Virus record (IMG/VR): IMGVR_UViG_3300030060_004303
Coordinates: 2,123 to 39,084 of that record
Source of the DNA: a virus
Direction: 5' to 3' (one strand)
Length of the DNA stretch: 36,962 bases
Part shown: positions 1 to 36,962 of the stretch, piece by piece
Layout of the letters: every line of letters begins with the position of its first letter
Numbering within the stretch: the first letter of the stretch is position 1
Position numbers and translations under genes: made by a program
Notes under the pieces: model-generated
What the model was told of the DNA's origin: nothing
The model's input: only the letters and a program-made list of their open reading frames with translations
The model's database searches: none

Positions 1-1002
1 GATGTTCCAAAGCCTAGCGGGCAATTTGAACCCTTTTGACTTAAGTAGTTTTTCAACATATTGACGTCGTTTACCTTTTTTACATTTCGCCCAAATGTGA
101 ATTGTTGTTATCGCAACGAAAAGAGCTTCGGGGTTTAGTATCTGGATCCGTTCAGATTTAAGACCGGTTTTTTTTAGGCAATTTTTTAACGAACGTTTGG
201 CCTCTAATGATACGTCAAGATCTTTAATTTTGACCAAGTCACTACCAAAAGTAGAGCCGCGTTGATGTTGTCGTGTCGAGTCTTCAAGCATAACCAAATC
301 ATACATAAGTTCACTAAATGCAAACTCACGTTGCGTATTAAAAACCATAATATCTTGAGTCGACTCTGTCGGCGTCTTTTGTTTAAAGTACGACACCCAC
401 TTCTCATCACTCCATTCGGGCCGGTTCGGGTCTAACTCGAGACCGAAGTTAACTTTGACGTCAAGCGATCTCATCTCGCCTAAATGACCGTCGGTCAATT
501 TCTCTGTAAATGACTCATTATTTAAATTAGTCAGCAAATCGACCATATTATAAACGCGATAAGTGACGCCGTCGCAGTCACCGAAAAGCACAAGCACACA
601 CTTATATGATGCAAGAAACGCATGCATATCGCTTTTCAATTTAAGAAGTTCGCGAACGTCATTAAACTCATGAACACCGACGATAAAAGCGTATTTTGAA
701 CCGCTGCGACTTGCAAACTCTAAACCGGCTTGAAGTTGCTTAAAATGGTTTTTATAAAGAAAATCAGACCGAGTTAGACAAGGATACCCGCGCGTCCATT
801 TCCGACTTTTAAGTTCAACGGATACACGACAAGGCGTCGACATATCGGCAAACGATGAACGCCGATCGGTGATTTTGCGGGTGTCTTCATCAAACGAGCT
901 TGCGACTAGTTTAATGAAAAGATCTTCGAAGAGGTCGCCCGCGTGTCGGTGCATCTCGTCGACTTCGTTATCTTGTTTTTTCATATTCATGTTCATATTC
1001 AA
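1..1002 (-). CDS. PD-(D/E)XK nuclease-like protein, copy 1 (3' end cut off by window edge)
   Basis: The frame is open from a TTG at 1002 (or the in-frame ATG at 996) to the window edge, giving 334 residues without a stop; the C-terminus is missing. A GAGAG ribosome-binding site lies 6 nt before the TTG and 12 nt before the ATG, so the TTG start is plausible. It is a homolog of the complete protein at 35309-36703, with about 60% identity over the first 200 residues and less afterwards. Conserved in both: a Glu in the first helix (..G.(L/I)FE), then Asp in ADMSTPCR, then ELKSRKW, which gives a D-x9-ExK arrangement like PD-(D/E)XK nucleases, and a following helix with two Gln. The nuclease call is inference from this motif. 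It lies 17 bp downstream of ssb, so a role in DNA recombination or repair is plausible. Whether it is an allele or a paralog of the other copy cannot be settled here. Confidence 0.7.
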   Translation of the reverse strand, partial: MNMNMNMKKQDNEVDEMHRHAGDLFEDLFIKLVASSFDEDTRKITDRRSSFADMSTPCRVSVELKSRKWTRGYPCLTRSDFLYKNHFKQLQAGLEFASRSGSKYAFIVGVHEFNDVRELLKLKSDMHAFLASYKCVLVLFGDCDGVTYRVYNMVDLLTNLNNESFTEKLTDGHLGEMRSLDVKVNFGLELDPNRPEWSDEKWVSYFKQKTPTESTQDIMVFNTQREFAFSELMYDLVMLEDSTRQHQRGSTFGSDLVKIKDLDVSLEAKRSLKNCLKKTGLKSERIQILNPEALFVAITTIHIWAKCKKGKRRQYVEKLLKSKGFKLPARLWNI

Positions 1003-1261
1003 TCAATACTCTCTTTTGTTTAACGACGCGTGAATCCTTCGCCCCAGGGTGTCGGCTGATGATCAGCGTTAACGGTTCGAACATTTTCGCGAGGCAATAG
1101 GTAATCATTAGGACGTTCGACGCCTTGGTCACGTTTAGACCATGAGCGCCACTTGTTGACCCGGACTTCCCAGACTCGGCGTTTCTCTTTGTCGAGCTCG
1201 AAGGATACGAGTTGACCTTCGACGCTAACAAGATCGCCCTTTTTCAGGGTTTGAGTTGCGC
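1..1261. repeat. terminal homology, left copy (ssb-nuclease locus)
   Basis: Homologous in the same orientation to about 35690-36962. Over the ssb part the offset is a constant 35701 bp. Identity is perfect for 1186-1261, about 89% for 1020-1185, and much lower (roughly 65-70% by eye) through the nuclease-like gene. Confidence 0.85.
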
Positions 1262-1442
1262 GCTCGGCTGATCGATTCCAGATCTTCAGCGTGTGCCACT
1301 CTTTTGATTTTTGCCACTCACCCGAACCGTCTTTGTACGACTCCGAAGTACATAACCTCAGATATGCATACGTCTCGCCCTTTTGAGTTGTTCTCAATTC
1401 GGGGTTATCGCCAAGATTGCCGAGCAACATAATCGCGTTCAT
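1020..1442 (-). CDS. ssb: single-stranded DNA-binding protein
   Basis: This 140-residue OB-fold protein should coat single-stranded DNA during replication and recombination. The N-terminus MNAIMLLGNLGDNPELR..KGE.YAYLRLCTSE is the usual SSB start, followed by EWHTLKIWNRSAERATQTLKKGDLVSVEGQLVS, the strand pair typical of the family. The frame extends upstream to a TTG at 1457, but ATG 1442 has GAGAGG seven bases before it and begins exactly at the family N-terminus. The C-terminus ends WGEGFTRR rather than the acidic DDDIPF-type tip of bacterial SSB, so the usual docking peptide for host proteins seems absent. It follows its own promoter and an upstream terminator, and precedes the nuclease-like gene. 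A partial second copy lies at 36721-36962. Confidence 0.93.
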   Translation of the reverse strand: MNAIMLLGNLGDNPELRTTQKGETYAYLRLCTSESYKDGSGEWQKSKEWHTLKIWNRSAERATQTLKKGDLVSVEGQLVSFELDKEKRRVWEVRVNKWRSWSKRDQGVERPNDYLLPRENVRTVNADHQPTPWGEGFTRR

Positions 1443-1486
1443 ATTTTGACCTCTCAATACTCGCCGGCTTTTCGTCCGGTCCGAAG

Positions 1487-1515
1487 ATCATAGAAGAGAT
1501 CATCGTCGAAAACAA
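1487..1515 (-). promoter_or_regulatory. sigma70-type promoter for ssb
   Basis: On the minus strand TTGTTT (1515-1510) and TATGAT (1492-1487) are separated by exactly 17 bases. The promoter sits just after the terminator at 1520-1544 and about 45 bases before the ssb start. This suggests that ssb and the genes after it are transcribed separately from the upstream early genes. Confidence 0.6.
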
Positions 1516-1519
1516 GCAT

Positions 1520-1544
1520 AAAAAAAGGCCGGACAATGCCGACC
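1520..1544 (-). terminator. Rho-independent terminator
   Basis: Read on the minus strand, GGUCGG pairs with CCGGCC (one G-U pair) around a CAUUGU loop and is followed directly by seven U. It would end transcripts coming from the small early genes above 1650, just before the ssb promoter. Confidence 0.72.
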
Positions 1545-1649
1545 TCTTTTAGGCAACCGCTCGTTTAAACATATAAAGAAGACTTGTGAACACCCGATAA
1601 TGCCTATGATCACTTAGTGATAACGCGGTTACGCCTTCGTTTTATCGCT
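1545..1649. other. intergenic stretch with a 13-bp palindrome
   Basis: No coding frame is supported here. It contains ATCACT-T-AGTGAT at 1609-1621, a perfect odd palindrome that could bind a dimeric regulator. No good promoter was seen next to it. Confidence 0.3.
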
Positions 1650-1907
1650 TTAAACGTCCGGTGTCAATACCCAAACGCCGAGCCGTTCAAGTCGCTTTTG
1701 AGCTTGAATATGCAAGTTGCTGTTTAGATTCCAGAGTATCCAAGTCGTGACCGTTTCGACTTCATCGTGTCGAGTGTTAGCAAGAATCGCGATATACATC
1801 ATGAGCGCTCGAAACGGGGTCGCCGGCCCGTCGCCGAATTCGCTTGTGTTGAGGTCGAAGCGCTTAGCGAGATCTTCGACTAGCATGTCATAATCAATCG
1901 TCATCAT
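1650..1907 (-). CDS. small hypothetical protein (85 aa)
   Basis: Not recognised. The 85-residue product is acidic at the N-terminus (MMTIDYDMLVEDLAKRFDL) and has a hydrophobic, helix-rich middle (ALMMYIAILAN, TWILWNLNSNL) without a clear membrane segment. Its start overlaps the stop of the upstream gene as ATGA, so it is probably translated by coupling. It is the last gene before the terminator at 1520-1544. Its place in the replication block suggests an early function, but nothing in the sequence says which. Confidence 0.6.
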   Translation of the reverse strand: MMTIDYDMLVEDLAKRFDLNTSEFGDGPATPFRALMMYIAILANTRHDEVETVTTWILWNLNSNLHIQAQKRLERLGVWVLTPDV

Positions 1908-2137
1908 CTCGACTCAAGCTTTCGATACGTGCTTTCGATCGCCTCGATAATCTCGTAACGCGAGTTAATGTTGCAAAAATGACGATAGAAAGCGTCATCT
2001 ACAAGTTCTCTTACGGCGTATTGATCGATTCGATAAGGTGCCGACCCCGCTTCGAATTGGTCTTGCAGTCGGTCAAGATGCCGGCGCAGCTGCCGAGCGT
2101 CGTATCGTTTAATCGTTGATGGTTTTAGTCGTTTCAT
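1904..2137 (-). CDS. small hypothetical protein (77 aa)
   Basis: Not recognised. The frame is open from 2194, but ATG 2137 is favoured because GAGAG lies 8 bases upstream (AGAGAGTAATGATTATG), the same leader found at the next upstream gene. The product, beginning MKRLKPSTIKRYDARQLRRHL, is basic at the N-terminus and predicted helical, with no cysteines of note, signal peptide or membrane segment. It overlaps the following gene by four bases. It is likely an early accessory protein, possibly nucleic-acid binding given the basic start; that is a guess. Confidence 0.55.
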   Translation of the reverse strand: MKRLKPSTIKRYDARQLRRHLDRLQDQFEAGSAPYRIDQYAVRELVDDAFYRHFCNINSRYEIIEAIESTYRKLESR

Positions 2138-2231
2138 AATCATTACTCTCTGCGACTTGGTCGCGGTTGATACCTCGCTTATGAGGTCGGGCAAAAGCCC
2201 CGCACGAATCCGTCTTTAGACGTGACGCCGC
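2138..2231. other. short leader region with small hairpins
   Basis: No gene here. On the minus strand there are several short hairpins: GTC-TAAA-GAC, a GGGC-TTTT-GCCC stem and CCTC-ATAAGC-GAGG. None has a following U-run, so they are not called terminators. Confidence 0.3.
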
Positions 2232-2540
2232 TCAACCAAGATCAACACTAAAGAACTGATAGCAGATGCCGTGCGACTCGCCAGTAATCGACGAATAGTA
2301 ACGACCTCGATGCACATAGATCGAATCAAGATAAGCTTGAATGAACGCTACAACGTCCTTAGACGTCTCAAAAGTTGAAAAGTGTTCTTTAATCTCTTTT
2401 GCTTCGAGGCCCGCACCATTCAATCGAAACGATGATTCAACGCTTGTCAACTTAAGCTTGCGAGACTTGAAAGCGTTGCGGATCGTTTTAAGCTGCTCAA
2501 AGGTTAACTCTTGAAATGTGGTGTAGATGTCGGTGGTCAT
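2232..2540 (-). CDS. small hypothetical protein (102 aa)
   Basis: Not recognised. It starts with M-T-T-D-I-Y-T-T and contains TFEQLKTIRNAFKSRKLKLTS, a charged helix, then a mixed C-terminal half rich in Tyr and Ser (YVHRGRYYSS). An in-frame ATG at 2546 exists, but ATG 2540 has GAGAG at 8 bases and is preferred. It is the first gene after the promoter/operator copy at 2601-2651, so it heads a small early operon of three genes (2540 to 1650) ending at the terminator before ssb. It is probably controlled together with the divergent early promoters through the shared motif. Confidence 0.6.
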   Translation of the reverse strand: MTTDIYTTFQELTFEQLKTIRNAFKSRKLKLTSVESSFRLNGAGLEAKEIKEHFSTFETSKDVVAFIQAYLDSIYVHRGRYYSSITGESHGICYQFFSVDLG

Positions 2541-2600
2541 AATCATTACTCTCTTCGGCTTGCCGGCCGGTGTTGCGTTTCGTCGTGTTGACTTCTACAC

Positions 2601-2651
2601 ACTATATCAACATCTGCACCCTGTCAAGCTAGTTGGTGAAATATTTACAAA
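2601..2651 (-). promoter_or_regulatory. early promoter with composite operator-like motif
   Basis: On the minus strand TTTGTAAATA (2651-2642) is followed by AGCTTGACA (2630-2622) and, 15 bases after TTGACA, by TATAGT (2606-2601). TTGACA/TATAGT resembles a -35/-10 pair with a short spacer. The two upstream blocks lie 20 bases apart start to start, exactly as in each arm of the inverted repeats at 4219-4292, so one regulator probably acts at both places. Confidence 0.55.
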
Positions 2652-2659
2652 TAAGTTTA

Positions 2660-3640
2660 TTAAAAGTCCCAAAAGCCCAAATCCCCGCTGCCGACCCGAC
2701 GGTCACGTCCTAACATCTGAACAGTCGATCGTTTAAACATGCCAGTCAATCGGCTCTTAACGGCCTCGTTATAATCACAAGCGCGATGCACGCCCGCTGG
2801 CGATAAGTTCGACGTAAACACGATTGCAAGCTCTCCCGACTTATAAAGACGCCAAATCTCCTCAATCATTTTAACCGTCGTATCAATCCACCAAGAGCTT
2901 TTATTGGCTGTTCCACCGATACCACCCAACTCGTCAATTAAAAGCAGATTAACCCCGTTTAACCAATTCTTAAGAGGGTCGCGGGCGTGTTTGTCATTAA
3001 ATGTTCTTCGTATGCTTTGCAACATGTCACTGTGTGCAATATATCGAGCGCGTCGGCGGCGTCGGCTATCTGAGTCATGATATCTGTCATGATACGCCGC
3101 TTCTCTTGCGAGACAATACAGCGCCGATGATTTGCCGTTGCCCGGTGAACCGAACAAAAATAAAGACGGTGGCTTGATGATCGCGGGGTCGCCTTGAATC
3201 CATCGTCGAAAATGGCTTAACGCTTCAAATTGTTCTGATGAGTCACATTCATACGCGCCGAAGTGCATGTCGATCGCGTCCGCGGGTAACCTGAGTTTAT
3301 TAAGCCGGTTAACAAATCGTCGAGGTTGCTCGCAATAACGACACATCATCGCGGTGTCGGCAAGATCGCCCGCAGGTCGGGAGTAAAACCAACCTCCTTT
3401 GCATCGACCGCAAGAAGGCACGTCACAAGCTGTTAAAGTGGGTTCACCCCGTTCTATCCAGTCGTTGCTTTCAAGATTGTCATGACTGAGGTTTGACCAG
3501 TCGCCGAAGTTCGGTTCAGGATTGCCAAGTTCTTCGGATCGATTCCGAGCTCGGGCTTTGATGTCGATTAGCATTTGATCGATTGACCGGGGTAGAGCGT
3601 CACCGAGTTTTACAAGATCATTCTTCAGGTTACTTTTCAT
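2660..3640 (-). CDS. DnaC-like AAA+ helicase loader
   Basis: This protein probably loads the host replicative helicase at the phage origin. The 326-residue product has a cysteine cluster near residues 72-103 (CDVPSCGRC...MCRYC), likely a zinc-binding module, then an ATPase core with Walker A GSPGNGKSS at about 164-172 and Walker B LLLIDELGG at about 232-240, followed by a sensor-I-like VFTSN. This resembles DnaC/IstB-type ATPases. ATG 3640 is used; a TTG at 3646 would overlap the stop of the initiator gene as TTGA, so either start is possible and translation is likely coupled. The initiator-then-loader order parallels lambda O and P. The zinc-finger-like N-terminus may contact the initiator or DNA. 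Confidence 0.85.
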   Translation of the reverse strand: MKSNLKNDLVKLGDALPRSIDQMLIDIKARARNRSEELGNPEPNFGDWSNLSHDNLESNDWIERGEPTLTACDVPSCGRCKGGWFYSRPAGDLADTAMMCRYCEQPRRFVNRLNKLRLPADAIDMHFGAYECDSSEQFEALSHFRRWIQGDPAIIKPPSLFLFGSPGNGKSSALYCLAREAAYHDRYHDSDSRRRRRARYIAHSDMLQSIRRTFNDKHARDPLKNWLNGVNLLLIDELGGIGGTANKSSWWIDTTVKMIEEIWRLYKSGELAIVFTSNLSPAGVHRACDYNEAVKSRLTGMFKRSTVQMLGRDRRVGSGDLGFWDF

Positions 3641-3642
3641 TT

Positions 3643-4209
3643 TCAATAATTTCTATAGCTTCGATTTTTGAGCTTTTGAGCCCGTCTTAGTTTTTGCTCT
3701 CTGATCTGTCGTGAGGTCGACGCGGGTGCATCAATTGTATTTATGAATTGTATATTATTGTTATCCTCTATTGTAAGTGTGCCGTGGTTTGATAGGGGGG
3801 GTGTATCGGGTTTTGATACAGGGGTGTATCGCGGATTGATACAGGGGTGTGTATCGGGTTTTGATACAGGGGTGTATCGCGGATTGATACAGGGGTGTGT
3901 ATCGGGTTTTGATACACCCTTGATTTGATCGACGTTCAATTCTACCAACGATCTCTTATAGATCGTCGCGCCTGATTTCGCGGTCGTCGTTTGATGTGTG
4001 ACCTTGATCAAGCCCGCTTCATTTAACTTTTTGAGCGCTGATCTAACCGAGCTCGGCGAGACGTTCATACGTGCGCTTATATCTCGAAAGCTGATCTCGC
4101 CCCGCCACGTTTCCCAATTTACGCGACTGATCACACCGAGCAAGACGAGCTTAACAGCTGGCGATAACTTCAGCGCATACGCCGCCAACCTGATTTCATG
4201 TTCTGTCAT
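3643..4209 (-). CDS. replication initiator with winged-helix domain and internal origin
   Basis: The 188-residue protein has an N-terminal winged helix-turn-helix (ISFRDISARMNVSPSSVRSALKKL at about 39-62, then NEAGLIKV), like the DNA-binding domain of phage replication initiators. Residues 98-136 form a tandem repeat of 16 residues built on SKPDTHPC and NPRYTPV. This repeat is imposed by five iteron-like palindromes in the DNA (3802-3916), followed downstream in the gene by an AT-rich tract (3731-3778). The order is the same as in lambda O: binding domain, iterons, AT-rich unwinding region. The C-terminus is basic (LRRAQKLKNRSYRNY). AAAGGGG lies 6-7 bases before ATG 4209. The helicase loader follows with overlap. 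The initiator role is inference from domain, origin structure and neighbour. Confidence 0.82.
   Translation of the reverse strand: MTEHEIRLAAYALKLSPAVKLVLLGVISRVNWETWRGEISFRDISARMNVSPSSVRSALKKLNEAGLIKVTHQTTTAKSGATIYKRSLVELNVDQIKGVSKPDTHPCINPRYTPVSKPDTHPCINPRYTPVSKPDTPPLSNHGTLTIEDNNNIQFINTIDAPASTSRQIREQKLRRAQKLKNRSYRNY
3731..3778. other. AT-rich tract, probable DNA unwinding element
   Basis: About 79% A+T over 48 bp inside the initiator gene, directly next to the iteron array. It would be the strand-opening region of the proposed origin. A TTATCCTCT at 3761-3769 resembles a DnaA box only weakly. Confidence 0.6.
3802..3916. repeat. iteron array, probable phage origin of replication
   Basis: Five 19-bp hyphenated palindromes TGTATC-N7-GATACA start at 3802, 3825, 3850, 3873 and 3898. 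Two spacer types alternate (GGGTTTT and GCGGATT), giving an A-B-A-B-A pattern with an exact 48-bp period, equal to 16 codons, so the coding frame is kept. The array lies inside the initiator gene and next to the AT-rich tract. Binding by the initiator is inferred. Confidence 0.82.
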
Positions 4210-4218
4210 TTCAACCCC

Positions 4219-4292
4219 TTTGTAAATATTTTCAAAACAAGCTTGACATGCATAAACTATACTGTCAAGCTTGAACGGCGTTTATTTACAAA
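4219..4292. promoter_or_regulatory. divergent early control region with two concentric inverted repeats
   Basis: Outer arms TTTGTAAATA (4219-4228) and TATTTACAAA (4283-4292) and inner arms AAGCTTGACA (4239-4248) and TGTCAAGCTT (4263-4272) are perfect 10-bp inverted repeats sharing one centre at 4255.5. Each inner arm contains TTGACA pointing inward; a TATACT lies at 4258-4263. The region separates the divergent initiator and HTH-regulator genes and is probably a shared promoter/operator. Confidence 0.7.
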
Positions 4293-4309
4293 CACACAAA
4301 AGGGCAGTC

Positions 4310-4735
4310 ATGAACGAAGCCAAGAAAAAAATCATCTCTTCACTATCGATCAGTAAAGTCGCTGATAATGCGGGCGTCTCTCGTCAATACCTGCATTCGG
4401 TTCTTGCGGGCAAATACAAAGCGTCGCAGCTGATCGCGATACAGTTGTCGGAAATCGTCAACTCTATGTGTATCGAGTATAATGTCGCCTCCGAGTCATT
4501 TACGCCTGGCGACTTTAATGCCGACTTGATACTCGGCGATTCAATCAAACCCGAAACCGAGTTTAATGTTCATTCGATCGCATTTAGCGAGGCGAGAACG
4601 TTGACCGTTGGCGAACTTACAAAGCGATTTTCGTTTAATAAAGAGCTATTAAACTTACTAATTAAAGTAAAGGCCGACGAGGTACCGTTCGCCAGTTATG
4701 GCGGATGCATCATTAAAAACGCGGGTACGTTCTAA
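4310..4735 (+). CDS. HTH transcriptional regulator
   Basis: The 141-residue protein has a helix-turn-helix near the N-terminus (SISKVADNAGVSRQYLHSVL, about residues 12-31, then AGKYKASQ), like Cro/CI-type DNA-binding domains. The C-terminal half (FNVHSIAFSEARTLTVGELTKRFSFNKELL) is not recognised and may serve dimerisation. The frame is open from a TTG at 4271, but ATG 4310 is chosen because AAAGGG lies about 8 bases upstream and the TTG falls inside the operator. It is divergent from the initiator gene across the concentric inverted repeats, so it is the obvious candidate to bind them and repress one or both early operons. Its stop overlaps the next start as TAATG. Confidence 0.8.
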   Translation: MNEAKKKIISSLSISKVADNAGVSRQYLHSVLAGKYKASQLIAIQLSEIVNSMCIEYNVASESFTPGDFNADLILGDSIKPETEFNVHSIAFSEARTLTVGELTKRFSFNKELLNLLIKVKADEVPFASYGGCIIKNAGTF

Positions 4736-4947
4736 TGTGTGTCACCGATGGACAAAATCAGACATGCTATGACCTAAAACCGATCAAACTTCGGTCATCT
4801 ATTACCGACTTAGAGGTCGCAGCGCTTCGCGGTGTTGACCTTGCCGAACGTATCAATGAACCTCTAAACCGCTTTGACCTTACACGCGCCGGAGTTCGCT
4901 TAACCGCGTTCATCGCTCGCCGGTTGTGCCGGTTGTGCCGACCATGA
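4735..4947 (+). CDS. small hypothetical protein (70 aa)
   Basis: Not recognised. It is coupled on both sides: its start overlaps the regulator stop (TAATG) and its stop overlaps the next start (ATGA). This tight packing is the main evidence that it is real. The middle (LRSSITDLEVAALRGVDLAE, FDLTRAGVRLTAFIARRL) looks helical, and the tail RRLCRLCRP has two Cys three residues apart. A function in early phage regulation or recombination is only suggested by location. Confidence 0.5.
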   Translation: MCVTDGQNQTCYDLKPIKLRSSITDLEVAALRGVDLAERINEPLNRFDLTRAGVRLTAFIARRLCRLCRP

Positions 4948-5036
4948 ACCCACTTGACAGACAACTAAAACGCGACCTCGTCGTGATCATCACGCTTTTA
5001 ATCATCATCATTGTATTGATGATCTTCAAACCCTGA
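4944..5036 (+). CDS. 30-residue membrane peptide
   Basis: An ATG at 4944 overlaps the stop of the previous gene (ATGA) and opens a 30-residue frame ending at TGA 5036. The first eleven residues are polar and basic (MNPLDRQLKRD); the rest is one strongly hydrophobic stretch of Val, Ile, Leu, Met and Phe ending in KP, long enough to cross a membrane once with the N-terminus inside. There is no clear Shine-Dalgarno, so expression would depend on coupling. Function unknown; small single-pass phage peptides can act in lysis control or exclusion, but nothing here decides. Confidence 0.5.
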   Translation: MNPLDRQLKRDLVVIITLLIIIIVLMIFKP

Positions 5037-5055
5037 GAATTGATAGGATACACAA

Positions 5056-6246
5056 ATGATTTTACCTCCAAACCAACGACCGGCGACGCCTTTTAGATTC
5101 CGACCGACGAATCAAGATGAGCTTTGGAATATGGCGATGATGCTTCAAAATGGAGACAACCGCCGAGCTCACGAAATGATTTTATGTTATGCCGAATTTG
5201 GACATCATTTTGACTATGATCTCGGTATACTCAAGTCACAATGTTTTGTCTTAAAGGGTACACCAGGCCTTAAGGCCGACGCGATCGCCGGCATTTGTCG
5301 AAAGTCGGGCCTCGTCGGTGTTATGCGGATTTCGTCTTGGTCGGATGATCATTGCACGTATCAAGTCAGTCGAATCGATGAACGTGTCGACGGCGTCGAC
5401 ATCATTCATGAGTTTACGTTTACGCGTCAAATGGCCGATGCCCAAGGGTTAACGAGAAATCGAAACTGGGATACAATGCCCCGCCAGATGCATCGCGTTC
5501 GCGCTTTGACGATGGCATTACGTGCACTATTCCCCGACGCTGTAAGCGGCCTATATTCAATCGACGAACTCGCCGATAATATGCCGATGGATGATTACGA
5601 GCGCGCTATGATCACCGCCGAGTCAATCGGCGAAGAGTTAAAGCTTGATTCGAAACCACCGGCACCGAGGCCCGCACCGACCCCAACACCGCAACCCGCA
5701 CCGCAACCCGCACCAACACCCGCACCAACACCCGCACCGACCCCAACACCGGCACCCGAAAAAAAAAGCGATGTTGAGGTTGTCGCAGTAACCGACCCGA
5801 CACCTTATAACGAGTTTAACAATATTGACGACCTCAAAGAAGCCTGTAAATTCAATGAGATCCCGTGGCTAGATGTCGTCGCTCTCGGTCAACGCATCAA
5901 CATCAATATAGAATCGCTTGGCGGTCAACAGTTGAAACTCTTCTACTACACTTGGTGCATGTCGAAGACGCTTCGAGAGGGCGCATTATTAACCGGTTGG
6001 AATCGAAACCTAAGCGAAGCGCGAAACGTGTTTAAATCGCTAAAAGCTGAGTTTCCGAGTATCGCGAATATTGAGAATCGGCATATCGGCGCGAACCTCG
6101 GGAACCCTTCATTTTGGGAATCGGCAAAAGTCGGCGCATCGCTCGCCGGTGACGCGCTTAAAACGGCTCAAGATGATTTAGATAAACTCGCAAAGGCCAA
6201 AGGTCACGACCCGATGTTAGCTTCGAGACTGGCCGCGTTGCGGTAA
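5056..6246 (+). CDS. RecT-like single-strand annealing protein with Pro-rich linker
   Basis: The N-terminal half (about residues 1-190) resembles phage RecT-type annealing proteins: LKADAIAGICRKSG, a core strand with FTFTRQMADAQGL, and NWDTMPRQMHRVRALTMALRALFPDAVSGLYSIDEL, the latter very like the RecT-like 'R..ALRALFPDAV.GLYT.EE' block. Residues about 200-235 are a low-complexity linker of Pro-Ala/Pro-Thr repeats. The C-terminal 160 residues (from NNIDDLKEACKFNEIPW) form a separate unrecognised domain ending in a helix. At 396 residues it is longer than typical RecT because of this extension. AGGAT precedes the start by 7-8 bases. It is last in the regulator operon and overlaps the convergent gene at 6217 by 30 bp. 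No exonuclease gene adjoins it. Confidence 0.65.
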   Translation: MILPPNQRPATPFRFRPTNQDELWNMAMMLQNGDNRRAHEMILCYAEFGHHFDYDLGILKSQCFVLKGTPGLKADAIAGICRKSGLVGVMRISSWSDDHCTYQVSRIDERVDGVDIIHEFTFTRQMADAQGLTRNRNWDTMPRQMHRVRALTMALRALFPDAVSGLYSIDELADNMPMDDYERAMITAESIGEELKLDSKPPAPRPAPTPTPQPAPQPAPTPAPTPAPTPTPAPEKKSDVEVVAVTDPTPYNEFNNIDDLKEACKFNEIPWLDVVALGQRININIESLGGQQLKLFYYTWCMSKTLREGALLTGWNRNLSEARNVFKSLKAEFPSIANIENRHIGANLGNPSFWESAKVGASLAGDALKTAQDDLDKLAKAKGHDPMLASRLAALR

Positions 6247-6495
6247 CGGGGTTCGCGCTTTATAGTCGCGCTCACAAAGTACTTCAATTCGAGTCACCGC
6301 AGCGATTAAGACTTCAAGCTTCGACTCTAAGCTTTCGAATCGATTATCCCAACGTGATCCCCGCGCTTCGAGCGATGCAACTTGTTGTTTTAGTCGCCCG
6401 AGTTGCTCGGCGGCGTTCGCCTTATCTTGACTCATTTTAACAATCATCGCGACAAGCGTTAAAATCACACCTAAGTCGATTCCGCTGATATCCAT
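6217..6495 (-). CDS. small membrane-anchored coiled-coil protein
   Basis: Not recognised. The 92-residue product begins with a hydrophobic segment (GIDLGVILTLVAMIVKMS, about residues 5-22) followed by a long charged heptad-like helix (KANAAEQLGRLKQQVASLEA...FESLESKLEVLIAAVTRIEVL). This is a single N-terminal membrane helix with a coiled coil, like many small phage lysis or tail-end accessory proteins. It is the last minus-strand gene and overlaps the convergent RecT-like gene by 30 bp. AAGGGCTGTGAC precedes the start, two bases after the previous stop. A lysis-related role is inferred from the neighbours. Confidence 0.6.
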   Translation of the reverse strand: MDISGIDLGVILTLVAMIVKMSQDKANAAEQLGRLKQQVASLEARGSRWDNRFESLESKLEVLIAAVTRIEVLCERDYKARTPLPQRGQSRS

Positions 6496-6496
6496 G

Positions 6497-6940
6497 TCAC
6501 AGCCCTTGAATGATCAATATTGACGTCGTGACGACGGCAAACGCGCCGGCGGTGTATGCACCGATTCGCCACTTGTCACGACTCGTATTTGATCTTTTTA
6601 ACAAAGCGTCAATTCGTGAATTTTCGACTTGATACGCTGCGATCACTTCAGCGTCTTTTTGCTCTCGACCGATGACGACTTCGGCGAGCTCGGCGGCCTG
6701 ATTTTTGCAAGCGTCGGCGGCTTCATTTACAGCGACTTCGCATAAGCTCGGCGAGTTTTGCGCGATGTCTTTTAACTGTAGAAACTCAGTCAACGACACC
6801 GACATACAAAAGCCCGTCGACGAATTACACCGCGTTCGCGTCGCTGAAATCGGCGGCAAATGCTCGCCTAAGAAGATCGTGTTCGCCGGCGTTACGTCGG
6901 TTAAGATCGGCGTGAAAAATAGCAAAACGTGAGCAATCAT
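6497..6940 (-). CDS. exported or membrane protein with N-terminal signal-like and C-terminal TM segments
   Basis: Not recognised. ATG 6940 is preferred over the longer frame from 7012 because AAGGA lies upstream and the protein then starts with a signal-peptide-like stretch (MIAHVLLFFTPILTDVTPAN). The 147-residue product has four Cys in its first half, a helical middle (CKNQAAELAEVVIGREQKDAEVIAAYQ) and a C-terminal transmembrane segment (WRIGAYTAGAFAVVTTSILIIQGL). This topology recalls a unimolecular spanin, but no lipobox cysteine follows the signal, so that call is not made. Its start lies just past the stop of the inner-spanin-like gene, and a role in the lysis cassette is plausible. Confidence 0.6.
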   Translation of the reverse strand: MIAHVLLFFTPILTDVTPANTIFLGEHLPPISATRTRCNSSTGFCMSVSLTEFLQLKDIAQNSPSLCEVAVNEAADACKNQAAELAEVVIGREQKDAEVIAAYQVENSRIDALLKRSNTSRDKWRIGAYTAGAFAVVTTSILIIQGL

Positions 6941-6942
6941 GT

Positions 6943-7257
6943 TCAATCCTTGCAAAGCTCGGCGCATGAATTCAAAGCATGCGATACTCTCTCTTGAATC
7001 AACGATTCGCAATCAAGGGCGCAATCGCCCGCCGCTTTTGCTTTGCATGCTGTTAAAGCAATTTGAGCGCTAATCAAATCACTGTTCTTTTGATCTAATT
7101 CAACAGTCAACGTTGCGAGTTCGTCGGCGTGTCTCTCTTCGCTTTGAGTCGCACCAAGATGTATGCCCCAAACATACGCGCCGAGCCACGCGCCGAAGAC
7201 GACCGCGACCGCGCCGACGTATTTTAAGACGTCTTTTGATATATTAAAGTTGATCAC
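6943..7257 (-). CDS. inner-spanin (Rz)-like protein
   Basis: The 104-residue product has one N-terminal membrane helix (about residues 13-32, YVGAVAVVFGAWLGAYVWGI) followed by a charged helix (SEERHADELATLTVELDQKNSDLISAQIAL) and a Cys-rich tail with five cysteines. This is the topology of Rz-type inner-membrane spanins, which together with an outer-membrane lipoprotein fuse the two membranes of Gram-negative hosts at the end of lysis. The start is GTG, overlapping the upstream stop as GTGA. No nested Rz1-like lipoprotein was found. Without a search the family call remains topological. Confidence 0.55.
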   Translation of the reverse strand: MINFNISKDVLKYVGAVAVVFGAWLGAYVWGIHLGATQSEERHADELATLTVELDQKNSDLISAQIALTACKAKAAGDCALDCESLIQERVSHALNSCAELCKD

Positions 7258-7745
7258 GGGTGATACTCCATGATTAGCGCTCGACTTTCACCGGAATATG
7301 TCGCCGCATTATCTAGCACAAGAGTTTGATTACTTGTCTGTATTGCAAAAATACGACATTCTACGACTATATTTTGAGCTACTGCGACTGCCTCTTCATC
7401 ACACGTCAAGTCATACGCGGCGTAATAAATATCAGGTCTATAACCTTTAATTCGCCCGCGACTCCCGATGTATTGAGAATTCGTAACATCATACCAATGC
7501 ACGTCAATATAATACGCTTCATTTGTTCCAGCGCTTTTATAAAATTCTAGGCCCGCTCGTAAAACACAATTCACATTTGGCAAAGTAATTTGACCCGTGC
7601 TTGAGTTGTAACTAGTACTGGGGGTACCCGACATATTTGCCGAAGTCGTAAATTTTACAATTTGACCCGCGCCGGTAATAGTGTCTGTTACATCCGAAAG
7701 ATGAAGCACCTTCATGTTTATTGATCTATTCAGTTTCGCGCTCAT
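7254..7745 (-). CDS. tail-end/receptor-binding-like structural protein (163 aa)
   Basis: ATG 7745 overlaps the upstream stop (ATGA) and is chosen over the frame start at 7793. The protein (MSAKLNRSINM...) is beta-rich, with GQIVKFTTSAN, YNSSTGQITLPNVNCVLRAGLEFYKSAG and a C-terminal region of alternating strands. Short beta proteins of this kind after a tail fibre, with 'tg.itlp..g.Y.v..' wording, resemble C1q/TNF-like or other trimeric receptor-binding domains. It is the third of three short proteins following the fibre and may be a fibre tip, a chaperone or a virion decoration. The exact role is not known. Confidence 0.55.
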   Translation of the reverse strand: MSAKLNRSINMKVLHLSDVTDTITGAGQIVKFTTSANMSGTPSTSYNSSTGQITLPNVNCVLRAGLEFYKSAGTNEAYYIDVHWYDVTNSQYIGSRGRIKGYRPDIYYAAYDLTCDEEAVAVAQNIVVECRIFAIQTSNQTLVLDNAATYSGESRALIMEYHP

Positions 7746-8173
7746 GATGCTCTCCGAATCAACACATAAGAGCAATCGGCGTTTGATGTCCATGCGCTAG
7801 CTGTACAACTTGTACATTTTATTTTTACGTTACTAGTTTCTCTTATCTCAAAAGTCGCAACCGCTTGATCCACAGTCAAAAATGTATTTGAAGCGTTTGC
7901 ACAATCGGCCGCGCCGATATTTCCGATTAGCGAACCGCCAAGCTCTAACCGATAAAATAACTCATCTGTAAAACCGTTCGCTCTATCCGCGCCGATGCTT
8001 GCTTCGACGGAATAACAGCCTGGCGGTAAAGATATCGTATCAGTTGAAATGCTAAGCCCTGAAATATTGTTTACTTCAGCTGTAAACGATAGATAATCAT
8101 TAGTCGCTAGGTTTGAAGACCATGACACTTTTAAAAGTGCTAAACTTACGGCTTGAGTTGGTTGATATGTCAT
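7742..8173 (-). CDS. small beta-sandwich-like tail protein (143 aa)
   Basis: It starts MTYQPTQAVSLALLKVSW and contains GLSISTDTISLPPGCYSVEASIGADRA and FEIRETSNVKIKCTSC, a pattern of strands typical of C1q/TNF-like jelly-roll domains, where 'i.lp.gcY.ve.s' marks a conserved strand. It couples to both neighbours by ATGA overlaps. It shares the MTYQ start with the upstream gene, and all three short proteins may be alternative or cooperating receptor-binding parts attached to the long fibre. Its several Cys are unusual for a phage virion protein. Family assignment is by pattern only. Confidence 0.55.
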   Translation of the reverse strand: MTYQPTQAVSLALLKVSWSSNLATNDYLSFTAEVNNISGLSISTDTISLPPGCYSVEASIGADRANGFTDELFYRLELGGSLIGNIGAADCANASNTFLTVDQAVATFEIRETSNVKIKCTSCTASAWTSNADCSYVLIRRAS

Positions 8174-8646
8174 GATTGCACAAATGTTAATAACGCGAAA
8201 TTAGCGCTCGCGTTGTTATCAGTGTTCGGTGCCGTGCCACTGTTATATACTGCGTTTAGATTTGGGCCGGTCACTTTTGTCGAGTCAGCAACAAACCAAA
8301 ATATCGAGTCGTCGCCAAAATTAAACGAGCCAGAGTCGACACCGTGAAGCGTTGACATCAGGCTCTTATCGGTGTTGTTGCCTGGACCTGATGGTCCAGT
8401 ATATGAAGTTATTGAAGCCAACAAACTACTTTGTGTCCAACTTTGCGCGGCATGTCCAAAAACTGAGCGATTAGAACAATAATCGCGCAAGTTAAAGCCC
8501 GTCCAATAGCCCGTCGATAAAGCGGCAATATTACTAATAACAACATTATCAAGCTGATCACCCGACGAATCATTATATGTATTACCGGTGCCGTCGGTGT
8601 TGCTGTAATGTCGAAACGGGCTTCGACTAGATCGTTGATAAGTCAT
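8170..8646 (-). CDS. small tail-associated protein (158 aa)
   Basis: Not recognised at family level. The product starts MTYQRSSRSPFRHYSNTDGTGN and is rich in Ser, Asn, Thr and Gly with aromatic residues, as in surface-exposed virion proteins. The middle (LLASITSYTGPSGPGNNTDKSL) and the end (APNTDNNASANFALLTFVQS) read like a beta-rich tip domain. It begins 13 bases after the stop of the long fibre gene and overlaps the next gene by four bases. A receptor-binding or fibre-tip function is inferred only from position and composition. Confidence 0.5.
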   Translation of the reverse strand: MTYQRSSRSPFRHYSNTDGTGNTYNDSSGDQLDNVVISNIAALSTGYWTGFNLRDYCSNRSVFGHAAQSWTQSSLLASITSYTGPSGPGNNTDKSLMSTLHGVDSGSFNFGDDSIFWFVADSTKVTGPNLNAVYNSGTAPNTDNNASANFALLTFVQS

Positions 8647-8659
8647 GATAAACGCCTTT

Positions 8660-10864
8660 TTAAATGATAAACCAATTCGACCCGTCGGTGACGACTGTTA
8701 ACGACTCAAATTCGCTGCCGATTACAACACCGACGGCGGCTGAGCTTCCGTCGATCGTTTCAGTAGCACCTTTAAGCGTTAAGCTATACGAACCGCTTAG
8801 ATTTTTAACTTGATATTTATAACCCGCGCCCGCCGTCGCGCATGCGATCAATGTTACATCAATGTTTGCGGAAGGCGTTATCAAGAAAATCTCTTCGATG
8901 CCGGTGCTTGTCGTGATTGTATAATCGGTGCCTTGTCCGATGGTTCGAACCGTCGGTTTACTTCCACCGCTTGCGCCTGAAACCGCGGTGTCGACATAAG
9001 CCGTCGTTGCGATTTTCGTTGAACCGTCCGATTGACTTTGAGTAACCGCCGTCGCGTTACCGGTGAACGCGGGCGCGGCGATTGGCGCGACATCCGTGCC
9101 GATCACTAGACCTAGATTTGTACGCGCACCGCTCGCGGTGCTTGCTCCAGTGCCACCATCGGCGACCGCGAGGTCGGTAATACCTGCAATCGACCCGCCC
9201 GAAATGTTTACATTGTTCGCAGCTTGTGACGATATCGAGCCGAGCGATTGAAACGTCAAAGCGCCCGAACCGTCGGTTTTGAGGATTTGCCCCGCACTAC
9301 CGTCGGCCGTTGGCAAAGCGTAATTACCTGCGATGTTTAGGCCGCCAACTTGAACACTATTAGAGGTCGTCGCACCGCGACCCGTGACAGTGTCGAGAGT
9401 ATCCGACGACGCCCCCGTTTGTGCAACCCAAGACAAGACGCCGGCGCTTGTCGATTGTAATACTTTATCGCTCGCGGGTAGACCCGTCGGCAGCGTCAAA
9501 GTGTAATCATTCGCGGCGTCATAGTCAGCATGTAGCGGACTTTTTAGTATTACGCCGTGACTGTTTTGTTCGCAATTAAAACGGATCGCCCCTGGATTGT
9601 TACCGCCGGTTGTGTTGCCTCGTAACTCAGTAAATCCGGTGCCGTGAGCTTCAAGCCCGATCGTGGCATTTCCCGACGTCGTCTTGATGTCATACGTTGA
9701 TACATCTAAGTGACCGCCGAGTTCGGGCGAAGTATCTGCTAAAACCGAACCGATACCGCCCAAGTTTGCTAAAGCGGTCGCCGCGTCACCTGCCCCCGTG
9801 CCCCCGTCGGCGATTGCGAGGTCGGTAATGCCTGCGATCGACCCGCCCGAAATGTTTACATTGTTCGCCGCTTGCGTTGACATCGAGCCGAGCGATTGAA
9901 ACGTTAACGCGCCCGAACCGTCGCTTTTCAGTATTTGCCCCGCGCTACCGTCGGCGGTTGGGAAAGCGTAATTACCTGCGATGTTTAGGCCGCCAACTTG
10001 AACACTATTAGAGGTCGTCGCACCGCGACCCGTGACCGTGTCGAGCGTGTCGCTTTCACTTGCGCTTGATACCGCGGTGTCGACATAAGCCGTCGTCGCG
10101 ATTTTCGTTGAACCGTCGGATTGACTTTGAGTAACCGCCGTCGCGTTACCGGTGAACGCGGGCGCGGCAATTGGCGCGACATCCGTGCCGATGATTAGAC
10201 CGAGATTTGTACGCGCACCGCTCGCGTTACTTGCGCCCGTTCCGCCGTCGGCGACCGCGAGATCGGTAATACCTGCGACCGACCCGCCCGTGATGTTTAC
10301 GCTATTCGCGGCTTGCGACGACATCGAGCCGAGCGTTTGAAACGTCAAAGCGCCGGCCCCATCGGTTTTGAGGATTTGCCCTGCACCGCCGTCGGCCGTT
10401 GGAAAAGCGTAATTACCCGCGATGTTAAGCCCGCCAACTTGAACACTATTCGAAGTCGTCGCACCGCGACCCGTGACCGTGTCGAGCGTGTCGCTTTCGG
10501 TGTTGTCGATCACGTCAAACATTGAAGTCGTCACGGGATCAGCAGCGTCTTCGCTAAATATGATGTGATCGTTATTTGCGAGCGCTACACCCGCGAGCGT
10601 TTGCGAACCTGATGACACATAGAGGTCGCCCTTTTGCGCTGTAACTAACGATTGACCTGTATATGCCCCTTTGTACTCGACGCCGCCGGTTAAAGCGGCC
10701 GCGATACGTTGTTGCACTTTTAAAGGCGTCATCGCCGTCGTGTCATTTGTACCCGTGTTTGATTCGCTAGTCGTCGAGATGCGGATTTTACCCGCGACGC
10801 TATCAGTTGAGTCAGGTACACTTGCGGCCCCGCCTGAGCTCGGCGGTAAAAAAACAATAGTCAT
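8660..10864 (-). CDS. tail fibre with repeated modules
   Basis: This 734-residue protein probably binds the host surface. After an N-terminal attachment region (SDSVAGKIRISTTSE, MTPLKVQQRIAAAL) come three modules that each begin SDTLDTVTGRGATTSNSVQV and continue with AGNYA.PTADG.AGQILK and ITDLA.ADGGTGA; two of them carry the full tail PAFTGNATAVTQSQSDGSTKIATTAYVDTAV. The last block (PAFTG...T..S.GS.KIATTAYVD) is common in phage tail fibres. A middle segment (HLDVSTYDIKTTSGNATIGLEAHG) and a C-terminal trimer-type domain are not repeated. The coding DNA is itself directly repeated, so recombination could change fibre length. It follows the small 124-residue gene by 14 bases and precedes three short tip-like genes. 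Confidence 0.85.
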   Translation of the reverse strand: MTIVFLPPSSGGAASVPDSTDSVAGKIRISTTSESNTGTNDTTAMTPLKVQQRIAAALTGGVEYKGAYTGQSLVTAQKGDLYVSSGSQTLAGVALANNDHIIFSEDAADPVTTSMFDVIDNTESDTLDTVTGRGATTSNSVQVGGLNIAGNYAFPTADGGAGQILKTDGAGALTFQTLGSMSSQAANSVNITGGSVAGITDLAVADGGTGASNASGARTNLGLIIGTDVAPIAAPAFTGNATAVTQSQSDGSTKIATTAYVDTAVSSASESDTLDTVTGRGATTSNSVQVGGLNIAGNYAFPTADGSAGQILKSDGSGALTFQSLGSMSTQAANNVNISGGSIAGITDLAIADGGTGAGDAATALANLGGIGSVLADTSPELGGHLDVSTYDIKTTSGNATIGLEAHGTGFTELRGNTTGGNNPGAIRFNCEQNSHGVILKSPLHADYDAANDYTLTLPTGLPASDKVLQSTSAGVLSWVAQTGASSDTLDTVTGRGATTSNSVQVGGLNIAGNYALPTADGSAGQILKTDGSGALTFQSLGSISSQAANNVNISGGSIAGITDLAVADGGTGASTASGARTNLGLVIGTDVAPIAAPAFTGNATAVTQSQSDGSTKIATTAYVDTAVSGASGGSKPTVRTIGQGTDYTITTSTGIEEIFLITPSANIDVTLIACATAGAGYKYQVKNLSGSYSLTLKGATETIDGSSAAVGVVIGSEFESLTVVTDGSNWFII
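8981..9404. repeat. direct repeat unit in fibre gene, copy 1
   Basis: About 420 bp nearly identical to 10068-10491 within the fibre gene; a shorter third copy of one part lies at about 9790-10050. Recognisable shared stretches include GCGGTGTCGACATAAGCCGT and CACCGCGACCCGTGAC. Identity was judged by eye. Confidence 0.75.
10068..10491. repeat. direct repeat unit in fibre gene, copy 2
   Basis: Partner of 8981-9404 in the same orientation and reading frame. The spacing of about 1087 bp would remove about 362 residues in frame if the two copies recombined (exact frame needs checking). Confidence 0.75.
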
Positions 10865-10878
10865 ATTTTAACTCCCTT

Positions 10879-11253
10879 TTAAGTTGTCGCGAAACCGGCG
10901 ACGATTTGAACGACATCTCCGGCCGACGCTTTCTTGATAGCGATTGTTCGAACGACGGCGACCAAAGTGCAAATATCATCGCTGAAAAATTGGCCGACTG
11001 CGATCTCGTTAGTTGTCGGATCAGTCGAAAGCGTCTTCGCTCTATACTTAATGTGCATACTCGTCGAACCTTCATTCGTAATGCCGAGCCACATTAATTT
11101 CAAGCCCGCGGCGCATGAATTACCCGTCGTCGTGTCCTTAAAATCGGCGCTCGTTAGGTCATGCCAGTTGGTATCGTTAATCGCCGTCGATGCATCATAG
11201 ACCGCGCGAATATTACCACTAATAATCGGGTCGGTAGTGTTTAAACCGCTCAT
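10879..11253 (-). CDS. hypothetical structural protein (124 aa)
   Basis: Not recognised. The ORF extends upstream to 11394, but ATG 11253 overlaps the holin-candidate stop as ATGA and gives a sensible start, MSGLNTTDPIISGNIRAVYD. The product looks like a compact beta domain with strands LKLMWLGITNEG, MHIKYRAKTL and DVVQIVAGFATT. Similar small proteins directly upstream of tail fibres in phages are sometimes adaptor or tail-completion proteins. It sits between the lysis pair and the fibre. No catalytic motif, signal or membrane segment is evident. Confidence 0.55.
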   Translation of the reverse strand: MSGLNTTDPIISGNIRAVYDASTAINDTNWHDLTSADFKDTTTGNSCAAGLKLMWLGITNEGSTSMHIKYRAKTLSTDPTTNEIAVGQFFSDDICTLVAVVRTIAIKKASAGDVVQIVAGFATT

Positions 11254-11462
11254 GTCACCTCTTCTTTTTTTTCGTCTTTTGGGGTTATGCGCTTCGCCGC
11301 GACATTTGCGCCCGCGAAAACGAGATAGAGAGTATCGATTAAACCTAGAATTTCGCCGCTCGCTTTGCCCGACAACGCGAGAACAAACGAACAACCAAGC
11401 GCGGCATAGAAACCGGCCGCTTTACGACCGCCCGCCTTGCCGGTTAGCGTTTGATTACTCAT
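11250..11462 (-). CDS. holin-like membrane protein
   Basis: The 70-residue product has two hydrophobic segments (GFYAALGCSFVLALSG at about 16-31 and EILGLIDTLYLVFAGANVAA at about 36-55) and a highly charged C-terminus (KDEKKEEVT), which matches small two-helix holins that permeabilise the inner membrane to release endolysin. Start ATG 11462 lies eight bases inside the endolysin gene; an upstream in-frame start at 11474 is possible. The direct pairing with the endolysin is the main support; holins are too diverse for a sequence-only family call. Confidence 0.6.
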   Translation of the reverse strand: MSNQTLTGKAGGRKAAGFYAALGCSFVLALSGKASGEILGLIDTLYLVFAGANVAAKRITPKDEKKEEVT

Positions 11463-12111
11463 TAAAATCGACACTTAACAGTCGATAGACGTGCGCGACT
11501 TCGTCGATTGATCGCGAGCGTTGAATTACACCTTCGCCGCGTGAACCGTCGCCGAGTTCGCCGAATGCGTTACCTTCGACCGTTTTAAAATTGCCATCTT
11601 TATCCGCGGGCTCAACGCATAACGTAATATGATCACCGTAACTTTTGCGAGCTCGCGAGTAAACGACGACGATATCGCCAGTTTGCATTTGATCAGTCTC
11701 AATTCGTCGCGAGGTGTTGCCCCAATCGCGATTCATTCGATAGCAACTTGAAAACGTCGACTTGCGAATATCGAGTTTTACCGAATTCCAAGCAAACGAC
11801 GCAAACGCACCGCACCAAGCGAATTGACCGTTTTTTTTGTAAGGCTTCTCCCACGCCCAACCGAGGCCCTGTGACGTGCGAATATATGTATCGATACGAT
11901 TACACGGGTCAACGACTAACGATTCCCACTCGACAAGCGCGCGTTTGATCGCTTCGACTGCTTTAATGTCCGAGTGCGGTGTCGGCCAATGAAGCCGTTT
12001 AGGCTCAAGCTTTTGAATGTCTAAATCGGCTTGATTAAGAGAGCGTTTTAAACGCCTTATGTCATGCTCTAAATCTTCGACTCTAGTTTGTAAATCGGCT
12101 TTAGTCGGCAT
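11455..12111 (-). CDS. CHAP-domain endolysin
   Basis: The 218-residue protein has an N-terminal coiled coil (LQTRVEDLEHDIRRLKRSLN) and a C-terminal CHAP amidase/peptidase domain. The catalytic Cys100 is in FAWCGAFASFAW, His161 in YGDHITLCV, and the acidic/amide partner in TVEGNAFG (about 178-183), all in family order. CHAP enzymes cut peptidoglycan as amidases or endopeptidases. There is no signal peptide, so a holin would release it; the holin candidate overlaps the 3' end. Placement within the tail block rather than beside the spanin-like genes is a little unusual. A virion-associated role is less likely but possible because tail genes flank it. Confidence 0.85.
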   Translation of the reverse strand: MPTKADLQTRVEDLEHDIRRLKRSLNQADLDIQKLEPKRLHWPTPHSDIKAVEAIKRALVEWESLVVDPCNRIDTYIRTSQGLGWAWEKPYKKNGQFAWCGAFASFAWNSVKLDIRKSTFSSCYRMNRDWGNTSRRIETDQMQTGDIVVVYSRARKSYGDHITLCVEPADKDGNFKTVEGNAFGELGDGSRGEGVIQRSRSIDEVAHVYRLLSVDFNE

Positions 12112-12112
12112 T

Positions 12113-15100
12113 TTAACTGAATTCCTTTGCGGGTGTAGACGTGTCGAGTATATCAGATGAATTTGCTAAATACGCATCAATTTTGTGAAGCGTCGAAGCG
12201 TTCGAAAAATCAGTCGGTTCGACTGTACCGCCGTTCGCGCTTATGCCGTGCGCCGCGGTGAACGTGATGACATGACCAACGACGCTATCAATCGTTAGAC
12301 CCGTGATCGCGTTGTCATGATTGCCGGCGGGCAAATAGTCGACGACGTCGCCCGCTTTAAAGAATGATGCATCGGTCGCAGGTGCTACGCTGTATTTATT
12401 CGCGTCGACTGTCACCGTCGTCGCGGTATGACTTGAAACGCGAGCTGCCGAATTCCAATTGACCGCCGTTAACCCCGTGGTAATCAACTCGATTTCGCAA
12501 CCCTCGCTTAAAAGGTCTTGGCGAATCGCTCTAACCATGCCGACCCCGTCGACGACCCCGTAATCATCACTATACCCGCGCAAATGAGGCGACGACACTG
12601 TGATGTAAGAGCCAACATCGATGTAAATACTTTTACCCGTGCCGATCTCACCGCGCCACGTTCGAAGCGGGTTGCTCAATAGATTAAACAGTCGCGCCGA
12701 CGTCGGCAAAAAATAGGCGAAATTGTCACCGGCACCGCGCCCGAATTGATCAGAGTTCAATCCGGCGAGTGTTAGCGTAATCTTCGCCCGTTCGCCGCCA
12801 TATCGATTGATCGCGGCGTAATTATTGAAGATGACTTCGTTTAGATATTTGTCTTCGGCCGGGTCATAATCAAACTCGTATTTAATTTGTGTGACAATGT
12901 CCTCGTAAATACCCCAAGTCGGCGACGGGTCGGCGATCCAATCGCCCGCCGATATTGTCAAGTCGCTAGATGATGCGCGCTCATTTCCGAGTGATACTAG
13001 AGTCAGTTTAGAAACGCCGGTCGACTCGTCGCGCTTCATCACGATAACCGCGCCGAGCAATCTTAAGACACTGTCAAATGTGTCTCGAAGGTTCGCACCG
13101 TCGCCCGCAAAGTTTTCGCTAAGCGTGAACGTTGACGACCCGTCAATCGCTAAGAATGACGCTTCATCAATATTCGATGAATGGATATTTAAGCCGATCG
13201 AAAATTGATCATAAGCCCCGTTTAGACCACCGCCTCCGCCACTCTGTAAAAGTTGTAATAAGACGACGCTAGGCCGCTCGCCGTCGGCACTACCCCCGCG
13301 ATAAATCAGCGCTCTCTCTTTATCACTCCAATCGCCGAAACTAAAAGAATTTTGGAACTCATGATCATCTGAGATATGGATTAAATAACCGACGGTCGAA
13401 CCGCCAAAACTCGCCGCGCTTTGATGCGTACACTTGAACACTTGCCGGCGTATTTCGTCGAGCTTGTGGTCATAAAATTCGATAGTGACATAGTGGTAAA
13501 CGCCGGCGCTCGAGCTCGTCGGCAAACCGAGCGACGTTTCGACTAAAATTGCACTTTCAAACTGTTGATAGTATGCGCTTGGGATATCGCGAATTTGTCG
13601 TATTGAACTTGTCGCGTTTGAACTGGCATCGATCTCGACACGTCGCCACCCGTCGCCCTCGCCGAATTGTTGCTCGATTGAATCATCAGATAAGCCAAGG
13701 TCGATCGGGTAACTAATTCGGGATAGATTATCGAGCGGGCCACTTGTGCCAAATGCGCCCCATTTTAAAGGCGCTCTCACACCTTGGTCGCGCAAACCAC
13801 GCCGGACGAATCGCCACAAATACGAATTGTTCCACAAGAACAAGCGAGACGTAAAAGGCGAATTTGATAACTTTTCAAATGTGAGCTCATTATCTCGATT
13901 GATGCGCCAACGACCAAACCCGCCCGCAACGCCCGCCGTCGATGAAGGGCCGGAGGTTGTCAGCGTATCGTTTAGAACGTCGGGCCATTTTTTGACTTCG
14001 GCGTTTCCTAACTCATGTTGTTTCAACTCGACAACCGGCAAGCGAACCCGCAACGATTCACTCGCTGAGATCTCTGCAGCGTTTAACGCGCTAGTGATAG
14101 AACTATCGGCGACGACGTCATAGCCGACGTTACCCGCGTTAAACGTTAACGTCGAAGGATATACGCCGTCTTCGACGAATATCGCATCTTGCGAGCGTCT
14201 TAGTTTTGGATATCGCGGGTGTTCCCTTGGGTAATTATCGGCCGTCGGGCCTTTTGGTAAACTCGTGTCAAAGTCATCGAAGAGGTTACTAAATGACCGA
14301 CGTCTTGCGACTGTCGTTTGAAACGTGCTTGCGGTAATCGCCGCGCCGGTGTCCGGCGTTACGACCGGTTCGTTATCGTCTTGGTCTTTATATAAACCGA
14401 GGGCATATTCTAGGATAGACCCCTGGCGACCATCGTAATAATGATAGCCCGTGAGTAATCGAGTTTGGGCGATGCCCTTATCGCTAAGATCGGTATCGAT
14501 CAAAGCGGTCAAAGGTAAAAGAGAGATCGTGATCTCTTCGTCTTCGACGGTCGGGCTTGACTCGATAAAACCGTTCACGATTTCAATATAGTCAGATGTT
14601 TCGCCGGTCGCGTATCGGTGCGCGGCGTATAGCCGAGCTCGCCGACCTCTAAACGTTGTAATCTCGGTTGTGATCTCAGGGACGATTGACCCTTCGAGGT
14701 CGATAGAGTGTACTTGAATCGGCGTATTACCCGCGCCACGTGTACACGTCACGCTCGTCGCGTTTGCGCTTGACGCTCGTATTGTCTCCGCGCCGACGTG
14801 CAAAAGCCTCGGATATGATAACGATGATAGGTCGCTAGATATACTGATGGTCGTGTCGGTACGTGTCGCGCTTGTCGTTAGTTTTGCACGTGTCGAAGCC
14901 GACCGCGCACCGCATCGCCCAAAGATCACGCCCGCATCGCTCGCCCCGCCTCGCCGGTTGATGTTTAGCGTCACAGTCGTCGCGCCATAATTTGCGACAC
15001 CGCCCGACGGGTCAAGATCGGCGTTGATTGAACCGACGGCGACGATTGATTCGACATCAATGTAATTTATGCCCGTCGCGATTTGACTATCAAGCGACGA

Positions 15101-15190
15101 TGATGCCGGCGGTTTATTACTGTGATATCGATATTCAAGGCCCGCGATTTCGAGCGCGAAAACTCTTCGGCCGTTATCAGATGATATCAT
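12113..15190 (-). CDS. large distal tail / tail-tip protein (1025 aa)
   Basis: This is the longest gene in the window and lies after the tape measure and three distal tail genes, the usual place of the central tail-tip or baseplate protein. The N-terminal part is beta-rich (VFALEIAGLEYRYHSN, INYIDVESIVAVGSINADLDPSGG), followed by a region with repeated strand pairs and, near the C-terminus, a hub-like stretch (DRWIN-like GWRRVEIDASSNATSS, FLLP-type LFNLLSNPLRTWRGEIGTGKSIYIDVGSYITVSSPHLRGYSDDYG). No lytic domain was recognised. It likely joins fibre to tail tube. Its start overlaps the stop of the preceding gene (ATGA). Confidence 0.68.
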   Translation of the reverse strand: MISSDNGRRVFALEIAGLEYRYHSNKPPASSSLDSQIATGINYIDVESIVAVGSINADLDPSGGVANYGATTVTLNINRRGGASDAGVIFGRCGARSASTRAKLTTSATRTDTTISISSDLSSLSYPRLLHVGAETIRASSANATSVTCTRGAGNTPIQVHSIDLEGSIVPEITTEITTFRGRRARLYAAHRYATGETSDYIEIVNGFIESSPTVEDEEITISLLPLTALIDTDLSDKGIAQTRLLTGYHYYDGRQGSILEYALGLYKDQDDNEPVVTPDTGAAITASTFQTTVARRRSFSNLFDDFDTSLPKGPTADNYPREHPRYPKLRRSQDAIFVEDGVYPSTLTFNAGNVGYDVVADSSITSALNAAEISASESLRVRLPVVELKQHELGNAEVKKWPDVLNDTLTTSGPSSTAGVAGGFGRWRINRDNELTFEKLSNSPFTSRLFLWNNSYLWRFVRRGLRDQGVRAPLKWGAFGTSGPLDNLSRISYPIDLGLSDDSIEQQFGEGDGWRRVEIDASSNATSSIRQIRDIPSAYYQQFESAILVETSLGLPTSSSAGVYHYVTIEFYDHKLDEIRRQVFKCTHQSAASFGGSTVGYLIHISDDHEFQNSFSFGDWSDKERALIYRGGSADGERPSVVLLQLLQSGGGGGLNGAYDQFSIGLNIHSSNIDEASFLAIDGSSTFTLSENFAGDGANLRDTFDSVLRLLGAVIVMKRDESTGVSKLTLVSLGNERASSSDLTISAGDWIADPSPTWGIYEDIVTQIKYEFDYDPAEDKYLNEVIFNNYAAINRYGGERAKITLTLAGLNSDQFGRGAGDNFAYFLPTSARLFNLLSNPLRTWRGEIGTGKSIYIDVGSYITVSSPHLRGYSDDYGVVDGVGMVRAIRQDLLSEGCEIELITTGLTAVNWNSAARVSSHTATTVTVDANKYSVAPATDASFFKAGDVVDYLPAGNHDNAITGLTIDSVVGHVITFTAAHGISANGGTVEPTDFSNASTLHKIDAYLANSSDILDTSTPAKEFS

Positions 15191-15795
15191 GGTGTGACCT
15201 CCGGCGCGTAAACATCATAAATATGAACCGACATCGGCAAAAGTTGAGTCGTCGTAATCGCGATATTTAGCAATTGACCGCGAACGCCAGTCGGCACAAA
15301 TAGAGGCCTTGGCGGGTCCGGATTAACGTTAGTCGGTGCCGGCGCTTGATCGCAACCAGTGAACGCTAAAGCGGTCGACGTTGGCGAACCTTCGAGCATG
15401 TTTTCGGTAAACTCGAAGCCGACATCGATGATTGTGCCGGTGTAAGAATTGCCCGCCGTCTTTCTCAATTGAGCAGACATCGAAACGGTTGTTTGATCGA
15501 AATTCGAACTTACATATTGAGTCATGATTGCAAGGTGACTTGATAACGGGGTCGACTGATAAAGAAAATTGTAAACAGTCGCCCCTTTTAGTTCGGCGTT
15601 TTGCAAATACCGCCGGCCACCTTCGGCAGCTGCGACCGACCTGCCTACATAATAATGTGCTTGGTTTAAGAACTTGCAATAATTCAACTGTGCAAGCGCC
15701 GAAGCGATTTGAGCCGAAGCCCCGCCGAATAATAACTCGCCGTTATTGCATGTCGTCGCGCTTGGCAATCTTTGAAAAGCCGTCGGGATTAACAT
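15187..15795 (-). CDS. distal tail protein (202 aa)
   Basis: Not recognised individually. The 202-residue product starts MLIPTAFQRLPSATTCNNGELL, has a helical first third (ASAQIASALAQLNYCKFLNQAHYYV) and then beta strands (TVSMSAQLRKTAGNSYTGTIIDVGFEF), ending in LPMSVHIYDVYAPEV. The motif GNSYTGTI recurs in the 352-residue neighbour (GNSYTGAT), suggesting that the two share a domain and arose by duplication. Both its junctions are overlaps (TAATG and ATGA). Probably a tail-tip component between the tape measure and the 1025-residue hub. Confidence 0.58.
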   Translation of the reverse strand: MLIPTAFQRLPSATTCNNGELLFGGASAQIASALAQLNYCKFLNQAHYYVGRSVAAAEGGRRYLQNAELKGATVYNFLYQSTPLSSHLAIMTQYVSSNFDQTTVSMSAQLRKTAGNSYTGTIIDVGFEFTENMLEGSPTSTALAFTGCDQAPAPTNVNPDPPRPLFVPTGVRGQLLNIAITTTQLLPMSVHIYDVYAPEVTP

Positions 15796-16853
15796 TATAC
15801 ACCTACGATCGCAACGCCGCGGATATAAGCAGGTGATGACCCGATCGGGTTGTCTTTGCTTAATAGCGTTGATGTGTTGTTTAACGTTTCATCGATGCCG
15901 ACTCGATACATTGATAAACTAAACTGATTACTTAACGACTCTTCGGCGGGTAGTCGAAGACTTAGGCCGAATGAATTCCAGCCGTCGAGAGTGACGTTTA
16001 GACGATAACCGAATACATCAACGTGAATCGGTGACGTCGAACCGATGTTTACAGCGTTTAGGAATACGTCGACGTCTAAATCGTTTTGACTCATGCCCGC
16101 AAATATCGACACGTAGTTATACATCAATTGAGTATCTAATGAGCCGAGCCCGCGCGCCGGCGATGAACTCGCGTTATCTACTCCACTCCAATTCAAAAGC
16201 ACCCGACCGCGCTTTCGTAGCTGAGTAATATTGTTAAATGTCTCGACACCGAATCGCGATGTTAACGCCTGGTCATCGCCGAGACGATTAACACCTTGGG
16301 GCGTCAAGTTCTCACCATATTGACCGAGTAGCCTATTCGCGAGCGGTGACGCTAAACGACTCCAATTCGCTTGAACCGCTGCGACTTCGACAGTACCCCC
16401 GCTCGCGTGAAGTGATAGTTTGCATATTGCATATTGTTCATCTTCGGCGCTCGTTATGTTTACCGTGATTTCGTTAAACACGTTATTGAATCGTGATGTG
16501 TCCGAAATCGTCGTCGCGCCGGTGTATGAATTGCCCGATAATGGAAACGTTAGAGTAACGCTCGCGATTGCGCCGGCAATATTTGAACTCGCTGATATCC
16601 GAAATTTAAACTCGGTATGTTCTTCGCTTGGGTTCGGTATGTACCACTGACAACACTCGGTCAACGACGTCGTCGTAAACTCAAAAACCGCCGAATCCCA
16701 AAATTGATTGATAACTTCAGTGCACCCGCCGGTCGCGAATGCGTAGTTTTGAGCGTCGCCGAGCCTCGAAAACTCGGTCGACCGGACTGTTAACCCTGCG
16801 GTGAGTCGGGCCGGATCGGTTAAAAGTGGCGGTGTCGTATAGCTATTACTCAT
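15795..16853 (-). CDS. distal tail protein (352 aa)
   Basis: Not recognised by name. It is a beta-rich protein with SNIAGAIASVTLTFPLSGNSYTGATTISD and a later repeat of the same style (VDVFLNAVNIGSTSPIHVDVFGYRLNVTLDG). It shares the GNSYTG strand with the next gene. Position after the tape measure and before the large tail-tip protein indicates a role in the distal tail or baseplate, possibly as a tail-tip adaptor. The start is coupled to the upstream stop as ATGA and its own stop overlaps the next start as TAATG. Confidence 0.6.
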   Translation of the reverse strand: MSNSYTTPPLLTDPARLTAGLTVRSTEFSRLGDAQNYAFATGGCTEVINQFWDSAVFEFTTTSLTECCQWYIPNPSEEHTEFKFRISASSNIAGAIASVTLTFPLSGNSYTGATTISDTSRFNNVFNEITVNITSAEDEQYAICKLSLHASGGTVEVAAVQANWSRLASPLANRLLGQYGENLTPQGVNRLGDDQALTSRFGVETFNNITQLRKRGRVLLNWSGVDNASSSPARGLGSLDTQLMYNYVSIFAGMSQNDLDVDVFLNAVNIGSTSPIHVDVFGYRLNVTLDGWNSFGLSLRLPAEESLSNQFSLSMYRVGIDETLNNTSTLLSKDNPIGSSPAYIRGVAIVGV

Positions 16854-18055
16854 AAGCGCTCTAATTCCATCGTCACCGGCACCCGTCGACGCAACCGCGT
16901 CGGATATGCAAGGTCAAAAGTCGGCGTGATCATAGAGGCCCGCAAACGGCCATAATCACCGTTATTTTGACTAGTGTATAGTGAGTCATACGCGGGCTGA
17001 CTAGCGTTGATCTGATATGAGTTTAATGCACGTCGCGAGTCACCCCAAGATTGATAAAAGTTGACGCGCTCGCCGGCACCGGCAAAAGGTATCCAATTGT
17101 TTATAAAGTGCTGATAATCGTCGACAAGATCTAAACGCGCATCGAGGTCGAAATTCAAAACCGATGTTTGATAACTGCCGACATGATTAGAGGTATAACC
17201 CCCGCCGATCAATCGGCGAGACTGGCCGACGTTCTCGACTCTAATATGATGACGTTGAAATGGTCGCGACGGTATCAAAACGCCGTTAGGCTTATGCGTC
17301 GCAGTGAGTAGCGAATAAGTCGTCGAGTACACCGCCGGCGCTTCGTCGCCTGTAAAGCCGAGCGTATCTCTTAACCCCGTCGACGACCATGTGATATCGC
17401 CGATTGATGATAGATAAGAGCATGCGACATAACCGGTATCATTTATAAACCATGAAATTGCGTCGTTGCTCATGACCGTTTGATCTCTCTCTTCTAATGA
17501 GATCAGGCCGAAGTCATCGGCGTCGCTTACCGTCGCTCTATTACGTATGAATACACTCACGTCTTGAGTATGCGTATTAATCGCAGGAAAATTGAACGTT
17601 GACGCCCCGCCGACCTGGTCAACTCGGTAACTAACATCGCCTAAGTTGATCGACCCGCGCATCCAATCGTTAGGAAGTGTCGCAGTATATGTCGAACCTG
17701 ATAACGTCGCGGTAACTGCACTAGACCCCGCGCCGAGCGCGTCGACTGAACCCGACGACGTCACCGTAAAGTCAACGCTTGCGCTTATCGTCACGTGATC
17801 ACTAGAGTTGATCGCGACCGCCCAATTTGCGCCGAATGTCTTAACCGTGTCGATTTGGCCTTTTGCCGATATTTGAGTATCACTAGACCGACCGTTTAAA
17901 AAAAATATAGCGTCTTCATAGACACCCGCCCCGCTTGAGAATGTCGGCATGGTAACAGAGGTCGACCCGCGTACGAATGCGGTGACGCCCGAATACGCGC
18001 GCATGTCATACGACGTTAAAAGGCCAAAATTTGGCGCGGTATTTTGAAACGGCAT
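16850..18055 (-). CDS. distal tail protein (401 aa)
   Basis: First gene after the tape measure, the site where siphoviruses encode distal tail (Dit-like) or minor tail proteins. The 401 residues begin MPFQNTAPNFGLLTSYDMRAYSG and are strand-rich, with SGSVDALGAGSSAVTATLSGSTYTATLP in the first half and a more conserved-looking second half (PFQRHHIRVENVGQSRRLIGGG, LDLVDDYQHFINNWIPFAGAGERVNFYQSWGDSR). A GGAGG ribosome-binding site is seven bases before the start. A Dit function is inferred by position. Confidence 0.6.
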   Translation of the reverse strand: MPFQNTAPNFGLLTSYDMRAYSGVTAFVRGSTSVTMPTFSSGAGVYEDAIFFLNGRSSDTQISAKGQIDTVKTFGANWAVAINSSDHVTISASVDFTVTSSGSVDALGAGSSAVTATLSGSTYTATLPNDWMRGSINLGDVSYRVDQVGGASTFNFPAINTHTQDVSVFIRNRATVSDADDFGLISLEERDQTVMSNDAISWFINDTGYVACSYLSSIGDITWSSTGLRDTLGFTGDEAPAVYSTTYSLLTATHKPNGVLIPSRPFQRHHIRVENVGQSRRLIGGGYTSNHVGSYQTSVLNFDLDARLDLVDDYQHFINNWIPFAGAGERVNFYQSWGDSRRALNSYQINASQPAYDSLYTSQNNGDYGRLRASMITPTFDLAYPTRLRRRVPVTMELERL

Positions 18056-18056
18056 C

Positions 18057-20417
18057 TTATGACCTCCGACGCGGTGCGCCTCGTCTGTTTTGATTTTGAA
18101 GTGTTGTTATGCGATCGGTCAACGCGAGCTCGGCAGCGCGTCGCGAATCATAGACGACGGCCCCGTCGAAATTAATGTTAAACGTCGTCGTCGCAGTTTC
18201 GGCCCGTTCGCGATTCTCGCCGGCGGTTGTTTGTGGAGTTCCCAGAGGCGAAAAGCTCGGCGCACCGCCACCGCCACCGCCACCGCTTGACGCGCCGGCA
18301 CCTAACGCGCGACCGCTTGCGCCGGCTGTTACCGCCGCGGTTGCCATAATGCCCGAGGCGATGCCATAATTTGCGGCTAATTGAGGCTCGGTGAAAAGTG
18401 AGGCGATTGCTTTAGCGCCAAAAATTAGACTTTCAACCGCCGCTTGTTCGCCAAGGGCCACCAACACACCGCCAATTGCCGCGGGCAAACGATTCTTCTC
18501 TTGTTTCGAGATCTCATTACGCGACGCCTGAAATTCTTTTTGCAATTCTAAAATGCGCTTATTCGAGTCTTCGGTCGCTTTGATACGCTGGGCGTTGTCG
18601 CCTTCAAATTCTCTTAAAGCTTTTTTCTCGGCGTCGATTTGCTCATTAACTCGTTCGTTTAACGCTCGGCGCGCTTCGTCGGCGGTTTGATCTGTAAGAC
18701 TTTTATAAACCTCTTTTGTCAGATCCGTACTAAGGCCCGAAAACATATCAAGCCCAAGTTGTTTGAAGTTTTCTTCAAACTCGACAAGCGAGCGCTTTTG
18801 TATCTTTTCACGTTCTAGCGCAAACCGGCGCGACAACTCGGTCAACTCCTCTTCGCTATGCTCTTTTAACTCACGTTCGCGCCGATACTTCATTTCAAGC
18901 AAAGATAACTCTTTGTCGATGCCGTCGGTCATCATTTCGATATCGAACGCTTGAGAGTCTAAAATGAACGCTTTGCGTTGTTCTTGAAGTCTCTTCTCTT
19001 CGGCGTCGCGTTTCTCGGCTTCGCTTTTAGCAAGTTGAGTTCGCGAGATCTCATATTTTAAATCGATCGCGAGTCGTTTGTTTGCGTTATCTCCGGCCTT
19101 TTCTAACTCTAACTGATAACGCGCCTCGGTGATGTCGACAGACTCGGCGCCTTGGGCCGCCGCAAGTTGTAAACTGAGGTCGCGAATTTGAAATATCTCG
19201 GCTTGCTTGCGTTGCTCTAATAAAATCTCTTTTGCTTTGTTCGCTTGTAGTTGACTTTGCCGAGCCTTTGCCGCTGCCCTTAATTCTTCAAGTCGCTTTG
19301 ACTCGATGTCATCTCGCTTTTTATTGATAACTTGCTCGTTTAACAAGTCGGCGTTTCGAATTCTTACTCGGTCTTGAACTTCGTTAGCAAGTTTGACTAA
19401 TCGCTCCTCATCTTTAAGCGCTTTCAGCCTTGCCATCTTTTTACTCTCACCAAAACTTAAATGTTCGGCGACTAATTGTTCGTGTGTTTTCTTCTTTAAT
19501 GCTTCGGCGTTTTTTAATCTAGTCGTATAATTTAAATGTTCCTCTTCAATAGCCAGTTTATCAACTTCTAATTGACGACCTTTTAAATCAATTTCCGCTT
19601 CTTGAAGTTGCATCGTTTTAAGTATAGCAAGATTCTCTTTAGTCTTCGCCGCGATAAAAGCGGGCGAACGTTCTTCGAACGCGATAAATTGTGCTTCGGC
19701 ATCTTTTAGCTTTTTTTGTGCTTTGCGTTGATCATTTAACGCGCCGGTTATTGCCCTTGATGATGCGGCTTTAGCTTTATCAAGTTTTATCCGAGCTTCG
19801 GCGACTGAGTTATAAAAGCCGAGCGTCGTTAGTAATTTTCGAGACATACTATTTCGATTGACGATTGCGTCGGTGAGTTCCGCTTGTGCTTTTGTCTCTT
19901 TTGCTAGTTTCCGAGATATCTTCTCGGTTTGCTTCTCCATTTTTTCCTTGGCAAGCTGTGCCATCAATTGAGCGCGGGTGAACTTCTCTAACTCTTTAGT
20001 CGTCGGCTCGACGCCCTTTTCCGCGAGCGCTTCAAGTTTCGCCTGTAGATCAGCCGCCGCCGCCGCCGCCGCTTCGTTTGCATCTTCGGCAGCTTGCGCC
20101 GCGCCTGATATGTTTATAAACGTTTCGTAAAGCGCATATCCGACCGCAACGACGCCGCCGATTGCGGGTATTAATGATAGAAATGAAGCTTTGCCCCCGG
20201 TGCCTAGACTCTTGACTGTCGACGATAGATCGCGAAAAGCGCCGCCCGCGTCTTCGACGTTTCCGACTAATGAGCCGAGCCCCTCGCCTAAATGCGAATT
20301 TGATTTATCAAAACGATCGGCCATACCCGACGCCGTTTCGCCGATGCCAGTTAACCCTTTTTTCGCTTCTTCGGCCCCGTCTAGCCTAACCTCGATATCA
20401 ACTCTATTAGTCGTCAT
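18057..20417 (-). CDS. tail tape measure protein
   Basis: The 786-residue protein sets tail length and passes through the tube at DNA entry. Evidence: position after the G/GT chaperone pair, a long charged helical and coiled-coil middle (about residues 115-640), hydrophobic segments near residues 78-102 (FLSLIPAIGGVVAVGYALYETF) and 660-720 (IGGVLVALGEQAAVESLIFGAKAI; GIASGIMATAAVTAG), and a Gly-rich linker before the C-terminus. At about 1.5 angstrom per residue it would give a tail near 120 nm, a typical siphovirus value. No peptidoglycan hydrolase domain is apparent. ATG 20417 overlaps the upstream stop (ATGA). Confidence 0.87.
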   Translation of the reverse strand: MTTNRVDIEVRLDGAEEAKKGLTGIGETASGMADRFDKSNSHLGEGLGSLVGNVEDAGGAFRDLSSTVKSLGTGGKASFLSLIPAIGGVVAVGYALYETFINISGAAQAAEDANEAAAAAAADLQAKLEALAEKGVEPTTKELEKFTRAQLMAQLAKEKMEKQTEKISRKLAKETKAQAELTDAIVNRNSMSRKLLTTLGFYNSVAEARIKLDKAKAASSRAITGALNDQRKAQKKLKDAEAQFIAFEERSPAFIAAKTKENLAILKTMQLQEAEIDLKGRQLEVDKLAIEEEHLNYTTRLKNAEALKKKTHEQLVAEHLSFGESKKMARLKALKDEERLVKLANEVQDRVRIRNADLLNEQVINKKRDDIESKRLEELRAAAKARQSQLQANKAKEILLEQRKQAEIFQIRDLSLQLAAAQGAESVDITEARYQLELEKAGDNANKRLAIDLKYEISRTQLAKSEAEKRDAEEKRLQEQRKAFILDSQAFDIEMMTDGIDKELSLLEMKYRRERELKEHSEEELTELSRRFALEREKIQKRSLVEFEENFKQLGLDMFSGLSTDLTKEVYKSLTDQTADEARRALNERVNEQIDAEKKALREFEGDNAQRIKATEDSNKRILELQKEFQASRNEISKQEKNRLPAAIGGVLVALGEQAAVESLIFGAKAIASLFTEPQLAANYGIASGIMATAAVTAGASGRALGAGASSGGGGGGGAPSFSPLGTPQTTAGENRERAETATTTFNINFDGAVVYDSRRAAELALTDRITTLQNQNRRGAPRRRS

Positions 20418-20839
20418 TTCGATTTACTCTCTTCAAGTGCTCGCTTTTGCGCTCGATATCGTGCCGATTCTCTATGATACTCTAACGTGTCAAGCATGTC
20501 GATCGTCGCGCATGTCGGCGACGGGTATACATGAGAGATCGGATATAGACCGCTTTTATGTCTATTATAAGCGCCGATCAAGTGAGCTAGTTTATTCACG
20601 CCGGCGACTGGACACGATCGAAACTCATAGTCTGAAAACGCCTCGTCGCAGTCGGGCGCGATTCGATAAGCGGGCATGAATACGCCGTCGGCGTCGCGTT
20701 GCGATTGCGGCAAGTCATCGCGAAACGGCCCGCCACAATTACCCCGTTTTGGCCGAAGCCCTTTTTGATCTCTGCATTGTTCGCAAGACCATGCGCGACC
20801 GCCGGCATGATTAAGCCATACCGAGGCCGCAATCATCAT
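20414..20839 (-). CDS. tail assembly chaperone, T-like extension made by frameshift
   Basis: The 141-residue frame begins exactly where a -1 shift at GGGAAAA (20845-20839) would enter it, so it is probably translated mainly as the C-terminal part of a 311-residue fusion with the upstream chaperone, as in lambda gpG-T. ATG 20839 could also allow independent reinitiation. It has Cys pairs (CEQC, and a later CPVAG) that may form a small metal site and a basic helical C-terminus (HRESARYRAQKRALEESKSK). Lambda gpGT bridges tube and tape measure; the same function is inferred because the tape measure gene follows with a four-base overlap. Confidence 0.75.
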   Translation of the reverse strand: MMIAASVWLNHAGGRAWSCEQCRDQKGLRPKRGNCGGPFRDDLPQSQRDADGVFMPAYRIAPDCDEAFSDYEFRSCPVAGVNKLAHLIGAYNRHKSGLYPISHVYPSPTCATIDMLDTLEYHRESARYRAQKRALEESKSK

Positions 20840-21348
20840 TTTCCCTCGATACCTGCTAACGAGATTCGCTGAATATGTAACACGAGCTCGCTAATCGTTT
20901 GGACCCGTGACGATTCGGGCCTGATCAACTCTAGTTGCTCGACAGTCGCTTCGACGTCGTCGATTGACACTAGCGAGGCTCTAATCATTTCGAGATAAAC
21001 GCGGTTCAAATAGTTTTGATAATCGCTGAGAGCGTGTCTCTCATCATCAGTTAACTCATGATGCCACGTGGCCCGCTCTCTAACATCGCTCGGCGCTTCA
21101 GCCCAAAGGAGCCGCCCCAATTCCGATCGCGTCAAAGCGCCGGCCGCGGCTTCGGCTGTTTCGCGTTCGCGCGGTGAAAGCGCTTTAATCTTGAAACACG
21201 TCGCGCCGGCGTTGACGACATCTAGCGTCGATTGATCGCCGGTGTCTAAATATTTCGATCGTTGCTCGTCATCACATTCGACCGCTTCGTCGCACGTCAC
21301 GACAACGTCAATCGTCATGTCTGCCGATGTTAAAAAGCGTAAAGCCAT
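20836..21348 (-). CDS. tail assembly chaperone, G-like
   Basis: The 170-residue protein starts MALRFLTSADMTIDVVVTCDEA and is acidic and helix-rich, as are lambda gpG-type chaperones that coat the tape measure. It lies between tail tube and tape measure, the conserved chaperone slot. Its last codons are GAG GGA AAA TGA; the GGGAAAA heptamer read across them is a classical -1 slip site with the phase needed to enter the 141-residue downstream frame. Most ribosomes should stop here and make the short form. A SPRERE-type motif precedes a TAEAAAGALTR helix. No other function is apparent. Confidence 0.78.
   Translation of the reverse strand: MALRFLTSADMTIDVVVTCDEAVECDDEQRSKYLDTGDQSTLDVVNAGATCFKIKALSPRERETAEAAAGALTRSELGRLLWAEAPSDVRERATWHHELTDDERHALSDYQNYLNRVYLEMIRASLVSIDDVEATVEQLELIRPESSRVQTISELVLHIQRISLAGIEGK
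20839..20845 (-). promoter_or_regulatory. programmed -1 frameshift site (GGGAAAA)
   Basis: On the minus strand the heptamer lies in frame as G-GGA-AAA immediately before the UGA stop of the G-like gene. A -1 slip reads AUG AUG AUU GCG, the frame of the 141-residue extension. Lambda uses GGGAAAG in the same place. No downstream stimulating stem was examined quantitatively. Confidence 0.8.
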
Positions 21349-21361
21349 TTTTTTAAAACCC

Positions 21362-22654
21362 TTAAATACCTAGGCCGATCCGAAACGGCGAGTTGCCCGC
21401 GTTTGTCTCGACAACGTCACCGCCGAAGCGACTCTGTTGATACGTCAATTGTTGTCTTACGATGTCGTTGCCACTTACGTCATAAGCCGACGGGTCGTTA
21501 GTTAGCATCGCAGCGGGTAACATAATCGCGCAACCGAGCCCGTCGCCGATTGGACCAGTACCGACGACGACTTGTCGAACTGTCCGATTGAAATAGTCGT
21601 CGGCGATTGCGGTGTTAACTGTTGAGAGAGTCAAACTTAACTCGACAGTCGATTCCGTAATATCCATACCCGACATCGTCGAGAGGTCGCTACTATGACC
21701 AAGCGGTGTCAACGTGTTAGTCAGTGACAAACTAAAGTCTTCGGCGGCGAATTCGGTTCGCGCTAGCGTGTCGCCCGTCGTTGCGTTCGTTAACGAAGTC
21801 GGTGACGTCGTCGACGCGACAACATAAGCACCTCTAAAGAGTTGAGCCGCGCCGGTGTTATAAACCGGTTCAATCGGCCCGACGGCGTTACCGTGATCGT
21901 CTTGGATGACCGCCGCTTGATATGTGAATTCGGCCATTAATCGGCCCGAATCAAGCGAGATGTTAAGCGACTCTAAAACACACCCATATGCGTATGATCT
22001 AAAGTTGACGCCGTCAACTCGAAAGCTTAGCGAGTGCTCGCGGGTGCCGGTTAAGTTACGACCTGGCATAAACCACGTTTGCAAATGTCGAATAGTCGGC
22101 GTACCCGTGAACGCTGCCGACAACGCCGGCGAGATCTTAACCGAACCGCCTTCGTCGTTATCAGTAATCGCCGAGTATTCAGCACGGCCGGCGAGCTCGG
22201 CACCGATCAACGTACCGACGTCGGCTTCAGCCGGTGCCGATGTCGCCGCATATGTATTTGTATTCGCGATTGATGCGACCGTGTCATGAGTGTTTGTCGG
22301 TATGCGCGTCTTTAGACCCGCGCCGAGCAAATACCCTAGATAGTTATTCGTGTAAAAATTGGCCGACGTGCCGATGGTCGTGAGGTCAACTCTAACAACG
22401 ACTTGACCGGTTCGCCGACGTACACGCGAACCGCCTGAATACATTGTGTCGGGTTCGGGTGGAAGGTTGAAATTACCGTCGCGGGCGTCAAGTCGTTCAC
22501 TCGCAACGGGCTCGCCGGCGATGATGATTGGATCGCGTTCGCACGGAATCGAGACATAAGACAACCCGCCAAAACTCGGCAAACCCGAAGTCGTCGCGAT
22601 TGATGCGAATGTACTTTCAACGGCAACGCCGATTGATCTATGAGTAACAGTCAT
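21362..22654 (-). CDS. major tail tube protein
   Basis: The 430-residue protein sits between the tail terminator and chaperone genes and is beta-rich, as expected for the repeating tube subunit. It starts MTVTHRSIGVAVESTFASIATTSGLPSFGGLSY and contains strands such as LSFRVDGVNFRSYAYGCVLESLNISLDSGRLMAEFTYQ (broken here for reading), a pattern common in tail tube proteins where the subunit describes its own 'v.s..l.....g..v.a.fty' strand. GGAGAG precedes the start. It is longer than lambda gpV (246), so it may carry an extra surface domain. Confidence 0.75.
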   Translation of the reverse strand: MTVTHRSIGVAVESTFASIATTSGLPSFGGLSYVSIPCERDPIIIAGEPVASERLDARDGNFNLPPEPDTMYSGGSRVRRRTGQVVVRVDLTTIGTSANFYTNNYLGYLLGAGLKTRIPTNTHDTVASIANTNTYAATSAPAEADVGTLIGAELAGRAEYSAITDNDEGGSVKISPALSAAFTGTPTIRHLQTWFMPGRNLTGTREHSLSFRVDGVNFRSYAYGCVLESLNISLDSGRLMAEFTYQAAVIQDDHGNAVGPIEPVYNTGAAQLFRGAYVVASTTSPTSLTNATTGDTLARTEFAAEDFSLSLTNTLTPLGHSSDLSTMSGMDITESTVELSLTLSTVNTAIADDYFNRTVRQVVVGTGPIGDGLGCAIMLPAAMLTNDPSAYDVSGNDIVRQQLTYQQSRFGGDVVETNAGNSPFRIGLGI

Positions 22655-22657
22655 TTT

Positions 22658-23113
22658 TTAACTCTCCAAAAATAGCAGGGTAAACGGCACGGTCAAAAGA
22701 TGCGCGCTCTCTTCGAGGTCTAGCGCTTCGACCGTCGGTTGTTCGGGTATGATAGATACAATACCCGTCGTCGCGAGTGAATAAGTCGGGCCTTTCAATG
22801 TCGTCAATATCTTCTCGGCGTCTTCGCTGATAATGCGCTGCCGGTCGATTAAGTCGTCGGGTATGTCGTAACGCACTCGGCAATCGATGACGCTTCGACG
22901 TCGACCGCTTAGACCCGCCGCGCCGTCGTCGACGGGGTAATCGCGAATCGATAACTCGAAGAAACGATTTGAGTTTGGGCGTTGTTCGATCGGCGGCACA
23001 AAACCGGACCCCGCCCGATAACAGACAAAACCATGATTGATATCGGTCTTCGGCGTGATCGCTTCGAGTTGATCTTCGAGATATGCAAGTGATTCTCTGA
23101 TGCCTTGGCTCAT
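22658..23113 (-). CDS. tail terminator-like protein
   Basis: The 151-residue product lies between the neck gene and the tail tube gene, the position of lambda gpU-type terminators that cap the tube and join it to the head. It starts with a helix (SQGIRESLAYLEDQLEAI) followed by alternating strands (FFELSIRDYPVDD, SVIDCRVRYDIPDD, HLLTVPFTLLFLES) around a second helix (DRQRIISEDAEKILTTL), which matches the alpha/beta fold of terminators. The start overlaps the upstream stop as ATGA. Assignment is by position and secondary structure pattern. Confidence 0.6.
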   Translation of the reverse strand: MSQGIRESLAYLEDQLEAITPKTDINHGFVCYRAGSGFVPPIEQRPNSNRFFELSIRDYPVDDGAAGLSGRRRSVIDCRVRYDIPDDLIDRQRIISEDAEKILTTLKGPTYSLATTGIVSIIPEQPTVEALDLEESAHLLTVPFTLLFLES

Positions 23114-23610
23114 AATAAACGCTTTCTTAATTCGATGCCGACGGCTTTTACCAAGATCTCTTGATCTTTTGTCGTCAAACCTAAGAATTTACGATCTTCG
23201 TTTACCGCATAACCGTATTGGGCGTGTTTAGTTAGACCGATCACGAACCGGTCAACCGTCGCTTCTTTTATGACTAGATTGTTTAACATGTTGCCGCTCA
23301 ACACGAGGTCAACTTCGGCCGAATCGCCTTTCGATCTTTGACGACTATCATGTTTGTATTGTTTATAACCGCCGGCGTAAAAGATGCTTCGACCGGTTCG
23401 CGATGGTCGCCCGCCTTTCGGCTTTAAACGTGCGCCCCGCTTTGATACATATAGCGCGTTTTTAGAATAGCCTTTGAACTCTACCCCGTTCGCGTCGATG
23501 CCTTTCGACGTCCGAAGCTTGATCGACGCTAGCGAGTTTTGAGCCAGTCGAAGCGTATCTTTTGCGCTCCAAAGTACTCTCGGTAGTTTTAAAGTAACTT
23601 TACTAGTCAA
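23110..23610 (-). CDS. phage virion morphogenesis / neck protein (gp10- or Mu G-like)
   Basis: The 166-residue basic protein contains LVLSGNMLNNLVIKEATVDRFVIGLTKHAQYGYAVNE (cited in parts) and ends DRKFLGLTTKDQEILVKAV; 'L..SG.m...l', 'Y...hq.G' and 'R.flGlt..D...l' are hallmarks of Mu gpG-like and HK97 gp10-like head-tail joining proteins. The segment GGRPSRTGRSIFY is a flexible loop. It follows the connector gene and precedes the terminator gene, both with ATGA overlaps, which supports a role at the neck during head-tail joining. Confidence 0.7.
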   Translation of the reverse strand: MTSKVTLKLPRVLWSAKDTLRLAQNSLASIKLRTSKGIDANGVEFKGYSKNALYVSKRGARLKPKGGRPSRTGRSIFYAGGYKQYKHDSRQRSKGDSAEVDLVLSGNMLNNLVIKEATVDRFVIGLTKHAQYGYAVNEDRKFLGLTTKDQEILVKAVGIELRKRLL

Positions 23611-24554
23611 TGTCTTTGACCTCGCGACGGGTCAAAAAATGAGTCATTAGTTGATTTGACATAGCTTTTAAACGACGCCCGAAAGTCGTTCTTATTACCG
23701 CCGGATCGCCTCAAGTTCTCTTCATCAGGATCAACGACCCCGTCGCCGTCGAGATCAATATCAACGCTTCGAAGCGCAATCTCTAAACGTTCATCGCATT
23801 GTTCACGCATCGCCGTCGCCGCGTCGAATTGCATGTTCATCTCGTAGATAATAGCCGCTGTACAATATGCGTGAGCCCGTTTAAAAGCTTGCTGATTGAA
23901 TACCTCGTCTTCGGTGACGCCGTCGGATATGACGCGATCACGAACTATCAACGCGATGTCATCTAGTGCCGCTGAGATTTGCGGTTTAAAGTCGCTCTGT
24001 CGACGCGGTATCATGTCGGCAAGATTGGCGATTTGAGATACTAACTCGTCATGTGATAGACCCGTATCAAACGGCCTTGGCGTGACTTTAAGAATACCCG
24101 TTTCAACATGCCGACCGCCGACCGCGCTTTCATAAGCGATCTTGAACGGGTAAAGGCCATTGATAGCGGTTTGACCCGCCGGCACGTCAATATATGACAT
24201 CGCGAAATTCAACGTTGCCGATGATGACAGATCGATTTCACGCGGCAAAGGCTCGGCGAGAACCGCGGTTGTACCGCCGATTCGACTAACTGTTACAGAG
24301 TACCAAGTATCGCGCGTCGTTCGAAGAAACGCTTTAACCTCATCACGTTCTAACGATGCACCGGCGGCACCGCCTAACGTCAACGTGCGACGATCATTCG
24401 CGATACTAGTGACTGCAACGTCGGCCCTTGATTGCACAAAGTTCGCGGTATAGTCACCCGATGCAAACTTCACAGTCAACGACGGCGTCGGCGAATAAGG
24501 CTCGGATGGATTCCAAACGAAATGATAAATCTGATCTTTAACCGCTTTTCGCAT
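23607..24554 (-). CDS. head-tail connector protein with C-terminal EF-hand-like loop
   Basis: Placed between head morphogenesis and neck genes, this 315-residue protein is probably an adaptor under the portal. The first half is beta-rich (YSPTPSLTVKFASGDYTANF, TLTLGGAAG), the second half helical (ELVSQIANLADMIPRR..., DIALIVRDRVISDGVTEDEVFNQQAFKRAHAYCTAA in parts) like gp6-type connectors. Residues 267-278, D-L-D-G-D-G-V-V-D-P-D-E, form a perfect EF-hand calcium-loop pattern, unusual for such a protein. Its TAATG overlap with the upstream stop shows coupling. Connector identity is from position and helix content. Confidence 0.6.
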   Translation of the reverse strand: MRKAVKDQIYHFVWNPSEPYSPTPSLTVKFASGDYTANFVQSRADVAVTSIANDRRTLTLGGAAGASLERDEVKAFLRTTRDTWYSVTVSRIGGTTAVLAEPLPREIDLSSSATLNFAMSYIDVPAGQTAINGLYPFKIAYESAVGGRHVETGILKVTPRPFDTGLSHDELVSQIANLADMIPRRQSDFKPQISAALDDIALIVRDRVISDGVTEDEVFNQQAFKRAHAYCTAAIIYEMNMQFDAATAMREQCDERLEIALRSVDIDLDGDGVVDPDEENLRRSGGNKNDFRASFKSYVKSTNDSFFDPSRGQRH

Positions 24555-25465
24555 TATCGCTTTTTCCTCGCGTCACTATTTGCGTCATTGATATCCGACA
24601 TCGTCGCCCGTTTTAAATCAGCAGCTTCGACAAATGACTCGGTGATCGGCGACCAACTATGCCGGCAATTATAGCCCCCGCATGAAGTCTTCACCAACTT
24701 ACCCTGGCCGTTATTCAGTTTATTCATTTGCGATTCATCGACGACTAGATTGATTAGACGTTTACAAAACGGTCGGGTGATACCGTCGTTCGGCCCCGTG
24801 TATAAATACAAGTCAAGATCGGCAGCTGCGGCCGCGGTCGCTGTAATCGATCGGCCATACTCTGAGATTTGAGTTTTGATTTCGGTTAACTGTCGACCCG
24901 TTGATCGCTCTAACCTCGTTTGAAGATTGCTCTTAATAATCGCCGACGGGATATCTTGAGTCATCGCGACGAGTGAAGATCGGATCGCGCTTTTGAAATC
25001 CGGCGCGATGACATCCTCGAAAATAGCGTTCGCGGTTTGCGCTTGTAAAAAATCCAACTCAGGTTGAATTGACGCAGGTTGATCGATGCCGACGGCGGTT
25101 AGACCTTTAAGCATTGAGTCGCGTATTTCGCCCGTTGCGTCGATGAACTCGGCGAGCGCGTCACCTAGTCCGTTTTGTAAAATGAACGTCGTTAAATCTG
25201 AATTCGGGCTTAATAACGCGGTTACTATTTCCGGATTCTCACCGCCCGCAAAAAGCTCTCGAATTAGATTTTTTTGAGTCTTTAGCAAACCGGCTTCAAA
25301 CGACCGCTCGGCTTTGACTTCAGCTTTTAGTTGATCACGTCTAGCGCGAATCAACGTCGCAACTGGGCCCCGTTTCCCTTTTACCTGATTCGTTAAGCTA
25401 TCGATCGCGCGCTTGTCGGCGTCGTCTTCATTTAACGATATGTGATTTTGGGGCCGTGCGATCAT
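24554..25465 (-). CDS. Mu gpF/SPP1 gp7-like head morphogenesis protein
   Basis: The 303-residue protein is mostly helical with a conserved C-terminal block: YTGPNDGITRPFCKRLINLV, then KTSCGGYNCRHSWSPI, the 'D..tRp.C...' and 'G.nCrH.W.P' signature of phage minor head proteins of the Mu gpF/SPP1 gp7 group. These are few-copy head proteins involved in assembly and possibly DNA ejection. Unlike many phages, the gene is downstream of the capsid rather than directly after the portal. It is followed by the connector with a TAATG overlap. Confidence 0.78.
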   Translation of the reverse strand: MIARPQNHISLNEDDADKRAIDSLTNQVKGKRGPVATLIRARRDQLKAEVKAERSFEAGLLKTQKNLIRELFAGGENPEIVTALLSPNSDLTTFILQNGLGDALAEFIDATGEIRDSMLKGLTAVGIDQPASIQPELDFLQAQTANAIFEDVIAPDFKSAIRSSLVAMTQDIPSAIIKSNLQTRLERSTGRQLTEIKTQISEYGRSITATAAAAADLDLYLYTGPNDGITRPFCKRLINLVVDESQMNKLNNGQGKLVKTSCGGYNCRHSWSPITESFVEAADLKRATMSDINDANSDARKKR

Positions 25466-25474
25466 AGTTCATCT

Positions 25475-26473
25475 TTAGCTATGGCAACCGGTCATTACGT
25501 GACCGAGCGTTGAGTCAATCGCTTTGTAAGAGTGGACCTCTTCGGCGTAAACGTAACGACGGGTGCGGTCTAATGAGTCATATTGACCCGCGACCATGCC
25601 GGAAAACTCGAAGTTTAACGCGGCGACTGGCATGCCTTTGACGTTGCCTGACTTTTGAACGATTGAATCGGACCCGTGAAGGATACCCATAAACAATTTT
25701 GCGTCGTCCCAAATCGAAACTTCATTTGAAGTTAGACCGATTTTCGCGGTGTCTTGCAAAGCCGCGCCGACGTGAATGTTTGCAATTCCGAGGACGTCGC
25801 GAAGTACGCTTAAAACGGCCTCGTCGTTTAAGATTTGATTACCAGATGAAAACGCGCCGGCGCTCGAAGAGTTGCCAACATAGCCGCGGACTTCCGGATT
25901 GCGCGCTAGAGCTCGAAAAGACTTTCGACCAAAGATAAGCGTATCTGGATTAATGCCGTGTGCTTGCGCGAATAGCGTATCTTTGAGTTGATGAAGATCA
26001 GTCAAAGGCGTCGCGCCGGCCGCGTCAAAGTTCGCGGTCGCTGCTGAAGTGCTAAACGCGGTCGCGTCGAAAAGCAGGTCGGCCGCTCGCTTTTCTTTTG
26101 CAAGCTTCATCACTCGGCTAACCTTCTTAGCAAGTCGCGCCTCTTCGCTCCCTGGATACTGAGAATCGAAAATGTCTTCCATCGCGATCGAATCCGAAGC
26201 CGCATAAATCAGCGCCTTAAAAGTTTGCGATGATCGATCGAAACCGCCAATCGTCGGGCGACTTGCGCCGGGTGATCGCTCTAAATTAAGACCGGCACCG
26301 GCCCCCATAAAATTTCGAGTCTCTTCAAGTAAAAGAGTTCCGGATCGCTCCGGCACCTTGATGTTTTCGAAGATCTTACCCGCGATAAGTTGATTATCGC
26401 TTGGTACCGCTTCGACAACGAGGCTCGTTAATATCTGATCGACTGGATGAATATTTGTGTATGAACTAGCCAC
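25475..26473 (-). CDS. major capsid protein
   Basis: The 332-residue protein forms the icosahedral shell. It follows protease/scaffold and decoration genes, as expected. The N-terminus (VDQILTSLVVEAVPSDNQLIAGKIFENIKVPERSG) matches the lambda gpE-like capsid opening ('vD..Lt.i......d..i...vfP.v.V...sg'), and LARNPEVRGYVG with DVLGIANIHVG are typical of the later A-domain region. The start is GTG at 26473 with AAGGGG nine bases upstream. No cleavage site was assigned, although a maturation protease is encoded two genes upstream. Confidence 0.82.
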   Translation of the reverse strand: MASSYTNIHPVDQILTSLVVEAVPSDNQLIAGKIFENIKVPERSGTLLLEETRNFMGAGAGLNLERSPGASRPTIGGFDRSSQTFKALIYAASDSIAMEDIFDSQYPGSEEARLAKKVSRVMKLAKEKRAADLLFDATAFSTSAATANFDAAGATPLTDLHQLKDTLFAQAHGINPDTLIFGRKSFRALARNPEVRGYVGNSSSAGAFSSGNQILNDEAVLSVLRDVLGIANIHVGAALQDTAKIGLTSNEVSIWDDAKLFMGILHGSDSIVQKSGNVKGMPVAALNFEFSGMVAGQYDSLDRTRRYVYAEEVHSYKAIDSTLGHVMTGCHS

Positions 26474-26485
26474 TTGACGACCCCT

Positions 26486-26887
26486 TTATACTAGAGACAT
26501 CGGGCCGGTGAATAGAGCGAAGAACTGCTCACCATCGGCGACGACTTTTTGATTGATGTTAGGTAGCGCGCGCGCAATCGGGTAAAACGTAGTATCGGCC
26601 GAACCGCCCTCCGTAATACATGCTTGCACTTTGCCCGCGGTCGTAGCTGATAAAATCGGCGTTGTCGCGAATGTAATAGCTTCGCCCGCGATCACACGAG
26701 TAATACCGTGAACAAGGATATCGACCGCATCGCCTGCACTTGCCCCGCGTTGCGCGACGCCGATGACTTTAAAGTCGGTGCCGGCGGTTGCGACGACCGC
26801 TTTGCCATTTGTATCTAATGAGACAACCGCGTACTCGGTAATCGTACCCGCCGCGATCATTGAAATAATATTGTCGGTGTTAGCCAT
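26486..26887 (-). CDS. capsid decoration protein (DUF2190-like)
   Basis: Starting at ATG 26887 (the longer frame to 27001 runs back into the protease gene), the 133-residue product MANTDNIISMIAAGTITEYAVVSLD has the 'G....avv.ld..gkvv.a......viGVa..ga.aGd.v.v...Gi..v.ag..i' pattern of small capsid-cementing proteins. It lies directly before the major capsid gene, the usual place. It should bind the outside of the capsid and stabilise it, like lambda gpD, though from a different fold family. Confidence 0.75.
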   Translation of the reverse strand: MANTDNIISMIAAGTITEYAVVSLDTNGKAVVATAGTDFKVIGVAQRGASAGDAVDILVHGITRVIAGEAITFATTPILSATTAGKVQACITEGGSADTTFYPIARALPNINQKVVADGEQFFALFTGPMSLV

Positions 26888-26888
26888 T

Positions 26889-28844
26889 TCAGCCCCCAAA
26901 CGCTTGATTATAAAATGATGGATTTTCGAGTCGAACAACGCCGAGCGCTTCGCTATAGCTAATCGACTTCTCAGTCGCGACTTGCTTAATACGTGCGTCA
27001 AGTGACTGCTTAGTCACCTCGGCACCGCTTGCGCCGTGCCCGATCTCATTAAGTGGAATCTTCGACGCCCGCTCGCTAAAGTGCGCCCAAAATTCAGGCT
27101 GTAACTCTTTAAGCTCGTAGGCCTTGCCCGCGACCGTTGATTCAGCCGGCGAGATACGACCTTCGGATAAAAGCGCGTTTACAGCTTGATCGCGTTGCAT
27201 CGCGTCACGCTCGGCTTGAAGTGTCGCAAGTGACTCGCGAAGTGCTTGAACTTCAGAGAGCAAAGCGGGCGACGCCGACTCACTCATATTCATGCGCTTA
27301 TACTCTTCGCCGAGTTTTGACTTATCGTCATCGTCGTCTTTTTCGGCGAGTTTCTTCTTGTCGTCGTCGTCGTCTTTTTCGGCGAGTTTTTTCTTGTCGT
27401 CGTCGTCGTCTTTTTCGGTCGCTTTATTAATTGACGATTCTGAGTCTGCTTTCATCTCGGCGATTTTCGCTTCGAGTTGCTTGACCATTTCGTCCTTTGC
27501 GGCGAGTTGCGCGCGCATTTCTTCGACGCTGAGATCATCCATACTGTTAAACCTCTCGTTAAGTGTAATTCGGTCGATTCGGTCGTGAGACTGCGCCGGC
27601 CGTGGTGTTAGTGTTACCGCCAACAATTGAGCGGTGCCGATGCGTTCACCGCCGCCGCGGTCGAAGACGTCACCGGTTAAAAATTCAGGCGATGACCATA
27701 GAACACCGCCCGCATTATTTACGACATCGAGCCCGCGTTCGTTATAAGCGGGCACAGCGTAAAGGCCGTCGTCTCGCAATTCGAGATCAACGATTAAGCC
27801 GAGCGCGTTGCCACTTTCGGGCGGTGCCGGCGACCCGCTGTTTTGATAAGGACTTGTCGCATGTTGCCAGTCGATAATCACGGGGTCTTGCAAACGTCGG
27901 TCTTGATAGACTCGTAAGAGTTCGCTTAAGAGTTCGTGGTCGACTTCTTTGCCGATGCCGTCGCCAGTGAGTCGCGAGTTGACCGCACCGATACCGAGCG
28001 TTTTAAACGGTTTGCCGATTGTCAGGCCGTCGGGCACGTCATAGAGCGAACCGACTTCGACCGACTCACCATAAGACAAAGTATTCGTTTTATTATCTGC
28101 GGCGTTCATCTGTTTAACAATCCTTCGAGCAAATGCGAAACCGGCGTCACCGCCCCAACCGTGCCAAGCTTGCCAACCTTTGCCCTTGTCCGACCATGAC
28201 GCGCCGGCCTTGTCGGATTCGTGGCGGGTGAAATATGCAAGCATGCGCTTTGCTGTTTCGGGCGACACTTGACGACCGTTTTTAAGGTCGCGAGCTCGGG
28301 CGATACCGACGGGCGTCATGCCTCGTTGCGATGATGGTTTTGATTCGCGTACTTTTAAAGCACGGTCGGCCGCTTCACGGACTGCTTTGGGCGGGCTGAA
28401 GTCAATATGCGAATATTTGTCAGGAACCTCGCTACGCTTTTCGACTTTCTCGACATGCTGCGGGTGATCTTTTGGTAATAGATCTAAGTCGCCCGTGTAT
28501 GCTTTTTTGCGTTGACCCGTCGCGACTAATTTTAGAAACGTGCGAACGCGAGCGACGGCCCATTGATTTCGGTTCATGCCTGGCCGATGCGATACACTGA
28601 AGGCACCCGCACCGCGACGAAATACCGCTTTCAACATACCGAGGTCGACACGCCGACTCTTCTTAGTGAATCGGGCATTATGATCATCACGTAACTTTTC
28701 GAGTGCTTTGACCGCCCGCTCGCCGATCTCTATACCGCCACGCGATCCACCCGCCGAGCCCTTCGGGTTCTTGGCGCTGCCCTTTACTTGATCGCTTTTA
28801 GGTGCCGGCGTTTGCGCCTTCGTTCGTTTTTTGATCTTAACCAT
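26889..28844 (-). CDS. head maturation protease fused to scaffold (Mu gpI-like)
   Basis: The 651-residue protein combines several parts. Residues about 1-160 are basic and contain AVFRRGAGAFSVSHRPGM and NQWAVARVRTFLKL, a module seen in phage head proteins. Residues about 195-250 hold a second module (SPETAKRMLAYFTRHESDK, WHGWGGDAGFAFARRIVKQM). About 250-440 is a Mu I-type protease domain (VIIDWQHATSPYQ, GNALGLIVDLELRDDGLYAV, GVLWSSPEFL, AVTLTPRPA). The rest is a scaffold-like coiled coil (MDDLSVEEMRAQLAAKDEMV onward) with three EKDDDDDKKKLA-type repeats at about 475-510. Such proteases cut the scaffold and often themselves. The gene overlaps the portal stop by eight bases. Confidence 0.78.
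   Translation of the reverse strand: MVKIKKRTKAQTPAPKSDQVKGSAKNPKGSAGGSRGGIEIGERAVKALEKLRDDHNARFTKKSRRVDLGMLKAVFRRGAGAFSVSHRPGMNRNQWAVARVRTFLKLVATGQRKKAYTGDLDLLPKDHPQHVEKVEKRSEVPDKYSHIDFSPPKAVREAADRALKVRESKPSSQRGMTPVGIARARDLKNGRQVSPETAKRMLAYFTRHESDKAGASWSDKGKGWQAWHGWGGDAGFAFARRIVKQMNAADNKTNTLSYGESVEVGSLYDVPDGLTIGKPFKTLGIGAVNSRLTGDGIGKEVDHELLSELLRVYQDRRLQDPVIIDWQHATSPYQNSGSPAPPESGNALGLIVDLELRDDGLYAVPAYNERGLDVVNNAGGVLWSSPEFLTGDVFDRGGGERIGTAQLLAVTLTPRPAQSHDRIDRITLNERFNSMDDLSVEEMRAQLAAKDEMVKQLEAKIAEMKADSESSINKATEKDDDDDKKKLAEKDDDDDKKKLAEKDDDDDKSKLGEEYKRMNMSESASPALLSEVQALRESLATLQAERDAMQRDQAVNALLSEGRISPAESTVAGKAYELKELQPEFWAHFSERASKIPLNEIGHGASGAEVTKQSLDARIKQVATEKSISYSEALGVVRLENPSFYNQAFGG
27311..27420. 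repeat. 36-bp tandem repeat in protease/scaffold gene
   Basis: Three copies of a 36-bp unit, each encoding EKDDDDDKKKLA or a close variant on the minus strand. Being a multiple of three, copy number can change without breaking the frame. Confidence 0.8.
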
Positions 28845-30237
28845 TTCGACGACTCGCGATAAGCTTTTCAGTTAACGCCGAAACCGCACCGCTACCACCG
28901 CCGGCGGCGACTCTTGAAAGTGGCGATCGTTGTGCATCTTCAGGCAGATCACCCGCGCCGAGTCGTTCGCGTATCGCTCTCTCGAGTTCATCATCGGGCG
29001 TCAATAGACCCGCTTGAACAAGCGCGGGTAACGCGGCGAGTGAGTCGGCGAGATCGTCGGTATCAAGACCCGTATGTGTCAACCTTGGCAGTTTCGACGG
29101 GTCGACAAGTCCATAATTCCAACGAATCAAACGGCCGATTGTGCCGGCCCCCTGGCGGTCGACACCGCTTACCGCCGACGCGACGATATCGCAAAGATTA
29201 ATCGCGGCACGTCGAAATACACTTAGATGTATCTCACCGACCGAGCGCGAACCGGTTTCAGTGTTTCCGAGGTCGGCGAATTGAGTTAGAAAAGCGGCGC
29301 TAATTTGAGAGTCGCATTTCGTAATGATGTTAAGCGGGCCGTCGACGTGGAAGTTATTCGCGGGTGAATACGTGTCGAATTTGACCGCCGGATTTTCGAC
29401 TAAATACGATTGTTCGGTCGCGAGCAGCGCTTGCGCTTGGCCTTCGCCTTCGTTGATCATCGCGTCGATATCGCCGTCGGTGAGTCCTAATGATTCGGCT
29501 TGCGATCGGTCGATAACGAGTTTAGGCGTCGGGATCGCCCAACGATCGGCAGCGACACACATTAAATTTGAAATACGCTGTTTAGTTCGCCAAAACCACC
29601 AAACCGGCCGAAGCATGCCGATGCCTTCGAAATTCGAGCCCGTCTTATTGAGCGTTAAGAGTAACAGTTTATTTGACGGTATCGGTTGCGCTTGGGTATT
29701 CGCGCCGACGGTGTTTTGCATAACCCCGTCAAGCGTTTGATTATCGCGTGATAACCAACGTTGATGCGCGCTTGGTTCGCGGTCGGCGTAATGAGATAAC
29801 CAAACGCGAACGCGCCCCGTTGAATCCGGCCCGACCTTGTAACACTCTTCGGCGTATCGATAGCCGAGCGGTATAAACTGGAATAGATATTGAAGTTGAT
29901 CTTCCCAAGATAGAGTCATTTGACCCGCGTACCCGTCGAAGCCAAAGGCCTCGTTTGCATACCTCGCGAGCTCGGCGCTGACAACATCGTTTTCGATACC
30001 GGGTTCGAAACGCCAAGTCGCCGACAATAGCGTTTGCCTCAACATGTGCCAAGACCGCATAACAATCGGATCGGTTCGCAACATCTCTTCGGCTTCATTA
30101 ACCCAATTGAGCCCGCTAAGCTTTGCGTTTTGCTCGTAACCTGAGATGACCCCGCCCGACAAACTAGTACCGGTGATGCCGCGTGTCTCAAACCGCGGCG
30201 TCATCGCTCTAAAATGTTTGTGTTTTGGGTTTTGCAT
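28837..30237 (-). CDS. portal protein (Mu gp29-like, DUF935 family)
   Basis: The 466-residue protein forms the DNA entry ring. Typical DUF935 features: RTDPIVMRSWHMLRQTLLSATWRFEPG near the start, PLGYRYAEECYKVG, KTGSNFEGIGMLRPVWWFWRTKQRI, WAIPTPKLVIDR, and TGSRSVGEIHLSVFRRAAINLCDIVASAV. ATG 30237 is chosen over a TTG at 30267 because it opens a normal start (MQNPKHKHFRAMTPRFETRG) after a purine-rich ACGGGG. It overlaps the protease gene by eight bases. A 204-base gap with a structured element precedes it, which is unusual in this compact genome. Confidence 0.85.
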   Translation of the reverse strand: MQNPKHKHFRAMTPRFETRGITGTSLSGGVISGYEQNAKLSGLNWVNEAEEMLRTDPIVMRSWHMLRQTLLSATWRFEPGIENDVVSAELARYANEAFGFDGYAGQMTLSWEDQLQYLFQFIPLGYRYAEECYKVGPDSTGRVRVWLSHYADREPSAHQRWLSRDNQTLDGVMQNTVGANTQAQPIPSNKLLLLTLNKTGSNFEGIGMLRPVWWFWRTKQRISNLMCVAADRWAIPTPKLVIDRSQAESLGLTDGDIDAMINEGEGQAQALLATEQSYLVENPAVKFDTYSPANNFHVDGPLNIITKCDSQISAAFLTQFADLGNTETGSRSVGEIHLSVFRRAAINLCDIVASAVSGVDRQGAGTIGRLIRWNYGLVDPSKLPRLTHTGLDTDDLADSLAALPALVQAGLLTPDDELERAIRERLGAGDLPEDAQRSPLSRVAAGGGSGAVSALTEKLIASRRNG

Positions 30238-30372
30238 TGATGCCCCGTAAAGGTCGGAAATTGTCAACTAAAATATTTAAGCGACATCAATACTCATGAG
30301 TAGTTTACAGTTTAAAATCAATCGTGTCTAGTGTAGAGTAAAGCTCTCGATTGTTGCAGATCATTTGATTTT
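30238..30372 (-). promoter_or_regulatory. leader region before portal gene
   Basis: No gene is seen. The minus strand contains ACTCATGAGT (a palindrome at about 30292-30301), an AT-rich TAAATATTTTA and a TTGACA about 35 bases before the portal ATG, but no convincing -35/-10 pair. With the structured element next to it, this is likely a regulatory leader. Confidence 0.3.
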
Positions 30373-30441
30373 GATAAACGAGGCGATCTTCGCCAGCCTC
30401 ACAGGGTGCCGGTTATCCGGCAGGGGTCGCCTTCGTTTATC
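30373..30441 (-). ncRNA. structured RNA element upstream of portal gene
   Basis: A 69-nt element directly after the stop of the membrane-protein gene. Outer stem GATAAACGA/TCGTTTATC (9 bp, perfect) encloses hairpin GCCGG-ATAA-CCGGC and hairpin GGCGA-AGA-TCGCC (minus-strand reading). The 5' GGCGA next to the outer stem can compete with the second hairpin for the same TCGCC, extending the outer stem to 14 pairs with one bulge. There is no U-run on either strand, so it is not a simple terminator; it could be a regulatory RNA, processing site or packaging signal. Confidence 0.45.
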
Positions 30442-30915
30442 TTAGTCTCTACTCGGTAGCCACTCGGCGACCGAAGGGTGCAAGACGACCTCTGACTCGT
30501 CGCGGGTTTTGATCACCTGGTCACCTGAGAACAAACTTAGCTTGTCGATCATAGCTTGCTGGAGCTCGCTTTGTTGCTCTCGAAGTAATTGCATTTGGAT
30601 TTGTGCATCGCGTAACCGACCGATAAGGGCAGCGCGGTCGGCGTTCGCGCTTGAGAGTTTATCTTTTAACTCTTCGACTTCCGACGGATCACGACCCGAC
30701 GCGATCGCGAGCATTGAAGAGATAGAACCGGTGACGACTCCGAGTATTCCGACTAGTACATCGCGGTTTTTTTCAACGATCTCGACATACGTTAAAAACA
30801 ATACAAGGCCGACGACGAGCACCATAAACACGACCGAAAACCACCAACCACGCCGAGCCTTTTCAACTCGCGTTAACTCTTTTTCACTTCTCGGTTTTGG
30901 GGTCAATTCATTCAT
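30442..30915 (-). CDS. two-helix membrane protein with coiled coil, partner of cyclase
   Basis: Not recognised. The 157-residue protein has two membrane helices (about 25-44, FSVVFMVLVVGLVLFLTYVE, and about 53-72, VLVGILGVVTGSISSMLAIA) with a short loop, and then a long charged coiled coil (about 78-128, SEVEELKDKLSSANADR onward, rich in Gln and Arg). The N- and C-termini are probably cytoplasmic. It overlaps the cyclase gene by eight bases, so the two are cotranslated. No cyclic-nucleotide-binding domain is visible, but an effector or scaffold for a cyclase signal is the natural hypothesis. It precedes the structured element at 30373-30441. Confidence 0.62.
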   Translation of the reverse strand: MNELTPKPRSEKELTRVEKARRGWWFSVVFMVLVVGLVLFLTYVEIVEKNRDVLVGILGVVTGSISSMLAIASGRDPSEVEELKDKLSSANADRAALIGRLRDAQIQMQLLREQQSELQQAMIDKLSLFSGDQVIKTRDESEVVLHPSVAEWLPSRD

Positions 30916-31693
30916 AAAACAACCGGCGATAAAATAGAGTCATCAGTCGAAACGGTTCATAGTTCGCGCTGAGATATGGCCACAATACATATATGATATA
31001 GATCGCGTTGACGACTGCAAACCGTTTCAAGGTCCACCATATCCACTCTATCAAGCGACGATGCCGAGCACGTGACTTGATGCGCTTAGGCCCGCCCAAT
31101 CGTTTCGCTTTATCCGAACCCGCCGGCGGTTGTAGCGACTTGATGCTTTGCCCGACGGCGTAAACAACGCGAGCGCCGGCGATGCCCTTGAATTTATACA
31201 GTCCAACTTGAGCATATCGAACACCGCGCGGTGTATCATAGTTCGTTTGATTTTTCACGCGGGCGAACGCATCGGCCGACATGAGCACTTGCCCCGCCTG
31301 GCATAACGACATGATACGAGCGGCGAGATTTTTCGCAACGCCTTCGAGCTCAACTGGCTTTGCGCCGACCAAAACATCAAGTTCGCGTTGCGTGACCTCG
31401 GCGACGGTGCCGACGTGTATGCCGATTCGAGTATTCAACCTCGTCTTATGCGGTATTGTCATTTGATAATGCAAAGCGAAATTGACGGCGTTGATAGGTT
31501 CCTCGAAACTAATTAGAAAACCGTCGCTTCGGTCGATCTCGCGACCGCTGAACTTGAACATAAGCGAACGGGTTAAACGGTCGTGATATTGAAGCCACTC
31601 GGCGGCCTTCGTATGCCCGACGCGCTGAACAAACCGAGTTGACCCGATGAGATCAAGTAAGACGATTGAAAGCTCGCGGGTTTTGATCTGCAT
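30908..31693 (-). CDS. class III adenylate/guanylate-type nucleotidyl cyclase, membrane anchored
   Basis: The 261-residue protein has a class III cyclase homology domain (about 5-160). Metal-binding Asp14 is in LLDLIGST and Asp57 in REIDRSDGFLISFE; RIGIHVGTV (about 89-97) and GVAKNLAARI (118-127, with the catalytic-type Asn122 and Arg126) are in order, followed by GQVLMSADAF. The usual purine-selecting Lys before GDGF is not clearly present (EIDRSDGF), so the product could be cAMP, cGMP or a pyrimidine cyclic nucleotide. A single membrane helix is predicted near 225-241 (FAVVNAIYIIYVLWPYL), so the enzyme is tethered. It sits between methyltransferase and portal genes and overlaps a membrane-protein gene. 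Phage cyclases of this class are rare. Confidence 0.82.
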   Translation of the reverse strand: MQIKTRELSIVLLDLIGSTRFVQRVGHTKAAEWLQYHDRLTRSLMFKFSGREIDRSDGFLISFEEPINAVNFALHYQMTIPHKTRLNTRIGIHVGTVAEVTQRELDVLVGAKPVELEGVAKNLAARIMSLCQAGQVLMSADAFARVKNQTNYDTPRGVRYAQVGLYKFKGIAGARVVYAVGQSIKSLQPPAGSDKAKRLGGPKRIKSRARHRRLIEWIWWTLKRFAVVNAIYIIYVLWPYLSANYEPFRLMTLFYRRLFYE

Positions 31694-31700
31694 TTAACAC

Positions 31701-32906
31701 CTAAAACAATTTGAGTTGTCCGGTTTTCTCTTCGTCTTCAGCTATCACATTTTCGCGGTTACCCGACCAATAATCAACCCGCGACTCTATAATCGATATG
31801 TATTCGGCCTCGCGTTCAATACCGACAATCTCGACACCTTCTAACACCGCGGCGCATAGCGTTGTACCCGAACCGGCGAACGGTTCCAAGACGACACCGT
31901 CGGGCGGTGTTATCAACCTGATAAGATAACGCATAAGATCAATTGGCTTAACCGTCGGGTGTATATTATCACCGTTAACGCCGGCGTGACGTTCGTAGGT
32001 GCTCGGCTTCGGTGAGTAGAAAAAACGAGCGTCACGACCTAAACGCGGGTCAAGTTTTGCTTGCTCGTCAAAGATGACGTTTGCCGGCCAACGACCTTTC
32101 TTATGACTCGGCGCTGAATATCTTAAGCCTATTTTAGAACTATTAAATTGGACCCCATTTACGCCAAAATTACCGCCGTCTCTTGTCGTTTTTTCACCGT
32201 TTAAAGCAATCCTACACCCGTCAATATTTAGCCCGCCGGTGCCATACTCAAGCACATTTTCGGCGACGGTGCCGGCGAGCGGTTTACGAACTAAAAGGAT
32301 CGGCTCGTAAGCGGGTTTTAAGGCGGTGCCGAACCCTTCGTATTTCTTAGCTTGTTCGCTTGCCGGCGCTGTAATGTCTATCGTTGTCTCTTCGTATTCA
32401 TCAACTAAACCGCATCGAACATGTCCGTTTGTATTGGTGCCTTTTACACGGCGAGCGGTGCCGGTCATTCGTTGTTCTCCGATGATTTCACGCTCAAACC
32501 CTAAATGTCTATCGAGAGCTTTACTAACATTATGACTCTTTGGAAAACCGCTTCCATAGATCCACTGCAAAACGTCGCGAACTTCAAAACCGGCCAACCG
32601 CAAAGACAACCCCATTAAATCCTGAGTTCGCGAACCGGCGAAGATTAAAGCGTGCCCCCCTGGCTTTAAGACTCGGTAGACTTCCGACCATAGAGTCGGG
32701 CTCGGAACCCAACTATCCCAAGTCTTAGACATGAACCCGCCGCCGGTCGCCGTGTATGCTTCATCGTTTAACCATGCTCTTAAACATGCCTTAACGCTCG
32801 CGGGTGTACAAGCCGATAAACCATAAGGCGGATCGGTGACGACCGCATCAAAATGGTTGTCTTCATACCCTTTTAAAACTTCTAAGCTATCACCATGAAT
32901 TATCAA
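31701..32906 (-). CDS. DNA adenine/cytosine-N4 methyltransferase, beta-type
   Basis: The 401-residue protein methylates DNA at an exocyclic amino group. Motif IV DPPYG is at residues 25-29, and the AdoMet-binding motif FAGSGTT at 343-349 after HPTVKP, so the order is permuted as in beta-class N6A/N4C enzymes. A long insertion between (about 120-290) probably holds the target-recognition region. No restriction endonuclease is adjacent, so it is an orphan, most likely protecting phage DNA or regulating packaging. It overlaps terL by four bases. Target sequence cannot be read from the protein. Confidence 0.88.
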   Translation of the reverse strand: MIIHGDSLEVLKGYEDNHFDAVVTDPPYGLSACTPASVKACLRAWLNDEAYTATGGGFMSKTWDSWVPSPTLWSEVYRVLKPGGHALIFAGSRTQDLMGLSLRLAGFEVRDVLQWIYGSGFPKSHNVSKALDRHLGFEREIIGEQRMTGTARRVKGTNTNGHVRCGLVDEYEETTIDITAPASEQAKKYEGFGTALKPAYEPILLVRKPLAGTVAENVLEYGTGGLNIDGCRIALNGEKTTRDGGNFGVNGVQFNSSKIGLRYSAPSHKKGRWPANVIFDEQAKLDPRLGRDARFFYSPKPSTYERHAGVNGDNIHPTVKPIDLMRYLIRLITPPDGVVLEPFAGSGTTLCAAVLEGVEIVGIEREAEYISIIESRVDYWSGNRENVIAEDEEKTGQLKLF

Positions 32907-34291
32907 AACGACCTCGATTTGCCCGTGCCTATTTTAACCCGTCGCGACGTTGGTGCCGGTGCGCTGTACTGTCGTCGGTCGACGATGTTTTGGTTCCAAT
33001 TCCAAGTAATGCAGTCGTATCGCAAAGCGTCAAGCGGGTCCTCTCGACCGTCTTTTTTCGGTAACTCTTTATTATCCCAGCCGTAAGTCATGAGCGCTTT
33101 GCGGATCGAATTACCCGTCGCCCGTTCGCCCGCGGTCCACACTTCGCGAGTGATGCGATATTGACCTCGCGAAAACGCCCTTTTCAATCGTTGCACCCCG
33201 TTTAATATGTCGGTGCGTATCGGGTCAGTGTTTGACCTTAACGGCATACCTAGGCCTTTCGGCGGTTCGGCCCGCATAGCTCGAAAAGCCGACCGGCCGG
33301 TTTGATCGTTACGAGCTCGCCCCGCTTTATCTGCGACCCCGTAATCAAGCCAAATGCGCGACGACGGTGCGCGACTCTTCAGCGACCGAGGCCACGCGAC
33401 GCAAAGTATCAAACGGGCTAACTCTTCGACGGTGACTTCGGCGGGGTTCATCTCGGCGGCGATGACATCGGCGCCTAAGTCGGGATCGTGAACGATAATC
33501 AAAACCGACGGTTTACGGAATCCCCAATCGATCGCGATCCGGCCCGACATCTCAGGTCGATACTTCCAATCGTCGAGAACGTGTTGGTCTTCGTCAAATT
33601 CTGAATAAACTAGACCCGACGGCGGGCGCGGTTTATTCATGACCATCGCCTCACGTTCGGCCTTCGGCAATAGTTTAGTCGCCTCGAACCATGCTTCGGA
33701 TAGATTCGCTTCGTTGACATACGAAGTGTAGAGTAAGGGCAAACACCCCGCCGTCTCTGCTAATTGACACCACCATGCGCCCGACACCGGCAAGCCGACC
33801 AAGATCATAATAGGCGATGGACCCGACCGAAGACGACCAAGCGCCTTTTGCGCGACTTCGGCGGTAAGCGTTTGACACTCGTCAACTAAGCATACCCCGC
33901 TTGTTATGTTCAGGCCTTCGAGTGGGTTGTGTGTCGCGTCGCGGGTGCCTGGGCGATAATATGAACGACACCAAACCTCCGAGCCGGTATCGGGGTCGGT
34001 CCATTTCCGCAGCGTATGGTTATAGGTCCAGTTGAGCGGGCCTAGCCATTTTTGCATTTCGGGCATTAACACCGATTGATAACGCGGGTTCGTATCGGTG
34101 ATCAGTAAAGACGATGTACCCCGCCGAAGTCGAGAGACTAAAAGAAGGGCGAAGACTAGCGCCGACGTCTTGCCCGATCCCCAACCGCACCGCGCCGCGA
34201 TGATCCGGTCATCTCTGATGATTGCCTTTTGGATCGCTTGCTGTAACGGGTTATAGATCGGCCTAGGGATCGATTGTGGCGTCGTCGTCAT
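32903..34291 (-). CDS. terminase large subunit
   Basis: The 462-residue packaging motor has an ATPase domain with Walker A GWGSGKTS at 36-43 and Walker B VCLVDECQ with the catalytic Glu at 138, and a C-terminal RNase H-like nuclease with acidic residues in RIAIDWG (Asp255) and IWLDYG (Asp316), and a third in KDGREDPLDALRY near the end. The start lies 29 bases inside the small subunit gene. With small subunit upstream and portal downstream, it drives DNA into the prohead. cos or headful packaging cannot be decided; the circularly permuted ends fit headful packaging or simply a circular assembly. Confidence 0.9.
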   Translation of the reverse strand: MTTTPQSIPRPIYNPLQQAIQKAIIRDDRIIAARCGWGSGKTSALVFALLLVSRLRRGTSSLLITDTNPRYQSVLMPEMQKWLGPLNWTYNHTLRKWTDPDTGSEVWCRSYYRPGTRDATHNPLEGLNITSGVCLVDECQTLTAEVAQKALGRLRSGPSPIMILVGLPVSGAWWCQLAETAGCLPLLYTSYVNEANLSEAWFEATKLLPKAEREAMVMNKPRPPSGLVYSEFDEDQHVLDDWKYRPEMSGRIAIDWGFRKPSVLIIVHDPDLGADVIAAEMNPAEVTVEELARLILCVAWPRSLKSRAPSSRIWLDYGVADKAGRARNDQTGRSAFRAMRAEPPKGLGMPLRSNTDPIRTDILNGVQRLKRAFSRGQYRITREVWTAGERATGNSIRKALMTYGWDNKELPKKDGREDPLDALRYDCITWNWNQNIVDRRQYSAPAPTSRRVKIGTGKSRSF

Positions 34292-34685
34292 CGTCGTCGC
34301 TTTCGTTGTCAGCTACGAGCTCGTATCGTAATTGTTCGATCATATCTTTTACGAGGTCATCGCCGTCGCTTTTCGCGTTTGTGACATTGATATCAACTTC
34401 ACGTCGTTCACCCCAATCGGCGGGCGCGACACTTTTAAGGTATGTAAACGCCGACCGCCAATCGCCCTGCAAACCTTGTTCGATCAAGACGTTTGTCATT
34501 TTCGCCCGCTGTATGCTTTGCGCTGATTTACAATCGAGAGTCCACTCGCCTTCATCGCCGGACTCTTCAAGCCACCTATAATACGTTTCTCTGCTTATGC
34601 CCGCTTGCGCGCATGCGTCGGTGATATTCAAGCCCGCTTCGAACTCTTTTAATAATCGTTCACGTACTTCTTTAGATTTCGTCAT
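34263..34685 (-). CDS. terminase small subunit
   Basis: The 140-residue product has an N-terminal helix-turn-helix (ACAQAGISRETYYRWLEESG at about 24-43), the recognition domain of phage small terminases, then a helical region (GLQGDWRSAFTYLKSVAPADWGER) that is typical of terminase small subunits, and an acidic tail (SDDDDDDATIDP). It should recognise the packaging site and recruit the large subunit, whose gene starts inside its 3' end. The ribosome-binding site is weak, so expression may depend on the upstream transcript. Confidence 0.8.
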   Translation of the reverse strand: MTKSKEVRERLLKEFEAGLNITDACAQAGISRETYYRWLEESGDEGEWTLDCKSAQSIQRAKMTNVLIEQGLQGDWRSAFTYLKSVAPADWGERREVDINVTNAKSDGDDLVKDMIEQLRYELVADNESDDDDDDATIDP

Positions 34686-34730
34686 AGTTCACGCGCGCGC
34701 ATATGGGGTGTCATATTTGTCATATTTTAG

Positions 34731-34928
34731 TCAGTCGCTACCGACCTCATTTAACACTAATTCTATCCTCGAAAGTAAATCAGTCAAGTCGGCGTGTATC
34801 TGCCGGTCATCCTCATCATTCAAATCTAACTCATCAATCCGCAAGTGAAATATGCGCCTCATCTTTTCGAGCATTTCGCCGGTCGTATAAACTCGTTTTG
34901 GATCATCGGGCGTTTTAAAGTCAGTCAT
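34731..34928 (-). CDS. small acidic hypothetical protein (65 aa)
   Basis: Not recognised. ATG 34928 is chosen because it lies eight bases inside the previous gene, matching the coupling style here; an ATG at 35063 would run antiparallel in frame through the STPR-like gene and is unlikely. The product (MTDFKTPDDPKRVYTTGEML...) is acidic and helix-rich (MLEKMRRIFHLRIDELDLN, LTDLLSRIELVLNE) and could be an interaction partner or packaging accessory because terS follows. Confidence 0.55.
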   Translation of the reverse strand: MTDFKTPDDPKRVYTTGEMLEKMRRIFHLRIDELDLNDEDDRQIHADLTDLLSRIELVLNEVGSD

Positions 34929-35124
34929 CGTCGTCTTCTCTCTTCGTCCTATGTTTTCGATTCGCTGCCCTTTGATCGGCGAGCCGTTCTTCGCGTTGTT
35001 CAGGCGTTTCGTTTTCGCGTCGTCGTCGGTGATATTCGCGTTGATAAGCCAAGCGCTTTTCACGTTGTTCGGGCGTTTCGTTTGCGCGTTGCATGCGTCG
35101 ATATAAAGCGATGAACGAAGGCAT
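34921..35124 (-). CDS. small basic protein with STPR-like 23-residue repeats
   Basis: The 67-residue protein contains two tandem copies of a 23-residue unit centred on NETPEQRE.RLA.QR, rich in Arg, Glu and Gln, followed by a basic then acidic tail (REDDDD). The period is exactly 23 residues (69 bp in the DNA). This matches STPR ('score and three amino acid peptide repeat') motifs, known as DNA-binding repeats in silkworm FMBP-1 and present in many proteins. DNA binding is therefore possible but not shown. TAATG and eight-base overlaps couple it to its neighbours. Confidence 0.68.
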   Translation of the reverse strand: MPSFIALYRRMQRANETPEQREKRLAYQREYHRRRRENETPEQREERLADQRAANRKHRTKREDDDD

Positions 35125-35312
35125 TATCTAAACAACCAAGTCGGCATGTCTTCAGCGGGCTGGTCATCGGCGAGCAAGTGAGCAGGCCAGGTGTTGTCGA
35201 TGCCTTCGAATCGACCGCGGTCTAAAGTCCGGCGCTTAATCGGCTTGCCTGATAATCGACTTTGGAGCTCGGCTAGTTTATTTGCCGATCGGCGTTTTTG
35301 GTTACCGGTCAT
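35124..35312 (-). CDS. small basic hypothetical protein (62 aa)
   Basis: Not recognised. It starts MTGNQKRRSANKLAELQSRLSG and has a basic first half and a Trp-containing second half (NTWPAHLLADDQPAEDMPTWLF). It is coupled on both sides: ATGA with the nuclease-like gene and TAATG with the STPR-like gene. The basic helix suggests nucleic-acid or protein binding. A short DNA-related accessory before the terminase genes, perhaps an HNH-like or packaging helper, is only a guess; no catalytic residues are seen. Confidence 0.55.
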   Translation of the reverse strand: MTGNQKRRSANKLAELQSRLSGKPIKRRTLDRGRFEGIDNTWPAHLLADDQPAEDMPTWLFR

Positions 35313-36703
35313 TTTGTTTTATACATCCTATCTGCAATTTTACAGACTTCGTCGATGCCTTTTTCATAGTCTTTAATCCAACCTTGATAAAACTTAATCT
35401 CATCATCTCGGCGGTCGATCACGTTTTTTAAAAATATAACGTCATCATTCAATTGAGCAATTTGCCTGACATAGCTTAGTTCTCTATCAGTGTTCATTCT
35501 TATGACGGGTTGGACTTCGGCGACGGGTTGAACTTTAAGCGCATTTAAAAGCGCTTTACAGTGATCTTCATGCGACCAAGTCAAAGATGGTAAGCCTCTA
35601 AATTCGTAGGTCGCCGGATCAATTAACAAATAATGATGAATTAACCCGTTTGATTCTAAAAGCTCGTGAAACCGCTGCAACCACTTATAAGTGCCTCGTG
35701 TATCATTTGCATGACACCAAACATTAGCCGGCAACGGCATGTTATGTTTTTTAAGTATGCTGCTTACTCGTAATTTGACTTTTGTCTGTTTAACGAATTT
35801 GACTCCAAAGTGGAGAAGAGTCATCGCGACAAAGAATTCAAGCGGCTTTAAAATATGGATTCGTGTCTTCAAACCATTTTTGTTCAAAGCTTGCTTAAGA
35901 GATATTTTAAGTTCATCGCTTATGTTAAGTAAGTTTATGTTGATTAAATCACTTTCGAACGTTGATTGTCTTTGGTGTTGGCCGGTTTCTTCTTCAAGCA
36001 TAACAGAATCATACATGAGTTCTTTAAAGTTGAATTCTCTTTGTATCGGAAACGCTAAAGCACGTTGAATCGGCACATTTTGCTTAAAATAATTTACCCA
36101 ATTTTCATTATTCCACTCGGGCCGATTCGGGTCTAACTTAATATTTAAATTAACTTTGACATCAAACGGTCTGATCACGCTTAAATGACCGTCAGTCAAC
36201 TTATCTCTAAAAGACTCATTATTTAAATTAGTCAGTAAGTTGACTATATCATATTTACGATATGTGACCCCGTTGCAATCGCCGAAAAGCACATACACTT
36301 CAGAATGTGCTTTAAGAAATGCATGCGGGTCGTTTATCAATTTTAAAAGTTCATCTATGTCGGCGAATTTATGAACGCCAACAATGAACGCATACAACGA
36401 ACCGCTTCGACTAGCAAATTCAAGGCCTTTTTGAATTTGAGCAAAATGATTACCATAGAGAAAATCTTTTTGAGTTAAGCAAGTATAGCTTTTTATCCAT
36501 TTTCGACTTTTAAGTTCGACAGTAAGTCGGCATGGGGTCGACATGTCACCAAATGGTGCTCGTTTATCTGTTATCTTTTGAGTGTCGGGATCAAAATTAT
36601 TTTTTACCATATCAATAAAAAACTTTTCGAAAATCTCCCCCGCGTGTCTTGCTTTACCAAGGCTTTCATCATGATCTTTTTTCATACTCATGTTCATATT
36701 CAA
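35309..36703 (-). CDS. PD-(D/E)XK nuclease-like protein, copy 2 (complete)
   Basis: The 464-residue protein has an N-terminal domain of about 200 residues with Glu26 (EIFEKFF), Asp53 (GDMSTPCR), Glu63 and Lys65 (VELKSRKW), and Gln89/Gln91 (FAQIQKG), the residue order of PD-(D/E)XK nucleases. All are conserved in copy 1. The middle region (about 230-390) is variable between copies, and the C-terminus is a coiled coil (SYVRQIAQLNDDVIFLKNVIDRRDDE). The preferred start is TTG at 36703 with GAGAG six bases upstream; ATG 36697 is the alternative. It follows ssb and could process DNA ends for the RecT-like protein; this is an inference. Confidence 0.72.
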   Translation of the reverse strand: MNMNMSMKKDHDESLGKARHAGEIFEKFFIDMVKNNFDPDTQKITDKRAPFGDMSTPCRLTVELKSRKWIKSYTCLTQKDFLYGNHFAQIQKGLEFASRSGSLYAFIVGVHKFADIDELLKLINDPHAFLKAHSEVYVLFGDCNGVTYRKYDIVNLLTNLNNESFRDKLTDGHLSVIRPFDVKVNLNIKLDPNRPEWNNENWVNYFKQNVPIQRALAFPIQREFNFKELMYDSVMLEEETGQHQRQSTFESDLININLLNISDELKISLKQALNKNGLKTRIHILKPLEFFVAMTLLHFGVKFVKQTKVKLRVSSILKKHNMPLPANVWCHANDTRGTYKWLQRFHELLESNGLIHHYLLIDPATYEFRGLPSLTWSHEDHCKALLNALKVQPVAEVQPVIRMNTDRELSYVRQIAQLNDDVIFLKNVIDRRDDEIKFYQGWIKDYEKGIDEVCKIADRMYKTK

Positions 36704-36962
36704 TCAATACTCTCTTTTGTTTAACGGCGCGTAAATCCTTCGCCCCAAGGTGTCGGCTGGTGATCAGCGTTAACAGTTCGCACGTTTTCGCGCGGCAATA
36801 GATAATCGTTAGGACGTTCGACGCCCTGGTCACGTTTAGACCATGACCGCCATTTATTTACCCGCACTTCCCAAACTCGGCGTTTTTCTTTGTCGAGCTC
36901 GAAGGATACGAGTTGACCTTCGACGCTAACAAGATCGCCCTTTTTCAGGGTTTGAGTTGCGC
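35690..36962. repeat. terminal homology, right copy (ssb-nuclease locus)
   Basis: Partner of 1-1261. The window ends at the last base of the 76-bp perfect match, so joining 36962 to 1262 gives one intact ssb gene and a circle of about 35.7 kb. Confidence 0.85.
36721..36962 (-). CDS. ssb: single-stranded DNA-binding protein, copy 2 (5' end outside window)
   Basis: C-terminal 79 residues of an SSB; the start lies beyond the window. The protein is identical to that of copy 1 (1020-1442) over all 79 residues, although the DNA differs at about 18 positions, all synonymous. It ends WGEGFTRR and stops 17 bases before the nuclease-like gene start, as in copy 1. It may be the same gene of a circular genome assembled from another strain, rather than a second gene. 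Confidence 0.85.
   Translation of the reverse strand, partial: ATQTLKKGDLVSVEGQLVSFELDKEKRRVWEVRVNKWRSWSKRDQGVERPNDYLLPRENVRTVNADHQPTPWGEGFTRR

Follow-up and report, generated by a model that had tools for sequence, protein, structure and literature searches.

Introduction

In bacteriophage lambda, dimers of the O protein bind 19-bp inverted repeats that lie within the O gene itself, and an adjacent 40-bp A+T-rich region opens (PMC5043065). Stx phages carry six iterons within O (PMC7466680), and oriL of SPP1 lies in gene 38, where repeats and an A+T-rich unwinding element are located inside the gene for the origin-binding protein, with gp39 as the helicase loader (PMC6316719).

The principle of an origin inside its initiator gene is one already long known from lambda and SPP1. 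The literature consulted, mostly openly readable journals, yielded no general survey of phage initiator genes that contain origins, and to our knowledge most environmental phages have no mapped origin. The DNA analysed here, referred to as the window, is a stretch of 36,962 bp (positions 2,123 to 39,084 of IMG/VR record IMGVR_UViG_3300030060_004303), in which a lambda-like origin had been predicted at 3731-3916. At this locus a putative origin can be called from sequence, and comparisons with relatives distinguish selection acting on the DNA from selection acting on the protein.

Results and discussion

The sequence record

The record is a metagenomic contig. The original prediction spoke of a circular genome, but the record does not close into a circle: its two ends, although homologous, share only 70-88% identity. 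Because the same gene module is present at both ends at this level of identity, the contig appears to run round a circular map and into a copy that has diverged. The end modules (281-1261 and 33556-36962 of the window, and 1-1750 of L030, the record bases preceding the window) encode a nuclease-like protein of ~450 aa, a small protein, and the small and large terminase subunits. A DNA methyltransferase gene (31701-32906; phrog_67, 2e-66) lies immediately downstream of the gene for the large terminase subunit.

A palindrome array within a predicted initiator gene

The features of the locus are as follows, with no strand given for those that are not genes.

2660-3646, minus strand: gene for a predicted DnaC-like AAA+ helicase loader (phrog_50, 4e-21; 63-80% identical in three homologues)
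3643-4209, minus strand: predicted initiator gene, 188 aa (translation, phrog_270 match and AlphaFold2 model)
3731-3777: A+T-rich block, putative unwinding element (ranked second in the window for A+T content and duplex instability at 50 bp)
3778-3796: sixth unit, degenerate (four arm mismatches; L005 has a counterpart at the same place)
3802-3820: iteron type A, GGGTTTT spacer (exact match)
3825-3843: iteron type B, GCGGATT spacer (exact match; all 19 positions agree with the L008/L011 unit, which is oriented the other way relative to the gene)
3850-3868: iteron type A (exact match)
3873-3891: iteron type B (exact match)
3898-3916: iteron type A (exact match)
3910-4209, minus strand: part coding for the predicted winged-helix DNA-binding domain (pLDDT about 75-92 over residues 1-100; Pfam wHTH families above cut-off)
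4239-4272: inverted repeat AAGCTTGACA-N14-TGTCAAGCTT, candidate operator between the divergent HTH and initiator genes
4310-4735, plus strand: gene for a small HTH regulator, divergent (HTH_3, 6e-4; syntenic in L005, L008 and L011)
5056-6246, plus strand: gene for a RecT-like single-strand annealing protein (phrog_561, 9e-18; syntenic in L005, L008 and L011)

An exact-match scan of the window found five perfect palindromes of the form TGTATC-N7-GATACA, which start at 3802, 3825, 3850, 3873 and 3898, span 3802-3916 and are spaced 23, 25, 23 and 25 bp from start to start. On the plus strand, the type A and type B spacers alternate. At an offset of 48 bp, 68 consecutive bases of the array are identical, and TRF reported a period of 48 with 2.7 copies, all as expected from the five palindromes, A-B-A-B-A spacers and 48-bp period originally described. 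The degenerate sixth unit, 24 bp further along the array, was absent from that description. No further copy with up to two mismatches was found elsewhere in the window, and no additional exact copy in the whole 39,084-base record. With two mismatches allowed, shuffled sequences contained a mean of 1.14 palindromes, and none of 100 reached five.

The A+T content beside the array, originally given as 79%, was measured as 78% over 3727-3776, a value exceeded at just one of the 36,913 50-bp positions of the window, and as 82.5% over 3733-3772. This block is the second-weakest duplex of the window at both 40 and 50 bp, and includes ATTGT motifs (ACAAT on the other strand) at 3734, 3747, 3757 and 3770, in steps of 13, 10 and 13. 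The only 40-50-bp duplex less stable than this tract is at 36206-36264, inside the nuclease-like gene, where no iteron array was found.

The initiator and its neighbours

The original assignment of a winged-helix initiator gene followed by a gene for a DnaC-like loader was borne out by Pfam wHTH, phrog_270 and phrog_50 matches, with both genes on the minus strand. PHROG matches of the initiator are mainly to replication initiators, and the best, phrog_270 (3e-10), is common to all four members of the four-locus comparison described below. In an AlphaFold2 model built from four homologues, the winged helix (residues 1-100) is confident, residues 101-162 are of low confidence, and a C-terminal helix occupies residues 166-186. 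The predicted disordered linker (residues 101-162) coincides exactly with the iterons and the A+T-rich block. Among solved folds, the closest structural matches were MarR-like and TFIIE-like winged helices of transcription proteins. Among viral models, A0A516LZM7 was the best match, and the matches included the putative replication protein O of phage Min27. When the initiator and loader of the window were searched against named phages by tblastn, no match was obtained, and the proteins of the homologues gave weak matches only.

The loader gene starts at TTG 3646 or ATG 3640 and abuts the initiator stop codon with no gap. Between the divergent HTH and initiator genes, alignment showed that the TTGACA and TGTCAAG parts of the inverted repeat at 4239-4272 are kept in four loci, and this repeat is more likely than the palindromes to be a transcription operator. 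Within the RecT-like gene, 5657-5758 encodes a Pro/Ala/Thr-rich repeat linker that differs in length among homologues. No exact match to the DnaA box TTATNCACA occurs in the record, which is compatible with a phage-encoded initiator.

Homologous loci conserve the DNA but not the peptide

Three homologous loci (L005/L009, L008 and L011) were identified by a protein search and by scanning viral contigs for neighbouring pairs of palindromes, and were compared with the window. Loader-based searches of viral contigs yielded no contigs beyond those already known. The initiators of L005, L008 and L011 are 79%, 61% and 61% identical to that of the window, and the loaders 80%, 67% and 63%, respectively. 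All four loci are alike in having RecT and HTH regulator genes divergent from initiator, loader and SSB genes, and all four retain the palindromes and the A+T-rich tract.

In the window, the units alternate between two reading frames, such that the same arms encode the peptides VSKPDT and CINPRYT. L005 shares the unit phases, 25/23 spacing and two frames, but has one uniform spacer type. In L008 and L011, the main units lie in one frame with a 24-bp period and encode the peptide VSRIDTPP, and L011 additionally includes one imperfect unit that is out of this frame. Read on the coding strand, the unit of L008 and L011 is TGTATCGCGGATTGATACA, exactly the reverse complement of the type B iteron of the window. 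The arrays provide a natural control, in which one DNA unit gives two peptides in alternating frames.

Codon usage was assessed at columns encoding the same amino acid in all four genomes, with the winged helix, loader, RecT and HTH as controls. Identical codons were found at 81 of 406 control columns, as compared with 9 of 15 iteron columns and 9 of 9 columns of the A+T-rich block (Fisher's test, 1e-3 and 8e-7, respectively), figures that come from four genomes and few columns. The A+T-rich block includes a 24-nt run invariant across the four genomes, whereas invariant runs in the loader gene are all shorter than 10 nt. As the unit is found in both orientations and in different frames, and synonymous codons are frozen, it is evidently the DNA of the array, and not its peptide, that is conserved.

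History of the array

The original proposal, that the array grew as a block of two units was duplicated, fits the perfect 48-bp repeat of the window, but L005, whose initiator is 79% identical, shares this layout and lacks the alternation of spacers. The 25/23 layout probably predates the split between the window and L005, and the 48-bp identity in the window may reflect homogenisation of an array already so laid out. Since L005 shares the phases and spacing yet has one spacer type, homogenisation is equally possible. That the spacers of relatives run in opposite orientations points to inversion through the palindrome or to units having been exchanged; L011 includes one unit resembling each polarity.

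Assignment of a probable origin

In light of the lambda, Stx-phage and SPP1 precedents, the tract 3731-3916 is very probably a lambda-like replication origin embedded in its own initiator gene. An array beyond chance, frozen codons, a weak duplex, initiator family matches, a kept gene order and a disordered linker all point to this assignment. Counted against it are the less stable duplex at 36.2 kb, the use of winged helices also as repressors, and a silent GC skew. The change in skew at 3.7-3.9 kb that the original prediction looked for was not seen, there being no extremum in that region, but nearly all genes lie on one strand and the skew is therefore uninformative on the origin. In the proposed mechanism, the winged-helix domain would bind each 19-bp palindrome as a dimer, and initiator dimers would assemble across the array, with opening of the neighbouring A+T-rich block at 3731-3777. 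The C-terminal helix, or the assembled complex, would then recruit the DnaC-like loader, the product of the next gene, which would place the replicative helicase. The iterons would encode a disordered linker peptide, carried as a passenger of the DNA.

The MarR-like fold of the winged helix, and the suitability of dyad sites for dimeric repressors, would also be consistent with an operator array, at which the protein acts as a roadblock to the initiator-loader operon from inside its own gene, while replication starts elsewhere. This is considered improbable, as the array is located some 300 bp into the gene, a separate conserved inverted repeat occupies the promoter region (4239-4272), and the frozen, unstable A+T-rich block would be left unexplained. 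Autoregulation and origin function of the palindromes can, however, coexist. The array folds as a single strand far more stably than shuffled sequences (z -7.0), and in other genomes palindrome pairs also occur away from initiators, among them a pair that closes a spanin gene, which could indicate hairpins, or a packaging or partition site, rather than origin iterons. However, perfect dyads fold whatever their use, and the spacers that would form the loops differ and are inverted between homologues. The terminase genes are kilobases distant in the modules at the record ends, and no partition gene was found among the proteins scanned, a subset of those in the record. A role of this kind is hence very unlikely.

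The 48-bp period stays in frame and L008 and L011 encode a clean 8-residue repeat, as would be seen if a proline-rich linker had grown by duplication in codon register, with the palindromes incidental. This is scarcely credible, as the peptide varies with frame and orientation while the DNA unit stays the same; the frame alternation, the inversion and the frozen synonymous codons contradict a repeat at the protein level only.

Arrays in other phage initiators

Repeat arrays inside the gene were also sought in 16 other initiators, which were taken from BLAST rankings and are not a random sample. Short-period repeats in each were compared with 200 codon shuffles. Ten (P22, C72C1, K68, SC_8_H2H8_2017, phi2, Soos, S1249, D339, CF183a and D326) scored above all 200 shuffles, D65 and Pavtok were negative, and the best repeat in Jamun was outside the linker. 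Lambda O itself was borderline (4 of 200), so the test is conservative. As 10 of the 16 sampled initiators have arrays that no shuffle matched, repeat arrays inside phage initiator genes appear to be common.

Searching for TGTATC/GATACA arms identified two more initiators with such arrays and VSxxDT-like peptides, one of the Lin1244_N type (L013, 5994-6953; 6e-12) and one with a weak DnaD-like match (L014, 7513-8073). In 17 genes, including the homologues, L013 and L014, the 60 bp past the array, the end of which was set by eye, rank on average within the top 11% of their gene by A+T content.

Palindromes of this form also occur outside initiators. In an 89-kb viral contig, two copies of TGTATC-N7-GATACA lie just before the stop codon of a spanin-like gene (L010, 1859-1898; L012, 3259-3298; VSKKDTTVSKKDTN), and were rejected as origin iterons for being at the end of that gene, outside any initiator. 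The pairs in bacterial contigs (L015-L020), located between genes or in small ORFs with no identified initiator, were likewise set aside and may be due to chance or unrelated.

A tentative generalisation is that winged-helix phage initiators of a broad class have an interdomain linker that is carried along by the origin DNA, where iterons may shift frame, invert and change arms while keeping their position immediately after the winged helix. If so, the specificities of origin and initiator would co-evolve inside a single gene. For phages whose initiators have a winged helix, the survey points to a simple way of locating the origin, and it provides recognition helices matched with their palindromes for specificity studies.

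Comparison with known replication systems

Like the lambda origin, the predicted origin in the window has palindromic iterons of ~19 bp in the initiator gene, an adjoining A+T-rich element and the loader gene next. The order of domain, iterons, A+T-rich tract and loader, originally likened to that of lambda O/P, was confirmed, and the iteron spacing is similar, being 20, 24 and 23 bp for the lambda iterons annotated in J02459. By this anatomy, with palindromic iterons, an A+T-rich element and a loader directly downstream all present, the origin would be of lambda type. However, the initiator has only 188 aa and a short C-terminal helix, the loader is a DnaC-like AAA+ protein, the arms are TGTATC/GATACA, and the units alternate in reading frame.

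The original view that the proteins are not obviously related to those of lambda also held. PHROG labels of the 'O-like' kind do match the initiator, but no match to PF04492 (Phage_rep_O) was found in the record at an E-value of 10, and hhalign against the O proteins of lambda, SEN34 and P22 gave a probability of 0.15%, with nothing aligned outside 31 winged-helix columns. The C-terminal, P-contacting domain of lambda O gave no homologous alignment, the tail in the window being a single predicted helix. By these tests the initiator is not a member of the lambda O family, and the absence of a PF04492 match and the hhalign result give no support to descent from lambda O.

Iteron-plasmid origins, with Rep monomers, direct repeats and DnaA boxes, are not matched, as the units in the window are perfect dyads and no exact TTATNCACA is present. 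The likeness to SPP1 oriL, which also has repeats and an A+T-rich element inside the initiator gene and a helicase loader, is one of layout. SPP1 has direct repeats and a second origin, oriR (PMC6316719), whereas the repeats in the window are palindromic and no second iteron array was seen there.

As judged by hhalign against a profile of five annotated or BLAST-related initiators (C72C1, Vibrio K68, D65, D326 and Arthrobacter Jamun), which gave 96% (5e-9), the initiator appears to belong with the winged-helix phage initiators of phrog_270 type. Both hhalign profiles are shallow, and all winged-helix initiators may therefore still share a distant common descent. The C72C1, Vibrio K68 and D326 proteins differ in being longer (265-310 residues as compared with 188) and in having no DnaC-like loader annotated directly downstream, and the C72C1 half-sites are TGTCAG-N6-CTGACA. 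Like the initiator in the window, these three include a related winged helix followed by linker repeats with a period of 21-24 bp.

Follow-up and report, generated by a model that had tools for sequence, protein, structure and literature searches.

Two overlapping phage genes, one for a membrane-held class III nucleotidyl cyclase (CYC) and one for a small protein with two predicted membrane helices (TM2), were found together in many, quite different uncultured phages, and this suggests that phages possess their own membrane signalling switch. Cyclic nucleotides in the contest between phage and host are known mainly as host defence. If true, the proposal would place cyclic-nucleotide signalling on the phage side as well, from 37-kb phages with Mu-type heads to T4-like phages, and the pair is a two-gene system small enough for direct testing. 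In its specific form, in which the product of the membrane-held cyclase would gate the two-helix protein and so, on several unrelated phage backgrounds, control the membrane against competitors or time the end of infection, the proposal is possible at best and must be called doubtful.

The pair lies in the window, the whole 36,962-nucleotide stretch that was analysed (bases 2123-39084 of a 39,084-base IMG/VR virus record). On the minus strand, genes for TerS (34263-34685), TerL (32903-34291) and a DNA methylase (31701-32906) are followed by CYC, TM2, a Mu-type portal (28837-30267) and a protease (26889-28844). The coordinates, the 8-bp overlap and the place in the packaging/head region that had been assigned by a sequence-only reading were all correct, and both genes start with ATG (Table 1). 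With start codons chosen by script, an overlap of 4-22 bp was seen in 122 of the 134 loci that carry both genes, and translational coupling is its likely meaning. Both genes are under purifying selection, with a median pairwise dN/dS of 0.065 for CYC (233 pairs, 133 distinct sequences) and 0.044 for TM2 (217 pairs, 129 distinct sequences). Chance open reading frames were ruled out because both genes are conserved and have these low ratios.

Table 1. Features of the cyclase and membrane-protein pair in the window (position 1 is the first base of the window).
Feature	Coordinates	Strand	Basis or remark
CYC, class III nucleotidyl cyclase, 261 aa	30908..31693	-	ORF, TIGR04510 match, Foldseek
CYC catalytic domain and start of linker, residues 1-200	31094..31693	-	Alignments
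CYC C-terminal membrane helix, residues 225-243	30965..31021	-	Hydropathy; model helix 214-244
TM2, 157 aa, two membrane helices and cytosolic coiled coil	30442..30915	-	ORF, relatives, model
TM2 membrane helix 1, residues 26-44	30784..30840	-	Kyte-Doolittle mean 2.72
TM2 membrane helix 2, residues 53-71	30703..30759	-	Kyte-Doolittle mean 2.16; followed by invariant GRDP (74-77)
TM2 long helix (coiled coil), residues 77-129	30529..30687	-	Model; conserved LIxRLRDxQ
8-bp overlap of CYC stop and TM2 start	30908..30915	-	ORF coordinates
14-bp direct repeat, copy 1, at CYC start	31674..31687	-	One end of L142 deletion
14-bp direct repeat, copy 2, at TM2 end	30500..30513	-	Other end of L142 deletion

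The AlphaFold2 model of CYC (mean pLDDT 89.6) has the fold of the cyclase homology domain, and its best Foldseek matches are the class III cyclases Rv1900c (LipJ) and Ma1120 (E 1e-13). CYC shares with these two the fold (TM-score by target up to 0.92) and the catalytic positions, but only about 24% identity, and the base-selecting residues are different. The Pfam Guanylate_cyc model gave 20.5 bits, slightly below its cut-off of 21.9. From established knowledge of class III enzymes we take D14 and D57 to be the metal aspartates and N122 and R126 the transition-state pair. In a CYC alignment of 134 rows, in which the window is counted twice (as WINDOW and as L001), D14 was Asp in 128/128 filled rows, D57 was Asp in 129/129, and N122 and R126 were invariant in 131/131. 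The full catalytic set of a class III cyclase, recognised earlier from the letters, is thus present and invariant, and CYC is apparently catalytically active, as judged from its family and these residues. Such strict conservation argues against a catalytically dead decoy, and a dead enzyme or decoy shell was disfavoured. Membrane segments were defined as hydrophobic 19-mers whose Kyte-Doolittle mean reaches 1.4; CYC has one and TM2 has two, which bears out the C-terminal anchor that had been proposed for the cyclase. The CYC segment reached 1.4 in 119 of 131 rows (minimum 0.94), so that a predicted C-terminal membrane segment is a trait of the CYC family, weak in some members.

The best family match of CYC is TIGR04510 (mod_pep_cyc; 157.3 bits, E 6.2e-46), a cellular 'putative peptide modification system cyclase' with reading frames of about 843-965 aa. 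CYC residues 10-198 align to profile positions 8-204, and CYC stays below the curated score of 400 bits over 814 positions, as it has no more than the N-terminal cyclase part of the family. Both share a shortened EID[RK]-S/T-DG hairpin, an insertion, a GAKxxE[VL]EGxxK motif and a QPP-like linker followed by a membrane segment, after which the phage protein ends. In a tree made by a quick method that carried long-branch warnings, the phage cyclases form one clade (94), sister to cellular TIGR04510 (union 99, starred). Motifs and tree together place the CYC cyclase domain in the TIGR04510 lineage. The transition-state Asn is kept in 131/131 phage rows, whereas it is Pro in the 7/7 full-length cellular TIGR04510 proteins compared, and the cellular TIGR04510 loci, seen as short stretches, had no TM2 homolog.

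The Ma1120 lysine aligns to a gap in CYC (phmmer alignment), and the statement that CYC has no obvious purine-selecting Lys therefore holds. The presumed base-site positions are D54, R55, F59 and E115. D54 is invariant, and E115 stands in the alignment where canonical relatives have Asp. In the T4-like cyclases R55 is replaced by A, S or N, F59 by H and E115 by N (18/18 distinct rows). Since R55, F59 and E115 surround the presumed base site, the cyclase product may differ between groups. TM2 stays alike while these positions change, which makes it less likely that TM2 has a base-specific receptor site.

TM2 was modelled with a pLDDT of only 71, with helices at 11-43, 51-72 and 77-129, and hydropathy and model agree with the two membrane helices and coiled coil described previously. 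TM2 is the more conserved partner, with a mean column identity of 70% in its alignment (A2) against 61% for CYC (A1). All 24 of the 24 TM2 members matched phrog_9990 (best 7.1e-06), a family without known function. No fold match at E 0.001 or better was returned by PDB and BFVD searches, and family searches matched TM2 neither to a holin family nor to a cyclic-nucleotide-binding domain. The absence of a recognisable nucleotide-binding domain had been read from the sequence; TM2 is too short for a cyclic-nucleotide-binding one. SLATT-type proteins also have a two-helix membrane segment, but TM2 scored 17.6 bits with SLATT_fungal against a cut-off of 26.5. Matches to SLATT, KwaA, PD-T4-6, PspM and similar families were weak, below cut-off or scattered, and these candidates were rejected.

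An IMG/VR scan with CYC gave 88 confirmed relatives, of which the best 80 were used; scans with TM2 gave 242, or 301 with an alignment query, and the best 80 of each were used. Both genes were present in 134 of 139 first loci, some of them from the same contig, and the other five are cut by the locus or contig end. The adjacent pair thus recurs in other phages, contrary to the refuting outcome named in the sequence-only reading, and at least 117 distinct full-length pairs were collected from the fetched IMG/VR loci. CYC was seen without TM2 only where a contig end truncates the locus. Searching with a divergent cyclase added 20 T4-like loci, 20/20 with TM2 downstream within 4 kb; TM2 lies within about 105 bp of CYC in 14/20, and other genes separate the two in 6/20. 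The T4-like capsid protein Gp23 was detected in 3/10 of the records searched (239, 211 and 95 kb). Three more contexts with the pair (L029, L080 and the L038/L054/L062 group) contain no relatives of the window TerL or portal within the fetched loci. Among 50,697 GenBank phages there was no match to TM2 or to the divergent CYC, and the window CYC had a single, weak match (MT838110, 27% identity). MT838110 was rejected as a relative of the pair because its cyclase belongs to an open frame of 920 aa and TM2 is absent from the stretch examined. A TM2 pattern scan of 84,980 prokaryote genomes returned one contig, L140, and plasmids gave no CYC match at E 1e-10 and no TM2 match at 0.01. Literature searches on phage-encoded cyclases, with subscription papers mostly outside their coverage, showed nothing about the pair.

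TM2 also occurs alone. There was INDEPENDENCE of parts in L140 and 18 viral contigs, where TM2 lies beside an inverted TerL with no CYC. This cyclase-less form accounts for 19/19 loci of a sister phage lineage (13 distinct sequences), and CYC was found in none of six whole viral records of that lineage nor in the L140 genome, while two control records were positive. At 25 positions, which include GRDP and parts of LIxRLRD, TM2 is at least 97% constant and has the same residue in the 101 paired as in the 13 solo sequences; these residues are therefore not there for CYC. Positions 51, 56, 67, 68, 72, 79, 81, 96 and 109 are constant within each set and different between the sets, which may reflect descent only, the solo set being one lineage. 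The conserved pairing of cyclase and membrane protein claimed by the sequence-only reading thus stands, but a view of TM2 as no more than the effector of an obligate pair does not fit. The core element appears to be TM2, with CYC as an added regulator, because TM2 is too short for a cyclic-nucleotide-binding domain, none was seen in the 16 phage records searched, and TM2 occurs solo. In L140 and in L269-L286, the inverted TerL and a methylase adjoin the cyclase-less TM2.

A further set of 80 loci was fetched by portal, chosen to avoid selection by the pair. The pair was present in 66. Of the 14 loci without it, 12 have less than 1.5 kb upstream of the portal (two with a TM2 fragment and one, L142, with a remnant); L163 and L182 also lack it, giving 66 with and 2 without in 68 informative loci. 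A core function fits this ratio as well as a defence-type accessory does. In L142 (portal 93-94% identical) the pair was lost by a 1,174-bp deletion between the two copies of the 14-bp repeat, leaving an in-frame remnant of 25 codons; the deletion may be an assembly artefact. The pair is dispensable in at least one contig, and its loss was tolerated in L142 and L163. The L163 locus has a natural pairless arrangement in which the portal directly follows TerL (L163:6782-6909). The pair is present in 128/129 loci that have TerL and portal on one strand, a count biased by the fetching mode. Pairwise distances in 52 Mu-head loci correlated at r 0.80 for CYC and TM2 and at r 0.85 for CYC and TerL. 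The correlation was dropped as proof of co-evolution after this TerL control, since it gives no sign of partner-specific co-evolution. A quick tree of TM2 disagrees with that of CYC in places, and the T4-like TM2s are not one clade.

Between TerL and portal, cluster representatives of the variable genes include ThyX (cluster of 61), dCMP deaminase (26), DUF3310 (23), a D12 DNA methylase (16) and a C5 methylase (5), and Mom-family DNA modification proteins flank the pair in L029 and L054. Elsewhere on the minus strand of the window, a CHAP-like endolysin (11455-12111) and a putative lysis cluster (6217-7257) of one-TM coiled-coil and spanin-like proteins were noted by eye; the stretch 6497-7012 had no phage family match.

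We tentatively favour a cyclase-controlled phage membrane effector with TM2 as its core, perhaps aimed at competing phages, a reading we regard as possible rather than probable. CYC would be an active class III cyclase placed at the inner face of the membrane by its C-terminal helix. TM2 would form a two-helix hairpin with a cytosolic coiled coil, probably oligomerising, and would alter how the host membrane behaves, for instance its permeability or the entry of DNA. CYC would turn TM2 on or off through a cyclic nucleotide, through contact within the membrane, or both. Its likeliest use would be against competing phages or a host response, given that the pair has DNA-modification and nucleotide genes around it and that it can be lost. 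This mechanism is supported by the invariant catalytic residues, purifying selection, retention on different backgrounds, the gene overlap and solo TM2, and we also count for it the Mom-family proteins and DNA methylases nearby and the tolerated loss. Against it stand the lack of a known fold or functional family for TM2, the CYC-TM2 correlation relative to that with TerL, the separated T4-like genes, the tree differences, the T4-like base-site changes that leave TM2 alike and the near-universal presence of the pair in close relatives.

It is unlikely, if still worth weighing, that CYC reprogrammes the host by raising a host cyclic nucleotide (cAMP, cGMP or another) read by host receptors, with TM2 an independent protein that shares the operon. 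The receptor would then be the host's, as no cyclic-nucleotide-binding domain was seen in the phage records, and the solo TM2 and the distance correlation not above that of CYC with TerL also agree with it; yet the pair persists on several unrelated backgrounds, with its genes adjacent and overlapping in most cases, and CYC without TM2 was found only at contig ends. We think it still less likely that TM2 acts in lysis like a holin or antiholin, with CYC setting lysis timing. The two-helix topology would suit such a role, both genes lie on the head-gene strand, and in L038, L042 and L054 a relative of the endolysin-like gene adjoins CYC; however, the window has a separate holin/spanin-like cluster away from the pair, TM2 matched no holin family in the searches and loss of the pair is tolerated.

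That the pair is a true Pycsar-type abortive system, making cUMP or cCMP upon infection by a second phage with TM2 acting like PycTM, is improbable. In Pycsar (PycC with PycTM or PycTIR), as in the phage pair, a cyclase gene lies beside a gene for a membrane protein, here a small one. A PycTM need not match PF00027. The phage pair differs in being phage-borne, in a cyclase of another lineage and in a partner that is also found alone and has no recognisable nucleotide-binding domain. PycC models matched the window CYC weakly (E 0.0033 and 0.023), far below TIGR04510; among 33 CYC members the best PycC match was 7.3e-06, and PDLC02367 matched in 5/33. The AnPycC residues F60, K104 and F109, as reported in PMC11224242, would correspond to L12, R55 and L60 in CYC if placed by offset from the metal Asp only. 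The cyclic-nucleotide-binding domain PF00027 was found in 0/16 phage records, which are possibly fragments, with a control positive in 11/14 genomes. The pair resembles Pycsar in outline, but membership in Pycsar is not supported, and the link drawn earlier gave way to TIGR04510 as the nearest cellular kin. Least probable of all is counter-defence, in which a flood of cyclic nucleotide would mislead or saturate a host defence based on such nucleotides; the anti-restriction-type genes near the pair and the conserved catalysis would fit, yet TM2 would be unneeded, although it is the better conserved partner and exists alone.

A Cys-rich mini-protein (about 12 Cys, CxxCG...CxC) immediately precedes CYC in 25 of the 120 distinct upstream regions, in Mu-head, T4-like and L080 contexts (split: S 14, T4-like 10, L080 1), and is a possible third component. 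Examples are L151:1618-1812, L080:7749-7994 and L203:7708-7995; it is absent in the window, and the L203 copy had no Pfam match. Between TM2 and portal the window contains an RNA hairpin (30365-30445, minus strand; z -4.6, 0/200 shuffles as stable). Its invariant core, GGATAACCGGCACCCTNTGAGG, is found in five contigs only (window, L002, L003, L004 and L142), and each of the five copies folds, with a long outer stem of differing sequence. The hairpin had no Rfam match and stayed unproven as a covarying RNA, since many of its pairs are broken in the alignment, where covariation contributes an unfavourable +3.32. Behind it lies a promoter-like site (30302-30330, minus strand; 9 of 12 positions), of a kind found 6 times against 4.4 expected. 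A similar CTAGACAC...TAAACT stretch was seen by eye in L002, L003 and L142, and because it recurs the portal genes may have their own promoter.
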